Positions 1 to 64,000 of a stretch of DNA of 64,000 bases are shown in pieces. The position numbers and the translations under genes are program-made. How positions within the stretch are numbered: position 1 is the first letter of the stretch; the number at the start of each line of letters is the position of its first letter. The notes under the pieces were generated by a model that saw only the letters and a program-made list of their open reading frames with translations, made no database searches and was not told the origin of the DNA. The stretch covers positions 1-64,000 of the forward strand of contig JAKSOL010000011.1 of NCBI GenBank assembly GCA_024405635.1, read 5' to 3'. The DNA is from Salinivirgaceae bacterium. Its GTDB lineage: Bacteria > Bacteroidota > Bacteroidia > Bacteroidales > SZUA-534.

Positions 1-38
1 TTTTTATTCGTTTTATGAATAACTTTTTTCAATTTTTA

Positions 39-839
39 TTAATGCACAACGGGTTTTACATCTGAATTTTTAGCATAACTCTTCAAAATGTTTGTCAACT
101 CTGCCTTTGTAACATAACTATCAAGTGTGTCGTTCATGCCAGCTTTGGTTACATAACTGTCAAGAGTGTCGTTCAAGTCAGCTTTAGTTACAAAATTGGC
201 ATGAGCAGCATCGGCATCGGCGGCCAAAACGTAATAAGCAAGTGTGTCGTTAAGTTTTTGAGTTGTTGCGTAATTGCTCAAAGCGCTACCCACATTGTTG
301 TTGCCAAGTGCTGAATTTATTGCATTTGATAGTTCGTCGCTTGTAATGTAGTCTTTCAGCTCGTCGGCAAGGTCGCTTTTCAAAACCAATGAAATGGCCG
401 ATTGAACTTCGGTGCTGCTAATGCTTTTTATAAGTTGAGCATTATCAATTTCGCCTGCTTGCGCTGCATAAAAAGCAAATGGCACACTCACAAGTTGAGT
501 GGTTCCTTTGCCAAACTCTGTAACAGTTTCCATGCTATAAATGGCGTTTGGAATATTCCACTTAATGTCGGAGAATTTTTGTTGGCTTGCGCCTTTTCCT
601 ACAACTAACGAAAACATACCGTTGGCGTTGGTTGTTACTGTGTGTTTTTCAGAATACGACGACACATCAACACCACCTACGTTGGCCGTAATGGTAAGCG
701 TAATGTCCATTTGTTTGTTTGAAACTACGGCGTTTTGTGCATCGCGCACTACAGCCTGATAACTAAACCCTTGTGGAACTTGGGCAAAAGTTGCAGTTGC
801 AATAAGCAACATTGCAATGAAAGCGGTTAACTTCTTCAT
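39..839 (-). CDS. Secreted fibre-like protein with C-terminal 13-residue repeats
   Basis: A 266-residue exported protein of unknown function. The ATG at 839 is chosen because it begins a typical signal peptide (MKKLTAFIAMLLIATATFAQ); the open frame upstream has no such start. The mature part begins with VPQGFSYQAVVRD, a signature I recognise from many Bacteroidota surface proteins in which a beta-rich head precedes a tail-fibre-like stalk. Residues about 218-256 are three near-identical 13-residue repeats of the form TKADLNDTLDSYV, which look like a helical stalk. The protein then stops after ten residues, with no endosialidase-chaperone or T9SS sorting domain, so it may be a short member of the family or a truncated one. 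It is monocistronic, with its own promoter at 949-977. Confidence 0.75.
   Translation of the reverse strand: MKKLTAFIAMLLIATATFAQVPQGFSYQAVVRDAQNAVVSNKQMDITLTITANVGGVDVSSYSEKHTVTTNANGMFSLVVGKGASQQKFSDIKWNIPNAIYSMETVTEFGKGTTQLVSVPFAFYAAQAGEIDNAQLIKSISSTEVQSAISLVLKSDLADELKDYITSDELSNAINSALGNNNVGSALSNYATTQKLNDTLAYYVLAADADAAHANFVTKADLNDTLDSYVTKAGMNDTLDSYVTKAELTNILKSYAKNSDVKPVVH
72..188 (-). repeat. Three 39-bp tandem repeats coding for stalk units
   Basis: Three in-frame 39-bp units encode TKADLNDTLDSYV, TKAGMNDTLDSYV and TKAELTNILKSYA near the 3' end of the fibre-like gene. The first two differ at only two residues, so the unit number may vary between strains. Confidence 0.8.
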
Positions 840-948
840 TGTTTGTTTAATACTTGTTGTGAAATACTCTATTAATTGTTTGTTTGCTTTTACATGAAAA
901 CTTGCATATAAAAGCGGGCGCAATATTAAAACAATTGCCACAATGGCA

Positions 949-977
949 CAAAAGTATTATGCCATAATAGGTTCAAA
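949..977 (-). promoter_or_regulatory. Promoter of the fibre-like gene, enclosed by an inverted repeat
   Basis: On the minus strand TTTG (974-977) is followed after 17 bp by TACTTTTG (949-956), matching the Bacteroidota -33/-7 consensus. A perfect 10-bp inverted repeat, TTGCCACAAT (935-944) and ATTGTGGCAA (993-1002), encloses the promoter on both sides. The predicted leader is about 100 nt. Confidence 0.6.
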
Positions 978-1044
978 AATTAAATACAATTAATTGTGGC
1001 AAATAAAAGGCATTAGCCAATTATGAGGAAACACGTTGGTATTC

Positions 1045-1782
1045 TCAAATATTGTTGTTCAAAATGTTCAGTTGCATCAATTTATCGAACACCGATTGAG
1101 GAATAGTTCCATTTTTAAGAGCCTCAACATGCTGCATATTGTGAGCATCGGAGCCAAGAAAATCGCATAAACCAGCATTTACCAAAGATTGCGCTTGCTT
1201 ACATACCGAATCGGAATAAAAACCAATAAGCGAAAGCAAGTTAAGCTGAAAAAGTACCCCTCGCTCATGTAGTTTTTCTAATGGCGAAAAATCCTTAAAA
1301 TAATACATATAGCGCTCAGGATGAGCAAGAACAGGAGTGTAACCGTTTATCTGCAAAGCAAAAATTGTTTCTTGCAATTTGTGAGGCTCGTTGTTAAACG
1401 AAAATTCAAAAAGCACATACTTTTCGCCAAATGTCAACACCGATTTTTGTTCAATCAACTGCGCAAATTCATAGTCCATATAATATTCAGCAGCCACCTC
1501 CAAATTGACTTTACTTGCGCATTGTTCAGCAAGCACATTAAAATGATGCTGAATGGAACTTGTGGTATTATTAAAATAACCGCTCATTACGTGCGGTGTA
1601 GCAATAATCTTCTGGAAACCAAACTGATGCAAACCTTCAATCATTTGAAGGCTGAGTACAGTTGAGTTTGACCCATCGTCAATTGAGGGAACAATATGCG
1701 TATGCACATCGGTTTGTAGCCCCAATTGCGAAATTGGCACAACAGGCTCTTGTTTTTTGAATCGCTTAAAAATCAATGACAT
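1045..1782 (-). CDS. CpsB/YwqE-type PHP-domain tyrosine-protein phosphatase
   Basis: A 245-residue PHP-fold metallophosphatase of the CpsB/YwqE family, which dephosphorylates tyrosine-phosphorylated bacterial kinases that control polysaccharide export. Metal-binding blocks are visible: DVHTH at about residues 25-29 followed by SIDDGS, an internal ATPHV, LAHPERY, and GSDAHN near the C-terminus. The start at 1782 (MSLIFKRFKK) fits the usual length; the longer open frame upstream runs into the divergent promoter and is rejected. No kinase or polysaccharide gene is adjacent, so the substrate is unknown. It is divergent from the HU-CCDC81/SPOR gene, with 92 bp between the two start codons. Confidence 0.88.
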   Translation of the reverse strand: MSLIFKRFKKQEPVVPISQLGLQTDVHTHIVPSIDDGSNSTVLSLQMIEGLHQFGFQKIIATPHVMSGYFNNTTSSIQHHFNVLAEQCASKVNLEVAAEYYMDYEFAQLIEQKSVLTFGEKYVLFEFSFNNEPHKLQETIFALQINGYTPVLAHPERYMYYFKDFSPLEKLHERGVLFQLNLLSLIGFYSDSVCKQAQSLVNAGLCDFLGSDAHNMQHVEALKNGTIPQSVFDKLMQLNILNNNI

Positions 1783-1823
1783 AGAATTATGGTTCAAAGT
1801 TATGATTTTTAACATATTGATAG

Positions 1824-1853
1824 TTGTTTCAAGCATAAAAAAACATACTTTTG
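1824..1853 (+). promoter_or_regulatory. Bacteroidota-type promoter of the HU/SPOR gene
   Basis: TTG at 1824-1826, a 19-bp spacer and TACTTTTG at 1846-1853 match the phylum's housekeeping promoter. The start codon follows 21 bp downstream, so the leader is very short. The divergent phosphatase gene must fit its own promoter in the same interval. Confidence 0.65.
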
Positions 1854-1874
1854 GGCGCGTTACACAAAACCACA

Positions 1875-2840
1875 ATGAAAAACCTAAGCGAATACATAAC
1901 TGGACTACTTTTTATTCACGATTGCGTGATACTTCCGGGCTTTGGTGGTTTTGTAACCAATTACAAAGAGGCTGGCCACGACAAACTAAGCCACACTTTT
2001 ACTCCGCCAACAAAAGATTTGCTTTTCAATAAAAACCTAACATACAACGACGGTTTGTTGATAAATCATTTGTCGCAACTAAAAGGCATTAGTTATGCTG
2101 AGGCCGAACAACAAGTAAAGCAAAGTGTTGATGCAGCATGGACAAAACTTGAAAATGGCGAAACACTTAAGTTTGACGGCATAGGTTCGTTTATATATAA
2201 CAACGAAGGTCAACTTCAATTTGAACCAGAAGTGAGCGAAAACCTACTTACCGACTCGTATGGAATGATGTCGTTTCGTTTTCCACCGCTCAACTATCAA
2301 GACAAAACAGAAACAACCGCAGTATCGCACCAAGTTCCAAGTTACAAAAACGCATTGCGCATTGCTGCCATATTAGTTCCAATAGCTTGCTTAGTTGCAA
2401 CAATACCAATGTATAATAACATGCATAGCGAATCGGCCAGTTTAGCTCCATTGCCAAAACAAAACGAGCCAATTGAACAAACATTAAGTGCATCGCTTGA
2501 CTCAGACACCACGCTAACTGAAGTGCTTGAAGCATCAACCAACAAACGCACTGCATTATTCTACAACGAGCCAGCACCTCAAAAAACAACACAACAACCT
2601 GCCACAAAAGGCAATTTTGTTTATCACATTATTGCAGGTAGTTTTAAAGATGCCGAACACGCCAACATTCACGCAAAGAAATTTCAAAAAGAATTTAATA
2701 CACAAGTGGTTGAAACCGATAACATGTACCGCGTTTCAATTCGCCAATTTAACGATAAAGTTTCGGCCCTACACGAATTGCGACACATACGCGCAAACGA
2801 ACAGTATAGCTCATTTTGGCTGCTAACTGTCGAAAAATAG
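1875..2840 (+). CDS. HU-CCDC81 and SPOR domain membrane protein
   Basis: A 321-residue protein with the Bacteroidota-specific arrangement of two N-terminal HU-CCDC81 domains (about residues 1-140, with the signature PGFGGFV near 21-27), one transmembrane helix (about 161-178) and a C-terminal SPOR domain (about 245-321). SPOR domains bind denuded septal peptidoglycan, so the C-terminal part is expected in the periplasm and the HU-like part in the cytoplasm. This architecture could link the chromosome or a cytoplasmic partner to the division site; that role is inference. The ATG at 1875 is the only start consistent with the promoter at 1824-1853. The linker after the helix is rich in Thr, Gln and Pro. 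Confidence 0.88.
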   Translation: MKNLSEYITGLLFIHDCVILPGFGGFVTNYKEAGHDKLSHTFTPPTKDLLFNKNLTYNDGLLINHLSQLKGISYAEAEQQVKQSVDAAWTKLENGETLKFDGIGSFIYNNEGQLQFEPEVSENLLTDSYGMMSFRFPPLNYQDKTETTAVSHQVPSYKNALRIAAILVPIACLVATIPMYNNMHSESASLAPLPKQNEPIEQTLSASLDSDTTLTEVLEASTNKRTALFYNEPAPQKTTQQPATKGNFVYHIIAGSFKDAEHANIHAKKFQKEFNTQVVETDNMYRVSIRQFNDKVSALHELRHIRANEQYSSFWLLTVEK

Positions 2841-3036
2841 GTGTCACACTAGCATAATCTGCACGTCTAGTTTTTCAGCAAAAACAATTTAGCTGCTCAA
2901 ACCAATTTGCTGCACATTGTAACTACCGACAAATCAAAAAAATAACGCAACACGTAACAGCATTTACCAATAAATTCTATTTTCGTGGGTGTAATAACTA
3001 ATTGTGTCACATACACGTACTAAACATCAAATAATT

Positions 3037-4872
3037 ATGATGGACGAACTATTAAACAATTCCGAAGAACCTATTGAAGGTGCAAACTCTGCCGAAAACA
3101 TTGAGCAATTGCCAGTGGCAGACGAAATTATGACAGAAGACGAACAAGCTGAAGACGAGAGCTTTTCAAAAATGTCGCGACAAGAATTACTGGCAAAGTT
3201 TAACGAACTTATTAAAACCGAAAAAATAGAATCGGTTATCTATTCGGTTGAAAAAATTAAAACCGCCTTTTACAAAACCTATCGCGCCGACTACGAAGTG
3301 GCACGCGACAAGTACAAAGAGCAAAACGAAGGCTCGATTGAAGGATTTAAATTTTCTGACGAAAACCAAGAAGACACCTTTAAAGAGCTATACAACCTTT
3401 TTAAAGACAAAAAAGCAGCTTACCACAAGCAACAAGAAGAGGAAATGACCAATAATCTGAATAAGAAAAACCAGATTATTGAAGAAATACGTAGCTTGGT
3501 TAACAAAGAAGAATCGCTAAACGTAACATTCCAGATATTTCATGGTTTGCAAGACCAATGGCGCGAAATTGGCAACGTACCACAAGCCAGCCAAAAATCT
3601 CTTTCCGATGCCTATAACTACGCTGTTGAGCAATTTTACAACTACATAAAAATAAACAAAGAGCTTCGCGACCTTGATTTTCGCAACAATATGGAGCAGA
3701 AAATTGAGTTGTGCGAAAAAGCAGAGGCTTTAATGATGCAAGAGTCAATAGTTAAAGCCTTTAAAACTTTGCAAGAGTATCACAACCAATGGCGCGAAAT
3801 TGGCCCAGTTCCTAGCGAACAAAAAGAAGACCTTTGGGACCGATTTAAAAACGCCACCTCGGTAATAAATAAAAAATACCAAGACTATTTTGAGAGCCAA
3901 AAAGAGCAACAAATAAAAAATCTTGAGCAAAAAACAGCCCTTTGCGAGCGCATTGAAGAAATGGTTGCCTCAACAATTGAACACGCAAAAGATTGGGAAG
4001 AGAAAACTGCCGAAGTGCTTAAAATTCAAGAATTGTGGCGCACTATTGGCTACGCTCCTAAAAAGGACAACAACAAAATTTACCAACGCTTTAAAACAGC
4101 AAGCGACCAATTTTTTGCCAAGAAACGTGATTTTTACAAAACCATAAAAGAGGGACAAAAAACTAACCTTCAGCTAAAAATTGAGTTGTGCGAAAAAGCC
4201 GAGGCATTGAAAGATAGCACCGACTGGAAAAAAACCAGCGACGCTTTTCTTCAACTTCAAAAGAAATGGAAAGAAGTTGGCCAAGTTCCTCACAAACAAG
4301 TTGAACCTCTATGGAAACGATTCCGCGAGGCTTGCGACTGCTTTTTCAATGCTAAAGCCGAACATTTTAAATCAGTTGGATCGGACCAAGAAGAAAACCT
4401 AAAACGCAAACAAGAGTTGATTGACCGCGTTGTGAACTTTGAAAAATCGGCCGACGACAAAGAAAATATGCGCCGCTTGATGGACATTCAAAAAGAATGG
4501 TCGAGCATTGGACACGTGCCATTGAACAAAAAAGAACAAGTGCAAAAAGCTTTTCGCGATTCTATAAATGCTCAATTTGCTAGCATAAAAGTAAATGCTG
4601 GCGAGCGCGACAAAGCCAACTTTAAAAACAAAATTGACACTTGGGTTGAAACAAAATCGAACGGCAAAATTTATGCTGAACGCAACAAGATTGTTACTCA
4701 AATTCGTGAAACCGAAAACGAGATTCTTCTTTACGAAAACAACATGGGATTCTTCTCAAAATCGGCTAACTCTGAAGCAATGATTGAAGATATTAAACGC
4801 AAAATTGCTAACTCTAAAAACCGCTTGGTTAGCTTAAAAGAAAAACTTCAAATGCTTAACAACATTGAGTAA
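3037..4872 (+). CDS. DUF349 domain-containing protein
   Basis: About 611 residues, almost entirely charged helices. From about residue 150 to 530 it holds five or six copies of the DUF349 repeat, each with a W-x-x-I-G-x-V-P core (for example QWREIGNVP, QWREIGPVP, KWKEVGQVP, EWSSIGHVP) and a following helix ending in W/FKR or FR. The N-terminal 45 residues are acidic and probably disordered. There is no signal peptide, so it is cytoplasmic. The molecular function of DUF349 is not established. Start codons at 3037 and 3040 are equally possible. A weak -7 element (TATTTTCG, 2978-2985) lies upstream. Confidence 0.85.
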   Translation: MMDELLNNSEEPIEGANSAENIEQLPVADEIMTEDEQAEDESFSKMSRQELLAKFNELIKTEKIESVIYSVEKIKTAFYKTYRADYEVARDKYKEQNEGSIEGFKFSDENQEDTFKELYNLFKDKKAAYHKQQEEEMTNNLNKKNQIIEEIRSLVNKEESLNVTFQIFHGLQDQWREIGNVPQASQKSLSDAYNYAVEQFYNYIKINKELRDLDFRNNMEQKIELCEKAEALMMQESIVKAFKTLQEYHNQWREIGPVPSEQKEDLWDRFKNATSVINKKYQDYFESQKEQQIKNLEQKTALCERIEEMVASTIEHAKDWEEKTAEVLKIQELWRTIGYAPKKDNNKIYQRFKTASDQFFAKKRDFYKTIKEGQKTNLQLKIELCEKAEALKDSTDWKKTSDAFLQLQKKWKEVGQVPHKQVEPLWKRFREACDCFFNAKAEHFKSVGSDQEENLKRKQELIDRVVNFEKSADDKENMRRLMDIQKEWSSIGHVPLNKKEQVQKAFRDSINAQFASIKVNAGERDKANFKNKIDTWVETKSNGKIYAERNKIVTQIRETENEILLYENNMGFFSKSANSEAMIEDIKRKIANSKNRLVSLKEKLQMLNNIE

Positions 4873-4897
4873 TTGTTTAAAATAAACATTAGCATAC

Positions 4898-4930
4898 ACC
4901 TCCTGCAGTTTTTGTGGGAGGTTTTTTTTT
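4898..4930 (+). terminator. Hairpin and T-tract between the DUF349 gene and tatD
   Basis: ACCTCC (4898-4903) pairs with GGAGGT (4917-4922) and is followed by a run of about nine T. It ends the DUF349 transcript but sits only 10 nt before the tatD start, leaving no room for a separate tatD promoter after it. Confidence 0.75.
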
Positions 4931-4940
4931 CAATAGAAAA

Positions 4941-5708
4941 ATGAGATACATCGACACACATACCCATTTATATACCGAGGAATTTGACCCCGACCGCAAT
5001 CAAGTAATGCAAGCAGCAATTGATGCAGGTGTTACCAAAATGGTGATGCCCGCCATTGATACCGATAGCCATAAGCAACTAATTGATTTGGCCGACAAGT
5101 GGCCAGGCGTAGTTTTTCCAGCCATGGGAGTTCACCCAACCTCAATAAATATCGACTACAAACAACAACTTGATGCAGTGGAACAGTACTTGGCTCAACG
5201 CCATTTTTGCGCCATTGGCGAAATTGGTACCGACTTTTATTGGGACACTACTTTTGCAACGCAACAAATTGATGCTTTTACTGTTCAATTGCGTTGGGCA
5301 ATTGATGCCAACAAACCAGTTATTATACACACGCGTAACTCGATGGACGAAACGCTAAAAGTGCTTGAGACTTTTGTATGCCCACAACTACGAGGAATAT
5401 TGCATTGTTTTTCGGGCACAGCAGAACAAGCAAAAAAAGCCATTGAAATGGGATTTTTAATTGGCATTGGCGGTGTGCTTACTTTCAAAAAAAGCGACAC
5501 TCCAAACATAGTTAACGAAATTGGAATTGACCATTTAGTTCTTGAAACCGATAGCCCATATTTAACTCCAGTACCTTTTCGTGGCAGCAGAAACGAGAGC
5601 AAACACATTCCAGTTATTGCACAAAAATTGGCTGAGGTGCTTAATGTTTCGGTTGAAAAAGTGGCAGAAGTAACTACCAAAAACGCCGAAAACTTATTCG
5701 GTATTTAA
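4941..5708 (+). CDS. tatD: TatD-family metal-dependent DNase
   Basis: A 255-residue TIM-barrel hydrolase of the TatD family, which are metal-dependent deoxyribonucleases and exonucleases. Visible motifs are IDTHTHL at the N-terminus (metal His pair), GEIGTDFYW (about residues 92-100), PVIIHTR (about 125-131), LHCFSG (about 154-159) and LETDSPYLTP (about 200-209), which is the full active-site set. The ATG at 4941 puts the metal motif at residue 4, as is usual. The gene converges on the next one with only 5 bp between stop codons, and I see no terminator between them. Confidence 0.93.
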   Translation: MRYIDTHTHLYTEEFDPDRNQVMQAAIDAGVTKMVMPAIDTDSHKQLIDLADKWPGVVFPAMGVHPTSINIDYKQQLDAVEQYLAQRHFCAIGEIGTDFYWDTTFATQQIDAFTVQLRWAIDANKPVIIHTRNSMDETLKVLETFVCPQLRGILHCFSGTAEQAKKAIEMGFLIGIGGVLTFKKSDTPNIVNEIGIDHLVLETDSPYLTPVPFRGSRNESKHIPVIAQKLAEVLNVSVEKVAEVTTKNAENLFGI

Positions 5709-5713
5709 TTTAA

Positions 5714-6976
5714 CTACCTGATAATAAGTTCAATATCGTCGCCGAGTGGCGTTAGTATTGTGCCGGGCGGAATGTAAATTAAATCGCCAGGCTTAACGTT
5801 TGAGTATATCATACGTTTACCTACGCCCTTAAATGTTGTAATTTTCACAATCTTTTTCCCCGACTTGTAGTACAAATAAAAGTCACTGTTGTGCGGATCG
5901 TTAAGAGCATCAAGCATTTGCTGGCTATCGGCAAAATAGTTGTACAAAATTTGCCCGTCTTCAACCTTAAGGTAAAAATCGCGACCTACACTTGGTACTG
6001 TAAAATTGGTTGACTGCGTAATGCTAAGTGGATTGCTTTCCGACACATTTACGTAATATTTCTGTAAATAAGTTCCGCTAATTTGACCATTAGAATACCC
6101 TTGCAAAATATTGCGAAACATTTGCTCCAACTGTTGGCCATCAACTTCAGATTGACCATGGTTTGTTAACGATAGGTTTATCAGTCCAAAAAGAGTTTCG
6201 CGAAAGTTGCATGTGTCGATAGGAATGTTGCGGTATTTGGCAAAATGTTCTTCGTAAATCAAGCTTCGGAACATCACCTTTTCGGCATAAGCCATAGCCT
6301 GATTGCCTACTCCGTTGTAGTTGCGCAAACCATCAATTTTATGTTGAGCATCGTATTCTTTTATCAATGGCAAAAACTCAAACGGGAACCGGATTTGCAT
6401 GCGATGGTTGCGGAAATAATGGTTGCCGTTTTTGTTGAATGCAAAGAAAGAACTCCAAAACTGCTTGTCGGCTTTGTAAAGTTCGCGCGCTGTTTTGCGG
6501 TAAAGTTGCGGCAAGCCAATGCTTTTACCCTCGTCGCCAACTGCATACGGATTGAAAGCCGACTCGGAAAACTGCTGTGCTAGCACAACACACAACGACG
6601 GTGCATCAACACCATATTTTTTATATGCTCGCCAAGCCTCTTGCTCATAAAGCGAAGCCAAATCGGACGGCACGTAACCTATTCCAGTTTGATATTTTGA
6701 ATTGTAAAGCGTATAGTAACGAGCCGACTTGCTGCGATAGCTAATCAACTCAATTGGAATGCGAAAGTTTTCGGGAATGGAATCTTTTTCCCACATGGAA
6801 ATTTGTGCTTTGCGCTGCTCACGAAAAACAGATTTGTCTTTTGCTGTCATTCGTTTGTAGTTAACTAATTTGCGCATATCGTCGTCAACTGTTTGTGCCG
6901 ATGCACTAACCGCTGATGCAAGCAGCAAAGTTGCTACCACGACATGCAAACCCGATGCTAATCTGCTGAAAATCAT
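5714..6976 (-). CDS. Secreted lytic-transglycosylase-like protein
   Basis: A 420-residue exported protein. Residues 1-28 form a signal peptide (cleavage after SASAQ). Residues about 125-235 resemble the lysozyme-like SLT fold: QQFSESAFNPYAV supplies the likely catalytic glutamate, GKSIGLPQLY the G-x-S-x-G-x-x-Q-L motif, and YNGVGNQAMAYAEKV the final helix. This predicts cleavage of peptidoglycan glycan strands in the periplasm. The C-terminal 60 residues (GVGKRMIYSNVKPGDLIYIP) look like a small wall-binding or SH3-like domain, without a clear LysM. It has its own promoter at 6997-7004. Function is inferred from motifs alone. Confidence 0.7.
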   Translation of the reverse strand: MIFSRLASGLHVVVATLLLASAVSASAQTVDDDMRKLVNYKRMTAKDKSVFREQRKAQISMWEKDSIPENFRIPIELISYRSKSARYYTLYNSKYQTGIGYVPSDLASLYEQEAWRAYKKYGVDAPSLCVVLAQQFSESAFNPYAVGDEGKSIGLPQLYRKTARELYKADKQFWSSFFAFNKNGNHYFRNHRMQIRFPFEFLPLIKEYDAQHKIDGLRNYNGVGNQAMAYAEKVMFRSLIYEEHFAKYRNIPIDTCNFRETLFGLINLSLTNHGQSEVDGQQLEQMFRNILQGYSNGQISGTYLQKYYVNVSESNPLSITQSTNFTVPSVGRDFYLKVEDGQILYNYFADSQQMLDALNDPHNSDFYLYYKSGKKIVKITTFKGVGKRMIYSNVKPGDLIYIPPGTILTPLGDDIELIIR

Positions 6977-6996
6977 TAGTTATACTTGCAAGTTTG

Positions 6997-7004
6997 CAAA
7001 GATA
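6997..7004 (-). promoter_or_regulatory. -7 element of the transglycosylase-like gene
   Basis: TATCTTTG on the minus strand fits TAnnTTTG and lies 20 bp upstream of the start codon. No clear -33 TTTG was found at the usual distance. Confidence 0.5.
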
Positions 7005-7154
7005 GATATTTAGCCGTTTGCTTATTCGTGCTGCATAGTTTTACACAATTATTAGTTGGTTTAGCTAGTTGTTGCTTGCGAAATAATAATCAATAAAAAA
7101 AACTTTGAGCCATTGATTACCCACTTTATAAACTTTACACTTTATAAACTTAAT

Positions 7155-7162
7155 TACATTTG
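7155..7162 (+). promoter_or_regulatory. -7 element of leuS
   Basis: TACATTTG, 24 bp before the leuS start codon, fits TAnnTTTG. The upstream DNA is AT-rich with a repeated CTTTATAAACTT block (about 7130-7152). Confidence 0.55.
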
Positions 7163-7186
7163 CCGATTAAAATTATTTGGTGAAAT

Positions 7187-10003
7187 ATGGAATACAACTT
7201 TAAAGAAATTGAAAGCAAGTGGCAAAATCAATGGATTGCCGATAAAACCTACAAAGTGGCAGTAGATGCCTCACGTCCAAAATTTTATGTTCTTGACATG
7301 TTCCCATATCCATCGGGAGCCGGACTTCATGTTGGTCACCCACTGGGATACATAGCATCTGACGTTTATAGCCGCTACAAACGCCTCAATGGATTTAATG
7401 TGTTGCACCCAATGGGCTACGATGCCTACGGTTTGCCAGCCGAGCAATATGCCATTCAAACTGGTCAACACCCAGCCATCACCACAAGCAAAAACATTGC
7501 CCGTTACCGCGAGCAACTTGACAAAATAGGGTTTTGCTACGATTGGAGCCGCGAGGTTAAAACATGCGACCCAATTTACTACAAATGGACCCAATGGGCA
7601 TTCCAAAAAATGTTCAATAGCTATTACTGCAACAATTGCCAAAAAGCTCAACCTATTGAAAATTTGATTGCTCATTTTGAAAAAGAAGGAACAGCCAACC
7701 TAAACGTAGCATGCGGCGAAGAACTTTCGTTTTCAGCTGCCGAATGGCTTGCCAAAACCGATAGCGAAAAACAAGACATTTTAATGAACTACCGCATTGC
7801 TTACCTTGGCAATACAATGGTAAACTGGTGCCCAAAACTAGGCACTGTGCTTGCCAACGACGAGGTGAGCGAAGGTCTTTCAGTTCGCGGCGGTTACCCA
7901 GTTGAACAACGCGTTATGCGCCAATGGAGCCTTCGTGTTAGCGCTTATGCACAACGTTTGCTCGATGGACTTGACACAATTGACTGGACCGACTCGCTAA
8001 AAGAAACCCAACGCAACTGGATTGGTCGCAGCGAGGGTACCGAAATGCGTTTTGGCATTAAAGGCACAAACCAAGAATTTACCATTTTCACCACCCGTGC
8101 CGACACCGTTTTTGGTGTAACATTTATGGTACTTGCTCCTGAAAGCGAACTTGTTGCACAAGTAACCACAGCCGACCAAAAAACTGCAGTTGACGAATAT
8201 GTAGCCAACACCAAAAAACGTACTGAACGCGAACGTATTGCCGACCGCAAAGTAACCGGCGTGTTCTCTGGTTCATACGCCATCAATCCTCTCACCAAAA
8301 AAGAAATTCCAATTTGGATTAGCGACTATGTGCTTGCCGGATACGGAACTGGTGCCATTATGGCCGTTCCAGCCCACGATAGCCGCGACTATGCTTTCGC
8401 CAAAGAATTTAACTTGCCAATCATTCCTTTAATTGAAGGTGCCGATGTTAGCGAGCAAAGTTTTGATGCCAAAGAAGGCATTATGATGAACTCGGCCAAC
8501 GACGAACTAAACCTTAACGGACTTACAGTAAAAGAATCGATTGCCAAAACAAAAGAATACGTTACTCGCAAAGGATTAGGTCGCGTTAAAGTGAACTATC
8601 GCCTACGCGATGCTATTTTCAGCCGTCAACGTTATTGGGGCGAACCATTCCCAGTTTACTACAAAGACGGCATGCCATATATGATTCCTGCCGAATGCCT
8701 TCCAATTGAATTGCCAGAGGTAAGCGCATTCCTTCCTACCGAATCGGGCGAACCTCCATTGGGCAACGCAACCAAATGGGCATGGGACGAAAAAAATCGC
8801 TGCGTAGCAAACGTTGCCGACATTGACAACAAAACCATTTTCCCACTTGAACTATGCACCATGCCAGGTTTTGCAGGTTCAAGCGCATACTACCTACGCT
8901 ACATGGACCCACAAAACACTGAGGCCCTTGTTAGCAACCAAGCCAACAATTACTGGCAAAACGTTGACCTTTACATTGGCGGCTCAGAGCACGCTACAGG
9001 CCACTTGATTTACAGCCGTTTTTGGAACAAATTCTTGTTTGATATGGGACTTATCTGCAAAGACGAGCCATTCCAAAAACTAATAAACCAAGGCATGATT
9101 CAAGGTCGATCAAACTTTGTGTATCGTGTAAAAGGAACAAACCAATTTGTATCGCTTGGACTAAAAAACCAATACGACACACAAGAAATACACGTTGACG
9201 TTAACATTGTTAAAAACGATATTCTTGACCTTGAAGCATTTAAAGCATGGCAACCACAATTTGCCGATGCTGAATTTATTCTTGAAGACGGCAAATATGT
9301 TTGCGGTTGGGCAGTTGAGAAAATGTCAAAATCAATGTTCAACGTGGTTAACCCCGACGACATAATTGAGCAATATGGAGCCGACACACTTCGCCTATAC
9401 GAAATGTTCCTTGGCCCTATTGACCAATCGAAACCTTGGGATACTAACGGCATTGACGGTGTACACAAATTCCTACGCAAAATGTGGCGCTTGTTCTTTG
9501 ACAAAGACGGTAACCTTTGCCTAAACGATGCAGAACCATCAAGCAAAGAACTAAAGGTTATACACAAAACCATAAAGAAAATTAGCGACGACATTCTTCG
9601 TTTCTCGTTCAACACTAGTGTTAGCGCATTTATGATTTGTGTTAACGAACTAGGCGACCTTAAATGCAACAACCGCAAAGTACTTAGCGACTTGGTTGTG
9701 CTACTTACACCATTTGCACCACACGTTTGCGAAGAGTTGTGGCACTTGTTGGGCAACACTAACTCGGTTTGCGATGCTAAATGGCCTGAGTTTGACGAGA
9801 AAAACCTAGTTGAGAATACAGTTCAATACCCAGTTTCGTTCAACGGCAAAACTCGATTCTTTATTGAAATGCCTGTTGGCGCAACCAAAGAACAGATTGA
9901 ACAAGCAGCTCTCTCAAACGAGGCAGCAGCAAAATGGACCGAAGGCAAAACACCTAAAAAGGTGATTGTGGTACCAAACAAAATTATCAACATTGTTATT
10001 TAA
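7187..10003 (+). CDS. leuS: Leucyl-tRNA synthetase
   Basis: A 938-residue class Ia synthetase that charges tRNA-Leu. The HIGH-type motif is HVGH at residues 48-51 and the KMSKS loop is at about 712-716. Between them are the CP1 editing domain ([15 protein letters not shown] block near residue 305) and a Bacteroidota-type insertion in the zinc-domain region. Length agrees with LeuRS of this phylum. It is monocistronic: promoter element at 7155 and a strong hairpin just after the stop codon. Confidence 0.97.
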
Positions 10004-10006
10004 GCA

Positions 10007-10027
10007 GAGGCGGGGAAATCCCGCCTC
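10007..10027 (+). terminator. GC-rich hairpin after leuS
   Basis: GAGGCGGG (10007-10014) pairs perfectly with CCCGCCTC (10020-10027) around a 5-nt loop. There is no T-tract, so it may be an RNA-end stabiliser or a pause rather than a classical terminator. It lies only 32 bp before the next start codon. Confidence 0.5.
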
Positions 10028-10059
10028 ACTTGCTAAATAAATTACACCACCACTACAAA

Positions 10060-10947
10060 ATGGCCAAGTTAACCACAAAGTTTACTGACACATTGCGCGA
10101 GTATGTGATAATGACCATTGGTCTGTGCATATACTCGCTTGGCTGGAGTGCATTTACCCTACAAGCCAAAGTGGTGGGCGGTGGTGTATCAGGTATTGCA
10201 TCGGCAATATACTATGCTAGCAACATACCCGTTGAATACTCATACATAAGTATAAACATAGGTTTAATACTGCTTGCTCTTTACTTTTTAGGAACCAACT
10301 TTGGGGCAAAAACAATTTATAGCATAGCAACCATATCGCTATTATTACGAATATGGAATAGCTTGATAACCCAACCCCTTATTGACGACCCTTTTATGGA
10401 AACCGTTTTAGGCGCCGCCATAAGTGGAATTGGAATAGGCATAGTATTTACCCAAGGTGGAAGCACAGGAGGTTCCGACATTGTGGGCATGATTGTTAAC
10501 AAATACTACAACATAAGTCCCGCTAAAGTAGTGCTTATGTGCGATGCACTTATTGTAGGTTCATCGTTCTTTATTTTTTATGCACAAGACCCCGATGTTT
10601 ACAAAAGCATATCAAAAATACTATATGGTTTTGTGTCGGTTGGAGTAATAAGTTGGTGCATCGATTTTGTGCTTATTGGTCGCAAACAATCGGTTCAAAT
10701 TATGATTTTTTCAAAAGAATACATAAAACTAGCCGACACAATAAGCGAAGAACTGAACCGTGGAGTAACTATTCTTGAAGGCACAGGATGGCATTCAAAA
10801 CAACAAGTTAAAATAGTGCTCACCATTGTAAAACAAAACCAAGTAAGCCTGGTAAACAAAATTGTAAAACAAATAGACCCTGCAGCCTTTATAACACACG
10901 GATCGGTAATGAGTGTTTATGGCCAAGGATTTGAAAAAATGAAATAA
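10060..10947 (+). CDS. YitT family membrane protein (DUF161/DUF2179)
   Basis: A 295-residue integral membrane protein with about five transmembrane helices in its first 210 residues and a soluble C-terminal DUF2179-type domain of about 80 residues (GVTILEGTGWHSKQQVKIVL). The QGGSTGGSDIVGMIVNKY motif is typical of YitT family proteins. The transported substrate, if any, is unknown. Start at 10060 (MAKLTTKF). It is first in a tight run of four genes reaching ahcY at 14458, with gaps of 18, 2 and 5 bp. Confidence 0.85.
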   Translation: MAKLTTKFTDTLREYVIMTIGLCIYSLGWSAFTLQAKVVGGGVSGIASAIYYASNIPVEYSYISINIGLILLALYFLGTNFGAKTIYSIATISLLLRIWNSLITQPLIDDPFMETVLGAAISGIGIGIVFTQGGSTGGSDIVGMIVNKYYNISPAKVVLMCDALIVGSSFFIFYAQDPDVYKSISKILYGFVSVGVISWCIDFVLIGRKQSVQIMIFSKEYIKLADTISEELNRGVTILEGTGWHSKQQVKIVLTIVKQNQVSLVNKIVKQIDPAAFITHGSVMSVYGQGFEKMK

Positions 10948-10965
10948 CTCACAAATTGAACTTTG

Positions 10966-11388
10966 ATGAACGAAGAAAAGAAACATAGTTTTGACATCCG
11001 ATATTTAAAAATGGCTCGTATATGGGCCGAAAACTCATATTGTGTACGCCGAAAAGTGGGTGCACTTATTGTAAAAGACCAAATGATAATATCTGACGGC
11101 TACAATGGCACACCATCAGGTTTTGAAAACTGCTGCGAACTTGAAGACAACACCACAAAACCCTATGTGCTTCATGCCGAGGCCAACGCCATTACCAAAG
11201 TTGCCAAATCAAACAACAGCAGCGAGGGAGCCACTCTTTATGTAACAGCATCGCCTTGCATGGAATGCGCAAAATTGATTATTCAATCGGGCATTAAACG
11301 CGTTGTTTATTCCGACGAGTATAGAATAACCGATGGCATTGATTTACTAAAACGTGCAGGAATTGAAATAATTCAAATGGAAGTATAG
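10966..11388 (+). CDS. dCMP deaminase-type zinc deaminase
   Basis: A 140-residue protein of the CMP/dCMP deaminase family. The zinc and catalytic residues are visible: H70-A-E72 (HAEANAI) and P-C98-x-x-C101. The N-terminal extension and the substrate-loop motif NGTPSGF match dCMP deaminases (ComEB-like), which make dUMP for thymidylate synthesis. The ATG at 10966 is preferred over an in-frame TTG three bases upstream. It is second in the YitT-to-ahcY operon, and the next gene begins 2 bp after its stop. Confidence 0.9.
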   Translation: MNEEKKHSFDIRYLKMARIWAENSYCVRRKVGALIVKDQMIISDGYNGTPSGFENCCELEDNTTKPYVLHAEANAITKVAKSNNSSEGATLYVTASPCMECAKLIIQSGIKRVVYSDEYRITDGIDLLKRAGIEIIQMEV

Positions 11389-11390
11389 TT

Positions 11391-12992
11391 ATGAATCCTA
11401 AAAAAATATGGCTACCGGTAATAATTGCAATATCGGTGGTTTTTGGTATGTATTTAGGCCGCAACAACGCAAAAATGAATGCGGTCACCTCAACTAAAAT
11501 GCCAGTTACACGCGTTTATAGTAAAATTGACTATGCGCTTAAAACCATTGGCAAACGCTACGTTGATAGCATAAACATTAATGAACTTGAAGAAAAACTG
11601 ATGACCTCCTTAATGGAGCAACTTGACCCACACTCAACCTACATCAGTGCCGAAGACTTTGACGAAGCAAACGAATCGCTACAGGGCAATTTTGATGGCA
11701 TTGGTGTTCAGTTTAATATTCAAAAAGACACCATTTATGTGGTAAACGTTATAGCTGGAGGACCTGCCGAAAAAGTTGGTGTGCGCGATGGCGATCGTAT
11801 TGTTACCGTTGACGACACACTATGCGCTGGAGTAGGTATTACCAACGACAAAGTGATGAAAAAACTACGCGGTCCACGAGGCACTCAAGTAACCGTAGGC
11901 ATTAAACGCCGCGGCGAGGCAAACCTTGTACCAATCACCATCACTCGCGGACAAATTCCACTTTACAGCATCGATGCCGCATTTATGGTTGATGACGAAG
12001 TGGGATACATCAAACTTTCAAAGTTTTCGCGTACCACTTACGAAGAATTCCAACGCGCACTAATCAAACTTAAATCGTTAGGAATGAAACGCCTTTTGTT
12101 TGACCTACGCGGCAACGGAGGCGGTTACCTTGGTGCAGCAATAAGCGTTTGCGATGAATTTTTACCCAACGGAACCATGATAGTTTACACCGAAGGACTT
12201 AACTCGCCACGCGAGGACGCTCGTGCTTCGGCCCGACAACTTTGCGAAGGCATAGCCGTGGTTGTGCTGATTGACGAATTTTCGGCCTCGGCTAGCGAAA
12301 TTACTGCTGGAGCATTGCAAGACAACGACCGCGCTACCATTGTTGGACGCCGATCGTTTGGCAAAGGCTTGGTACAAGAACCTATCGACTTTAAAGACCA
12401 CTCGCAAATTCGGCTCACCATTGCCCGTTATTACACACCATCGGGTCGTTGCATTCAAAAGCCTTACGAAATGTCGGAAGAAGAATATGCAGCCGACCTT
12501 TTAAACCGTTTTGAACGTGGCGAATTCAGCGAACGCGATAGTATCCACATCGACGACTCAACCGAATACTACACAGCAAAAGGTCGCATTGTTTATGGCG
12601 GCGGCGGCATAATGCCCGACATTTTTATCCCAGCCGACACCACTGGCGTTTCGCCGTTTTACAACAAAGTAAACCGTAAAGGCATTGAGTATCAGTTTGC
12701 TATTGAATACACCGACAACAATCGTAGCAAAATGAGCAACCTTAAAACCGCTACCGAAATTGACAAATACTTGGGCAACGAACATATTTTTGACCAATTT
12801 GTTGAGTTTGCAAAAAAACAAGGTATTAAACCAACAAAATCCGACTTAAATATTTCAGGAGAACTGCTTGATACTCAAATACGTGCGTTAATTGCTCGCA
12901 ACCTAATAAACGACGAGGGATTTTATCCAATTTACCTACGCACCGACAAAACATTTACCGATGCAATAACAATTCTGAAAAACATTAAATAA
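11391..12992 (+). CDS. S41 family carboxy-terminal processing protease
   Basis: A 533-residue peptidase of family S41 (CtpA/Prc type). The N-terminus has one membrane anchor or uncleaved signal (about residues 7-24), followed by the S41 N-terminal region, a PDZ domain (about 95-175, [16 protein letters not shown]) and the catalytic domain. The serine lies in SASASEI and the lysine in RSFGKGLVQ, so the Ser-Lys dyad is intact. Such proteases trim or degrade periplasmic proteins from their C-termini. The C-terminal 120 residues form an extra domain of no clear family. Third gene of the operon. Confidence 0.92.
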
Positions 12993-12997
12993 CAACT

Positions 12998-14458
12998 ATG
13001 GAATACAAAGTAAAAGACATCAACCTTGCAGCTTGGGGTCGCAAGGAACTTGATTTGGCAGAAACAGAAATGCCAGGCCTTATGGCTCTACGCGAAGAGT
13101 ATAAAGGGAAAAAACCATTGGCAGGCGCTCGTATTATGGGCAGTTTGCACATGACCGTACAAACCGCTGTTCTTATTGAAACACTCACCGAACTTGGTGC
13201 CGATGTACGTTGGGTTAGTTGCAACATATTCAGCACACAAGACCACGCTGCTGCCGCTGTTGTAGTTGGTAAAAATGGTACTGTTGACAATCCCCAAGGA
13301 GTGCCAGTATTTGCATGGAAAGGCGAAACTCTTGAAGAATACTGGGAAAACACAGCAAAAGCTCTAGTTTGGCCCGACGGCAAAACAGCCGACCTTATTG
13401 TTGACGATGGCGGCGATGCTACAATGTTGGTTACTTGCGGTGCCGAATTTGAAGATGCAGGTCGCGTACCCGATTTTAATCCTAATACCGACTCGGAAGA
13501 ATGGGGCGTTTTTCTTGCAACTTGCAAACGAATTTTTGAAAACGACCCTAAACAATGGACACGCGCGCGTGCCACACTGCAAGGAGTGTCAGAAGAAACC
13601 ACAACAGGCGTTCACCGCTTGTACCAAATGGCTAAAGATGGTCGCTTAAAATTCCCAGCCATCAACGTTAACGACTCTGTAACCAAATCAAAATTCGACA
13701 ACCTATATGGTTGCCGCCACTCGCTTATCGATGGCATTAACCGCGCCACCGACGTAATGATGGCAGGCAAAATTGCTGTTGTGTGCGGCTACGGCGATGT
13801 GGGCAAAGGTTGCGCTCAATCGTTACGTGGACAAGGTGCTCGTGTAATTATTACCGAAATTGACCCTATTTGCGCATTGCAAGCTGCAATGGAGGGATAC
13901 GAGGTTAAAACCCTTGACGAAGTCGTTTCAATGGCCGACATTTTTGTTACCACCACAGGCAACACCAAAATCATATCGGCTGAGCAAATGAGCAAAATGA
14001 AACACCGCGCTATTGTAGGCAACATTGGCCACTTTGACAACGAGATAGACATGGCTGGACTTAAAAAGATTCCAGGCATTGTTCGCAACGAAATAAAACC
14101 TCAATACGACGAATGGATTTTTGCCGATGGCCACAGCATTTTAATACTAGCCGAAGGTCGTTTACTTAACCTTGGATGCGCTACTGGCCACCCAAGTTTT
14201 GTAATGAGCGCCAGCTTTACCAACCAAACAATTGCACAAATCGATTTGTGGCTAAACGCAACAGGAAAACAAACAATGGCAGGCATTAAATACGACAAAG
14301 GCGTAGTTTACACTTTGCCAAAAATTCTTGACGAAAAAGTTGCTCGCCTTCACTTAGGCAAACTTGGCGTGCACCTAACCACTTTAACAAAAGCCCAAGC
14401 CGACTACATTGGTGTAAATATTGATGGTCCTTATAAATCCGATAACTACAGATACTAA
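12998..14458 (+). CDS. ahcY: Adenosylhomocysteinase
   Basis: A 486-residue S-adenosylhomocysteine hydrolase that splits SAH into adenosine and homocysteine and so drives SAM-dependent methylation. The NAD-binding motif [18 protein letters not shown] is intact (near residue 265), as are the substrate-site blocks STQDHAAAA and [12 protein letters not shown] and the C-terminal KSDNYRY. It is the last gene of the operon, 5 bp after the protease gene, with a strong terminator after it. No SAH riboswitch is possible here because there is no leader. It connects functionally with metK and metX elsewhere in the window. Confidence 0.97.
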
Positions 14459-14500
14459 GCCGCACAACTTGCACTGCTGCCACATTTAGTATAACACACA

Positions 14501-14542
14501 CCCCGATGCTTACTGCAAAACACAAAAGCATCGGGGTTTTTT
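14501..14542 (+). terminator. Rho-independent terminator after ahcY
   Basis: A perfect 10-bp stem, CCCCGATGCT (14501-14510) with AGCATCGGGG (14527-14536), is followed by six T. Confidence 0.9.
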
Positions 14543-14543
14543 A

Positions 14544-14551
14544 TACCTTTG
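14544..14551 (+). promoter_or_regulatory. -7 element of recF, directly after the ahcY terminator
   Basis: TACCTTTG begins one base after the ahcY terminator T-tract and 29 bp before the recF start codon. The -33 region would overlap the terminator stem. Confidence 0.5.
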
Positions 14552-14572
14552 CAACCACGAAAAAAACTAATC

Positions 14573-15676
14573 ATGCTACAAAAACTCTCGCTCACAAACT
14601 TTAAGAACTACAACACACTAGAGGTTGAGTTTTCGCCCAAAATCAATTGCATTACAGGCGACAACGGCGAGGGAAAAACAAACATTCTTGATGCAATATA
14701 CTACCTGTCGTTTTGCAAAAGTTTTTTTTCGTCAACCGATGCCCTAACAGTAAAACACAACGAGAACTTTTTCATCATTCAAGGCGAATACCAAATAAAC
14801 GGCGAACCTGAACTTATATACTGTGGATTTGAAAGCGGCAAACGCAAGCGATTTAAACGCAACAAAAAAGAATACGACCGAATGTCGGACCACATTGGGT
14901 TGCTGCCACTAGTAATGGCATCGCCACACGACACATCACTTATAATTGGAGGCAGCGACGAACGACGCAAATTTATCGATGGCATAATTTGCCAGTTTGA
15001 TCACGACTATCTATACCACTACCAGTCGTACCAACGAGTACTTGCACAACGTAACCACATGCTTCGCGAAGCATCAAACTATTCACCAGTTGATAACGAT
15101 ATGCTACAAATATACGACGAGCAACTAGCATATTCGGGAACCATCATCTACGAAAAGCGAAAGACATTCATTGCATCGTTTGAACCATTTTTTCAAAAAT
15201 ACTTTAGCACCATTTCACAAAATAAAGAACAAGTAGCACTCAACTACATAAGTTCGCTTGACGATGCTAACCTACTGCAAACACTCACCGCTAACCATGC
15301 AGTTGACATTGCAACTCGATACACCAATTTTGGTGTGCACAAAGACGACCTTGAACTGAAAATGGGCGAGCAACTAATACGCAAAACAGGCTCACAAGGG
15401 CAACAAAAAACCTATCTCATTGCACTCAAGTTGGCCCAGTTTGAATACATACGCCAACAATGCCAAACAATGCCCATTTTGCTACTCGATGATATTTTTG
15501 ACAAACTTGACGACAAACGCGTAAACCAAATTGTTCGCATTGTAGCTCAAAACAACTTTGGACAAATATTTATCACCGACACTAGCCGCGAACGCATCAG
15601 CAATATTTTACAACAAATTGAACAACCACACCGCCACTTCCATTTGTCAAACAACAACCTAGCAGTAATTGAATGA
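14573..15676 (+). CDS. recF: DNA replication and repair protein RecF
   Basis: A 367-residue SMC-like ABC ATPase that helps load RecA at single-strand gaps. Walker A is GDNGEGKTN (residues 29-37), the signature region GSQGQQKTYL is present, and Walker B is ILLLDDIFDKLD near residue 305. Start at 14573 (MLQKLSLTNF) as usual for RecF. The stop overlaps the next start by 4 bp (ATGA), so recF and the DUF721 gene are translationally coupled. Confidence 0.95.
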   Translation: MLQKLSLTNFKNYNTLEVEFSPKINCITGDNGEGKTNILDAIYYLSFCKSFFSSTDALTVKHNENFFIIQGEYQINGEPELIYCGFESGKRKRFKRNKKEYDRMSDHIGLLPLVMASPHDTSLIIGGSDERRKFIDGIICQFDHDYLYHYQSYQRVLAQRNHMLREASNYSPVDNDMLQIYDEQLAYSGTIIYEKRKTFIASFEPFFQKYFSTISQNKEQVALNYISSLDDANLLQTLTANHAVDIATRYTNFGVHKDDLELKMGEQLIRKTGSQGQQKTYLIALKLAQFEYIRQQCQTMPILLLDDIFDKLDDKRVNQIVRIVAQNNFGQIFITDTSRERISNILQQIEQPHRHFHLSNNNLAVIE

Positions 15677-15963
15677 AACGACAGAACGGAATGAAACTTG
15701 CCGATGCACTACAATTCTTTGCACAAGAAATGCAAATGACTGGCAAGATTGAAGACACGCAAATAATTAATTACTGGCGCACTATGGCAGGTAATAACAT
15801 AAATGCCAAGGTAAAAAACGTATATATAAAAGATAAAAAGTTAGTAGTTACAATGAATTCGTCGGCAGCAAAAAAAGAGCTTTCATACATGAAACTTGAA
15901 ATGCTTGAAAAGCTTAACGAAACGTACGGCGAATCAACAATTGATGAAATAATCTTAAAATAG
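15673..15963 (+). CDS. DUF721 (DciA-like) protein
   Basis: A 96-residue protein of the DUF721 family. Members related to DciA help load the replicative helicase DnaB in bacteria without DnaC. The core W-x-x-x-(V/M)-(A/G) pattern is visible as INYWRTMAGNNINAK, followed by KKLVVTMNSSAAKKELSYMK. The 4-bp overlap with recF supports a replication or repair context. The DciA role is inferred from the family, not shown by the sequence. Confidence 0.8.
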   Translation: MKRQNGMKLADALQFFAQEMQMTGKIEDTQIINYWRTMAGNNINAKVKNVYIKDKKLVVTMNSSAAKKELSYMKLEMLEKLNETYGESTIDEIILK

Positions 15964-15972
15964 TTGCAAATG

Positions 15973-16002
15973 TTTGCTAATTAACGATTTTTGTTACTTT
16001 TG
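15973..16002 (+). promoter_or_regulatory. Strong promoter of the TPR lipoprotein gene
   Basis: TTTG (15973-15976), an 18-bp spacer and TACTTTTG (15995-16002) match the Bacteroidota consensus well. The leader of about 85 nt can form a hairpin between GTAGGCAA (near 16018) and TTGCTTAC (near 16038). Confidence 0.7.
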
Positions 16003-16094
16003 ACAACTTGAATTGAGTAGGCAAACAACAACGCAAGTTGCTTACCATCAATCACGAAGACAGTTTAAATAAATAATCAACTAATTGAACAATT

Positions 16095-17837
16095 ATGAGA
16101 AAAGGTAAATTTCTAGCAGTTGCATCATTGGCTGTATTGCTTTCAGCATGCGGTGGAATGAGCAAAATGGCAAAAATGGCTTCAGACGTACAGTATGAAG
16201 TACTACCAAAAGTATTGGAGTTACACGGCGATAGCGTAGCTCTTAAAGTAAACGTTACTTTCCCTCCAAAGTATTTCCAAAAAACAGCAACACTTGAGGT
16301 AACCCCAGTGTTGAGATACGAAGGTGGCGAAGTTGCATTCCAAAGCATGACACTTCAAGGTGAATCAGTTCAAGCAAACAACAAAGTTGTATCATACGAC
16401 AACGGTGGAACTTTCACTTTTGAATCAAAAGTTAAATTTGAAGAGGCTATGCGTAAATCTGAATTGTATGCAAGCCTAAAAGCAAGCATCAAAGACGAGT
16501 CAGAAGTATTGCCAGAGCAAAAAGTTGCAGACGGTGTAATGTCAACCGCATTGCTACTTGACAACAAAGCATTGGCTATTCCAGCTGCTGACAAATTCAT
16601 GCGTGTAACCGAAGACACCAAAGGTGCTACCATCTTCTTCGTTATCAACCAAGCTAGCATTGCTAACAAAGAGTTGAAAAAAGAAGAGTTGGCTCAACTA
16701 CAAAACTACATTAAGAGCGTTGCAGCTAACGACCGTATGGAGTTCAAAGGCATTGAAATCAAAGCTTTTGCTTCACCTGACGGCGAAGAGTCGCTTAACG
16801 ACAAATTGGCTGCAAACCGTATGAAAAACTCTGATTCTTACTTCAAAAACCAATTGAAAAAATCTAAAATCAAATTGGCTGACTCAGTAAACGTATCTTC
16901 ATCTTCATTGGCTGAGGACTGGGACGGTTTCAAAACTTTGATGCAAGAATCTGACATTCAAGACAAAGAACTTATTCTTCGCGTTCTTTCAATGTACTCT
17001 GATCCTGTAGTACGCGAGCGTGAGATTAAAAACATTGCAGCTGCTTACGAAGAGGTAGCTGACAAAATCCTTCCACAACTTCGTCGTTCACAACTATCAG
17101 TAAACGTTGCAGTTATTGGTCACTCTGACGAGGAAATTAAAGAGTTGATTGCAAATGGTTCTGAAGATTTGACAGTTGAGGAATTGCTTTACGCTGCTAC
17201 TCTAGCAAGCGACAACAACGAAAAACTTTCAATCTACGAAAAAGCTGCTGCTAAATTTGGCGACGACTGGAGAACCAACAACAACGTAGGTTACATTAAC
17301 TACGAAATGGGTAACCTAGCTGCTGCTAAAGCTGCATTTGAAAAAGCAAAAGAGGCTGATGCTAGCAACACTACCGTATTGAACAACTTAGGTTGCATCG
17401 CTATGATGGAAGGTGACTACGCTGCTGCTAATGACTTCTTTACCGCTGCTGCTGGTGCAGGTCCACAAGTTAGCAACAACCAAGGTATTCTTGCAACCAA
17501 ACAAGGCGACTATGAAAAAGCTATCAACTTGTTTGTAAGCAGCAAAGAAAACACATTCAACTGGGCTCTTGCTAAATTGTTGAACTACTCAAATACCAAA
17601 AACACTGACGTATATGACGCTTCACTTGGTATCCTTGACAAAATTGAGGATCAATCAAGCGCAAAAATCCCATACTTGAAAGCTGTTATCTGCGCTCGCA
17701 AACAAGATTCAGAGGGCATGCTTAACAACCTTCGTGCAGCTGTTGAAAAAGACAACTCACTTGGTGCTTACGCAGCAAAAGATATTGAGTTCGCTCAATT
17801 TGCTGACCAAGCAGCTTTCCAAGAGATTGCTAAATAA
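16095..17837 (+). CDS. TPR outer-membrane lipoprotein with an OmpA-like segment
   Basis: A 580-residue lipoprotein (lipobox LLSAC, Cys at residue 19). Residues about 30-180 look like beta-sandwich domains. Residues about 205-270 resemble an OmpA-like domain (IEIKAFASPDGEESLNDKLA then NRMKNSD), which would bind peptidoglycan. Residues about 360-560 contain tetratricopeptide units (NNNVGYINYEMGNLAAAKAA and similar). The gene has a consensus promoter, a strong terminator and noticeably smoother codon choice than its neighbours, so it is probably an abundant envelope protein. I know of similar proteins across Bacteroidales but no assigned function. Confidence 0.75.
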   Translation: MRKGKFLAVASLAVLLSACGGMSKMAKMASDVQYEVLPKVLELHGDSVALKVNVTFPPKYFQKTATLEVTPVLRYEGGEVAFQSMTLQGESVQANNKVVSYDNGGTFTFESKVKFEEAMRKSELYASLKASIKDESEVLPEQKVADGVMSTALLLDNKALAIPAADKFMRVTEDTKGATIFFVINQASIANKELKKEELAQLQNYIKSVAANDRMEFKGIEIKAFASPDGEESLNDKLAANRMKNSDSYFKNQLKKSKIKLADSVNVSSSSLAEDWDGFKTLMQESDIQDKELILRVLSMYSDPVVREREIKNIAAAYEEVADKILPQLRRSQLSVNVAVIGHSDEEIKELIANGSEDLTVEELLYAATLASDNNEKLSIYEKAAAKFGDDWRTNNNVGYINYEMGNLAAAKAAFEKAKEADASNTTVLNNLGCIAMMEGDYAAANDFFTAAAGAGPQVSNNQGILATKQGDYEKAINLFVSSKENTFNWALAKLLNYSNTKNTDVYDASLGILDKIEDQSSAKIPYLKAVICARKQDSEGMLNNLRAAVEKDNSLGAYAAKDIEFAQFADQAAFQEIAK

Positions 17838-17855
17838 GTAAACTCTTATTCATAT

Positions 17856-17888
17856 AAAAAAAGGCAGCCTTAGGGTTGCCTTTTTTAT
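17856..17888 (+). terminator. Terminator after the TPR lipoprotein gene
   Basis: AAAAAAGGCA pairs with TGCCTTTTTT around a short loop, 20 bp after the stop codon; the T-tract is part of the 3' arm. Confidence 0.85.
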
Positions 17889-17939
17889 TGTTACTACTTA
17901 CATTTACTATATTTCTTAACCTCAACTAATTATTTGCAA

Positions 17940-18785
17940 ATGCGCCGTTTACTGATACTGCTTTGGCTTGTTGCAACAACTATTACGTGCCATGCCCAAG
18001 ACTTGCTTGTTACTGCATCAGGCGACTCAATAAACTGCCAAGTTGTAAAAGTTGCACTCGATTCTGTACAATTCAGTTTTGTACGCGGGAGCAAAGAGTA
18101 TATGGCTTTAATTCCTTTTGATCGTGTTGCAAAAATTGACCGAGGTTATTACACATGGCTTGACTCAATTAATTCCAGTGCCACTAACACCTATTATGAA
18201 CTTTATATTGAACCAATAAGTTTCTCTGCTTCTGCATCTTTTGGCATTGGTTATGCCGCTGGTGAAACAGGAGCAAAAGTGTCGAATGTGGTTTCGAAAA
18301 AACTGAAAATGGGTATAGTCTATTCGGCAAACGCTGTGTATTATTTTTCCCATCACGGAATTTGTGTTAGCATGATACAATATGCCTCATTATGCAAGAG
18401 TTGCAAATTGCGCAAAAAATTTATGGGAATTGGCTACTCGTACCGCGACTACATTAATACAGATACAAAAAGGTTTTTGTGGTTTGCTGATGCATATGTT
18501 GGTGTTGCTAATTTGAAAATAAACAACACTCGCGGCACATATAGCGAAGAAATAACCGGTTCTAATGTTGGTTTTAGTGCCAACGTTGGATTTGAAACTA
18601 AAGTATTTTGGCGCTTTAACGTTGGTGGAAAAATAAACGCAACAACAGCATATCTCTCAAAAATTGAAAAGTCGTACGCCGATAATAACAAATTTTATTT
18701 CCCCGAAACCAAAGAACTTGGCAAAAACAACCGCATAAACCTTTCACACTTCGATTTGTGCGCGTTCATTCGGTTTGAACTATAG
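17940..18785 (+). CDS. Predicted outer-membrane beta-barrel protein, paralogue A
   Basis: 281 residues with a signal peptide ending in CHAQ. The mature N-terminus begins DLLVTASGDSINCQVVKV, a small all-beta motif shared with the next gene. The rest alternates hydrophobic and polar residues with many Gly and aromatic positions, as in an eight- to ten-strand outer-membrane barrel, and ends in FIRFEL, an aromatic-rich last strand. Function is unknown. The ATG at 17940 is used; an in-frame TTG lies two codons upstream. Confidence 0.7.
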   Translation: MRRLLILLWLVATTITCHAQDLLVTASGDSINCQVVKVALDSVQFSFVRGSKEYMALIPFDRVAKIDRGYYTWLDSINSSATNTYYELYIEPISFSASASFGIGYAAGETGAKVSNVVSKKLKMGIVYSANAVYYFSHHGICVSMIQYASLCKSCKLRKKFMGIGYSYRDYINTDTKRFLWFADAYVGVANLKINNTRGTYSEEITGSNVGFSANVGFETKVFWRFNVGGKINATTAYLSKIEKSYADNNKFYFPETKELGKNNRINLSHFDLCAFIRFEL

Positions 18786-18876
18786 TCAAAAAGCAAACTC
18801 GTTACATCATGCTAATCTATTTTGTTGATGTTGATATCATTTGTAAATTGCCATCCAATCCAACTATTGAAAATTT

Positions 18877-19731
18877 ATGAAACACTTATTTTGTCTATTG
18901 GCTTTTGCTTTTTGTGTATTTACTACAAATGCCCAAGATTTGCTTGTTACCAATGCTGGCGACTCAATAAACTGCAAAATACTTAACAAAACCAACGACG
19001 AGATAATTGTAGAATTTGTTCGCGATGGACAAGTTAAAAGCACAACTCTGCCATTGGAGTATGTTTCAGTTGTAAACAAAGATTTTTATAGCTTGGAACA
19101 AAAAAACAACAAATCAGAATCTGCTACAAAGACAAAGCATCAGCATTTTTCTGTAGCAATTTCTTCTGGTTTAAACATTGACCTTGCCGCAATGGGCGAC
19201 GAAACGATTAACGAAGAGCTAAGGGACCAACTCATAAATGGGTTTCATATAGCAGCCAAAGCAGCCTACTACTTTAACAACTACATAGGCATATCAACAT
19301 CTGCTAGTAAAAATTATTCGTCGGCCGACATCAAATCATCATCGTTTAAAAGCAACCTACAAAAAAGTTTTGTTGGCGCTGGTGCTGCTTTTAGAATGCG
19401 CTTAGGAAAAGAAAGTCTTGGTTTACACTTATTTGCAAATATTGAAATGGGGGCAACTTTTCTCAATGAAAAAACAAATACAAGCTATTCAACAATCACC
19501 ACCAAAGCTTGCTCTTTTGGAATAAACGAAACCATAGGAGCAGAGCTACAGATAATAAAAAACCTGTACTTAGGGCTTCATATAGAGTCGTTATCTAGTG
19601 TATTCTTCACAACTGAACAAACAACCAATATAAATGGAGTTGTCACTACTGAAACAATAGAACTTGAATTAGACGATTACATAGCACTTAATAATCTTAG
19701 TATATCGGCAGGAATTCGCTACGCTTTTTAG
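18877..19731 (+). CDS. Predicted outer-membrane beta-barrel protein, paralogue B
   Basis: 284 residues with a signal peptide ending in TNAQ and a mature start DLLVTNAGDSINCKILNK that matches paralogue A almost residue for residue. The later part is a divergent barrel with repeated amphipathic strands and the C-terminal strand ISAGIRYAF. The pair probably arose by tandem duplication: the N-terminal module is conserved while the barrel has diverged. Only 91 bp separate the genes. Confidence 0.7.
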   Translation: MKHLFCLLAFAFCVFTTNAQDLLVTNAGDSINCKILNKTNDEIIVEFVRDGQVKSTTLPLEYVSVVNKDFYSLEQKNNKSESATKTKHQHFSVAISSGLNIDLAAMGDETINEELRDQLINGFHIAAKAAYYFNNYIGISTSASKNYSSADIKSSSFKSNLQKSFVGAGAAFRMRLGKESLGLHLFANIEMGATFLNEKTNTSYSTITTKACSFGINETIGAELQIIKNLYLGLHIESLSSVFFTTEQTTNINGVVTTETIELELDDYIALNNLSISAGIRYAF

Positions 19732-19770
19732 TTGACCCAAAATGTGTGCCGGCATTTTTCTACTATGCGG

Positions 19771-19801
19771 TTTGAAAATCACAACAACGCTCTTATATTT
19801 G
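19771..19801 (+). promoter_or_regulatory. Promoter of the metX leader
   Basis: TTTG (19771-19774), a 19-bp spacer and TATATTTG (19794-19801) fit the consensus closely. Transcription would start about 30 nt before the riboswitch. Confidence 0.75.
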
Positions 19802-19836
19802 CCACGCAAAACAAAAGGTCTAGGCCTTAATGTGAT

Positions 19837-19951
19837 GTTATATTGAAGAATGGAGAGATTAGGCTCGATGAAGTTCTAGCAACCTCTTCTCAACGAAGAA
19901 AAGGTGCTAATACCTAACCCAAAGCGGAATAGTCCGACAGGGAATTATAAC
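19837..19951 (+). ncRNA. SAM-I (S-box) riboswitch upstream of metX
   Basis: The leader carries the SAM-I core in order: GGAGAGAT, GGCTCGATGAAG (19862-19873), TAGCAACC (near 19877-19884), a P3 hairpin CTTC/GAAG, AAGGTGCTAATACC (near 19901-19914), a P4 hairpin CGGA/TCCG, and a closing P1 stem GTTATA (19837-19842) with TATAAC (19946-19951). SAM-I riboswitches bind S-adenosylmethionine and turn off methionine genes. No terminator with a T-tract follows, so control is probably at translation or by another expression platform in the 200 nt before metX. Confidence 0.92.
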
Positions 19952-20152
19952 AACAGTTTGAAAATGAAAGACTTAACCACTGGCCAATTAAACTACTTTT
20001 CGGCCTACACAAAATCGTCGATGCGCCTATAGGTGCAGTAATCAATTAAGTTTCTTCAAAAAAAGCAACACACAACGTGTTGACGCAACTGCAAACAAAT
20101 TATGGTGCAGCTGCTAATTATTTATTTAAATCGGCAATATAAATATCAGAAT
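19952..20152 (+). other. metX leader between the riboswitch and the start codon
   Basis: This 201-nt untranslated stretch completes the 421-bp gap between paralogue B and metX. It holds a 22-codon open frame (19964-20032) that begins MKDLTTGQLNYFSAYTK, and a 6-bp hairpin CAACAC/GTGTTG (20066-20082). Nothing resembles an intrinsic terminator. The mini-ORF is not methionine-rich, so it is not an obvious attenuator peptide. Confidence 0.5.
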
Positions 20153-21220
20153 ATGAGTAGCATAAAAGACAAATACTTGACTCACGACAACGGCAAAAGT
20201 TTGAATTATTATACCACAAGCGAAGGACTAGACCTTGATTGCGGCGAGCATCTTGATGAACTTACTATTGCATACACAACATACGGCACCATGAATGCCG
20301 ACCAAAGCAATGTTGTGTGGATTTGTCACGCATACACCGCCAACGCTGACCCAATTGATTGGTGGCCTGGCATGATTGGAGAAGGCAAATACTTTGATCC
20401 AAACAAGTACTTTATCGTGTGTGCCAATATTTTAGGTTCATGCTACGGAACAACAGGACCATTGAGCATTAATCCAAAAACTGGCAAACCATACTACCGT
20501 TCATTCCCTTTGACTACCGTGCGTGACCAAGTTCGTGCTCACGAGGTACTGCGCAAACACTTGGGTATCAAATCAATATGGCTAATATTAGGATGCTCTA
20601 TTGGTGGACACCAAGCACTTGAATGGTGCGTTAGCAATCCTAACCTTATTAAAACGGCCATTTTTGTTGCTACAAATGCCAAAACAACACCATGGGTTAC
20701 TGCATTTAACGAAGCTCAGCGCATGAGCATTTTGGCCGACCCAACCTACCAAAACGACACACCCGATGGCGGTGCTGCAGGATTAGCTGCTGCTCGCGCT
20801 ATGGCACTTATTAGCTACCGCAACCGCGAGATTTACAATCGCACCCAGTCGGAGCCAGCAGCCAACAACGATATTCTTGACGGCTACCGCGCCAACTCGT
20901 ACCAACGCCACCAAGGCGACAAACTAGTTGACCGTTTTAATGCATACTCATACTACTCACTATCGAAAGCACTTGATTCACATAACGTTGGACGTGGCTA
21001 CGGCGATTTTAAAACAGCTTTGGGCCGCATCACCGCTCGCACGTTAGTAATTGGCATCGACACCGATATTTTGTTTCCTATTGATGACCAAAAAGCCATT
21101 CACGAGGGTATTGCAAACAGCCAAATGGAGATACTTCACTCCGACTACGGCCACGACGGATTTTTGCTTGAGTTTGAAAAACAAGTTGTTATGTACGACA
21201 AATTCTTGTTTGGCAAATAA
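20153..21220 (+). CDS. metX: Homoserine O-acetyltransferase
   Basis: A 355-residue alpha/beta-hydrolase-fold acyltransferase that acetylates (or in some lineages succinylates) homoserine as the first committed step of methionine synthesis. The nucleophile elbow is GCSIGGHQALEW (Ser), the acid is in GIDTDILFP (Asp), and the His is in DYGHDGFL. The start at 20153 (MSSIKDK) is chosen because the open frame upstream is non-conserved leader. The SAM-I riboswitch at 19837-19951 supports the assignment and predicts repression when SAM is abundant. No metY, metB or metC is next to it. Confidence 0.94.
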   Translation: MSSIKDKYLTHDNGKSLNYYTTSEGLDLDCGEHLDELTIAYTTYGTMNADQSNVVWICHAYTANADPIDWWPGMIGEGKYFDPNKYFIVCANILGSCYGTTGPLSINPKTGKPYYRSFPLTTVRDQVRAHEVLRKHLGIKSIWLILGCSIGGHQALEWCVSNPNLIKTAIFVATNAKTTPWVTAFNEAQRMSILADPTYQNDTPDGGAAGLAAARAMALISYRNREIYNRTQSEPAANNDILDGYRANSYQRHQGDKLVDRFNAYSYYSLSKALDSHNVGRGYGDFKTALGRITARTLVIGIDTDILFPIDDQKAIHEGIANSQMEILHSDYGHDGFLLEFEKQVVMYDKFLFGK

Positions 21221-21259
21221 AAATTCTGTTCAACATCAAGTAAATTAAATAAGGCACTA

Positions 21260-21298
21260 AGCCGGCAACATATACACTATAGTTGCTGGCTTTTTTTC
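21260..21298 (+). terminator. Terminator after metX
   Basis: AGCCGGCAAC (21260-21269) pairs with GTTGCTGGCT (21282-21291), followed by a run of T. Confidence 0.9.
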
Positions 21299-21321
21299 TT
21301 GCAAATAGTTGGGGTTTAGTG

Positions 21322-21329
21322 TTCCTTTG
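21322..21329 (+). promoter_or_regulatory. Possible -7 element of panC
   Basis: TTCCTTTG differs from TAnnTTTG at one base and lies 22 bp before the panC start codon, just after the metX terminator. Confidence 0.35.
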
Positions 21330-21351
21330 CCGAGTTTTTAAACAACAAAAA

Positions 21352-22191
21352 ATGCTTCAATTTTCAACAAAAAAAGCCCTTGGCGAATACCTTGACCAAC
21401 AACGCCAATTGGGTAAAACAATAGGATTTGTGCCCACAATGGGTGCCTTACACGAAGGTCATGCATCACTTGTAAAAATTGCACGTAAAAGCACCGATAT
21501 TGTTACAGTGAGCGTGTTTGTTAACCCAACCCAATTTAACGACAAAAACGATTTGCAAAACTACCCTCGCACCGAGGAAAAAGATTGCCAATTGCTTGAG
21601 TCGCTTGGAGTTGATGCTGTTTTTCTTCCATCGGTTGACGAAATGTATCCCGAACCAGACACACGTGTGTTTGACTTTGCAGGAATTGACCGTGTAATGG
21701 AGGGCGAACATCGTCCAGGCCACTTTAACGGAGTAGCACAAGTGGTTAGCCGTTTGTTTGACATTGTTAATCCCGATAAAGCTTTTTTTGGAGAGAAAGA
21801 TTACCAGCAAATTGCTATCATAAAACAAATGGTGAAAACATTAGGCTACAAACTAGAAATTGTGCCTTGCCCAATAGTTCGCGGAGCCGATGGTTTAGCA
21901 TTAAGTTCGCGCAACGCATTGCTCACACCCGAACACCGCGCCGTTGCACCATTCATTCACAAGACATTGAGCCAAGTGCCAGCAATGGCAGCAACTAAAA
22001 GCCCTGCTGAAATATGCAATTGGGTAGTTGAAACCATCAATAGCCAACCATTGCTTGAGGCAGAATACTTTCAAATAGTTGACGATGAAACCATGATGCC
22101 TATAAACACATTTACAAAAGGCCGTAAATCGGTTGGCTGCGTAACTGTATGGGCAGGAAAAGTTCGTTTGATTGACAACGTTGTATTCTAA
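21352..22191 (+). CDS. panC: Pantothenate synthetase
   Basis: A 279-residue enzyme that joins pantoate and beta-alanine with ATP in coenzyme A synthesis. The nucleotide-binding motif FVPTMGALHEGHASLV (HEGH in place of HIGH) is at about residues 25-40; FVNPTQF, FGEKDYQQIAIIKQM and ALSSRN follow as expected. Start at 21352 (MLQFSTKKAL). panD, which supplies its beta-alanine, follows 88 bp downstream with its own -7 element. Confidence 0.96.
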   Translation: MLQFSTKKALGEYLDQQRQLGKTIGFVPTMGALHEGHASLVKIARKSTDIVTVSVFVNPTQFNDKNDLQNYPRTEEKDCQLLESLGVDAVFLPSVDEMYPEPDTRVFDFAGIDRVMEGEHRPGHFNGVAQVVSRLFDIVNPDKAFFGEKDYQQIAIIKQMVKTLGYKLEIVPCPIVRGADGLALSSRNALLTPEHRAVAPFIHKTLSQVPAMAATKSPAEICNWVVETINSQPLLEAEYFQIVDDETMMPINTFTKGRKSVGCVTVWAGKVRLIDNVVF

Positions 22192-22247
22192 CAAATCAGC
22201 AACATTTAGGCACGAATTTTGAAAGGGAAAAACCAAACGAAATTGAT

Positions 22248-22255
22248 TAAATTTG
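22248..22255 (+). promoter_or_regulatory. -7 element of panD
   Basis: TAAATTTG fits TAnnTTTG, 24 bp before the panD start codon. A TTTTG upstream (22217-22221) is spaced slightly too far to be a good -33 box. Confidence 0.45.
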
Positions 22256-22279
22256 CCGCCCATAAAAACATAGGTTGCA

Positions 22280-22633
22280 ATGTTTATTGAAGTTGTAAAA
22301 TCGAAGATACACAAGGCCACAGTAACACAGGCTAATCTGCAGTATGTAGGCAGCATAACCATTGACGAAGATTTAATGGATGCCGCAAACATTATTGAAC
22401 ACGAAAAAGTGCAAGTGCTTGATGTTAATAACGGTGAGCGCCTTGAAACATACGTAATAAAAGGAGAGCGTGGGTCAGGCTGTATTTGTCTTAATGGCGC
22501 AGCTGCTCGCAAAGTACAAGTTGGCGACGTGGTAATAATAATTTCGTATGCATCAATGGATTTTGAAGAGGCAAAAACCTTTAAACCAACTTTTATTTTC
22601 CCCGACACTGCAACCAACTCTTTAATTAAATAA
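22280..22633 (+). CDS. panD: Aspartate 1-decarboxylase precursor
   Basis: A 117-residue pyruvoyl enzyme that decarboxylates aspartate to beta-alanine for pantothenate. The self-cleavage site is visible as Y22-V-G24-S25, where Ser25 becomes the pyruvoyl group. The substrate-site block [17 protein letters not shown] and the NGAAAR motif are intact. Length is normal for the family. It acts directly upstream of PanC in the pathway. Confidence 0.96.
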
Positions 22634-22775
22634 ATAGCAATAGAAGAAGTTATTTGACAATTAAAAAATTGATTGTCAGCAAATTGATTTTATTGATAAA
22701 AAAAACGTGTTGGTAAAAAACAATAGGTCTTATCAGTAATAAAAACTACTTTTAGCGCGCTTTGATTCTAAAATT

Positions 22776-23222
22776 ATGAAAAAGACAATCGTAATAAGTT
22801 TGTTTGCTGTTATTGCAACCATTTTCGTATCGTGCAAAATGGACCACCAAAACCGTTATATTGGAGTATGGGAGCGAGTGTCATTCTCAAACCCAGACTC
22901 AGCAGACCGCCGTTCAGAATGGACTTTCTATGCTGGCGACAAGCTTGAAATTGCTACAGTTTACATTGAGGGCCGCAAAAAAGACTCAACTCTAAACGAC
23001 ACTATAAACTTTGAACAATACGTATATTCAACCGAAGGCCACACTCTCAACATTTATGGCATTAACGGCGATGAAGATTATGATCCAGCATCGGGCAACA
23101 TACGTGGCAATTATTGGGTTGACGAGTTGAAAAAAGGCAAACGTATCAAAATGACACGTCGCCAACATCCCGACGGTTCAACAGGTGCGGCATTCTACCG
23201 CATTGAACTCACTAAAAAATAA
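22776..23222 (+). CDS. Small lipocalin-like lipoprotein
   Basis: 148 residues with a lipoprotein signal (lipobox FVSC, Cys at residue 20). The mature part has a GVWERVSF start and a run of short beta-strands resembling small lipocalin-like domains common in Bacteroidota. Function unknown. Its stop codon overlaps the radA start by one base (TAATG), so it is the first gene of the radA-men operon. A weak -7 element (TACTTTTA, 22747-22754) lies upstream. Confidence 0.65.
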   Translation: MKKTIVISLFAVIATIFVSCKMDHQNRYIGVWERVSFSNPDSADRRSEWTFYAGDKLEIATVYIEGRKKDSTLNDTINFEQYVYSTEGHTLNIYGINGDEDYDPASGNIRGNYWVDELKKGKRIKMTRRQHPDGSTGAAFYRIELTKK

Positions 23223-24586
23223 TGGCTACAAAGCCAAAAATTGCATACATCTGCCAAGAGTGCGGAGCATCGTCGCCAAAATGGATTGGCAAATGCCCGT
23301 CATGCGGTAATTGGAATACATACACCGAAGAGGTTATTGCTTCAACACCGTCAAGTGCTCGCAATCAAGCAATTTTTACATCGTCGAGCACTCAAACCCC
23401 AATTCTGATTAAAGATATTGTTGAGCGCAACCACGAACGCACATCAACCCAAAGCATGGAATTTGACCGAGTTTTGGGTGGCGGTGTTGTTCCCGGTGCA
23501 GTTATTTTGTTTGGTGGCGAACCTGGAATAGGAAAATCAACTTTACTGCTACAAGTTGCAGGAAAATACACAGGTACAGTATTTTACGCTTCAGGAGAAG
23601 AAAGCGGAGAGCAAATTAAAATGCGTGCCACCCGATTGAAGGTTGACGACTCAAAAATTTACTTCATTAGCGATACTTCGTGTGAAAACATTATTAATCA
23701 AGCACGCCAACTAAAACCCGATTTACTAATTGTAGATTCAATTCAAACAATGCGCGTTGAATACATTGAATCGACATCGGGCTCGATTTCACAAATTCGC
23801 GAGTGCGCTCAATTGTTGCAACAATTTGCCAAAGAAACGGCAACACCTGTAATAATTGTTGGCCACATTACTAAAGATGGTTCGTTGGCTGGCCCAAAAG
23901 TGCTTGAACATGTGGTAGATACAGTGCTGCAATTTGAGGGCGACATGCGTTTTTATTACCGCATTTTGCGCGCACACAAAAACCGATTTGGTTCAACATC
24001 GGAGATTGGCATTTTTGAAATGAACGAAGAAGGTTTGCAAGAAGTGCTTAACCCATCTGAATTTTTGCTAGCAAATCATACCGAGCAATATAGTGGCATT
24101 GCAACCGCAGCAGCTATTGAAGGAATTAGACCTTTTATGATTGAGGTTCAAGCACTTGTGAGTTCGGCAGTGTATGGAACACCTCAACGCTCGACCACTG
24201 GTTTTGACAGCCGCCGACTAAATATGTTACTTGCAGTACTTGAAAAGAAAGTGGGATTTAAGTTGGCAACCAAAGACGTTTTTCTGAACATAGCTGGTGG
24301 CATTCGAGTATCGGACCCAACAATTGATCTTGCAGTTGCTGCTGCAATTTTGTCGTCGGACATTGACCGACCACTACGCCGGGGCGATTGTTTTGTTGGC
24401 GAAATTGGACTCTCGGGCGAAATTCGTCCCACTGGTCGACTTGAGCAACGCATAAGCGAAGCTGCAAAATTGGGTTACAAACGAATTTTTGCTCCAGTAC
24501 AAGCCAAAGGTGCAAATCGTTTTGACAAATACCCCATTGAGATAAAATTTGTAGAAAAAATTGAGCAAGTGATTACCAATTTTTAA
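23222..24586 (+). CDS. radA: DNA repair protein RadA
   Basis: A 454-residue hexameric helicase that promotes branch migration in recombinational repair. Visible are the N-terminal four-cysteine zinc finger (C11, C14, C25, C28), Walker A GEPGIGKS (99-106), the family motif KNRFG (about 253-257) and a Lon-protease-like C-terminal domain. The ATG overlaps the previous stop codon by one base. A TAATG overlap also occurs at its 3' end, although I place the next start 30 bp further on. Confidence 0.96.
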   Translation: MATKPKIAYICQECGASSPKWIGKCPSCGNWNTYTEEVIASTPSSARNQAIFTSSSTQTPILIKDIVERNHERTSTQSMEFDRVLGGGVVPGAVILFGGEPGIGKSTLLLQVAGKYTGTVFYASGEESGEQIKMRATRLKVDDSKIYFISDTSCENIINQARQLKPDLLIVDSIQTMRVEYIESTSGSISQIRECAQLLQQFAKETATPVIIVGHITKDGSLAGPKVLEHVVDTVLQFEGDMRFYYRILRAHKNRFGSTSEIGIFEMNEEGLQEVLNPSEFLLANHTEQYSGIATAAAIEGIRPFMIEVQALVSSAVYGTPQRSTTGFDSRRLNMLLAVLEKKVGFKLATKDVFLNIAGGIRVSDPTIDLAVAAAILSSDIDRPLRRGDCFVGEIGLSGEIRPTGRLEQRISEAAKLGYKRIFAPVQAKGANRFDKYPIEIKFVEKIEQVITNF

Positions 24587-24615
24587 TGGTAATTTGCTGT
24601 AAAACACATAATTCG

Positions 24616-25029
24616 ATGAACGAAAAAATTGCTTTTCTAAACCAATACACCAAAGACACTTTAATAGATTATCTTGGTATTAAATACACTTGTTGCGGTG
24701 ATGGATTTTTGGAAGCAACAATGCCAATTGACCGCCGTACCCAAACTCCTGTAAAAATTGCTCACGGCGGCGCGCTTATGGCACTTGTTGAATCGGTAGG
24801 AAGCGCTTTGTCGTTTTTGCATGTCGATTTAAATACACAAGATGTACGTGGACTAGAAATAAACGGCAACCATTTGAAAGGAACTCCTGCCGGAAAAACT
24901 GTTACTGCACGAGCCACTATGCTTCATTGCGGCAAACGCACCCATGTATGCGAGGTGAAAATATATAACGAAGATGGTCAGTTGGTTAATGTGAGCCGCA
25001 TGACAAATATTGTTGTAGATAAAAAGTAA
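24616..25029 (+). CDS. Hotdog-fold thioesterase, candidate DHNA-CoA hydrolase
   Basis: A 137-residue PaaI/YbgC-like hotdog thioesterase. The HGGALMALVESVGSAL motif (about residues 50-65) contains the active-site region of this family. It lies directly upstream of menF and menD, which suggests it hydrolyses 1,4-dihydroxy-2-naphthoyl-CoA in menaquinone synthesis (the MenI role); that is inference from context. The start at 24616 (MNEKIAFLNQ) gives the usual length; an ATG at 24586 overlapping the radA stop would add ten residues (MVICCKTHNS) that do not look conserved. Confidence 0.72.
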   Translation: MNEKIAFLNQYTKDTLIDYLGIKYTCCGDGFLEATMPIDRRTQTPVKIAHGGALMALVESVGSALSFLHVDLNTQDVRGLEINGNHLKGTPAGKTVTARATMLHCGKRTHVCEVKIYNEDGQLVNVSRMTNIVVDKK

Positions 25030-25035
25030 CTTGCT

Positions 25036-26097
25036 GTGCAGCAATCTGTTTTAAACAATAATATTGTTAGTTTACTATCGAGCGATTTGGCATTTGCCAT
25101 TTGGCGCAATCCACTTTCGACAAACGTTAACGTTGTTTGCTGCAACAACTCACAAGTACTACGCACTACCGACTTTAATCAAATTGACCAAAACTCAGGT
25201 TTTGTATTTGCTCCATTTGAAGTTACAAGTAGCACTCCCATTTGCATCTTTCCACAACAAAGCACTTGCCAACCAATAGGTGATTTTATAAAGCTTGACC
25301 AAGGTAATAACTGCAATTGCGCTACTCAAACCGAATACATAGCTACCCTAAAACATCTTATTGGCAAACTAAACAATTCTGTTCCAAAAGTTGTATTAAG
25401 CCGTTGCCAATGGATTGAGAATATTGACATTGAAAAAACATTGGTGAATTTCAGCGAGTTACTAAACTGCAGTCACAATTTATTTGTTTACTGCGTTCGC
25501 ATCCCTAACATTGGTTGTTGGATTGGTGCAACACCTGAAACTCTACTCACCATTAGCAACGGGCAAGCCGAAACTTGCGCATTAGCTGGAACCATGCCGT
25601 TTACTAATGGCAAAGCCAATTGGTCCGAAAAAGAAATAAATGAGCAGAAAATTGTTAGCGATTTTATTTGTAACACTCTACTCGATAATAATATAGAGTT
25701 TTCGCAATCGCCCACTTGTACAACCGTTGCTGGCAAGTTGGCCCATTTGAAGACAACATTCAACTTTAATGCTCAACAAATAAATGGTCAACTAGGGAAA
25801 TTGCTACAGCAGCTGCATCCAACACCTGCCGTTTGTGGTTTACCTACCGATGCAGCACGCAACATTATAGCCGAAATGGAAACTTACAACCGCAGCTACT
25901 ACGCTGGTTTTGTAGGACTTGCAAGCAACAACTCAACCCAATTATACGTTAACATACGCTGTATGCAGTTATTTGCAAACGGTGCTTTATTATATGCTGG
26001 TGGCGGAATTACAGCGCAATCGGACCCTACAAACGAATGGATTGAGACCGAAATGAAAATGGAATCAATTGCACACATTATCAGCAAAAAAACCTAA
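25036..26097 (+). CDS. menF: Isochorismate synthase
   Basis: A 353-residue chorismate-utilising enzyme converting chorismate to isochorismate, the first step of menaquinone synthesis. Conserved blocks are KVVLSRCQ, GATPETLLTI, CALAGTMPF, KEINEQKIVSDFI and the C-terminal AVCGLPTDAARNII and YYAGFVG segments. It is shorter than enterobacterial MenF because the N-terminal part is reduced. The start is a GTG 6 bp after the preceding stop; no ATG gives a reasonable length. The menD start follows 4 bp after its stop. Confidence 0.9.
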   Translation: MQQSVLNNNIVSLLSSDLAFAIWRNPLSTNVNVVCCNNSQVLRTTDFNQIDQNSGFVFAPFEVTSSTPICIFPQQSTCQPIGDFIKLDQGNNCNCATQTEYIATLKHLIGKLNNSVPKVVLSRCQWIENIDIEKTLVNFSELLNCSHNLFVYCVRIPNIGCWIGATPETLLTISNGQAETCALAGTMPFTNGKANWSEKEINEQKIVSDFICNTLLDNNIEFSQSPTCTTVAGKLAHLKTTFNFNAQQINGQLGKLLQQLHPTPAVCGLPTDAARNIIAEMETYNRSYYAGFVGLASNNSTQLYVNIRCMQLFANGALLYAGGGITAQSDPTNEWIETEMKMESIAHIISKKT

Positions 26098-26101
26098 CGG
26101 A

Positions 26102-27763
26102 ATGAAATACACATCGAGCAATAAACCTATAGTTCAAAGTATTGTAAATCAATTGATTGGTGTTGGCGTCCACAATATTTTCATTGCTCCCGGATCGCGA
26201 AACGCACCGCTTACTATAGCGTTTGCACAATGTCCTGAGTTTATTTGTCATTCTATTGTTGATGAACGTGTTGCAGGATTTTATGCTCTTGGCATGGCTC
26301 GTGAGCTTAACGAACCTGTTGCCATTGTATGCACGTCGGGAACGGCAGTGCTAAACTTTGCTCCTGCCTTGTGCGAAGCTTTTTACCAAGAAGTGCCAAT
26401 TGTTGCCATTACTGCCGACCGTCCAAGTTTTTGGATTGACCAAGAAGACGGACAAACCATTCGTCAACCCAACATTTTTGCAAACTACGTTAAACTATCG
26501 GCATCGTTGCCCGACGAGCGCGACAACAATAGCCTTCAAACTGCCGAATTGATGCTCGCTAATGCACTTAATGAACTGCGCACAGCACCTTTTGGCCCAA
26601 TACACATAAATGTTCCGCTTGATAATCCGCTTTACGAGCAAGCCGAAGTTGAGTGCCATTCAAAATCAATCTTTTTGCCTAATCGCCCAAAAGTTTGTGG
26701 ACTAGAGCAACTCAAAGAGCTATGTAACAGTAATTTACGTTCAATGATTCTAGTCGGGACAAACCAACCAGACGAAGAGATAAACCAATTAGCTAAACAA
26801 TGCCAAGCGCTTGGTTTTGTGGTTGTTGCATCGCCATTGGCTAATATTGAAGCCGAACAAATTGAAACTCCAGAATTGGTTTTGCTTGCCGCTACAGAAC
26901 AGCAAAAAACCAATCTATCGCCCGACTTGCTGATTACACTTGGCGGACCTATTGTGTCGAAACAAGTAAAGCTGTTGTTGCGCACCTTCAAGCCTAAATA
27001 CCACATTGATATTGACGAAAACCCAATGCGGGTTGATACTTATAACTGTCTGACTCACAAAGCAATTGCATCAACAAAACAAGCTTTGCAGTATATTGTG
27101 AATAACGCTTTGAGTGCTGATGCAACTTTTGGTAAAAGTTGGGAGAACAATAAAGCAACAAACAAAACAACCGACTATTGCAAACAAATAGATTGGTGCG
27201 ACTTGAGCATCTATCCTCACATAATTAAACTAATTGATAAACAAGATATTAACCTGCATTTATCAAATAGTACACCAGTACGATTTGGCGAATTGTTTGC
27301 CAAGGCAAAAGGCGTAAACTATTACGCTAATCGTGGGACAAGCGGAATTGACGGTTGCCTTTCAACTGCCGCAGGCGCAGCAATGGCCACAAGCAAAACC
27401 ACACTGATTATTACTGGCGACGTAGGATTTTTTTACGACTCTAACTGCTTTTATAACAGCCATTTGCCTGCCAATCTTAAAGTTGTACTTATAAGCAACG
27501 GACGCGGAAGCATATTCGACCTACTTGGCAATGCCCGCAAAACCAATGCTGAGCAGTACTTTACCACACCGCACCAATTTAACGCCCAACATCTATGCGC
27601 TGCCTTTAAGGTTGACTACTTCAGCGCATCGAGCCACCAGCAAGTTGAATCGGTTTGGCAAAAATTCATTAGCAATGGCAAATGCTCGGTTCTTGAACTT
27701 GATACTACAACCGTTGATAACGAACAGATTTTCAGCGAGTTTAAGAAGTTTGTTAAAGGGTGA
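26102..27763 (+). CDS. menD: SEPHCHC synthase MenD
   Basis: A 553-residue thiamine-diphosphate enzyme that adds a succinyl-semialdehyde unit from 2-oxoglutarate to isochorismate. Motifs: PGSRNAPLTIAF near residues 26-37, CTSGTAVLNFAPA, ADRPSFWIDQEDGQTIRQ, and the ThDP/Mg site NRGTSGIDGCLSTAAGA then GDVGFFYDSNCF. The start at 26102 fits the operon spacing. With menF and the thioesterase it implies the classical (not futalosine) menaquinone route; menH, menC, menE, menB and menA are not in this window. Confidence 0.95.
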   Translation: MKYTSSNKPIVQSIVNQLIGVGVHNIFIAPGSRNAPLTIAFAQCPEFICHSIVDERVAGFYALGMARELNEPVAIVCTSGTAVLNFAPALCEAFYQEVPIVAITADRPSFWIDQEDGQTIRQPNIFANYVKLSASLPDERDNNSLQTAELMLANALNELRTAPFGPIHINVPLDNPLYEQAEVECHSKSIFLPNRPKVCGLEQLKELCNSNLRSMILVGTNQPDEEINQLAKQCQALGFVVVASPLANIEAEQIETPELVLLAATEQQKTNLSPDLLITLGGPIVSKQVKLLLRTFKPKYHIDIDENPMRVDTYNCLTHKAIASTKQALQYIVNNALSADATFGKSWENNKATNKTTDYCKQIDWCDLSIYPHIIKLIDKQDINLHLSNSTPVRFGELFAKAKGVNYYANRGTSGIDGCLSTAAGAAMATSKTTLIITGDVGFFYDSNCFYNSHLPANLKVVLISNGRGSIFDLLGNARKTNAEQYFTTPHQFNAQHLCAAFKVDYFSASSHQQVESVWQKFISNGKCSVLELDTTTVDNEQIFSEFKKFVKG

Positions 27764-27836
27764 TTGGCCTTTCGCCCCCCAAAAAAAACAACTCTCACTC
27801 ACCTCAATCTCCATCATTTGCTACCGCATTTGCCAT

Positions 27837-27867
27837 TTTGTTTTTTTGGCTGATGCGTCTATATTTG
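27837..27867 (+). promoter_or_regulatory. Promoter of ileS
   Basis: TTTG (27837-27840), a 19-bp spacer and TATATTTG (27860-27867). The start codon lies 45 bp further downstream. Confidence 0.65.
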
Positions 27868-27912
27868 TGAGTTTTTTTGAAAAAATCGAAATATTCTAAA
27901 AATCAATAAGAT

Positions 27913-30900
27913 ATGAGCGACAAATTTCCAGAGTACAAGCAGTTCGATTTATCGCAAATCAACAAAGACGTGCTTGATAAGTGGCTAAAAGACCACACTT
28001 TTGAAAAAAGTACCGAAACACGCGCTGGTCAACCTAAATTCATCTTTTTTGAAGGCCCACCGTCAGCAAACGGAAAACCAGGTATTCACCACGTAATGGC
28101 GCGTAGCATTAAGGACATTATATGCCGCTACAAAACTCTACAAGGATTTTTAGTTGAACGTAAGGCTGGATGGGACACACACGGATTGCCAGTTGAACTT
28201 GGTGTGGAGCAAAAACTTGGCATCACCAAAGAAGACATTGGCAAAAAAATTAGCGTTGACGAATACAACCGCAACTGCCGCGAAGAGGTTATGAAATACA
28301 CCGACATGTGGCAAGACCTTACTTCGAAAATGGGTTATTGGGTAAACATGAACGACCCATACATAACCTACGACAACCGCTACATTGAATCGCTTTGGTA
28401 CTTGCTAAAAGAGATTTACAATAAAGGTTTGCTTTACAAAGGCTACACCATTCAACCATACTCGCCAGCTGCAGGTACTGGTCTTTCGAGCCACGAGTTG
28501 AACCAACCAGGCTGCTATCGCGATGTGAAAGACACAACCGTTGTTGGTCAGTTCCGCATGATAAATCCAAAACCCGAAATGGCTCAATGGGGAACTCCAT
28601 ACTTTATTGCTTGGACCACCACACCTTGGACTTTACCATCGAACACCGCATTGTGCGTTGGCCCAAAAATTGAGTACGTTGCCGTTCAAACCTACAACGC
28701 ATACACAAGCGAAAAAATAACTGTAGTGCTTGCAAAAGCATTGTTATACAACCACTTTAACAAGAAAGCTGAAGGTCTTGACCTTGAATCGTACAAGCCA
28801 GGCGACAAACTTGTTCCATTTAAAGTAGTGGGCGAATACATGGGTACCGACCTAGTTGGCATGAAATACGAACAACTGCTACCTTGGGTTAAACCAGTTA
28901 CAGCCGATGCTCGCGGCAATTGGAAAGACGCAACCGACGAGGCTTTCCGCGTTATTCCTGGCGACTACGTAACCACCGAAGACGGTACTGGTATTGTTCA
29001 CATTGCACCAACCTTTGGTGCCGACGATGCTAAAGTAGCAAAAGCTGCTGGTATTCCTTCGTTGTTTATGATTAACAAGAAAAACGAAACTCGTCCAATG
29101 GTCGATTTTTCGGGAAAATTCTACTTGCTTGACGATGTTAACGAGCAGTTTGTTGCTCAATGCATCGACACCGAGGCATACAAAGAGTTTGAAGGCCGTT
29201 GGGTTAAAAACGCATACGACCCACAATTCACTATCGATGGAAAATATGACGAGGCTGCTGCTCAGGCTGCCGAATCGCTCGACGTGTATATCTGCTTAAA
29301 AATGAAGGCAGCCAACAAAGCCTTTAAAATTGAAAAACACGTTCACAACTACCCACACTGCTGGCGCACCGACAAACCTGTGCTTTACTATCCTCTTGAT
29401 AGCTGGTTTATCCGTTCAACCGCCGTTAAAGACCAAATGATAGAGTTGAACAAAACCATTAATTGGAAACCAGAATCGACAGGAACTGGTCGTTTTGGTA
29501 AATGGCTTGAAAACCTTAACGACTGGAACCTTAGCCGCTCGCGTTATTGGGGTACTCCTCTGCCAATTTGGGCTACCGAAGATGGTGACGAATGCAAATG
29601 CATCGGCTCGGTTGAAGAATTGTTTGCCGAAATTGACAAATCAATTGCCGCAGGCTTTATGACCGAAAACCCATACAAAGCAAAAGGTTTTGTTGTGGGC
29701 GACAATTCAAAAGAAAACTACGAGAAAATTGACCTTCACCGCCCTTACATCGATGGAATTATTCTTGTGTCGAACAGCGGTAAGAAAATGATTCGCGAAA
29801 AAGACTTGATTGACGTTTGGTTTGACTCTGGTGCCATGCCATTTGCTCAACGTCACTGGCCTTTTGAACACAAAGACGACTTTGATAAACTTTACCCTGC
29901 CGACTTTATTGCCGAAGGTGTTGATCAAACACGCGGTTGGTTCTTCACTTTGCATGCAATTAGCACAATGATTAATGGTAAAGTGGCATTCAAAAACATT
30001 ATTTCAAACGGTCTTGTACTCGACAAAAACGGCAACAAGATGAGTAAACGTTTGGGCAATGCTGTCGATCCATTCTCAACAATCGAAAAATATGGTTCCG
30101 ACCCATTGCGCTGGTACATGATTACCAATGCTCAACCTTGGGACAACCTTAAATTTGATATTGAAGGAGTTGAAGAAGTTCGCCGCAAATTCTTTGGCAC
30201 ACTCTACAACACATACGGATTCTTCTCGCTTTATGCCAACATTGACGGTTTCAAATATCAAGAAGCCGAAATTCCATTGGCTGAACGCCCTGAGATTGAC
30301 CGTTGGATACTTTCGCTACTCAATAGTTTGATAAAAGATGTACAAAACGCATACGAAAACTACCAACCAACCGATGCAGGTCGCGCCATTCAAGATTTTG
30401 TAATGGACAACCTTAGCAACTGGTACGTACGTTTGAACCGCAAACGTTTCTGGGGTGGCGAATACAATAACGACAAAATTGCAGCCTACCAAACACTTTA
30501 CACATGCTTGGAAACTGTTGCCATTTTGGCTAGTCCAATAGCACCATTCTATCTTGACCAATTGTATCAAGACTTGACACAAACCACAGGTCGCGCTACC
30601 ACATCGGTACACTTGGCATCGTTCCCAAAAGTAAACGAAGCTGCTATTGATACCGACCTTGAAGAACGCATGGCTATTGCACAACGCATATCGTCAATGG
30701 TACTTGGTTTGCGCCGAAAAGTGAGCCTAAAAGTTCGTCAACCATTGAGCAAGATTATGGTGCCAGTGTTGAGCGAAAAAGCCAAACAACAAATAAGCGC
30801 TGTAGCCGACATTATTAAAACCGAAGTGAATGTTAAAGACATTGAACTAATTGACAACACTGCCGGTGTGCTTGTAAAACGCATCAAACCAAACTTTAAA

Positions 30901-31398
30901 GCTCTTGGTCCAAAATGCGGCAAAATCATGAAACAAGTGGCTGAGGTTATTGCCCAAATGTCGCAAGAAGATATTGTAGCATTTGAGCGCGATGGCAAAT
31001 TTAACCTTACCGTTGCCGACCAAACCATTTGCCTTGAACCAGCCGACTGCGAAGTTTTGTCGGAAGATATTCCAGGCTGGCTAGTTGCAAACGATGGAAA
31101 CCTTACCATTGCTCTTGACATTACCCTAACCGACGAGCTGAAAAACGAAGGCATTGCACGCGAGTTTATAAACCGCATACAAAACATTCGTAAAGACAGT
31201 GGCCTTGAAGTAACCGACAAAATCAACATTAAGATTAGCAAACATGCTGCTACCGATGCTGCAATTAACGCTTTTGCCGACTATATTAAGGCTCAAACCT
31301 TAGCTGTAAGCATTGAACTAGTTGACTCGGTTGCCAATGCAGTTGAAGTTGATATTGATGAGAATGTAATTGTGCTTGTTAAAATTGCAAAAGCATAA
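27913..31398 (+). CDS. ileS: Isoleucyl-tRNA synthetase (long, eukaryote-like type)
   Basis: A 1161-residue class Ia synthetase. The HIGH-equivalent motif is GIHHV (about residues 57-61) in the GPPSANGKPG context usual for Bacteroidota, and the KMSKR loop is at about 709-713. The CP1 editing domain lies between (TTPWTLPSN near 235, GTGIVHIAPTFGADD near 360). The long C-terminal region groups it with the eukaryote-like (type 2) IleRS, many of which are naturally tolerant of mupirocin; tolerance here is inference. A diverged copy of a piece of its 3' end occurs at 45180-45250. Confidence 0.96.
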   Translation: MSDKFPEYKQFDLSQINKDVLDKWLKDHTFEKSTETRAGQPKFIFFEGPPSANGKPGIHHVMARSIKDIICRYKTLQGFLVERKAGWDTHGLPVELGVEQKLGITKEDIGKKISVDEYNRNCREEVMKYTDMWQDLTSKMGYWVNMNDPYITYDNRYIESLWYLLKEIYNKGLLYKGYTIQPYSPAAGTGLSSHELNQPGCYRDVKDTTVVGQFRMINPKPEMAQWGTPYFIAWTTTPWTLPSNTALCVGPKIEYVAVQTYNAYTSEKITVVLAKALLYNHFNKKAEGLDLESYKPGDKLVPFKVVGEYMGTDLVGMKYEQLLPWVKPVTADARGNWKDATDEAFRVIPGDYVTTEDGTGIVHIAPTFGADDAKVAKAAGIPSLFMINKKNETRPMVDFSGKFYLLDDVNEQFVAQCIDTEAYKEFEGRWVKNAYDPQFTIDGKYDEAAAQAAESLDVYICLKMKAANKAFKIEKHVHNYPHCWRTDKPVLYYPLDSWFIRSTAVKDQMIELNKTINWKPESTGTGRFGKWLENLNDWNLSRSRYWGTPLPIWATEDGDECKCIGSVEELFAEIDKSIAAGFMTENPYKAKGFVVGDNSKENYEKIDLHRPYIDGIILVSNSGKKMIREKDLIDVWFDSGAMPFAQRHWPFEHKDDFDKLYPADFIAEGVDQTRGWFFTLHAISTMINGKVAFKNIISNGLVLDKNGNKMSKRLGNAVDPFSTIEKYGSDPLRWYMITNAQPWDNLKFDIEGVEEVRRKFFGTLYNTYGFFSLYANIDGFKYQEAEIPLAERPEIDRWILSLLNSLIKDVQNAYENYQPTDAGRAIQDFVMDNLSNWYVRLNRKRFWGGEYNNDKIAAYQTLYTCLETVAILASPIAPFYLDQLYQDLTQTTGRATTSVHLASFPKVNEAAIDTDLEERMAIAQRISSMVLGLRRKVSLKVRQPLSKIMVPVLSEKAKQQISAVADIIKTEVNVKDIELIDNTAGVLVKRIKPNFKALGPKCGKIMKQVAEVIAQMSQEDIVAFERDGKFNLTVADQTICLEPADCEVLSEDIPGWLVANDGNLTIALDITLTDELKNEGIAREFINRIQNIRKDSGLEVTDKINIKISKHAATDAAINAFADYIKAQTLAVSIELVDSVANAVEVDIDENVIVLVKIAKA

Positions 31399-31419
31399 GG
31401 AGTTTACTTCCTAATAATT

Positions 31420-31462
31420 AACGCTCCATCTAGCATAAAAGCTGGTTGGGGCGTTTTTTTTT
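31420..31462 (+). terminator. Terminator after ileS
   Basis: AACGCTCCA-TCTAGC pairs with GCTGGT-TGGGGCGTT (hairpin 31420-31455), ending in a run of nine T. Confidence 0.9.
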
Positions 31463-31550
31463 GCGAACAACACACTCGAATCTGAATCAATTTTGACTTA
31501 TACGTCAAATTGCATAGAACCCACAAAATTTGACTATATCAGCCAGAAGA

Positions 31551-32435
31551 TTAGTATTTGATATTAAAATAATCGAGTAAAGCTTTATACTGATCTTGTG
31601 CAGTAAGGCATGTATCACGCAGATAACCAGTCACATTAGACCACGGCTGTAATCCTCGATAATAGAACAATTTAAGCTCGTCGGTAATAATAAAAGGTAC
31701 AATGTTGTTGGCCAAACATTCTTTAAACAGAATCAAGCGCCCCACACGCCCATTACCATCTTGAAATGGGTGTATGCATTCAAAACGCACATGAAAATCT
31801 AAAATATCGTCAAATGTTTTTTCACGCTTTGCGTTATATTCTGCCAACAATTCCTTCATTTCATGATGAACTTCCGCTGGAATAGTTGTCTCGTTGCCAC
31901 CAATCTCGTTAGGCAGGCGCTTGTAATCACCCACTGCAAACCACGATTTTTGGCTATCTTGCGTATTGGTTTTCAACACACTATGGAGTTCTTTAATTAG
32001 CGCTTCCGACAAACGTTCTTCAGCACGATCTATAATCAAGTCGATGCATCGAAAATGGTTTACTGTTTCCATTATATCATCAATTCTTACACTTGAATCC
32101 ATTGCTCCTATTGTATGAGTTTCGTATATGTAACGCGTTTGCTCATGTGTAAGTTGACTACCCTCGATATGATTAGAATTGTAAGTCAAATCGATTTGTG
32201 TACGATGATAAATTCCACCTTTCAACTGTGATGTTTTCTGCTCGCGCAAGGCAAGCAAAATTGCTGAAGGCTTTTTCGATTTGTTGTGCTGAGGCAAGAC
32301 AGCATCATACGGTACGCTCCATGTCTTCCCCGTAAGAAAGGCGCCTTTGAGTTTCCCCAAGGCACAATAATTACGAATTGTTCGCTCGCTTATGCCATGT
32401 AATTTGGCAAATTCTGCAACTGATAAATAGTTCAT
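31551..32435 (-). CDS. Fic family protein with N-terminal helix-turn-helix
   Basis: 294 residues. Residues 1-45 form a small winged or MerR-like DNA-binding domain (LSVAEFAKLHGISERTIRNY). The Fic core follows, with an intact catalytic motif HPFQDGNGRVGR (His222 to Arg233), which predicts AMP transfer to a target protein. The N-terminal inhibitory motif S87-N-H-I-E91-G92 fits (S/T)xxxE(G/N), so activity should be self-inhibited. There is no partner antitoxin gene beside it. Palindromic sites at and upstream of the start codon suggest that the helix-turn-helix domain regulates its own gene. It is transcribed opposite to both neighbours. Confidence 0.9.
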   Translation of the reverse strand: MNYLSVAEFAKLHGISERTIRNYCALGKLKGAFLTGKTWSVPYDAVLPQHNKSKKPSAILLALREQKTSQLKGGIYHRTQIDLTYNSNHIEGSQLTHEQTRYIYETHTIGAMDSSVRIDDIMETVNHFRCIDLIIDRAEERLSEALIKELHSVLKTNTQDSQKSWFAVGDYKRLPNEIGGNETTIPAEVHHEMKELLAEYNAKREKTFDDILDFHVRFECIHPFQDGNGRVGRLILFKECLANNIVPFIITDELKLFYYRGLQPWSNVTGYLRDTCLTAQDQYKALLDYFNIKY

Positions 32436-32450
32436 ATCGGCAAGGATTTA
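32434..32450 (+). promoter_or_regulatory. Operator half-site overlapping the fic start codon
   Basis: ATATCGGCAAGGATTTA overlaps the fic start codon and repeats the right half of the palindrome at 32480-32495 together with its flank. Confidence 0.5.
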
Positions 32451-32479
32451 AACAAAAACGCATGCAAAATCGCAAAAAT

Positions 32480-32495
32480 TTGCCGATATCGGCAA
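32480..32495. promoter_or_regulatory. Perfect 16-bp palindrome upstream of fic
   Basis: TTGCCGATATCGGCAA is a perfect dyad 45 bp upstream of the fic start codon. Its right arm plus flank (ATATCGGCAAG followed by an A/T run) recurs at 32434. It is a likely binding site for the helix-turn-helix domain of Fic. Confidence 0.6.
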
Positions 32496-32572
32496 GAATT
32501 TTAAGCAAAAAAGTGCAAATTACTTTCTCTCTGACTTGCTTCGTAATGTTTTTTTTGTTCATCCGTGATTCA

Positions 32573-32598
32573 TAACTTTGAAATTATTCTTAACTTTG
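32573..32598 (+). promoter_or_regulatory. Two tandem -7 elements before the FecR-like gene
   Basis: TAACTTTG occurs twice, at 32573-32580 and 32591-32598, each a perfect TAnnTTTG. A TTTG at 32554-32557 lies 15 bp before the first. Confidence 0.55.
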
Positions 32599-32634
32599 TT
32601 TGTTATTACAATTAACCATTATATTTATTTAATC

Positions 32635-33387
32635 ATGAGATACAAAACATTAGCTACCATAGCAATAAGTGTGTTGATGCCATTCGTAAGCAATGCACAA
32701 AAAGCCGATTCATATAAAGTAGTAAAGGTTCAAGGCGAAATACAAAGAGTGAAAACTGGCAACCTTTTATCGTTGGGCGACAATGTTGTTAGCAACGAGA
32801 ATTTTGACTTTAAAACAACCAGTTCGCGCGCCGTTGTAGTAAACAAAGAGAAAGGCTGCATGATTTTGAGCGCAAAAGCCAACAACGAAGGTCCACAATT
32901 CCTTCCATCGTCAAACAACATGAGCGTAAGAGCAGCTTTGCCAGCCAATCCTACCGAAGTTATGGAATATTACTACGACAATGTGTTCATATCGGGTTTT
33001 GACAGCCTAAAGATTGATAATGAGGCTTTACAGATTGACGATGTGAATTATTTCACAGTAAATTATACAGCCAACAACAATTCGTATTCGGAAAAAATTG
33101 AACTAAAAAATGGGAAATTGGTGCTTCCAGCAACTCTTTTGGAAAAACAACCATCAAAAATAACCATTTGCTATAACGATGAGTATGGCGTAAACGGACA
33201 AACAGAATTCACTCCAGTGTATGCCGACAGCGAAACACTACGCGACGAAATTGCCGTAATCTTCTCAACCATAAAAGGCAAACGCAACGCCAAAGTATCA
33301 GCCTCAACATCGTTTGTAAACGATTTCTACGGAAAAACTACCGACGAAGCCATGGATGCTTGGATAAAATCAAACTTGAAATACTAA
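32635..33387 (+). CDS. Secreted protein with a FecR-like N-terminal domain
   Basis: 250 residues, signal peptide ending in SNAQ (start at 32635, MRYKTLATIA). Residues about 25-75 (KVQGEIQRVKTGNLLSLGDN, then SSRAVVV) resemble the small beta-domain of FecR-like secreted proteins that follows a gene-product-exposed-to-periplasm pattern. The remainder has no family I recognise. It precedes the CHAT-protease operon and is separated from it by a hairpin terminator lying 16 nt before the next start. Any functional link with the CHAT gene is inference from position. Confidence 0.6.
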   Translation: MRYKTLATIAISVLMPFVSNAQKADSYKVVKVQGEIQRVKTGNLLSLGDNVVSNENFDFKTTSSRAVVVNKEKGCMILSAKANNEGPQFLPSSNNMSVRAALPANPTEVMEYYYDNVFISGFDSLKIDNEALQIDDVNYFTVNYTANNNSYSEKIELKNGKLVLPATLLEKQPSKITICYNDEYGVNGQTEFTPVYADSETLRDEIAVIFSTIKGKRNAKVSASTSFVNDFYGKTTDEAMDAWIKSNLKY

Positions 33388-33406
33388 GAAAGCTGACTGA
33401 TATTAC

Positions 33407-33444
33407 AAATGCCTAATTGTTGATTACAGTTGGGCATTTTTTAT
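33407..33444 (+). terminator. Hairpin and T-tract immediately before the CHAT gene
   Basis: AAATGCCTAA (33407-33416) pairs with TTGGGCATTT (33430-33439), then further T. It ends 11 nt before the CHAT gene start at 33456, and only 2 nt before an alternative in-frame ATG at 33447. Confidence 0.8.
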
Positions 33445-33455
33445 TTATGCTCACT

Positions 33456-36400
33456 ATGAAACACTTGTTACTTGCCGCCATTCTGCAAGCTTTTGCCTAC
33501 CTCACATTTGGGCAATGCAACGAAAAAGAATCGATAGCCATTTTTAACCAAGCACAAGAACTTGACGACGAAGAGGCTGCCCCTTTGTTTGAAAAAGCTG
33601 CATCGGGATTCAGAAAATGCCAGCAATTTGACAACTATCTGATTGCCGCATACCACTCGGGCGTGGCATACTTAAACATTAACAACAATGATGCGGCACA
33701 AAGCATTTTGGAACAAGCCATTGCCGACACATACGGCAAAACCGATTCAACTGCTAGCGTCAATATGCTTATCTATCACACATTAGGCGAAGTTCACTAT
33801 GGCAAAAAAGATGCTCACCGTGCCATTTTCTACTACAACAAGGCGCTACAATTGCTAGGCTCTGACGACTCTGAAGAACTTGCAGTGTGCTTATTCAACG
33901 CTGGCAACTCGTACGACATGCTTGCCAACTACGACGAAGCCATTGGCGCTCACCGCAAATCGATTGCAATGAAGGAGCGCCTTGAAATAGCCGATAGTTC
34001 CGATTATTTGCAATCATTCTCGGCTCTTGGCGACATTTACCAAGCAATGGGCAAAACCGACTCGGCAAACTTCTTCTTCAGTAAGGCTCGCGAGTTTGTT
34101 GATGTAGCTGACTGCGAATCAAAAATTTACATGCAATACAAAGATGCCTTAAACGCCATCAACAACAACGACTACGCATCGGCTGAATACTTGTTTGCCG
34201 AGGCCAAAAGTCTTTGCGAAGTGTCGAACCTTAGAAACAACATTTATGTAAGCTGTTGCATGTATTTGGCTCAGATATACGAGCGCAACGACAACACCAA
34301 AAAGGCCATGGGCGTGCTGCTATCGGCATTGCAAACCAATCCTGATAAAGACGAAACTTACTACAATATCTTGCTGGCATACGGCCGAATGGATGAAGAC
34401 GTTAATGTATCGGCAGCTAAACTGCACGAAATAATAAACAATACCAGTAATAACGAACTGAAATGCTTGGCCCAACTTGAATTGGCAAAGAAACACGAAC
34501 AAAAAGGCAATCTGCAATCGGCCTTCGGCATATATAGCCAAGTGGCTGAAAACATAAACAAGGACAACCATCCCGAAATAAGCGCACAAGCTACTTATGG
34601 CATCGGCAACATTTATTTTCAGAAAAACGATTTTGAAAAGGCATTGACAGAATATGCTGTAGCTCAAAAAGTTATAGCAAACAAGGATAAGGAATTATCG
34701 GCTGTAATTAGCGAAGCTCTTGGCAATGTTTATTTCAAAATGGATAGTCTGTCGCTGGCACTTGCTCAATACGAACAAGCTTTCTCATTGCTCAAACAAC
34801 AGTTGGGCGCCACCAACTTCAGAACTCTATCGGCTGAAGAAAACATAGCCGCCATAGATGCTTTGAACTTGGACTTTGAAAAAGCTGCCGAAATTTACAA
34901 TCGAAGTTTGACTACAAAACAAACTCTGTATGATGCAACCGACGCAAAAATGTTCGACCTATATAACAGTTACGCCAACGTGCTTTGCAGCATGGCAAAC
35001 TATCAGGAGGCTGGAACTTTATACCAAAAGGCCCAACGCATATTGGAAACCCAAACTCTTACCGAATCAGCAAAGGACATTTTCTACAACAACCACGGAT
35101 TGTACTGCAAATCGATAGGCGACTACAAGCAGGCATTGACCGACATGTTGAACTCACTCAACATTAAAAGCAAATTGTATGGCGAGAACAGTTTGAAATA
35201 CGCCAACGCACTAAATAACCTCGGCACCATTTACATGCGCTTGGCTAACTACAACAAGGCTGGTGAATGTTTTGAGCAAGCTGAAGTAATCATTGTTGGC
35301 GCAAGTGGTGAACAATCGTTGGCATTAAGCGAGGTTTTTATCAATCAAGGAAACCTTTACAACCGATTAGGACAGAACGAGTTAGCGCTAGACTACTACA
35401 ACAAAACTCTAAACATAAAATCGGACAACGGCAACGATGACGACAAGGATCTTGCTCCCATTTACAACAATATGGGCACTGTGCACCAAAATACTGAAGA
35501 CTACCGCTTGGCTCTTTTCTTCTTCAAAAAAGCCCTAAACACTTACACAAAACACAATGGCTACAACTCGCAAGAAACTGCCGAGTCATACAACAATATA
35601 GGCAACACACTGCTTAAAACTGGGCAAATTGACGAGGCTATTGGCAACTATCGGAAAGCCACCGACATATACGCAAAATTTCCCGACATAAACCCTACAC
35701 TGTCAGGCAATGCCTACAACAACATTGCCACTGCATACTTACAATCGGGGAAACTAGATTCGGCGCTGGTTTTCTACAACCAATCGCTTGACATTTACTA
35801 CAAGGTTTTTGGTCATCAACATCCATACTTGGCTCTTATACACAATAGCATTGGCGACGTAAACATTCTGTTGGGCAACCATGCCCAAGCTATTGAATGC
35901 TACGGCAAGGCCATTGAGGCTAACCACGAAAACTTTAACCGCCAAACCGACGTTCTGCCTAACAAATCGGGATTCTACGACCAAAACATCTTTGTAAACT
36001 CGCTACTATCGAGAGCAACGGCTTATACGCAACAATATCTTCAAAATAAAAACTCAGAAGCCCTAACAACCGCACTGAAACATTTTCAGCTTTGCGACGA
36101 ACTGATAGTAAGTATGCGCCGCTCGGCCATAACCAAAACCGACAAGATGAATCTTGGCGCTATTGCCGCTAAGTGCTATGAAGGCGCTCTTGAAATATGC
36201 ACCGAAATGCTAAATGGCAACCTATCAGGAGAACAACGTAAACTATATGAGCAACAAGCTTTTACCTACATTGAAAAGAGTAAATCGAACTCGTTGCTTG
36301 AATCGATGGCCGGACAAGATGCAATGCAACTTGCCAACATTCCTACCGAACTACAGAAAAAAGAAAGCCAACTATCGGCTAACGTTCTGTACTTTGAAAA

Positions 36401-37700
36401 GTTGTTGGCCGAAAAACCTAGAAATTCTGCTCAAATTCGCGATAGCCTATTCAGTGCCAACCGCGCCTACGACTCATTCATAAAACAATTGGAACAAAAA
36501 TTCCCTGAATATCATCAGCTGAAATACGCCAGCAACATAGTTGACTTGCGCCAATTGCAAAGCAAACTAACCGACGGCACTATGGTGCGCATGTATTTGA
36601 TTGGTAAAGACATGATATATGCCGCTTGCATTTCGGGCAACCAGTTCAATGTTTCTTCGGCACCTAACTATAAAAATCTGACCGACACGGTAAAGGTTTA
36701 CAGAAACGCAATGATTCAATCGTCGCAAAAGGCAGTAACTGACTACGGCCGCTTGGCTCGCATGCTGTACAAGACATTGTTTCCCGACACCATTGCCAAC
36801 ATTAGCAACCTAGTAATAATACCCGATGGCGCACTAAACCAAATTCCGTTTGAGAGTTTGGTTTCAGAAGACATTAACTGTTCAGTTTATGACTATACCA
36901 ACTACTCATTCTTGATAAAAAGTTTCGCCATAAGTTACGCTTACTCGGCAACCTTGTACTACCGCGACATTACTCGCCCACAAGACAATGGCGCATCGGG
37001 CTGGCTTGGCATGGCGCCTGTGTTTACCAAAGGCAAATACTCAGGAGTGGAATTGAATAGCAAATGGAAAAAGAAGGAGCTGAACCACACCGACTTGATT
37101 GTAGTTGAAAACAGCAAGCTTGCGCCTTTGGTTTCGTCGGAACCAGAAATCAGAAACATATTCGCAATGTTTACCAAAGCGGGCATACCAGCAAAGGCCT
37201 ACCTTTGGGGAAGTGCCAACCGACAAAACTTTAGCAACGACTCCATTGCCCAAACAAAATACATTCATTTGGCAACACACGGATTTGTCAACTCCGAACG
37301 ACCAGAACTGTCGGGTGTGCAATTGAGCCCACTGCAAGGCGACGACCAAAAAGGCATGCTCTACTCAAACGAGGTTTACGGTATGAAACTAAAATGTGAC
37401 TTGCTGATTCTTTCGGCTTGCGAAACTGGACTAGGAAAAATTATGAAAGGCGAGGGAATTGTAGGATTGTCGCGAGCATTCCTCTACGCAGGCGCATCAA
37501 ACTTGATAGTATCGCTTTGGAAAGTTTCTGACAACTCAACATCGCAAATGATGGTGGAGTTTTACAAGCAAATGTTGGCTCCTGAAAATGCAAACCTCAA
37601 CTACGCTGAACTTTTGCAAAAAGCTAAACATTCGCTCATAAACGACAAATCGTATTCACGCCCTTATTATTGGGCACCATTTATTGTAATAGGTGATTAA
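33456..37700 (+). CDS. Secreted TPR-array protein with C-terminal CHAT protease domain
   Basis: 1414 residues. A signal peptide (MKHLLLAAILQAFAYLTFGQ) is followed by about 850 residues of tetratricopeptide repeats (for example YNNIGNTLLKTGQIDEAIGN), a helical linker, and a CHAT domain in the last 300 or so residues. CHAT domains are caspase-like cysteine peptidases. The catalytic pair is visible: His1275 in IHLATHGFVN and Cys1322 in ILSACETGLG, with the downstream GEGIVGLSRAFLYAGA block. The signal peptide places it in the periplasm or on the surface, whereas most studied CHAT proteases are cytoplasmic. The next two genes follow at 10 and 17 bp and form its operon. Confidence 0.85.
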   Translation: MKHLLLAAILQAFAYLTFGQCNEKESIAIFNQAQELDDEEAAPLFEKAASGFRKCQQFDNYLIAAYHSGVAYLNINNNDAAQSILEQAIADTYGKTDSTASVNMLIYHTLGEVHYGKKDAHRAIFYYNKALQLLGSDDSEELAVCLFNAGNSYDMLANYDEAIGAHRKSIAMKERLEIADSSDYLQSFSALGDIYQAMGKTDSANFFFSKAREFVDVADCESKIYMQYKDALNAINNNDYASAEYLFAEAKSLCEVSNLRNNIYVSCCMYLAQIYERNDNTKKAMGVLLSALQTNPDKDETYYNILLAYGRMDEDVNVSAAKLHEIINNTSNNELKCLAQLELAKKHEQKGNLQSAFGIYSQVAENINKDNHPEISAQATYGIGNIYFQKNDFEKALTEYAVAQKVIANKDKELSAVISEALGNVYFKMDSLSLALAQYEQAFSLLKQQLGATNFRTLSAEENIAAIDALNLDFEKAAEIYNRSLTTKQTLYDATDAKMFDLYNSYANVLCSMANYQEAGTLYQKAQRILETQTLTESAKDIFYNNHGLYCKSIGDYKQALTDMLNSLNIKSKLYGENSLKYANALNNLGTIYMRLANYNKAGECFEQAEVIIVGASGEQSLALSEVFINQGNLYNRLGQNELALDYYNKTLNIKSDNGNDDDKDLAPIYNNMGTVHQNTEDYRLALFFFKKALNTYTKHNGYNSQETAESYNNIGNTLLKTGQIDEAIGNYRKATDIYAKFPDINPTLSGNAYNNIATAYLQSGKLDSALVFYNQSLDIYYKVFGHQHPYLALIHNSIGDVNILLGNHAQAIECYGKAIEANHENFNRQTDVLPNKSGFYDQNIFVNSLLSRATAYTQQYLQNKNSEALTTALKHFQLCDELIVSMRRSAITKTDKMNLGAIAAKCYEGALEICTEMLNGNLSGEQRKLYEQQAFTYIEKSKSNSLLESMAGQDAMQLANIPTELQKKESQLSANVLYFEKLLAEKPRNSAQIRDSLFSANRAYDSFIKQLEQKFPEYHQLKYASNIVDLRQLQSKLTDGTMVRMYLIGKDMIYAACISGNQFNVSSAPNYKNLTDTVKVYRNAMIQSSQKAVTDYGRLARMLYKTLFPDTIANISNLVIIPDGALNQIPFESLVSEDINCSVYDYTNYSFLIKSFAISYAYSATLYYRDITRPQDNGASGWLGMAPVFTKGKYSGVELNSKWKKKELNHTDLIVVENSKLAPLVSSEPEIRNIFAMFTKAGIPAKAYLWGSANRQNFSNDSIAQTKYIHLATHGFVNSERPELSGVQLSPLQGDDQKGMLYSNEVYGMKLKCDLLILSACETGLGKIMKGEGIVGLSRAFLYAGASNLIVSLWKVSDNSTSQMMVEFYKQMLAPENANLNYAELLQKAKHSLINDKSYSRPYYWAPFIVIGD

Positions 37701-37710
37701 TCAATCAGAT

Positions 37711-39762
37711 ATGGCATCTTCATTCCACAAATTCATACTTTGCATTTCAGCATTATTGCTTGCATCAACCACTAGCGTAGCTCAAATCGACCTATTTCCA
37801 AACTTCAACGGAACAGTATCGAGCCCAGCACTATCGCACGATGGCTCAAAATTAATTTTCATCGGCATAAATGAAACTTCTACTGCCGTATATGAATCGC
37901 GCAACAACAACGGCAACTGGAGCGAACCAACCATAATCCCCATTTTTTCTGAAGAACTACAAAATGCCAACGTTGGAGGTTTCTCGTTCAATCACGATGC
38001 ATCACAATTGCTTTTCCACGCAAAGGTTGATTCCACATTCGACATTTACTATTTGACATTCAACAACAATAAATGGCAAAACTTGACAAAGATTGGCCAA
38101 CCTATCAGCTCCAACGAGGACGATTTTTCTCCAACTCTTTCGGTTGACAACAACTATATGTTTCTGCTTCGTCCAAAAACAAAAACCAAAAGCAAAAAAT
38201 CTGACGACGTTTGCAAGGAATTGGTTCTATACTATAGAAACAACGACAACGAATGGGTTGGACCAAACATGTTGCCAAAGTCGTTTAACGAAGGTTGCCA
38301 AGAATCGCCATTTCTATGTGCCGATGGTAAAACACTATTCTTTTCGTCGATGAGACCAGACACCACACCCAATGGCGCAAAAACTCCCGACGACGTGTAT
38401 AACATATATTACACTCAACTCATATCGGGAACAATGCTTGAAAACAACTGGTACCTTCCACAATACCAAGGTTGGGCTAGCTCCGATTTTAACGACCTTT
38501 CGCCTCGCGTAAACCAAGACGGTTCAATATTCTTGAAAAGCAACTACTCAAAAAAAACTTCAAAAAAGCATCCCAACAAGACCTACCAATACGAAATTAA
38601 CCCTAACGTAAAGCCATTGCCCACTATGACTTTGCACGGAACAATAAAAGATTCGGACACTGGGCTACCCATGAAAGCACAAATAACCTTGACCGATGCC
38701 ATTTCTTCTGCTTCGTTGGCAAGCTACTCAACCGACCCAAATGGGCAATATGTTGTTTACCTAAACGAAAACATGAACTACAAAATTGATTTTTCAGGTG
38801 AAGGCTACTCACACTCATACCTAAACATTTCAACCGACTTTTTTACAGAAGATATTGACAAACAGTTCGATACAACACTATTTTCGACCTTTAGCTATAA
38901 TCTGAATGTTTACGATGACGAACTTTATATTCCACTGAAAGCAAGCATCTCAATACGCGACTCTGCCAGCAACGAGTTGATTATTGATAGCATGAATATG
39001 ATTGGGAATGGACAATACTCAACCAAACTCAACATTGGTCGAACCTATAAATTCCATGTAGAATGTGAGCATTTTACTCCACACGATTTTTACCTCAACG
39101 CCATTGCTGACTTGTTTTACAACGAGTTTGAAGAAGATATTGAACTTAGTCCTACCAAAACTATTATGATTCTTGACGTTGACGCAGGCGAAAGCAACGA
39201 CTCTGTTATTGTTAACGTTAAAAACTTGAGCCGAAACGAAACTAAATCGGTTATTGCAAAACGCGACAAAGACGGCAACCTTATAGTGGAACTACGCGAA
39301 GGCGACAGTTACGAAATAGACGTGGCTAAAAAAGGTTATACATTCAATAGCACCAAAGTGAATGCAACCAAATCGAAAAAAGCACAAAAGCTGAACATAA
39401 AACTTGACTTGCTGACAAAAGACACCAAAATGACTTTCAACAACATTGCCTTTGAAACCAATTCGGCAGAAATAACTGCAGGCTCATTCACTGAACTGAA
39501 CCGGCTTATTGAATTCTTAAACCTAAACAACGATATTAAAATAGAACTATCGGCCCATACCGACGATGTGGGCTCCGATTTCTATAACATGCGACTATCG
39601 GACAAACGCGCTAAATCGGTTGCAACATACCTAATAAATAACGGCATTTCCGAGTCACAACTTATTTCAAAAGGCTATGGCGAATCGCAACCATTAGTGC
39701 CAAACTCATCGGACGAAAATAGAGCACTAAACCGCCGCGTTGAAGTAAAAATTATTGAATAA
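37711..39762 (+). CDS. PD40 propeller, CRD and OmpA-domain envelope protein (PorE-like)
   Basis: 683 residues with a signal peptide ending in VAQ (start 37711). Residues about 25-310 hold PD40/WD40-like propeller repeats (SPALSHDGSKLIF, DDFSPTLSVDNNYMFLLRP). From about 315 to 560 are two or three carboxypeptidase-regulatory-like beta-domains (LHGTIKDSDTGLPMKAQITL). An OmpA peptidoglycan-binding domain ends the protein (about 575-683, IELSAHTDDVGSDFYNMRLS and NRRVEVKI). The order propeller, CRD, OmpA matches the T9SS component PorE except that PorE also has N-terminal TPRs, which here are in the partner upstream. It lacks a lipobox cysteine. It starts 10 bp after the CHAT gene. Confidence 0.82.
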   Translation: MASSFHKFILCISALLLASTTSVAQIDLFPNFNGTVSSPALSHDGSKLIFIGINETSTAVYESRNNNGNWSEPTIIPIFSEELQNANVGGFSFNHDASQLLFHAKVDSTFDIYYLTFNNNKWQNLTKIGQPISSNEDDFSPTLSVDNNYMFLLRPKTKTKSKKSDDVCKELVLYYRNNDNEWVGPNMLPKSFNEGCQESPFLCADGKTLFFSSMRPDTTPNGAKTPDDVYNIYYTQLISGTMLENNWYLPQYQGWASSDFNDLSPRVNQDGSIFLKSNYSKKTSKKHPNKTYQYEINPNVKPLPTMTLHGTIKDSDTGLPMKAQITLTDAISSASLASYSTDPNGQYVVYLNENMNYKIDFSGEGYSHSYLNISTDFFTEDIDKQFDTTLFSTFSYNLNVYDDELYIPLKASISIRDSASNELIIDSMNMIGNGQYSTKLNIGRTYKFHVECEHFTPHDFYLNAIADLFYNEFEEDIELSPTKTIMILDVDAGESNDSVIVNVKNLSRNETKSVIAKRDKDGNLIVELREGDSYEIDVAKKGYTFNSTKVNATKSKKAQKLNIKLDLLTKDTKMTFNNIAFETNSAEITAGSFTELNRLIEFLNLNNDIKIELSAHTDDVGSDFYNMRLSDKRAKSVATYLINNGISESQLISKGYGESQPLVPNSSDENRALNRRVEVKIIE

Positions 39763-39779
39763 CCTTAGGAATTAATCGT

Positions 39780-41963
39780 ATGAAAAAATATATTCTACTG
39801 ATTATTACAGCTTTAATCTTCACCACTAGTTTCGCTCAAAGGTATAAAGTCATTTACGAAAACATTAAGTCGATGGACGAGAACGAAGCGTATCTTACGC
39901 TCGAAGCTTTTTCACGTTCCATATCAAACAGCCATTCGGCTTCGCTTTACAAACTGTCAACTATCATCGAGCACCGCATTTCATCATACGACCCGTTTTT
40001 GCAGGAAATGACCATTTACCAAAACTTAAAGAACTTAAACCTTTATTTGAATTTGGCCCTACTCAATTTGAACGAGAAAGTGGCTCGCCAAGATGGTGAA
40101 TACTTTGACGGTATAGCTGCTGAAAACCCCAAAAAAGGTCCTACATACGAAGAGATTAACACCGCTTTGCAAACTAAACTTGAAAACCTAAAACTATACA
40201 ATAAGTACTTTGAGCAAAACAGAAACTTCTTGCTGCAAGCCGCCACCAAATACAATACTTGCATTGAATTGTTTGGCGAGATAAACAAACGCAACAGCAA
40301 ACTAAAGGACCTTTACTTTTTGGTTGACGAAAGTTTGCGCCAACAACTAAACGACCTACAAACCAACTTCGATTCAACATTATTCTATTTGGCAGAATTG
40401 CAAAAGTCGGTAACAGAATATCCTATGTTGAACTATAAGTTCAAGTATAAACTGAATCCCATAAACATATACCGCATGCATGGCCTTACTCAAGCCAACT
40501 TTTTAGCAGCAGAAATTCAGTTGTGGGATTTTCGCCAATGGATAAACTCATTCTACAAAACCATTGACGACGAGGTTGCCTACTTGCACAACAACGTAAA
40601 GGACCTTGACAACCAGCACGAAAACTACATCAACATGCTGGCCGATAACAACATAAACGATGTGCCAAGCAACTACAAGGTTCCACAATACTTGCTTAAC
40701 AAGATTTATAAGTACGACTTTATATCGTTGGCTGGCTCGTTGATGGTTTGCCAACAAGCCCAAATTGACTACTTACAACAACTTACATCGTTTCAAAAAG
40801 ACACTAGTTTTTTTGCCCTTAATAGGAATACTCCTACCAACAATTTCTTTTCACTATCCATCAGCAAAAAACACGTTTCAGACTCGTTGCTTACCGATTT
40901 TGAAAAGAACATATCGGAAGAAGGCATGAAAAAATACAGCAACGTGTTTATTGATAAGTACAACGGTGCCGATGGGTTGAAACAATATGTAAACGAGCAC
41001 GCTGACCTTAACAAGTCGCTGTTCGACAGCAAGATAAACGCAATTGCGCAAATGATGCTCGACTATAACATTAAGGACTCAGCCAATAACCATTTCCTTA
41101 TTTACAACTCCGACACCATTTTTGCGCAGATTGTTCCTCAAACTGAAATAAAAGCTCCCGGATATTACATACATAACAAATCTGTCACCACTAGCAAACA
41201 GACCTTAATATCAGGCACTTACGTTTCGCCCAAAAAAGAAATGTTGGGTTTTGTTGCAAGCATCGACACTGCCAAAAACATTCAATGGCTAAAACAATTC
41301 AAGCAAGGCGCTGCTCTTAGATCGTGCTTGCACGTTATGCCTATAAATGCCGAAATTGCTACCATTGTAACCTCTACCACAAAAACTGGCGATATAACCA
41401 ACTTTATGCTGCTGCTTGATGGCAATACTGGCGATGTAAAACAATCGATGAAGCTTAATGTTAAGGAGATGCCTCGCAAATTGCTAGTTGACGACATCGA
41501 CAACAAATTCATAATTGTATTTGGTGGCAAAAGTCAGCAACTATTTACAATGGAGCCTAACAATATGCACGTTTGTTGCCTCGATTCAAAACTCAATACC
41601 GCATGGGAATCTAACATTCCGTTTACTGGTTATATTTGTAATGTAGTGAAAACCAATGATATATATTACATAACAGGTGGATTCTCAAAAATCAAAGGCT
41701 TTGATAACGAGGAAACTGACCTTGAAAATGGTTGCGGTTTTTTTGAATACTCAATTGATGGCGATGGCAATTGGGCAAACGACCACTACTACGACTCCGA
41801 AACAGCTTCATATCCATTGTGGGTTTCGAAAGTGGACAATATGAAACTAGAAGTAGTGTCGCTACTGAACAATGCACCACAATCTGCATCAGACTCAACA
41901 ACAATAGAAGCGGCCTACATTCAGTATTCATTTGACGGCTACGAACTTTTCCGTAGCAAGTAG
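39780..41963 (+). CDS. Secreted protein of unknown family, helical N-half and propeller-like C-half
   Basis: 727 residues, signal peptide MKKYILLIITALIFTTSFAQ. Residues about 20-430 are predicted mostly helical and rich in Asn, Tyr and Leu. Residues about 440-727 look like short beta-strand repeats (LISGTYVSPKKEMLGFVASI, IVFGGKSQQLFTME, YYITGGFSKIKGF) in the manner of a quinoprotein- or kelch-like propeller. I recognise no family. It is the third gene of the CHAT operon, 17 bp after the OmpA-type gene, and its stop faces the stop of the phosphatase gene 10 bp away. Confidence 0.7.
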   Translation: MKKYILLIITALIFTTSFAQRYKVIYENIKSMDENEAYLTLEAFSRSISNSHSASLYKLSTIIEHRISSYDPFLQEMTIYQNLKNLNLYLNLALLNLNEKVARQDGEYFDGIAAENPKKGPTYEEINTALQTKLENLKLYNKYFEQNRNFLLQAATKYNTCIELFGEINKRNSKLKDLYFLVDESLRQQLNDLQTNFDSTLFYLAELQKSVTEYPMLNYKFKYKLNPINIYRMHGLTQANFLAAEIQLWDFRQWINSFYKTIDDEVAYLHNNVKDLDNQHENYINMLADNNINDVPSNYKVPQYLLNKIYKYDFISLAGSLMVCQQAQIDYLQQLTSFQKDTSFFALNRNTPTNNFFSLSISKKHVSDSLLTDFEKNISEEGMKKYSNVFIDKYNGADGLKQYVNEHADLNKSLFDSKINAIAQMMLDYNIKDSANNHFLIYNSDTIFAQIVPQTEIKAPGYYIHNKSVTTSKQTLISGTYVSPKKEMLGFVASIDTAKNIQWLKQFKQGAALRSCLHVMPINAEIATIVTSTTKTGDITNFMLLLDGNTGDVKQSMKLNVKEMPRKLLVDDIDNKFIIVFGGKSQQLFTMEPNNMHVCCLDSKLNTAWESNIPFTGYICNVVKTNDIYYITGGFSKIKGFDNEETDLENGCGFFEYSIDGDGNWANDHYYDSETASYPLWVSKVDNMKLEVVSLLNNAPQSASDSTTIEAAYIQYSFDGYELFRSK

Positions 41964-41973
41964 CAAATGCCTA

Positions 41974-44900
41974 TTATATTCTTAGACCGATAACTAGGAT
42001 ATCGTCAACCTGTTCGTAGTCTGCCTTGAATTCTATGTGTATATTGTCCAAAATTTGGCGTTGACGCTCCATTGGCAAATTCCATATCTGCAACAGACTT
42101 TGCCTAAATCGGTTCTTCTTGAATTTCTCAGTACCGTTTTGTCCACCAAATTGGTCGCAGTAGCCATCGGAAAAGAAATAAAGGCAATCACCCTCTTGAA
42201 CACTGATGGTGTTGTTTGCAAAATGTTTTTGGTTTTGCACAATATCGCCAAACGCGCACGGCATTTTATCTACCTTATATTCAATAAGTTCTCCGTTTCT
42301 TATTAAAAATAACGGGTTGTGGGCTCCTGCAAACTGCACTTCCATTTTCTCCCTATCGATGGCCAACAAACATAAGTCCATACCATCTTTAGCTGCATTA
42401 TCTCCTTTGTCGGAAAAAGAGCGTATAATGCTTTCCCTCAGCTCGTCGAGTATGATGCCAGGTTCGTCGTTGTGCTCCACTTTTACAATCGAATTCAGCG
42501 AGTTCATGCCAAGCATGCTCATCATGGCTCCTGGAACACCGTGACCTGTGCAGTCAGCGGCCGTAATTATTAGCTTTTTACCAAGCTCAGCGCACCAATA
42601 AAAATCGCCACTCACTATGTCGCGAGGCTTAAACAAGATGAACGAATCGCTTACATAGTTTTTCATACACTCGGTGTTTGGCAACGATAGGCGTTGAATA
42701 CGGGCCGCATAGTTGATGCTATCGGTTAACTCCATGTTCTGTTCCTTAATGGTGTCAAGTTGCTCGCTTATCTGCTTTGTTTGACGCTTTACTTCCATGT
42801 CAAGCAATCGGTTTCGTGCCTTCAACTGATAGGTGTAGTATTTTACACCTCCGTAAATCATCAGCATAACGAGTAGCAAATAAATAACGTAGGCTACAAT
42901 TGTACGATACCATGGTGGTCGTATGGTGAACGAATATTCGGCAATGCTACTTTCGATGCCAAACACGTTGCGCGCCCTTACTTGAAATATGTACTTTCCT
43001 TCGCGCAAATTATTGAACGACACGCTGTTTGACCCTAACCAGTTGGACCAGTTAGTCATCAATCCTGATAAGTAATATGAATATTCGAGTGCGCCTGGGC
43101 AACGGAACCATGGTGCCGAAAAGTTAAACGAGAGCGAATTATACTTATAGCTTATCTTCTTGTTTGGCGTTCTAATAAAGACATTTGGCGCATCGGTTAT
43201 TATTTCCCTGTTCACTACGTAGTACGACACATAGTCAATAGGCGAATAGTTATCGCACATTACCAAACCGCCTACCGTTCCTAACCATATATACCTATTG
43301 TTTGTAGCATAAATGGCATTAATCTTACCAACGTCAAGGCCGCGGAATTTCTTGTCGTTCAACGTACTGTCGCCTTTGCTGTAATAAGCAATGTTGGTGC
43401 CTTGCGAAATCCACGCAGTGTTGTCGTCGCTCTTTACCATAAATAGGTTGCCCATCATGTTTAGCTCGTCGGCAGGCGTAAAATAAAACAATTCGTAAGT
43501 ATGAAGCGTGTCGTCGATAGATGTTGTCACACGCTCGTTGCCTGTTTTGCAAATGATGCCATTGTTTAGAAACATCACTTGCCCATATAGTTTTATTGGT
43601 TTTGAAGGACCAGGTTTTAATCCATTGGTCTCGCCATAATACTCAACCGAGGCATCAAAACCATCGTAGTTTACTTGTGCTATGCCCTGTGTGCTAGAAC
43701 CGAGCCAAATGGTGTATATTCCAATGCTATCAACCTGATTTTCGATATCAGTTACACTGAATCCCTCTGCCTCTCCAATAATTGGAATCCACTTATTGTC
43801 AATATTTTCGCAAATAATGAGACCTTGACTACCTCCAGCAAACAGACACATACCATCGGCACTTACCGATATGCAATGAACATCGGCGCTCGATAGTTTT
43901 TCAAACTTGCCGTAAGCCGACATTACAAACAAACCATCGGCAGTGCCAACAAAAAGCGATTCGGAAGTTCTTGCCAAGCACCAAACCGTATTTTTTAGGT
44001 TGCCCACCTCTTCAAAAAGCGCTTCAGTGTAGTTTCTCAAATTGCGCTTTTGAACCAACAGTCCGTTTGACGTACCTACAAATAACTGCCCTTTATAGTC
44101 AATCACCGCATTTACGCTACCATTTATTCCACTTTCTGACGAAAATACAGATATAACATCGTTAGTAGGCAATAGCGTAATGCCCTTGTTAGTTGTTATC
44201 CAAATGTTTTGCTCGCGGTCGCAGAAAATGTTGTTTATGCAATTGTCTATCAATCCGTTGTTAATGTTCTTATGCGAAACAATTGTTCCGTCGGTATTGA
44301 CAATCATAACGCCATTGTCGTACGAACCAAGAGCCAACGTAGTATCGTTAATTAAAATGCAACTAGTTACCTTAAAATCTTCGTTCTTAATAGTCTTATC
44401 AAGTTTCGACGTGTTAGGTGTTATCTTATTGTCGTGCAATATCCAAGACCCGTCTTCGTAGCTGACTATCAATATGCTATCGCCATCTATTGACAACATT
44501 CCAAATATTCCCACGTTGGCAAACACATCGCCATTTGGCACTACCGAAACGGTATCGGCATTCAACACAGCAAGCCCCACTTCACGCTGACGAACGTAAA
44601 GTTTATTGTTGACACAAAACGAATTATGAAAAGTTGTGCTCGGTTCTATAATGGTGATTTTTTCGCCGTCATAAGCAAAAATGTAATTGTAGCTCTGAAA
44701 ATAAACCCTACCATCAATACGGTAAATTTTCCATATTTCGGAGAATGGCGAAATGTAGTTTCTTATTGAATCAGACAGCGAATAATAATCGAACGACTCG
44801 CCATTTTCGTGCAACAAAAGCATTCCAAACTCATTTGAACCGCCTACAAAAATGGTGTCGCAAGTCGGGTTTGTCAAAATGGACTTAACCCATACTCCAG

Positions 44901-45126
44901 GCTTTACACTAATGCGGTCCCAAAAACTGCCATCGTATTTGAAAATGGCATTGGCTGTGCCAAAAAACATAATGCCTTGCGCATTTTGGGCAATGGCATA
45001 GTTCTCAGCATCATAGTTTTGTCCATAATTTTTTGGACCATAATTTACTGGTGAGTAATTTCTTATTTGCGCGTTGGCCACAATTGGTACTACCAACAAT
45101 ATAAGCAGAATGGCTCTTTTAATCAT
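41974..45126 (-). CDS. Membrane propeller sensor with cytoplasmic SpoIIE-type phosphatase
   Basis: 1050 residues. The signal segment (MIKRAILLILLVVPIVANAQ) is followed by about 620 residues of two-component-regulator-type propeller repeats (for example NIWITTNKGITLLP, YIWLGTVGGLVMCDN), a Y_Y_Y domain (about 650-735), one transmembrane helix (about 735-765), a short coiled coil and a SpoIIE/PP2C phosphatase domain (about 815-1050). Metal-binding motifs are visible: DIVSGDFYW, AADCTGHGVPGAMMS, FSDGYCDQFGG and QVDDILVIGL. It is built like the Bacteroidota hybrid sensors but with a serine/threonine phosphatase output in place of a histidine kinase. Start at 45126. Confidence 0.88.
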   Translation of the reverse strand: MIKRAILLILLVVPIVANAQIRNYSPVNYGPKNYGQNYDAENYAIAQNAQGIMFFGTANAIFKYDGSFWDRISVKPGVWVKSILTNPTCDTIFVGGSNEFGMLLLHENGESFDYYSLSDSIRNYISPFSEIWKIYRIDGRVYFQSYNYIFAYDGEKITIIEPSTTFHNSFCVNNKLYVRQREVGLAVLNADTVSVVPNGDVFANVGIFGMLSIDGDSILIVSYEDGSWILHDNKITPNTSKLDKTIKNEDFKVTSCILINDTTLALGSYDNGVMIVNTDGTIVSHKNINNGLIDNCINNIFCDREQNIWITTNKGITLLPTNDVISVFSSESGINGSVNAVIDYKGQLFVGTSNGLLVQKRNLRNYTEALFEEVGNLKNTVWCLARTSESLFVGTADGLFVMSAYGKFEKLSSADVHCISVSADGMCLFAGGSQGLIICENIDNKWIPIIGEAEGFSVTDIENQVDSIGIYTIWLGSSTQGIAQVNYDGFDASVEYYGETNGLKPGPSKPIKLYGQVMFLNNGIICKTGNERVTTSIDDTLHTYELFYFTPADELNMMGNLFMVKSDDNTAWISQGTNIAYYSKGDSTLNDKKFRGLDVGKINAIYATNNRYIWLGTVGGLVMCDNYSPIDYVSYYVVNREIITDAPNVFIRTPNKKISYKYNSLSFNFSAPWFRCPGALEYSYYLSGLMTNWSNWLGSNSVSFNNLREGKYIFQVRARNVFGIESSIAEYSFTIRPPWYRTIVAYVIYLLLVMLMIYGGVKYYTYQLKARNRLLDMEVKRQTKQISEQLDTIKEQNMELTDSINYAARIQRLSLPNTECMKNYVSDSFILFKPRDIVSGDFYWCAELGKKLIITAADCTGHGVPGAMMSMLGMNSLNSIVKVEHNDEPGIILDELRESIIRSFSDKGDNAAKDGMDLCLLAIDREKMEVQFAGAHNPLFLIRNGELIEYKVDKMPCAFGDIVQNQKHFANNTISVQEGDCLYFFSDGYCDQFGGQNGTEKFKKNRFRQSLLQIWNLPMERQRQILDNIHIEFKADYEQVDDILVIGLRI

Positions 45127-45179
45127 CTTTATTATTTCATACTTGATTATACAAATATGCAAAAAAGAGAATGATAAAG

Positions 45180-45250
45180 ACTAAGAACATATTACGTCGT
45201 ACAAACGGCTTTGAAGTAACTGACAAATTCAACATTAAGATTAGCAAGCT
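45180..45250 (+). pseudogene. Decayed fragment of an ileS 3' region
   Basis: Bases 45207-45247 match ileS bases 31201-31241 at 38 of 41 positions. Translation in the same frame gives NGFEVTDKFNIKISKL against SGLEVTDKINIKISKH in IleRS, and upstream residues KNILRR align with QNIRK with one extra codon. The similarity stops abruptly on both sides. It is too short to be functional and is best read as a relic of a duplicated or second ileS. A small open frame (45171-45365) runs through it but is not supported as a gene. Confidence 0.7.
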
Positions 45251-45263
45251 CTTTATAACACCT

Positions 45264-45306
45264 AAATCGGTGAAAGAAGATATATTCTTTTACCGATTTT
45301 TTGTTT
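45264..45306 (+). terminator. Long hairpin terminator after the ileS relic
   Basis: AAATCGGT-GAAAGAA pairs with TTCTTTT-ACCGATTT (45264-45299) and is followed by TTTGTTTG. It is oriented for + strand transcription although no intact + strand gene precedes it. Confidence 0.8.
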
Positions 45307-45372
45307 GTTTCGATATGCGAATGGCTATATATGTTTTACATATTTATATTATTCGCATAGTTTGACGCAAAA

Positions 45373-45400
45373 AAACCGACTGCTTTTAGGCAATCGGTTT
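45373..45400. terminator. Second hairpin, possible bidirectional terminator
   Basis: AAACCGA-TGC can pair with GGCA-TCGGTTT with a small internal mismatch. An A-run precedes it and T-rich DNA follows, so it could act on either strand. Confidence 0.5.
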
Positions 45401-45679
45401 TATGAGTTTTTATGCAAGATCTAGTTAAGAATACTTTCTACTTTTCTTTGCCATTCTCGTCAATATAAACTCTTGTTGTTTTTAGCCGCATCAAACTTAC
45501 TTTTACCAGTAAAACTTGCTCTTTTCTATTTCACAACCTACATTTGTTGTATTTAGGATAAAACTCGTTTCTAAATATTGTCTGTTGCTTGCAATTCATC
45601 AATTATCAACTTGGTAGAAACATTGATAATCTAAAATCTCATGCTATCGAATAATAGACAATAGGCAAAATAGATAATG

Positions 45680-45709
45680 TTTTCACGTAACAAAACTTTG
45701 TTACCTTTG
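45680..45709 (+). promoter_or_regulatory. Promoter of metK
   Basis: TACCTTTG (45702-45709) fits the -7 consensus and a T-rich GTTTT about 19 bp upstream serves as a partial -33. Transcription would begin just before the SAM-II-like RNA. Confidence 0.6.
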
Positions 45710-45717
45710 CGCTACAA

Positions 45718-45772
45718 TTGTGGAAAGATTTGAGATGATTGCAACCACAGAAAAAAATGCTAAAGCACATTC
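45718..45772 (+). ncRNA. SAM-II-type riboswitch upstream of metK
   Basis: The leader has the SAM-II layout. P1 is TGTGG (45719-45723) with CCACA (45745-45749). Its loop contains GATTTGAGATGATTGCA, matching the family's GAUUU-seven bases-UUGCA in spacing and ends. The A-rich tail leads into TGCTAAAGC (45758-45766). GCA of the loop can pair with TGC of the tail, and GATG (45734-45737) with CATT (45768-45771), giving the H-type pseudoknot. SAM-II binds S-adenosylmethionine and is mainly known from Alphaproteobacteria. The metK start lies 50 nt downstream, consistent with translational control. Confidence 0.8.
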
Positions 45773-45822
45773 TTTTCCTTTTATCTCGACTTTCCCTTTA
45801 ACTTATTAAATTTTAATTAGTT

Positions 45823-47079
45823 ATGGGATACTTATTTACTTCTGAATCGGTGTCGGAAGGACACCCAGACAAAGTTGCCGATCAAATTTCGGACGCCATT
45901 GTTGACCAATTTTTGGCCTACGATGCAAAATCAAAAGTAGCTTGCGAAACACTTGTAACCACAGGACAAGTGGTTGTAGCTGGCGAGGTTAAATCTGATG
46001 CCTACGTTGACGTGCAAGAAGTGGCACGCGAAGTGATTAACGCCATTGGCTACACCAAAGCCGAGTATCGTTTCGATGGCGAATCGTGCGGTGTGCTATC
46101 GGCTATACACGAGCAGTCGGCCGACATTAACCAAGGCGTTGAGCGCGAAAAACATGAAGACCAAGGCGCTGGCGACCAAGGTATTATGTTTGGTTATGCT
46201 AGCAACGAAACCGACAACTACATGCCTCTATCGCTCGACCTTGCACACCAATTGCTTATTGAACTTGCTGCTATTCGCCGCGAGGGTAAAGTAATGACCT
46301 ACCTTCGTCCCGATGCAAAAAGCCAAGTTACTATTGAATATGGCGACGATAACAAACCTCAACGCATTCACACCATTGTTATTTCAACCCAACACGACGA
46401 GTTTGACGAAGAGGTTGCAATGCAAAACAAGATTAAACAAGATGTGATTGATATTCTTATTCCACGCACATTTGCCAAAATGCCACAACGTGTTCAGGCT
46501 TTACTCAATATGAACAACCTAACACTACACGTTAACCCAACTGGCAAGTTTGTAATTGGTGGACCTCATGGCGACACCGGTTTAACTGGTCGCAAAATTA
46601 TTGTTGACACCTACGGCGGCAAAGGCGCACACGGCGGTGGCGCATTCTCAGGCAAAGACCCATCGAAAGTTGACCGCTCAGCTGCTTACGCTGCTCGCCA
46701 CATTGCCAAAAACATGGTTGCTGCTGGCGTTGCCGACGAAATGCTTGTTCAACTAGCCTACGCTATTGGCGTTGCTCAACCTGTTAGCGTGTTTGTAAAC
46801 ACATTTGGCACTGCCAAAGTGAAAGCAACCGATGGCGAGATTGCCGAAAAAATAAACCAATTGTTCGACCTTCGTCCAGCCGCCATTGAAGACCGCTTGA
46901 AACTTCGCAAACCTATTTACCGCGAAACAGCTGCCTATGGCCACATGGGTCGCCAACCTAAAACTATTACCAAAGTGTTTAATAGCCCTTATCTTGGTAA
47001 AAAAGAGATTGAAGTTGAGCTATTTACTTGGGAAAAAGTTGATTACGTTGAAAAGATAAAAGCCACATTCGGGTTATAA
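45823..47079 (+). CDS. metK: S-adenosylmethionine synthetase
   Basis: A 418-residue enzyme making SAM from methionine and ATP. Motifs are intact: [16 protein letters not shown] (about 14-29), [30 protein letters not shown] and the P-loop-like [19 protein letters not shown]. It is somewhat longer than the E. coli enzyme, as in other Bacteroidota. The start at 45823 follows the SAM-II-type leader. It is monocistronic, with a terminator after the stop and its own promoter. Confidence 0.97.
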
Positions 47080-47101
47080 CCTACTTAAAGCTGAACAATA
47101 C

Positions 47102-47134
47102 AAAAGCTCGTGGCTGCGGCTGCGGGCTTTTTTG
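47102..47134 (+). terminator. Terminator after metK
   Basis: AAAAGCTCG (47102-47110) pairs with CGGGCTTTT (47123-47131) and T-rich sequence follows. Confidence 0.85.
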
Positions 47135-47231
47135 TTTTTAACAGGCATTGGCAAATTGTTGCACTACTCACGCTGGCATTTTTTACAAAATAGCTGCTAA
47201 TTAGGCCATAACTTCCTATTGCTTAAAAATA

Positions 47232-47239
47232 TATCTTTG
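47232..47239 (+). promoter_or_regulatory. -7 element of metG
   Basis: TATCTTTG fits TAnnTTTG, 20 bp before the metG start codon; no convincing -33 box. Confidence 0.5.
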
Positions 47240-47259
47240 CGCTTTAATTTTTTAAGAGC

Positions 47260-49326
47260 ATGAAAGACTACAAAAGATACACCATTACATCGGCTCTACC
47301 CTACGCCAACGGACCTGTACACATTGGCCACTTGGCAGGTGTTTATGTTCCAGCCGACATATATGTGCGCTACTTACGCGCCAAAGGCAAAGACGTGGTT
47401 TTTATTGGCGGTAGCGATGAACACGGAGTACCAGTAACCATCCGCGCACGCAAAGAGGGAATAACCACACAAGAGGTTGTTGACCGCTATCACAAACTAA
47501 TCAAAGAATCGTTTGAGGAGTTTGGTATCTCGTTTGACATTTACTCGCGCACCACAAGCAATATTCACCACAAATTTGCATCAGACTTCTTCCGCACCCT
47601 TTACGACAAAAACCAGCTTGAAGAACATACTGAAGAACAATTCTGCGACGAAGTTACCGGCGAATTCCTAACCGACCGCAACATTGTAGGAACATGCCCA
47701 CGATGCGGAGCCGAAGGCGCTTATGGCGACCAATGCGAAAAATGTGGCGCTACTCTTTCGCCCGACGAACTAATCAATCCAACTAACAAAAATAATCCTG
47801 GTCACGGACTAGTTAAACGCCCTACCAAAAACTGGTATCTACCACTTGGAAACTACCAGCAATGGTTAAAAGAATGGATTATTGACGGCCACAAAGAATG
47901 GAAAACCAACGTGTATGGTCAATGCAAAAGTTGGCTCGACATGGACCTTCAGCCCCGTGCCATGACCCGCGACCTTGAGTGGGGCATTCCTGTGCCAGTT
48001 GAAGGTGCCGATGGCAAAGTACTTTACGTTTGGTTTGATGCTCCTATTGGCTACATATCGAACACTAAAGAACTTTGCGACCGCGAACCTGAAAAATGGG
48101 GCTCGTGGCAACAATGGTGGCAAGACGACGACACTCGCCTTATCCACTTTATTGGCAAAGACAACATTGTGTTCCACTGCATAATATTTCCAACCATGCT
48201 AAAGGCACATGGAGGTTACATTTTGCCTGAAAACGTGCCTGCAAACGAGTTCCTAAACCTTGAAGGCGACAAAATTTCGACCTCAAGAAACTGGGCTGTT
48301 TGGCTAAACGAGTACTTGGTCGATTTTCCTGGCAAACAAGACGTGCTTCGCTACGTGCTTACTGCCAATGCTCCAGAAACCAAAGACAACGACTTTACTT
48401 GGAAAGACTTTCAAGCCCGCAACAACAACGAGTTGGTAGCCATTTTGGGAAACTTTGTAAACCGCACAATAGTGCTTACACAAAAATACTATGGCGGCAA
48501 AACTCCATCCATTACCGCAATTACCGACTACGACAAAGAAATACTTGCCGAACTAGCTGCAAGTAAAGAACGCGTAGAACAAGCCCTTGAGCAGTTCCGT
48601 TTCCGCGAGGCTCTAAAACTTGTTATGGACATTGCACGTCTTGGCAACAAATACCTAGCCGAAACCGAACCTTGGAAAGTTGTAAAAACAGATGCCGAAA
48701 GAGTGCAAACCATAATGAACATCAGCTTGCAAATTGTGGCCAACCTTTCAATTGTTTGCGATCCATTTATGCCATTCAGCGCTGAAAAAATGTGCAAACT
48801 ACTAAACATTGAAAAACTAAACTGGGAGCAACTTGGTTCCGATAAGTTGATAGCCGACGGCCACCAAATAGGCGAACCTTTCCTTCTGTTTGAAAAAATT
48901 GAAGACGAGTCCATTGACGCCCAAATAAAACGACTTGAAGATATAAAGAAGGCAACTGAAGAGTCTAAACTAGCCGAAGCACCTGTAGCTCCGCTTAAAC
49001 CTGAAATAACTTACGACGACTTTAGCAAGATGGACCTTCGCACCGCAACAATTCTTGAGGCCGAACGCGTTCCTAAATCCGACAAGTTGATGAAACTTCT
49101 TGTTGATACAGGTATCGACAAACGCACCGTTGTTTCGGGCATAGCCAAACACTTTACTGCCGAAGAACTAATTGGCAAACGTGTCACCATATTGGCCAAC
49201 CTTGCCCCACGCAAACTAATGGGCATCGAAAGCCACGGAATGATTCTAATGGCCGAAAACTACAATGGCGATTTGGCAATGATACCTGCCGAAAAAGACG
49301 TGAAAAATGGTTCAGTAATTTGCTAA
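47260..49326 (+). CDS. metG: Methionyl-tRNA synthetase with C-terminal tRNA-binding domain
   Basis: A 688-residue class Ia synthetase. HIGH is at residues 21-24 and the KMSKS equivalent is KISTS at about 338-342. A four-cysteine zinc knuckle ([18 protein letters not shown], about 146-163) is intact. Residues about 585-688 form an EMAPII/Trbp111-like tRNA-binding domain ([20 protein letters not shown]), which promotes dimerisation. The next gene, cysS, starts 10 bp after its stop, so both are likely one transcript. Confidence 0.97.
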
Positions 49327-49336
49327 CACACTGATT

Positions 49337-50818
49337 ATGCAACAATTATACATATACAACACATTGTCGCGCACCAAGCAACCATTCAAATCGATAACTC
49401 CCGATAGAGTTGGAATGTATGTGTGCGGACCAACCGTTTACGGCGATGCCCACCTTGGACACGCCCGCCCAGCCATCACTTTCGACATTCTGTATCGTTA
49501 CTTGTTACATCTTGGCTACAAAGTGCGCTATGTGCGCAACATAACCGACGTTGGCCACCTTGAGCACGATGCCGACGAAGGTGAAGACAAGATTGCAAAA
49601 AAAGCTCGCCTTGAACAATTGGAGCCAATGGAAGTGGTGCAACACTACACATTGCGCTACCACGAGGCCATGAAAAAACTTAACGTGCTGCCTCCAACCA
49701 TCGAGCCACGCGCATCGGGCCACATTATTGAGCAAATTGAATTTGTAAAGAAAATTCTCAACAACGGTTTTGCATACGTAAGCAACGGGTCGGTTTATTT
49801 CGACATTGAGGCCTACAGCAAAAAATTCAACTACGGCAAACTATCGGGACGCAACGTTGAGGAGATGCTTTCGACCACACGCGACCTTGACGGACAAGAG
49901 GAAAAACGTAACACTTGCGACTTTGCCCTTTGGAAAAAGGCTCAACCTGAACACATTATGCGTTGGCCATCGCCTTGGAGCGACGGTTTCCCAGGCTGGC
50001 ACATGGAATGTTCGGCCATGAGTTGCAAATACCTTGGCGAAGAATTTGACATTCATGGTGGCGGCATGGACCTTGTGTTCCCTCACCACGAGAGCGAAAT
50101 AGCACAATCGGCAGCTGCACTTGGCCACGATTCGGTGCGCTACTGGATGCACAACAACATGATTACCATCAACGGACAGAAGATGGGCAAATCGTTAGGC
50201 AACTTTATCACACTCGACGAGTTTTTTAACGGCTCGCACAAGGACAAAGACGGCAACGAGATGCTTGCTCAAGCCTACTCGCCAATGACCATTCGCTTCT
50301 TCATCCTTCAGGCCCACTACCGTTCAACAGTCGATTTTGGCAACGATGCACTACAAGCATCTGAAAAAGGTCTTGCAAAGATTATTGATGCCTTCAACCG
50401 ATTGATGAAACTTCAAGCAGGCAAAGAAACAACTGTTGACGTGGCAGGCTTGCGCCAACGCTGCGAGGACGCCATGTGCGACGACTTGAATACTCCAATT
50501 GTGATTTCGCACTTGTTTGATGCTGCCAAAGCCATAAACACCGTTTCAGACGGCAAAGGCACCATTAACGAGGCTGACCTAAACGAGTTGAAGGACGTGT
50601 TTAAGACTTTCGTTATTGATGTTTTAGGATTGCAAGTAGAGGAATCGGGCAACAGCAGCAACGAAGCCTACAAACAAGCCATAGATTTGCTACTTTCGAT
50701 TCGCCAACAAGCCAAAGCCAACAAAGATTGGGCTACAAGCGATAAAATACGCAACGAACTTTCATCGCTTGGATTCACCATAAAAGACACAAAAGACGGA
50801 TTTGAGTGGAGTTTATAG
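49337..50818 (+). CDS. cysS: Cysteinyl-tRNA synthetase
   Basis: A 493-residue class Ia synthetase. Zinc ligand Cys30 begins [16 protein letters not shown], which includes the HIGH equivalent HLGH at 39-42. The second zinc cluster is WHMECSAM with HHESE, and the KMSKS loop is KMGKS near residue 282. Length is normal for the family. It is the second gene after metG, followed by a heptad repeat and then a strong terminator. Confidence 0.97.
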
Positions 50819-50826
50819 GACTGCGT

Positions 50827-50861
50827 CAATTGACAATTGACAATTGACAATTGACAATTGA
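50827..50861 (+). repeat. Five tandem copies of the 7-bp unit CAATTGA
   Basis: Five exact head-to-tail copies of CAATTGA lie directly after cysS. The copy number is likely to vary by slippage. Short 7-bp tandem repeats of this type are known in intergenic DNA of several bacterial groups. Confidence 0.9.
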
Positions 50862-50866
50862 TAATG

Positions 50867-50902
50867 AAATGCTGAAAACCCAAGGTTTTCAGCATTTTTT
50901 GT
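50867..50902 (+). terminator. Terminator after cysS
   Basis: A perfect 14-bp stem, AAATGCTGAAAACC with GGTTTTCAGCATTT (50867-50897), closes on a 3-nt loop and runs into T. Confidence 0.9.
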
Positions 50903-50935
50903 ATAGCATTGTTTAATAGGCGATTATGGGGTTTT

Positions 50936-50989
50936 TGCACTATAAAAGTGCATTTTTGGCGTTTTTTTGCACTTTCGAGGTGCAATTTG
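50936..50989. repeat. Double-hairpin repeat element, copy 1
   Basis: Two small dyads, TGCACT/AGTGCA (50936-50951) and TTGCAC/GTGCAA, ending in GCACTTTCGAGGTGCAATTTG. A second copy with the same order and nearly the same spacing lies at 53486-53540, so the pair brackets the thioredoxin-like and ATPase genes as direct repeats. Confidence 0.7.
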
Positions 50990-51026
50990 ACACACTTTAA
51001 TTAATGTTGCTTAACCAAAGACTTTG

Positions 51027-52115
51027 TTACTTCTCCAAAGCTTTTGATACTATTTTATCGATATCAGAAGGTTGGAAAGAGCGGTCAAGGACTACGCCAT
51101 CCTTATCAAAGAGAATAAGCTCTGGTATACCATAGATACCATAGATATCAGTAGGGATTTTGTCGGCATCGATAATTAGGCTCCATGTCATTCCTTCCTC
51201 TTCGATAGCCTTAATGCTTCTATCGTGTTTATCCCATACGGCAATACCGAGGACATTAAAATTATCGCCTCCGAACTTCTCATAAGCAGCCTTGATATAA
51301 GGCATAGCGCGACGGCAAGGACCGCACCAGCTTGCCCAAAAATCGACAAGAACTACCTTGCCATTACCGATATAGTCGGAGAATTTAGCAGGTGTACCAT
51401 CAAGATTACCCTTTTCGATAGAAAAATCGATGAACTTAGTGCCAGGCTTAGTATTCTCGAAATTCTCCTTCTGCTCTGTACCCGTCTTAATTGGACCATA
51501 AGAAGCGACATAGTCGCCAGCATTGTCGAGAGCAGCCATGTATGTGTTGAAGTCAAGTTTTTCAGCAGACTGTATATAGCTATCCCAGAATACGAATTGA
51601 CCGAAAGCATTATTCTTGTTTAGGTTTATAAGGCTATCAGCGTGAGCCATTAGTGTTTGGTTGTAATCGTTCAAAAGCGCTTCTATAGCTGCATTTTTGC
51701 TATCTTCATCCTTGGTAGAGTCAGTCAATATAGCCTCGTATTGTTGGCCCGCAGACTTTGTGAGTTCGCTAGAAAAGCTGATAAACTTGCCGAGGTTATT
51801 ATTAAGAGGAGTACCCTCGCCACAAGCAGTTTCAAAATTGACATTGATATCGCCGGGCTCAACGATGATATTAGCGTATGTACGAGCGTTAGGAACCTTC
51901 ACGCGGCGGATTTGAGAGCCATCGATAGTGCCAAATATAGTAGCCTTAGCATTGAGAACAACAGCAGAGTCGGTATTTGACTCTGTCTCATAATCGTACA
52001 GATAAACTACAGTACTATCTGCCACGTCAGGGAGATCCATTATAACAGCGTACTTATTGTTTTGGCATGATGCCAGAGAGATAGCAGCGAGAAATAAAAA
52101 TATTTTTGTTTTCAT
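51027..52115 (-). CDS. TlpA-like thioredoxin-fold lipoprotein
   Basis: 362 residues with a lipobox (SLASC, Cys17). The N-terminal half resembles the DUF4369-type domain common in Bacteroidota TlpA proteins. The C-terminal thioredoxin domain has the redox motif W-C263-G-P-C267-RRAMP, an intact cis-proline loop (YGIPELILFD) and a predicted role in reducing or exchanging periplasmic disulfides. Codon choice differs from the neighbours: Lys is often AAG, Ile often ATC and Leu often CTC, against AAA, ATT and CTT/CTA around it. That suggests recent transfer or different selection. Confidence 0.88.
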   Translation of the reverse strand: MKTKIFLFLAAISLASCQNNKYAVIMDLPDVADSTVVYLYDYETESNTDSAVVLNAKATIFGTIDGSQIRRVKVPNARTYANIIVEPGDINVNFETACGEGTPLNNNLGKFISFSSELTKSAGQQYEAILTDSTKDEDSKNAAIEALLNDYNQTLMAHADSLINLNKNNAFGQFVFWDSYIQSAEKLDFNTYMAALDNAGDYVASYGPIKTGTEQKENFENTKPGTKFIDFSIEKGNLDGTPAKFSDYIGNGKVVLVDFWASWCGPCRRAMPYIKAAYEKFGGDNFNVLGIAVWDKHDRSIKAIEEEGMTWSLIIDADKIPTDIYGIYGIPELILFDKDGVVLDRSFQPSDIDKIVSKALEK

Positions 52116-52132
52116 ACTATAGTTAGTGTATT

Positions 52133-52147
52133 TGCGTTATTAACGCA
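52133..52147. promoter_or_regulatory. Inverted repeat over the tlpA-like transcription start
   Basis: TGCGTTA-T-TAACGCA is a perfect 7-1-7 dyad centred 25 bp upstream of the start codon and just downstream of a possible -7 element (CATCTTTG, minus strand, 52149-52156). Its position suits a repressor operator. Confidence 0.45.
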
Positions 52148-52278
52148 GCAAAGATGTTGTTGTACATTTGTATGTCACCCACAAAGATGATGCTTATTTG
52201 ACTATTAACCAATATTAGTTCTTGTATTCACTATATGAATATATTTTTCTTTCTTTAAGAACCATTGTAACAAACACG

Positions 52279-53454
52279 TCAATAATTCAAGCCAAACATC
52301 CATATAGGCACAATATTTCCAGACCCATATTCAATATCATCTTTCACAACAAAAGCCTTATCAATATTAGCAATCTGCTTTTGCTTTTTGCTTTTTCCTC
52401 CAACCTCAAAAGTCAAACCATTTATCTCAAAATCAGAAACCTTTGAGCTTACTACTACATTATTCACTCTCATTTGGTTTAGGAAAAATGTTTCGCGTAT
52501 GTTTCCAATGTTTGAAGCTTCCTCACCTAACAAATAAGCAATGTTCGGATTATCCAAATAAACCTTCTCAACCTTTCCCAAACCCATTATGCCATTTGTA
52601 GCATCGCGCAATTGAGCTATCATTCCCGCATCTTCCATATAAAGTAAATAATCAGCCAAATCGTTACGACTAACATTTATCATTTTTGAAATTTTATCCA
52701 TAACAGGCTTAAAAGGAACACTCATGGCAATAATGCCTAATAGCTTTTTGAGTTTTCGTCCCGTTGAAGCATTCATGTTAGCATATTGGGGAATGTCAGT
52801 TTCCATTGTAAGATTGATTACCTGATTTAACTTCACCTCAAACAAACTTTCGGCAGCAATGGGATAATAACCACGCTGTAAATAATTCTTGAAAGCAGAA
52901 ATAGGATGAGGCATGTTGTCAATTGAAAATGGTTCGCCACTAATTATTTGTTCAATAGGCAAAACCTGAGTATTAACATGATGAAACATAGCAAGATACT
53001 CACGAAACGACAATCCCTGCATTCTATAAATTGGAGACCTTCGGCTAAGGTCAGACTCTCCTTTTGTAATATCTAGCACCGATGAACCAGTAAATGCCAC
53101 CTTCATATCGGGATGTGTATCGTAGATTTGTTTCAGTTCCTTCGACCAATTTGGATATTTATGAACCTCATCTATAAACAAATGTTCACCACCCTCAATT
53201 GAAAACTGATCGGCAAGTTCAACCAACGTATGGTTTGAAAAATAAGTATTGTCGGCCGACACATAAAACATTCGTTCTTCGGTTTGATGCGCCTTTATAT
53301 ACTGCAAAAAAAGCATAGTCTTTCCCACGCCTCTAGGACCTACAAGACCAAACATTCGTTGCTGCCAATCTATCTTCTCGTACATATATCGATAAAAATC
53401 AGTAGGCGTGCTTTGCAACTGATTTTGCATATAAACAACTAAATTGATATCCAT
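52279..53454 (-). CDS. AAA-family ATPase with DUF4143 domain
   Basis: 391 residues. Walker A is GPRGVGKT (39-46) and Walker B is HLFIDEVHKYP (about 91-101), followed by the sensor block FTGSSVLDI. The C-terminal part is the DUF4143 domain typical of these ATPases, which are scattered and mobile across Bacteroidota and archaea and whose function is unknown. Start at 53454 (MDINLVVYMQ). The DNA is more AT-rich than that of the flanking synthetase genes. It is co-directional with the tlpA-like gene, 163 bp apart, and both lie between the two copies of the hairpin repeat. Confidence 0.88.
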   Translation of the reverse strand: MDINLVVYMQNQLQSTPTDFYRYMYEKIDWQQRMFGLVGPRGVGKTMLFLQYIKAHQTEERMFYVSADNTYFSNHTLVELADQFSIEGGEHLFIDEVHKYPNWSKELKQIYDTHPDMKVAFTGSSVLDITKGESDLSRRSPIYRMQGLSFREYLAMFHHVNTQVLPIEQIISGEPFSIDNMPHPISAFKNYLQRGYYPIAAESLFEVKLNQVINLTMETDIPQYANMNASTGRKLKKLLGIIAMSVPFKPVMDKISKMINVSRNDLADYLLYMEDAGMIAQLRDATNGIMGLGKVEKVYLDNPNIAYLLGEEASNIGNIRETFFLNQMRVNNVVVSSKVSDFEINGLTFEVGGKSKKQKQIANIDKAFVVKDDIEYGSGNIVPIWMFGLNY

Positions 53455-53485
53455 AAACAACTATTTTTTAGCAAAAGTAACATTT

Positions 53486-53540
53486 TGCACCACAAAGGTG
53501 CAATTTTTCTGTGCATTATGCACTTTCGTGGTGCAATTTG
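53486..53540. repeat. Double-hairpin repeat element, copy 2
   Basis: TGCAC-7 nt-GTGCA, a 17-nt spacer, then GCACTTTCGTGGTGCAATTTG. The last 21 bases differ from copy 1 (50936-50989) at one position. It lies 32 bp upstream of the ATPase start codon. Confidence 0.7.
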
Positions 53541-53745
53541 GTATCTGCAAATAGAAATACTTAAACACAAAACCGAATAAAATACCCAACCTTACAAATC
53601 GTCTTTTAACGTGAATATACCTTACTTTAAACCTTTGGTATGTAACACACTTAAAAGCCACAGATAAGTTACTTTTATATTCAAAACCGACAAAAAATGC
53701 CATAAATTCGCAGTCGAAAAAAAATAGAACATAAAAACTAGAGAT

Positions 53746-55170
53746 ATGCAAAAGAGAACAAAAGTTGTTGATGTACTGAAATCAGGTGCCGTAGGCTCTG
53801 AAGTAGTAGTAATGGGCTGGGTGCGAACAAAACGCGACAGCAAGACCGTAGTGTTTATTGCCATAAACGACGGATCGACCATCAACAATGTGCAAGTAGT
53901 GGCTGACGTTACCAACTTTGACGAGGAGATGATGAAACAGATAACCACAGGCGCATGCCTTAGCGTTACTGGAACACTTGTTGAAAGCCAAGGCGCTGGT
54001 CAAAGCGTTGAAATTCAGGCTAAAGACATAAAATTGTTTGGTGCTTGCCCTGCTGACTATCCAATGCAGAAAAAGGGACAAAGCATGGAATACATGCGCC
54101 AATATGCCCACATGCGCTTGCGTACAAACACCTTTGGCGCTGTGATGCGCATTCGCCACAACATGGCATTTGCCATACACAAATTCTTCCACGACAAAGG
54201 ATTCTTCTATTTCCACACTCCACTTATCACAGCAAGCGACTGCGAGGGTGCAGGTCAAATGTTTCAGGTTACAACCAAAAACCTATACGACCTGAAAAAA
54301 GACGAAAAAGGTTCAATTATATACGACGACGATTTCTTTGGCAAGCAAGCATCGCTTACAGTGAGCGGACAGCTTGAGGGCGAACTTGGCGCTACTGCAT
54401 TGGGTCAGATTTACACATTTGGTCCAACATTCCGTGCCGAAAATTCAAACACTCCACGCCACTTGGCCGAGTTCTGGATGATTGAACCTGAGGTTTGTTT
54501 CTACGACATGGACGACCTTATGAATCTTGAGGAAGAATTTATTAAACATTGCGTTAAATGGGCTCTTGACAATTGTAAAGACGACCTTGAGTTCCTTAAC
54601 AAGATGATAGACAAAGGTTTGTTGGAGCGTTTGAATAGCGTAATCAATACTGAATTTGTTCGCCTACCATACACCAAAGGCATCGAAATTCTGCAAGAAG
54701 CCATTAAGAATGGCCGCAAGTTTGAGTTCCCATGCAACTGGGGCGACGACTTGGCATCGGAGCACGAGCGCTACTTGGTTGAAGAGCATTTCAAAAAGCC
54801 AGTAATAATGACCAACTATCCAAAGGCAATTAAGGCCTTCTACATGAAGATAGACGAGAAGAAACCTATTTACAACGGCAAGGAAATGGAAGAAACCGTT
54901 CAAGGTACCGACGTATTGTTCCCACAAATTGGCGAGATTATAGGTGGCTCTGTTCGCGAGGAAAGCTACGACAAACTAATTGGCGAAATAAATGCCCGCA
55001 ACATTCCAATGAAAGACATGTGGTGGTATCTTGACACCCGCAAGTTTGGTAGCTGCCCACACGCTGGCTTTGGCTTAGGATTTGAACGTCTTATGTTGTT
55101 TGTAACAGGTATGGCCAACATTCGCGACGTTATTCCTTTCCCACGTACACCAAAGAACGCTGAATTCTAA
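53746..55170 (+). CDS. asnS: Asparaginyl-tRNA synthetase
   Basis: A 474-residue class IIb synthetase. An N-terminal OB-fold anticodon domain (about 15-110) precedes the catalytic core, which has motif 2 ([20 protein letters not shown]) and motif 3 ([20 protein letters not shown]). The EFWMIEPE signature separates it from AspRS. Start at 53746. It is monocistronic; a possible -7 element (TACTTTTA) lies about 75 bp upstream. Confidence 0.97.
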
Positions 55171-55197
55171 TAGCAATTAAAATACCTTTATTTGCAC

Positions 55198-55234
55198 AAC
55201 CGTTGTTGGCCTTTGCTAGCAACGGTTTTTTTTA
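55198..55234 (+). terminator. Terminator after asnS
   Basis: AACCGTTG (55198-55205) pairs with CAACGGTT (55220-55227), followed by T. Confidence 0.88.
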
Positions 55235-55385
55235 TAAAGGGAAACCATCTATGATTTATTTTATATCTAGACATATCGCTATTATTCGCTAAAACAGAGC
55301 AAACAAGCATAGTAAGTTAAACAATATGTAATATTTATCATAATTTATATGGCATATATTTTTATGATGAATAGTATATATTGTG

Positions 55386-55426
55386 AAACAAAAAAAGCGC
55401 CCCGACTAGTTAGTCGAGGCGCTTTT
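55386..55426 (-). terminator. Terminator of the giant surface-protein gene
   Basis: AAAAGCGCC and GGCGCTTTT (55393-55426) with an inner CGACT/AGTCG stem form a near-perfect hairpin 22 bp after the giant gene's stop codon. On the minus strand it runs into a T-tract. Confidence 0.88.
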
Positions 55427-55447
55427 GGTATTAACTAAAGCAACGTA

Positions 55448-58400
55448 TTACTGAACCACAAAAATTTGAGTTAAGCTATTGTTGCTTGTAGTAATCTTAA
55501 TGATGTATGCACCTTGAGTAAGGTTCCAGTCGGCGGCTGATAGCTCAACTACCGAATCGGTTACCATTGCAGTTTTGCTGATAATGGTAGCACCGTATGC
55601 GTTGCAAACTGTGTAAGTAAACTCGCCAGTTACTCCGCTAATAGTGAACTTAATTTGTTCGGCCTTTCCTGGATTTGGCACAATACTCAAATTTAATTGC
55701 TGAGTTTGTGAGCCAAATGTTACACTAACCCAATCGGAAGAAACGCGTGTGGTGCCATCGTTATCGGTTTGCAACAAACGATAGTAATGTGTGCCGTTAG
55801 TTTGATTCAAAATAAAGCAACTGTAGTTGAAACCAGATTCGGTTTCGCCAAGCGAAGCAACGGTTGCAACAGTATCAATTGTTGATGCAAAACGATGTTC
55901 AACGCTAAAGTGGTGATTGTTGTGCTCGGTAGCTGTTTCCCACTCAACAATAGCATCGTTTGTACCACGTGCCGATACATTGAAACTTACCAACTCAATT
56001 GGCAATGGGTTAACATCGGCATCGAGCGAACCAAATGTAATAGGAGTTGGTGTTGCTGCTTTGCTACCATAAGGCGGCACAAAACTGATTTTAGACGCTG
56101 ACTTAACAAAGCCTGTAAGGTCGCCGTTAAGTTGGCTCGATGTGCGGCCTTTGTTCTTCCACTTGCTGTCCTCGGCTACAGCCACGCAGAGTTTTTCGTG
56201 GTCTGAAATTTGACTGCGCGCAGTGTCTTGCCAATAAAGTGTGATATATGGGTTACCTGAACCAGAACGCGAAAGCGACCAATACTCAATAACACCAGCA
56301 CGGAACATTCCGTTTGATTGGTCAACCTCCATGCGAGCATGACCACCGCTGCTGTATTGAGCTGCAAAAGTTGCTGAAGTTCCACCTGTTAATCCCCAAA
56401 TACCAATTGGCGCATATATGCCATCGGAACCAATTGGGAATACAAAATCGGTCGAACCAGTTTTTTGCATCGAACCATCGATGTATGATTTTATACCGCC
56501 ATTTCGCAATGTTGAAGTGCTCTCCATCGATATTTCTTTACCTGCTGAGGTTCTTACAATACCATTAACCAGATCAAGTGTATGCTCTATTTTTACTTGC
56601 GAATTGGTAGTAAGCAACACGCGAGGTTCTTCGGGCTCCAAATGATCGTGAATAGTAAGATTATAGAACTTACGTGTTTCGGTAATGGTTTGTGGAGTAG
56701 TGCCATCGGTAGAGCCACATAGAACCAAAGTACTGGTTTGGCATTCAAAACGTCCGCTAGTTGACCAGTTGCCATATAGGCTAATTGTGTTTGAACCTGC
56801 ATACAAGTTGGTGTTTGTACCTAAAGTTAGGCTTCCTTTTACAACAATATCAGATGTCAAAGTTTTGTATGCAACCTCGCGAGCGTTTTTACCACCCGAA
56901 AGTACGATATTGTAACATTCGTTAATGGCAACGTTTTGTTCATACTCGGTGCTTATTTTAACTGTTGATGCATGGGCTGCCGAAACAGTTGCGTTTCCAG
57001 CGTCCACATCGCGGCTAAATATGATTGTAGAACCTTCGCCAAGTATAAGTTCAGCACCTTCAGCAATTGATGCATTGCCATGCACTGTAAATGTTTTTCC
57101 CGCAGCAAGTTCAAATTTACCGCCAGCCTCAACAATAAGGTCGTAACATGCACTTACATTGTTGGTAATAATAGGATGCTTTTGATTATCGGCAATTGCA
57201 GGAATAAGAACGTTGGTTGTGCTATTTGGTGCATAGTTTGGTTTATTCATAACCCAGCTACTGCCATTTTCATAATCGGTGGTGGTGCTAGCAACATTCC
57301 ACTTAATGGTTGGATAGGTGTAGCCAAATGTAAATGCTCCAAAGCCCTCAACTGGATTTTCTGTAGCAACATAACCAGCACTGTAGTCGCCACCTTCAGG
57401 AATTGAATGAACATCTTGATCCTCTTGTTCGCCTTGAGTTTGCCATTTGCCAACAGTTTCGTTGTATCGGCTTACCGAAATAACATCAACATCGGCAATC
57501 TCGCTATAGTCGCTATCGAGCCAGTAGAGCGATACTTTTGGAACTGCACTACCGCTTGTGCGATTAATTGTCCAATATTCTTTACCGCTCAAACGGTTAA
57601 TCATGCGGTCCATTTTGTCGATATTGCTTGGACTACTATTGAAGTATTGTGCAGATAGTGTTGTAGCTGTTCCTAAATCGCTTACTCCAATTGGAGCATA
57701 GCGGTCGCTTGAACCGATTGGGAAGATAAAGTCGTCGGAACCAACTTTTTCAACCTTACCATTGATGTAGCTTTGTTGGCTTGCACCAGTAATGGTACAA
57801 CCTGCAAGAAGCTTAACAGGGTTTGAAGTGTTACCTTTAAGTACACCGTCAATCAACTCAAGGCTGTTTGTAATGGTAATGGCCTGTGTTGCTGTAAATG
57901 CAGGGGTTGATGCGGTACTATTGAATACTAAATTGGTAAATGTTTCGGCTTTAGTTATTGACTGGTTAGCAGTTCCACAGAAGATTACTTTACCAGTACC
58001 GCCGTGGAAATTATTAGCATATCCACCGCGAGCCGAGCCTAACCATCCGCCTTTAACCATAATATCGGCAGTTGGAACTTGAATATCGGCCCAAGGCGAG
58101 AAGTCGCCCAAGATGGTTATGTTAGGATTGATGGTTTTTGCACCTGAACCGCTAATAATTAAGTTGTAGAAGGTTAAGTCGTTGTTTGATGATATTTGCT
58201 GAGCAGCTGCTCCATTTAACTTAACAGTACCCCTACCGTGACGGAACTCACCGCTAGTTTTTTCAAAGTTGCCACCTATGATTAGTGTGGTTCCGTTGCA
58301 ATCGACAATACCACCGCTAATAACAAAGTCATTTTCAATCTCCATATCGAATCCTGGTTCAAGAGTGAAAGTAACTTGAGATGCCCCAACATTGTTAACC

Positions 58401-61400
58401 TCAAAGTTGTAGAACGAATTACCGTTCATCTCAATGTTTCGGTTTACACTTGATTTCCAAACTACAGTTGAAGAGCCGCCGTGGTCAAAATGACCATTGT
58501 TTGACAATTGGGCACCAATGGTGATTGTAGATGGATTTATGCCGTCTGAAGCAACGAATGTGGCATTTTCGGCAATAGATAATGAGTTTAGAACATTAAG
58601 ATCCATACCACCACCTATGGTAAGTGTAGCACCTGGATAAACGTCAATACTTTGAGCACTATTATCGGTTCCAGCTGCAAGTACAGGATAAATATTGCTA
58701 CCGGCACTCACGTCAGGAATAAATACGCGAGTATCTTCATTGGGAACACCACCACTACCAAGTTGGTTATCCCAGTTGTTAGCATTATCCCAACGGTTAC
58801 CTCGAGGGTCAACAGCCGATACCTCGTCGCCACCCCAATGGTTACCACCAACCCAGTAGAGCACTGCGCTAGTGTATGACCAAGTTACAGCACCTGTAGT
58901 AGCCGATGAGTTATCGTTCTCAAAATAGTAACCTGCTACTACACCAATTGCGTCAACAACGTTAATTACACCAGTGGTAGCTGATTCGTTACGAGAAACA
59001 TTGTAACGTGGACCTTTGTTGAAGAATAGGTTTACAAGGTTAATTGTACCTGAGAAACTATTTTCAAAAGTCAAATACTGACCTCCAGGTTGACCACCAA
59101 TAAACTGTCCGTTTGAAAGGTTTCTAGTTTGGTCGGTTGAAAGTATTGAACCCTCTTTAAAGCAAACACCATTAACATTAATGTTGCTCACTTTGTAATA
59201 GCTGGCTTGCATTTCGCCGCCCGCATTAATTGTAATTGAGTAGTATTTATTATTCTCTTGCGAGCAGAAGATAGCCTCGTGGTTTTCTTCGCCAATAGCC
59301 GATAGCAAACCACCACTCATTACATTAATTGCGGCATTAGCACCAACAGCCAAAGTTGCATCGCTACTTAAATACAATTTTCCATTTATATCGGCCTTAT
59401 CGGCACCAGTACCATCACCAAGATAAATGGTGTTTGCTGTAGCCGATAACGAACCTGCGTTAATAGATAAAATGTGGTCAATGTGCAAATCGGAATCAAG
59501 ATGATAGTCGCCGCCATTAAGGTTCATGTTGTAGAACGAACTTCGACCTGAATTAATAATGTTGCCACTTGTACCAGTAAAGGTAATTGCAGCCGAGCGA
59601 GCCACAAAGTTTCCATTATTAATAAAGCTACCACCCAACACTATTTCGTAGTTGCTTGATGTTACATCGAGTGTACCGTTTTCAATAGTCAAATTGCCAT
59701 TGATTGATGTCTTGCTAAGTATTTGTACTATTCCGTTGTTGTTAATAACCAAGTTGTTGAACTTTGAACTGCGTTGTTGAATGTTTTTAGCACCTACTCC
59801 AAGGAAAGAAATGGTGCCCAATCCTTCGGCATTAGGAATAAATGTGCCGTATGTTCCTAGAGCCCAACTTCCAAACACATCGATATTGTCGTATGAACCC
59901 GATGACTGGATGGTTCCGTTAAGAGTAACATCGCTCAAAACAGTAAGGGCTATAGTGTCTTTAACATTATTGTTTATAAACAACATACCATTTGCCTCAA
60001 CAGTTAGTCCTTTGGTAATGGCGCCTTGCTTTTTAATATATGGCAAGAATCCACCTCTTGAACGAGGAATAACAACAATTGAGTGTTCATCTGGGATGCG
60101 TTCAGCGCCATCGCTTGAAGTCCAGTTTGCAGGATTAAACCAATCGTCGTTACGAGCTCCTGTCCAAGTTAGGGTAACATCGCCAGTCCAATCGACAAGG
60201 TTATAGGTATCGTTTTCAAATTTTGCTCCCGATAGCAAACCTGTGGCGTTATACATTTCTATCTTACCTGTCGACGACTCGGTTTTCTTAATGTTAACGC
60301 AACCGCCGCCAGGGTTTTGTGGGAACGATATGTTTTCAATTCGGTTGCCACCCGACTCGCGGTCACCGTAAAATTCTTGGTTGTTGCGGAAGTCGATGCA
60401 AGCACCACCCGAAACCATTCCAGTAAACACACCGTTGCTAAAGTTGTAATAGTCGTCAATTTTAGCGCCTTGCGATATTAACACACCGGTTTTAGCAAGG
60501 TTGCTAAAGCTATAGTTTTGAATAGCAATGTTACCGCCATTCTCAACAACAAAGAAGTAACGACCTGTTGTTATGCTAGTAATATTTGCATAGTTTGACT
60601 GTGTACCGATGATTGAAATCAAACCTCCGTTTTTAACCGCAACTGTTGTTTGATCGCTTAAGCGCATTGTCTCGCCTGCTTGCATGTAGTATTTGCCAAA
60701 GATGTTTACGTTGTCGTAGCCGTCGCCAAATTTTACATCGTTACCGTTTTGGTAGAACTTACCAGCTTGCAAAGTGAAGTTGGTTACAATCTCTAAATCG
60801 TCGGCAAGTTTGAACGAGCAATTTTCGCCGTTTATCACAGCCTCACGAATTTTTGAACCATTGGTGCGAATCATACATTCACCATTTGGTTTTATAAAGT
60901 GATAGATACCAGTTTGGTAAATGCTACCAGAACCAATAACCATCATGTCGCCCGACAAATAAACGTTGTAGCCGTTGTAGCAATACATGTTACCACTATT
61001 TATGGTAAGCGATCCTTTTATTATAACATCGGTGGTGTAGAAGTAAACGTAAATTTTGGTTGCTCCTACCACTTGACTAATGTTTATGTCGTAAAATGGG
61101 TTTTCAACTTGCGTGCCCAAATAAACATATTGGTTAGTGTTACCATTAAAGAATACGGTTCCAGTACCTGGAATAAATGTGCCATTGGTACGGTTGTTCC
61201 AGTTTTGACCAATAGTAATGTTTTTGCCATCAGCATTAAGAGTACCACCATTTTCGTTAAAGGTAAGGTCTTTCAAAATAGTGATATCACCCTCAAGTGT
61301 TTTGGTTGTGGTGCTGCTCAAGTACAAGTATCCGTATGTTGCTGCACGAATTACTTGGTCAACTGCACCAGTGTAATATGTGTAACTTGTGGTTGTTGCT

Positions 61401-64000
61401 GTGTAATCACTAAATCGTGGATAGTTATCGGCACCTTTTGCATAAACACGCGAATTTTCTAAATGATCAAAAACTCCAGGGCCTGTAATTGTGTAAACAT
61501 CAAGATCAACATAATATGAACTGATAGTGAGGTTTCCATTTACATTTATATCGCCTCGCAAATATTTGTATTGATTGTCGGTGGCCGAACGCCTACCAAA
61601 TTCAAGATTATGGAAATTACTTGCGTATAGGTATTGTGTACCTCCATCGAATACAATTGTACCTGTACCCACATAGTTGCCGGCTCCAGACCAACAATAT
61701 CCACGGAAGTGGTGTGTGTTACCGCCATCGTTAAATGTGGCACTGGCATCAATTAATACATTACCTTTAATTTCGAGTTCGCAACCTGGAGCTACACTCA
61801 ATGTAGCACCTGCATCAACCCAAAGTGTTGAATATGTTCCTAACTCGTTGTTACTTAGAGTATTGTTTGTGTAGTAGGTGTTAAATGTACCACTAAGTGT
61901 TTTTGTACCGCTTTCAGAGAATTTTACACGGTTAAAGTTTCCATTTACAATGGTTTGGTCGGCTCCACAGAACTTAACCCAACCTGTATTAATTGAACTA
62001 TTGAATTGTCCTTCGTCTGCAATTTTGTAGTTACCTTTAATATTATATGTGTAACTGCTGGTTGCTGGTGTAACTTTTCCTCTGTTTATTGTAAAGTTTC
62101 CATCAAAATTGATTGTTGTACCAATGAGTGAGAAGGTTGCACCGCCATTAAATTCAACATTGTTAAAGTTTGATTTGCGAGGAGTGATGTTTACGTTGCC
62201 TGATTCTCCATCAAAACTAACAGTACTGTTGTTTGCAATAAAGTGACCGTGGCTTGCTATGGTCCAAGCATTTGCAACTTTTATACAAACGTCATCTTCA
62301 ACCGAGAATACACCACCGTCGCCAATGTTTACCGAGCCGTATATGTTAAACTCGCGGATTCCGCGTTCAATTGACAACATACCGTTAGTCAATGTTAAAT
62401 CTTTACACTCAGCACCCTCTTTATAAATAGCAGGAGCGTTGGTAGCCATTGGAATTACTACTGATTTGTCGCGGTTTGGACAAATTGCTGGCTGCCAGTT
62501 TTGAGGATTGAACCAATCTGAACTTACTTTACCTGTCCATGTAATAACCGATACAGTAGGCCAATTTATTTTATCGGCAAGGTCGCATTCGTAAGTTTCG
62601 CCTCCCAATATGCCGTTAATTTGCCCATCGAATGTAATTGCATTTTCTAAGGTTTCGCTTCGTTTTACGTTATAGTGATAACCAACGGTTGGGGTGCCTC
62701 CATGGTTAAACACAACATCAACAATTGGTGGCAATTCATAGTCAATGTTTAAATCGAGATAATAGAATTTGTCATAAACAGTAACCTTATCAACAGGGCT
62801 GGTGAATGTTTTACTTGTGTACATGTTTGACCAAATACCTGAGCTAAAGTTGTAATCGTTGTTTACACGAGCACCTGGCATAACCACCAAACCTTGTGGT
62901 GCCAAATACTGAATGTGATAGTACTTGGCTGCAATTTCGCCTCCTGGGTGAATGTTTATTTCGGTACCACGGCCATCGTAGCCAACTGAGCGACCAATAA
63001 TAGCATAGTCGCTAGAGCTACCTACAACTGTTAGTTTACCATAAACATCAAGGTGGGTATTACCATCGTATTGGTTAAACTGCAACGATGCACGCTCGTT
63101 AATGTTAAGTTCGCCGCCTACTTCAACTACAATGCTCTCGCCGTCGGTTACATAAGGAGCTTCAACCATATCGGGGTCGTTGTCGCCTGCTATCATAATA
63201 TTGCTATTAAGCAACACTTTAGCACCACGACCAATGGTCATGCTCTCTTTGAAACCAAGTTGGTCAAGTTGAGCAAATGTAGCATCCTCGGTGTTAGTTT
63301 GGTTAAACTTAACCACATTGAAGTACGATGTGTTTGTCTTTATGGTTTTGCTTGCTACACTTGGCGACTCAAACAACACTGTACCATCGTATGAGTAAAA
63401 CGAACCGTTGTTTTCCCAGTTTCCGTTTACTGTAATGGTGTAAGCATTGCTACCAGAACGGCAGGTGCGGAAACCAATACCTTCGTCAACAGTAAGATTG
63501 TTTACTGTAATGTCGCCATTCATCCATTTTGTACTAGTATTTGCAAAACGAATGTCTTGACAAGTTAAAGCAGGAATATCTTGGTCGCCAGCGCGGTCAA
63601 ATGTCAAATTTGCCAACTCGGTGCGCCATGTGCAATTGTCGCCCAAAGCTATTTGTGCCGATGCTATGGTATGCGATAATGCGCCCATGTCAAGTGTGGC
63701 ATTTGCTCCAATTGTAAATGTGCCATTGCCAATATCAAGACCATTGCCCGAAATTGTTACATCGGCATTTGGAGCAACGTTGAGTGCATATATATTATTG
63801 GTACCCGCATTGATAGTTTGAGGTAGTTCGCCGCAGAAGTTAAACATTCCTCCATAGTGGTAAAGTTCACCATGGTTATCAATTCGTTCACCTGAGAAGA
63901 ACACATTGTCGTTTGTACTGAATTTTGAGCCTTCGTTAATGGTCAAATTACCAGTAATGTTTATGTTGGTTTCGTTAAATTCTTTAGTGCCCGAGCCTCC
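55448..64000 (-). CDS. Giant T9SS-secreted repeat protein, 5' end beyond the window
   Basis: At least 2850 residues; the frame is open to the window edge and the apparent starts inside are not real. The C-terminus is a T9SS type A sorting domain (LNLSIVPNPGKAEQIKFTIS, ending GAYIIKITTSNNSLTQIFVV), so it is exported and probably anchored to the cell surface. The body is a long series of short beta-strand repeats (GNLTINEG, GSLTINSG, ILSINAGSL), as in right-handed beta-helices. At least four modules begin with a W-x-G/NW block followed by V-x-IP, near 62500, 60130, 58790 and 57260. Two FPIGS-YAPIG modules lie near 57730 and 56430. No enzyme domain is seen; an adhesin or matrix role is likely. 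Confidence 0.85.
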   Translation of the reverse strand, partial: GGSGTKEFNETNINITGNLTINEGSKFSTNDNVFFSGERIDNHGELYHYGGMFNFCGELPQTINAGTNNIYALNVAPNADVTISGNGLDIGNGTFTIGANATLDMGALSHTIASAQIALGDNCTWRTELANLTFDRAGDQDIPALTCQDIRFANTSTKWMNGDITVNNLTVDEGIGFRTCRSGSNAYTITVNGNWENNGSFYSYDGTVLFESPSVASKTIKTNTSYFNVVKFNQTNTEDATFAQLDQLGFKESMTIGRGAKVLLNSNIMIAGDNDPDMVEAPYVTDGESIVVEVGGELNINERASLQFNQYDGNTHLDVYGKLTVVGSSSDYAIIGRSVGYDGRGTEINIHPGGEIAAKYYHIQYLAPQGLVVMPGARVNNDYNFSSGIWSNMYTSKTFTSPVDKVTVYDKFYYLDLNIDYELPPIVDVVFNHGGTPTVGYHYNVKRSETLENAITFDGQINGILGGETYECDLADKINWPTVSVITWTGKVSSDWFNPQNWQPAICPNRDKSVVIPMATNAPAIYKEGAECKDLTLTNGMLSIERGIREFNIYGSVNIGDGGVFSVEDDVCIKVANAWTIASHGHFIANNSTVSFDGESGNVNITPRKSNFNNVEFNGGATFSLIGTTINFDGNFTINRGKVTPATSSYTYNIKGNYKIADEGQFNSSINTGWVKFCGADQTIVNGNFNRVKFSESGTKTLSGTFNTYYTNNTLSNNELGTYSTLWVDAGATLSVAPGCELEIKGNVLIDASATFNDGGNTHHFRGYCWSGAGNYVGTGTIVFDGGTQYLYASNFHNLEFGRRSATDNQYKYLRGDINVNGNLTISSYYVDLDVYTITGPGVFDHLENSRVYAKGADNYPRFSDYTATTTSYTYYTGAVDQVIRAATYGYLYLSSTTTKTLEGDITILKDLTFNENGGTLNADGKNITIGQNWNNRTNGTFIPGTGTVFFNGNTNQYVYLGTQVENPFYDINISQVVGATKIYVYFYTTDVIIKGSLTINSGNMYCYNGYNVYLSGDMMVIGSGSIYQTGIYHFIKPNGECMIRTNGSKIREAVINGENCSFKLADDLEIVTNFTLQAGKFYQNGNDVKFGDGYDNVNIFGKYYMQAGETMRLSDQTTVAVKNGGLISIIGTQSNYANITSITTGRYFFVVENGGNIAIQNYSFSNLAKTGVLISQGAKIDDYYNFSNGVFTGMVSGGACIDFRNNQEFYGDRESGGNRIENISFPQNPGGGCVNIKKTESSTGKIEMYNATGLLSGAKFENDTYNLVDWTGDVTLTWTGARNDDWFNPANWTSSDGAERIPDEHSIVVIPRSRGGFLPYIKKQGAITKGLTVEANGMLFINNNVKDTIALTVLSDVTLNGTIQSSGSYDNIDVFGSWALGTYGTFIPNAEGLGTISFLGVGAKNIQQRSSKFNNLVINNNGIVQILSKTSINGNLTIENGTLDVTSSNYEIVLGGSFINNGNFVARSAAITFTGTSGNIINSGRSSFYNMNLNGGDYHLDSDLHIDHILSINAGSLSATANTIYLGDGTGADKADINGKLYLSSDATLAVGANAAINVMSGGLLSAIGEENHEAIFCSQENNKYYSITINAGGEMQASYYKVSNINVNGVCFKEGSILSTDQTRNLSNGQFIGGQPGGQYLTFENSFSGTINLVNLFFNKGPRYNVSRNESATTGVINVVDAIGVVAGYYFENDNSSATTGAVTWSYTSAVLYWVGGNHWGGDEVSAVDPRGNRWDNANNWDNQLGSGGVPNEDTRVFIPDVSAGSNIYPVLAAGTDNSAQSIDVYPGATLTIGGGMDLNVLNSLSIAENATFVASDGINPSTITIGAQLSNNGHFDHGGSSTVVWKSSVNRNIEMNGNSFYNFEVNNVGASQVTFTLEPGFDMEIENDFVISGGIVDCNGTTLIIGGNFEKTSGEFRHGRGTVKLNGAAAQQISSNNDLTFYNLIISGSGAKTINPNITILGDFSPWADIQVPTADIMVKGGWLGSARGGYANNFHGGTGKVIFCGTANQSITKAETFTNLVFNSTASTPAFTATQAITITNSLELIDGVLKGNTSNPVKLLAGCTITGASQQSYINGKVEKVGSDDFIFPIGSSDRYAPIGVSDLGTATTLSAQYFNSSPSNIDKMDRMINRLSGKEYWTINRTSGSAVPKVSLYWLDSDYSEIADVDVISVSRYNETVGKWQTQGEQEDQDVHSIPEGGDYSAGYVATENPVEGFGAFTFGYTYPTIKWNVASTTTDYENGSSWVMNKPNYAPNSTTNVLIPAIADNQKHPIITNNVSACYDLIVEAGGKFELAAGKTFTVHGNASIAEGAELILGEGSTIIFSRDVDAGNATVSAAHASTVKISTEYEQNVAINECYNIVLSGGKNAREVAYKTLTSDIVVKGSLTLGTNTNLYAGSNTISLYGNWSTSGRFECQTSTLVLCGSTDGTTPQTITETRKFYNLTIHDHLEPEEPRVLLTTNSQVKIEHTLDLVNGIVRTSAGKEISMESTSTLRNGGIKSYIDGSMQKTGSTDFVFPIGSDGIYAPIGIWGLTGGTSATFAAQYSSGGHARMEVDQSNGMFRAGVIEYWSLSRSGSGNPYITLYWQDTARSQISDHEKLCVAVAEDSKWKNKGRTSSQLNGDLTGFVKSASKISFVPPYGSKAATPTPITFGSLDADVNPLPIELVSFNVSARGTNDAIVEWETATEHNNHHFSVEHRFASTIDTVATVASLGETESGFNYSCFILNQTNGTHYYRLLQTDNDGTTRVSSDWVSVTFGSQTQQLNLSIVPNPGKAEQIKFTISGVTGEFTYTVCNAYGATIISKTAMVTDSVVELSAADWNLTQGAYIIKITTSNNSLTQIFVVQ

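Follow-up and report, generated by a model that had tools for sequence, protein, structure and literature searches.

Riboswitch expression platforms are mostly read from Shine-Dalgarno (SD) sequences or terminators. Bacteroides thetaiotaomicron was already among the SAM-II carriers in 2005 (Corbino et al. 2005, PMC1273637), and the 'SAM-II long loops' family, RF01726, was described as Bacteroidetes and marine (Weinberg et al. 2010, PMC2864571); a first-pass annotation of the present DNA called SAM-II best known from Alphaproteobacteria, but its presence here is not supported as unusual. Barrick and Breaker (2007) stated that no single species carried both SAM-I and SAM-II (PMC2258182). In the literature, as far as it was accessible, we found no description of an expression platform for RF01726.

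Our analysis of the window, that is, the whole 64,000-nt stretch of DNA under study, which belongs to a bacterium of the Bacteroidales of gut type, revealed only two RNA families above their cut-offs (cmscan, Rfam 15), RF01726 and RF00162, each present as one copy in the 2.66 Mb genome. RF01726 was matched over its full length (1-60) at 45714-45773 on the forward strand, with 66.1 bits against a gathering cut-off of 44 (E 1.5e-10), ending 49 nt upstream of the metK ATG. The SAM-II-type riboswitch that the first-pass annotation had placed on metK is therefore a genuine member of an already classified SAM-II family, RF01726. The family number proposed there, RF00521, belongs to SAM_alpha, for which the genome gave no match at E 0.001, a weak negative since control genomes gave none either. 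We infer that the aptamer binds SAM. The features of this locus are as follows.

45702 to 45709, forward strand: Bacteroidetes -7 promoter element TACCTTTG (TAnnTTTG), 10 nt before P1, from motif enrichment in the order
45714 to 45773, forward strand: SAM-II (long loop) aptamer, RF01726, 66.1 bits
45720 to 45723, forward strand: 5' strand of P1, GTGG, partner of CCAC at 45745-45748 (Rfam structure; 78 relatives)
45722 to 45738, forward strand: 5' segment of the aptamer (GGAAAG at 45722-45727 and TTGAGATGA at 45730-45738), alternative partner of the anti-aptamer strand (ligand-free fold, shuffles)
45741 to 45743, forward strand: pseudoknot core GCA, partner of TGC at 45758-45760, invariant in 78 relatives
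45745 to 45748, forward strand: 3' strand of P1, CCAC (Rfam structure; 78 relatives)
45758 to 45760, forward strand: pseudoknot core TGC inside the TGCTAAAGC tail, invariant in 78 relatives
45781 to 45795, forward strand: candidate anti-aptamer strand TTATCTCGACTTTCC (ligand-free fold; recurrent in the order, loop-specific complementarity)
45823 to 47079, forward strand: metK, SAM synthetase, 418 aa (TIGR01034, 524 bits, three S-AdoMet_synt domains)

The layout described by the first-pass annotation, with P1, loop, tail and two pseudoknot pairings, was recovered in full and is conserved among relatives. P1 (GTGG/CCAC) was paired in 100% of 78 distinct relatives, with two-sided changes at two of its four pairs, and the outcome was the same on 126 sequences; the GCA/UGC core did not vary and was likewise paired in 100% of the 78. 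The second, weaker pairing between loop and tail was paired in 74% of these relatives, its outer pair showing 20 two-sided changes. Upstream of P1, the TAnnTTTG element occurred at a distance of 4-14 nt in 78 of 128 leaders, as compared with 1.0 expected from its upstream density, and this position would put the start of the metK transcript just 5' of P1, at about 45714-45716. The closest named MetK, 82% identical, is that of a rumen Salinivirgaceae MAG. Beyond metK lie metG and then cysS. The upstream neighbour (41974-45162, reverse strand) encodes a large propeller sensor of the Reg_prop/Y_Y_Y type with a C-terminal SpoIIE phosphatase domain.

The 49 nt between the aptamer and the metK ATG of the window (27 T, 11 A, 9 C and 2 G) contain no SD sequence, and no GC-rich hairpin with a trailing U run was detected at 45500-46000, leaving the window without an intrinsic terminator before metK. 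The ligand-free minimum-free-energy fold of the leader, calculated without pseudoknot energies, instead contained a 15-pair helix between 45781-45795 and the aptamer segments 45722-45727 and 45730-45738, which is mutually exclusive with both P1 and the pseudoknot. Complementarity between these segments in the window exceeded that of dinucleotide shuffles (z -3.3). Across 123 leaders of the order, the 5' half of the aptamer was similarly complementary to the downstream leader (mean z -1.71, SE 0.13; 52% below -1.64), whereas the controls were flat (mean z: 3' half of the aptamer, -0.20; upstream DNA, -0.01; coding DNA, 0.15). Taken one by one, about half of the leaders fell short of z < -1.64, and strand pairing was weak in several of the closest relatives of the window (z about -0.7 to -1.8).

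The pairing was furthermore specific to the loop of each genome. Pairing of a loop with its own leader was stronger than with leaders from genomes carrying other loops (mean rank 0.36, P 2.7e-6; P 0.001 when counted by distinct loop), and none of 5000 GC-matched permutations of the double-centred loop/strand energies reached the real pairing. For example, GAGAT (45732-45736) faces ATCTC (45783-45787) in the window and GAGTTGAT faces CTCAACTC in genome G004, while the GTGAATG-type loops of leaders L242 and L276 are complementary to their own strands. Composition alone as the source of the complementarity was ruled out by the dinucleotide shuffles, the upstream, coding and 3'-half controls and the GC-matched permutations. 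As leaders lengthen, the spacing from strand to aptamer stays constant (median 7 nt) and that from strand to ATG does not; in short leaders the strand ends 29.5 nt (SD 5.9) upstream of the metK ATG. What the sequences show directly is a conserved aptamer and a competing strand whose complementarity is specific to the loop, and this conserved strand behind the metK SAM-II is seemingly an undescribed expression platform; we found no prior description of an anti-aptamer strand for SAM-II in a search of mainly open-access literature.

The direction of the switch is suggested by those relatives that do possess a terminator. Strong intrinsic terminators (at most -10 kcal/mol) were found in four of 127 leaders (genomes G087, G025, G008 and G126; 0.2 expected), all of them long. 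The G126 leader has a hairpin with TTTTTTT behind it, whose 5' arm is AAATCTCTCCG, the strand that complements GGAGAGATTT of the aptamer, and in G025 GCTCCGCA serves as both anti-aptamer strand and 5' arm of the terminator; the overlap is less distinct in G008 and G087. An intact aptamer in G126 and G025 would release the strand for the terminator, so that SAM would act as the OFF signal in those species, and by homology the same sign may be carried over to the window. In folding calculations with the aptamer blocked, the strand became free in 86 of the 123 leaders.

Taken together, the metK leader would operate as an RF01726 switch with an anti-aptamer strand by which SAM turns metK off, a reading to which we assign a probability of roughly three in four. 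Transcription would begin a few bases before P1, with 45714-45822 acting as the switch and metK off at high SAM. With SAM available, the P1/pseudoknot aptamer would form from the first 60 nt; when SAM is scarce, the C/U-rich strand at 45781-45795, made right after the aptamer, would invade 45722-45738 and destroy P1 and the pseudoknot. SAM binding would release the strand, which in a few long-leader relatives would then fold into an intrinsic terminator as its 5' arm, release then meaning OFF. For leaders that lack a terminator, as in the window and the majority of relatives, metK expression would be lowered by the released leader itself, which is poor in G and rich in C and U.

The terminators of relatives, the unchanged accessibility of the gene start and the tie of the strand to the aptamer favor a last step at the level of transcription. 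Rho-dependent termination is an established route where an intrinsic terminator is absent. It is the most likely option here, at somewhat below even odds: a Rho gene is present in the genome, and the leaders are rich in C relative to G (1484 vs 578 across the order; 9 vs 2 in the window). These two observations are the whole of its backing, and any strand that pairs with a purine-rich aptamer would be rich in C and U anyway. Less likely than Rho, as we see it, is a last step at translation initiation, and an effect through mRNA decay seems unlikely.

An OFF switch of the translational kind, in which either the pseudoknot with SAM bound or the strand once freed lowers 30S binding at an SD-less, AU-rich metK start and no termination is involved, is possible though doubtful. 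It would be in keeping with the SAM-II metX riboswitch of the crystal structure, which acts translationally (PMC6061858), with the steady distance between strand end and ATG in short leaders, and with genome G139, in which the aptamer match (leader L116, aptamer 2001-2059, minus strand) extends with its last bases into the metK ATG, so that a version of SAM-II working by direct occlusion probably exists as well. However, 49 nt separate the aptamer from the ATG in the window, and in long leaders it is the aptamer, rather than the ATG, to which the strand keeps close. The predicted unpaired fraction of the start region (-20 to +15) was unaltered by binding, at 0.508 free and 0.505 bound, and pairing between the strand and the metK start did not exceed that in synonymous-codon shuffles (mean z 0.17). 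Folding thus does not support translational control, and masking of the gene start by the freed strand was rejected on account of this constant accessibility and the lack of excess coding-start pairing.

The second SAM receptor of the window is the SAM-I riboswitch that the first-pass annotation had recognised in the metX leader. RF00162 was matched over its full length (1-108) at 19835-19953 on the forward strand, before metX, with 62.6 bits against a gathering cut-off of 44.4, so that the covariance-model scores at both leaders lie above their cut-offs. The features are as follows.

19835 to 19953, forward strand: SAM-I aptamer of the metX leader (RF00162, 62.6 bits, cut-off 44.4)
19964 to 20032, forward strand: short upstream open reading frame (uORF) MKDLTTGQLNYFSAYTKSSMRL followed by a stop (ending TKSSMRL), starting 11 nt past the SAM-I aptamer, with conserved position and C-terminus
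20022 to 20037, forward strand: hairpin TGCGCC-TATA-GGTGCA over the uORF Met codon and stop (-8.4 kcal/mol; 15 of 16 family members)
20153 to 21220, forward strand: metX, homoserine O-acetyltransferase (TIGR01392), from the conserved start at 20153; open in the ORF list from 20102

The best NCBIfam match of the metX product was TIGR01392 at 356 bits, lower than the 500 bits set as curated equivalog cut-off, which at the level of protein-family profiles confirms it as a MetX homologue. The uORF behind this aptamer is part of a recurrent arrangement in the order, where its ATG typically lies 10-16 nt past SAM-I. Among 51 SAM-I leaders of the order, each of at least 90 nt, a uORF started within the first 25 nt in 40 (9.7 expected), and at least two Met occurred among the last 12 residues in 28 (0.24 expected). 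In the family of the window's uORF, its position and the C-terminal motif [TS]K[SA][SCQ]M were found in all 16 members examined, with synonymous codon changes within the motif, and a hairpin starting at the Met codon of the motif in 15 of them, the downstream gene being metX or metY-like. Among the SAM-I leaders seen elsewhere in the phylum, those of other classes essentially lacked Met-rich uORFs, holding two short ORFs without Met-rich ends, and in the rest of the class such uORFs were sporadic; a general SAM-I trait was ruled out on these grounds.

The AU-rich 3' strand of the SAM-I P1 sits at the likely landing site of an SD-less ribosome. We suggest that the uORF encodes a putative methionine-responsive leader peptide whose start would be controlled by P1. 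A small gene for a peptide with Met codons behind the metX SAM-I is seemingly undescribed; no paper on such a uORF was found in the same mainly open-access literature.

Both riboswitches are widespread in the order, Bacteroidales. Our survey of 198 genomes, with 130 SAM-II places parsed in 128 genomes, found SAM-II in 129 genomes, SAM-I in 55 and both in 41, and a sample of 247 genomes from the phylum gave SAM-II in 38, of which 35 also had SAM-I. The presence of two SAM receptors in one genome, to which the first-pass annotation drew attention, is thus real but not unusual (41 of the 55 SAM-I genomes of the order; 35 of 38 in the phylum sample): SAM-I and SAM-II side by side are common and ordinary in Bacteroidales, and the 2007 statement that no species has both (PMC2258182) is overtaken by the order and phylum surveys.

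The targets of the two classes show a strict split, with SAM-II on metK and SAM-I on biosynthesis. metK lay downstream of 128 of the 130 SAM-II matches in the order (median 67 nt to the ATG), the two other cases being a sub-threshold match in G002 and, in G083, a second copy whose downstream gene is metH-like. In the phylum, metK was next in 28 of the 29 SAM-II loci examined, one being too short to tell. SAM-I targets, classed via sequence motifs, were metH (22), metY-like (20), aspartokinase (7), metB-like (5), metX (4) and unclassified genes (3); none of these 61 leaders stood upstream of metK. The second copy in G083 (L070, contig C269, SAM-II at 1490-1548) is a SAM-II on a SAM-I-type target, and the start of its leader is close to that of the metK leader in the sister genome G187. 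One contig (L162; genome G100, C35) carries SAM-II and metK followed on the same strand by SAM-I and a metB-like gene, with about 1.5 kb between the aptamers. At the class level, many SAM-II aptamers upstream of metK (loci L328 and L335-L351) have an extra hairpin of about 20-45 nt inserted after P1 and before the GCTAAA tail; their P1 is mostly GAGG/CCUC.

The first-pass annotation read the pair as two receptors kept together for different SAM set points on consecutive steps of one pathway. The first committed step of methionine synthesis is carried out by metX, and metK turns finished methionine into SAM, so the steps are not consecutive. Although the strict targets would suit distinct set points, affinity is unreadable from sequence and an inherited, fixed aptamer per gene would account for the same pattern, and we consider this reading unlikely. 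Very unlikely, too, is that the complementarity in metK leaders is a by-product, with no anti-aptamer and SAM-II working through its own pseudoknot alone: it would fit the weak complementarity of about half of the leaders and of several nearest relatives, but not the group-level excess over three flat controls, the loop-specific covariation in permutation tests or the re-use of the strand as a terminator arm.

With co-occurrence routine and the aptamer family known, the interest of these loci lies in mechanism, that is, in the competing strand and the metX uORF. SAM leaders of Bacteroidales are largely without SD or terminator, and a co-varying anti-aptamer strand at metK offers a testable model of switching; given the Met-rich uORF that follows SAM-I, a single leader may sense both SAM and methionine. 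Tentatively, the order may hold two undescribed leader designs: a metK SAM-II with a co-varying anti-aptamer and neither SD nor terminator, and a SAM-I biosynthesis leader, such as that of metX in the window, with a leader peptide directly after the aptamer that contains Met codons and ends in KSSM or MxMR, in which SAM would gate translation of the peptide and methionyl-tRNA or the nascent peptide would make a second, methionine-sensing decision.

Compared with known systems, the metK leader shares with RF01726 (PMC2864571) its aptamer sequence and structure, a full-length match above the cut-off and the phylum, with metK context across the order, and adds a competing strand without a terminator. 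Like classical SAM-II and RF00521 SAM_alpha of Alphaproteobacteria (PMC1273637, PMC9373788), it has P1 and a pseudoknot, the TTGCA loop, the GCTAAA tail and a promoter a few bases before P1; unlike it, classical SAM-II precedes metA, metZ or metX, often with an intrinsic terminator or an SD in the pseudoknot. With Rho-dependent riboswitches (Hollands 2012, as cited in PMC10907184) it may share a logic by which ligand alters the exposure of a C-rich, unstructured leader, the role of Rho at metK being one that we infer. The metX leader, a full-length member of RF00162 SAM-I (S box), has a fold unrelated to SAM-II, and in this order that family is followed by a Met-rich uORF in place of the typical terminator.
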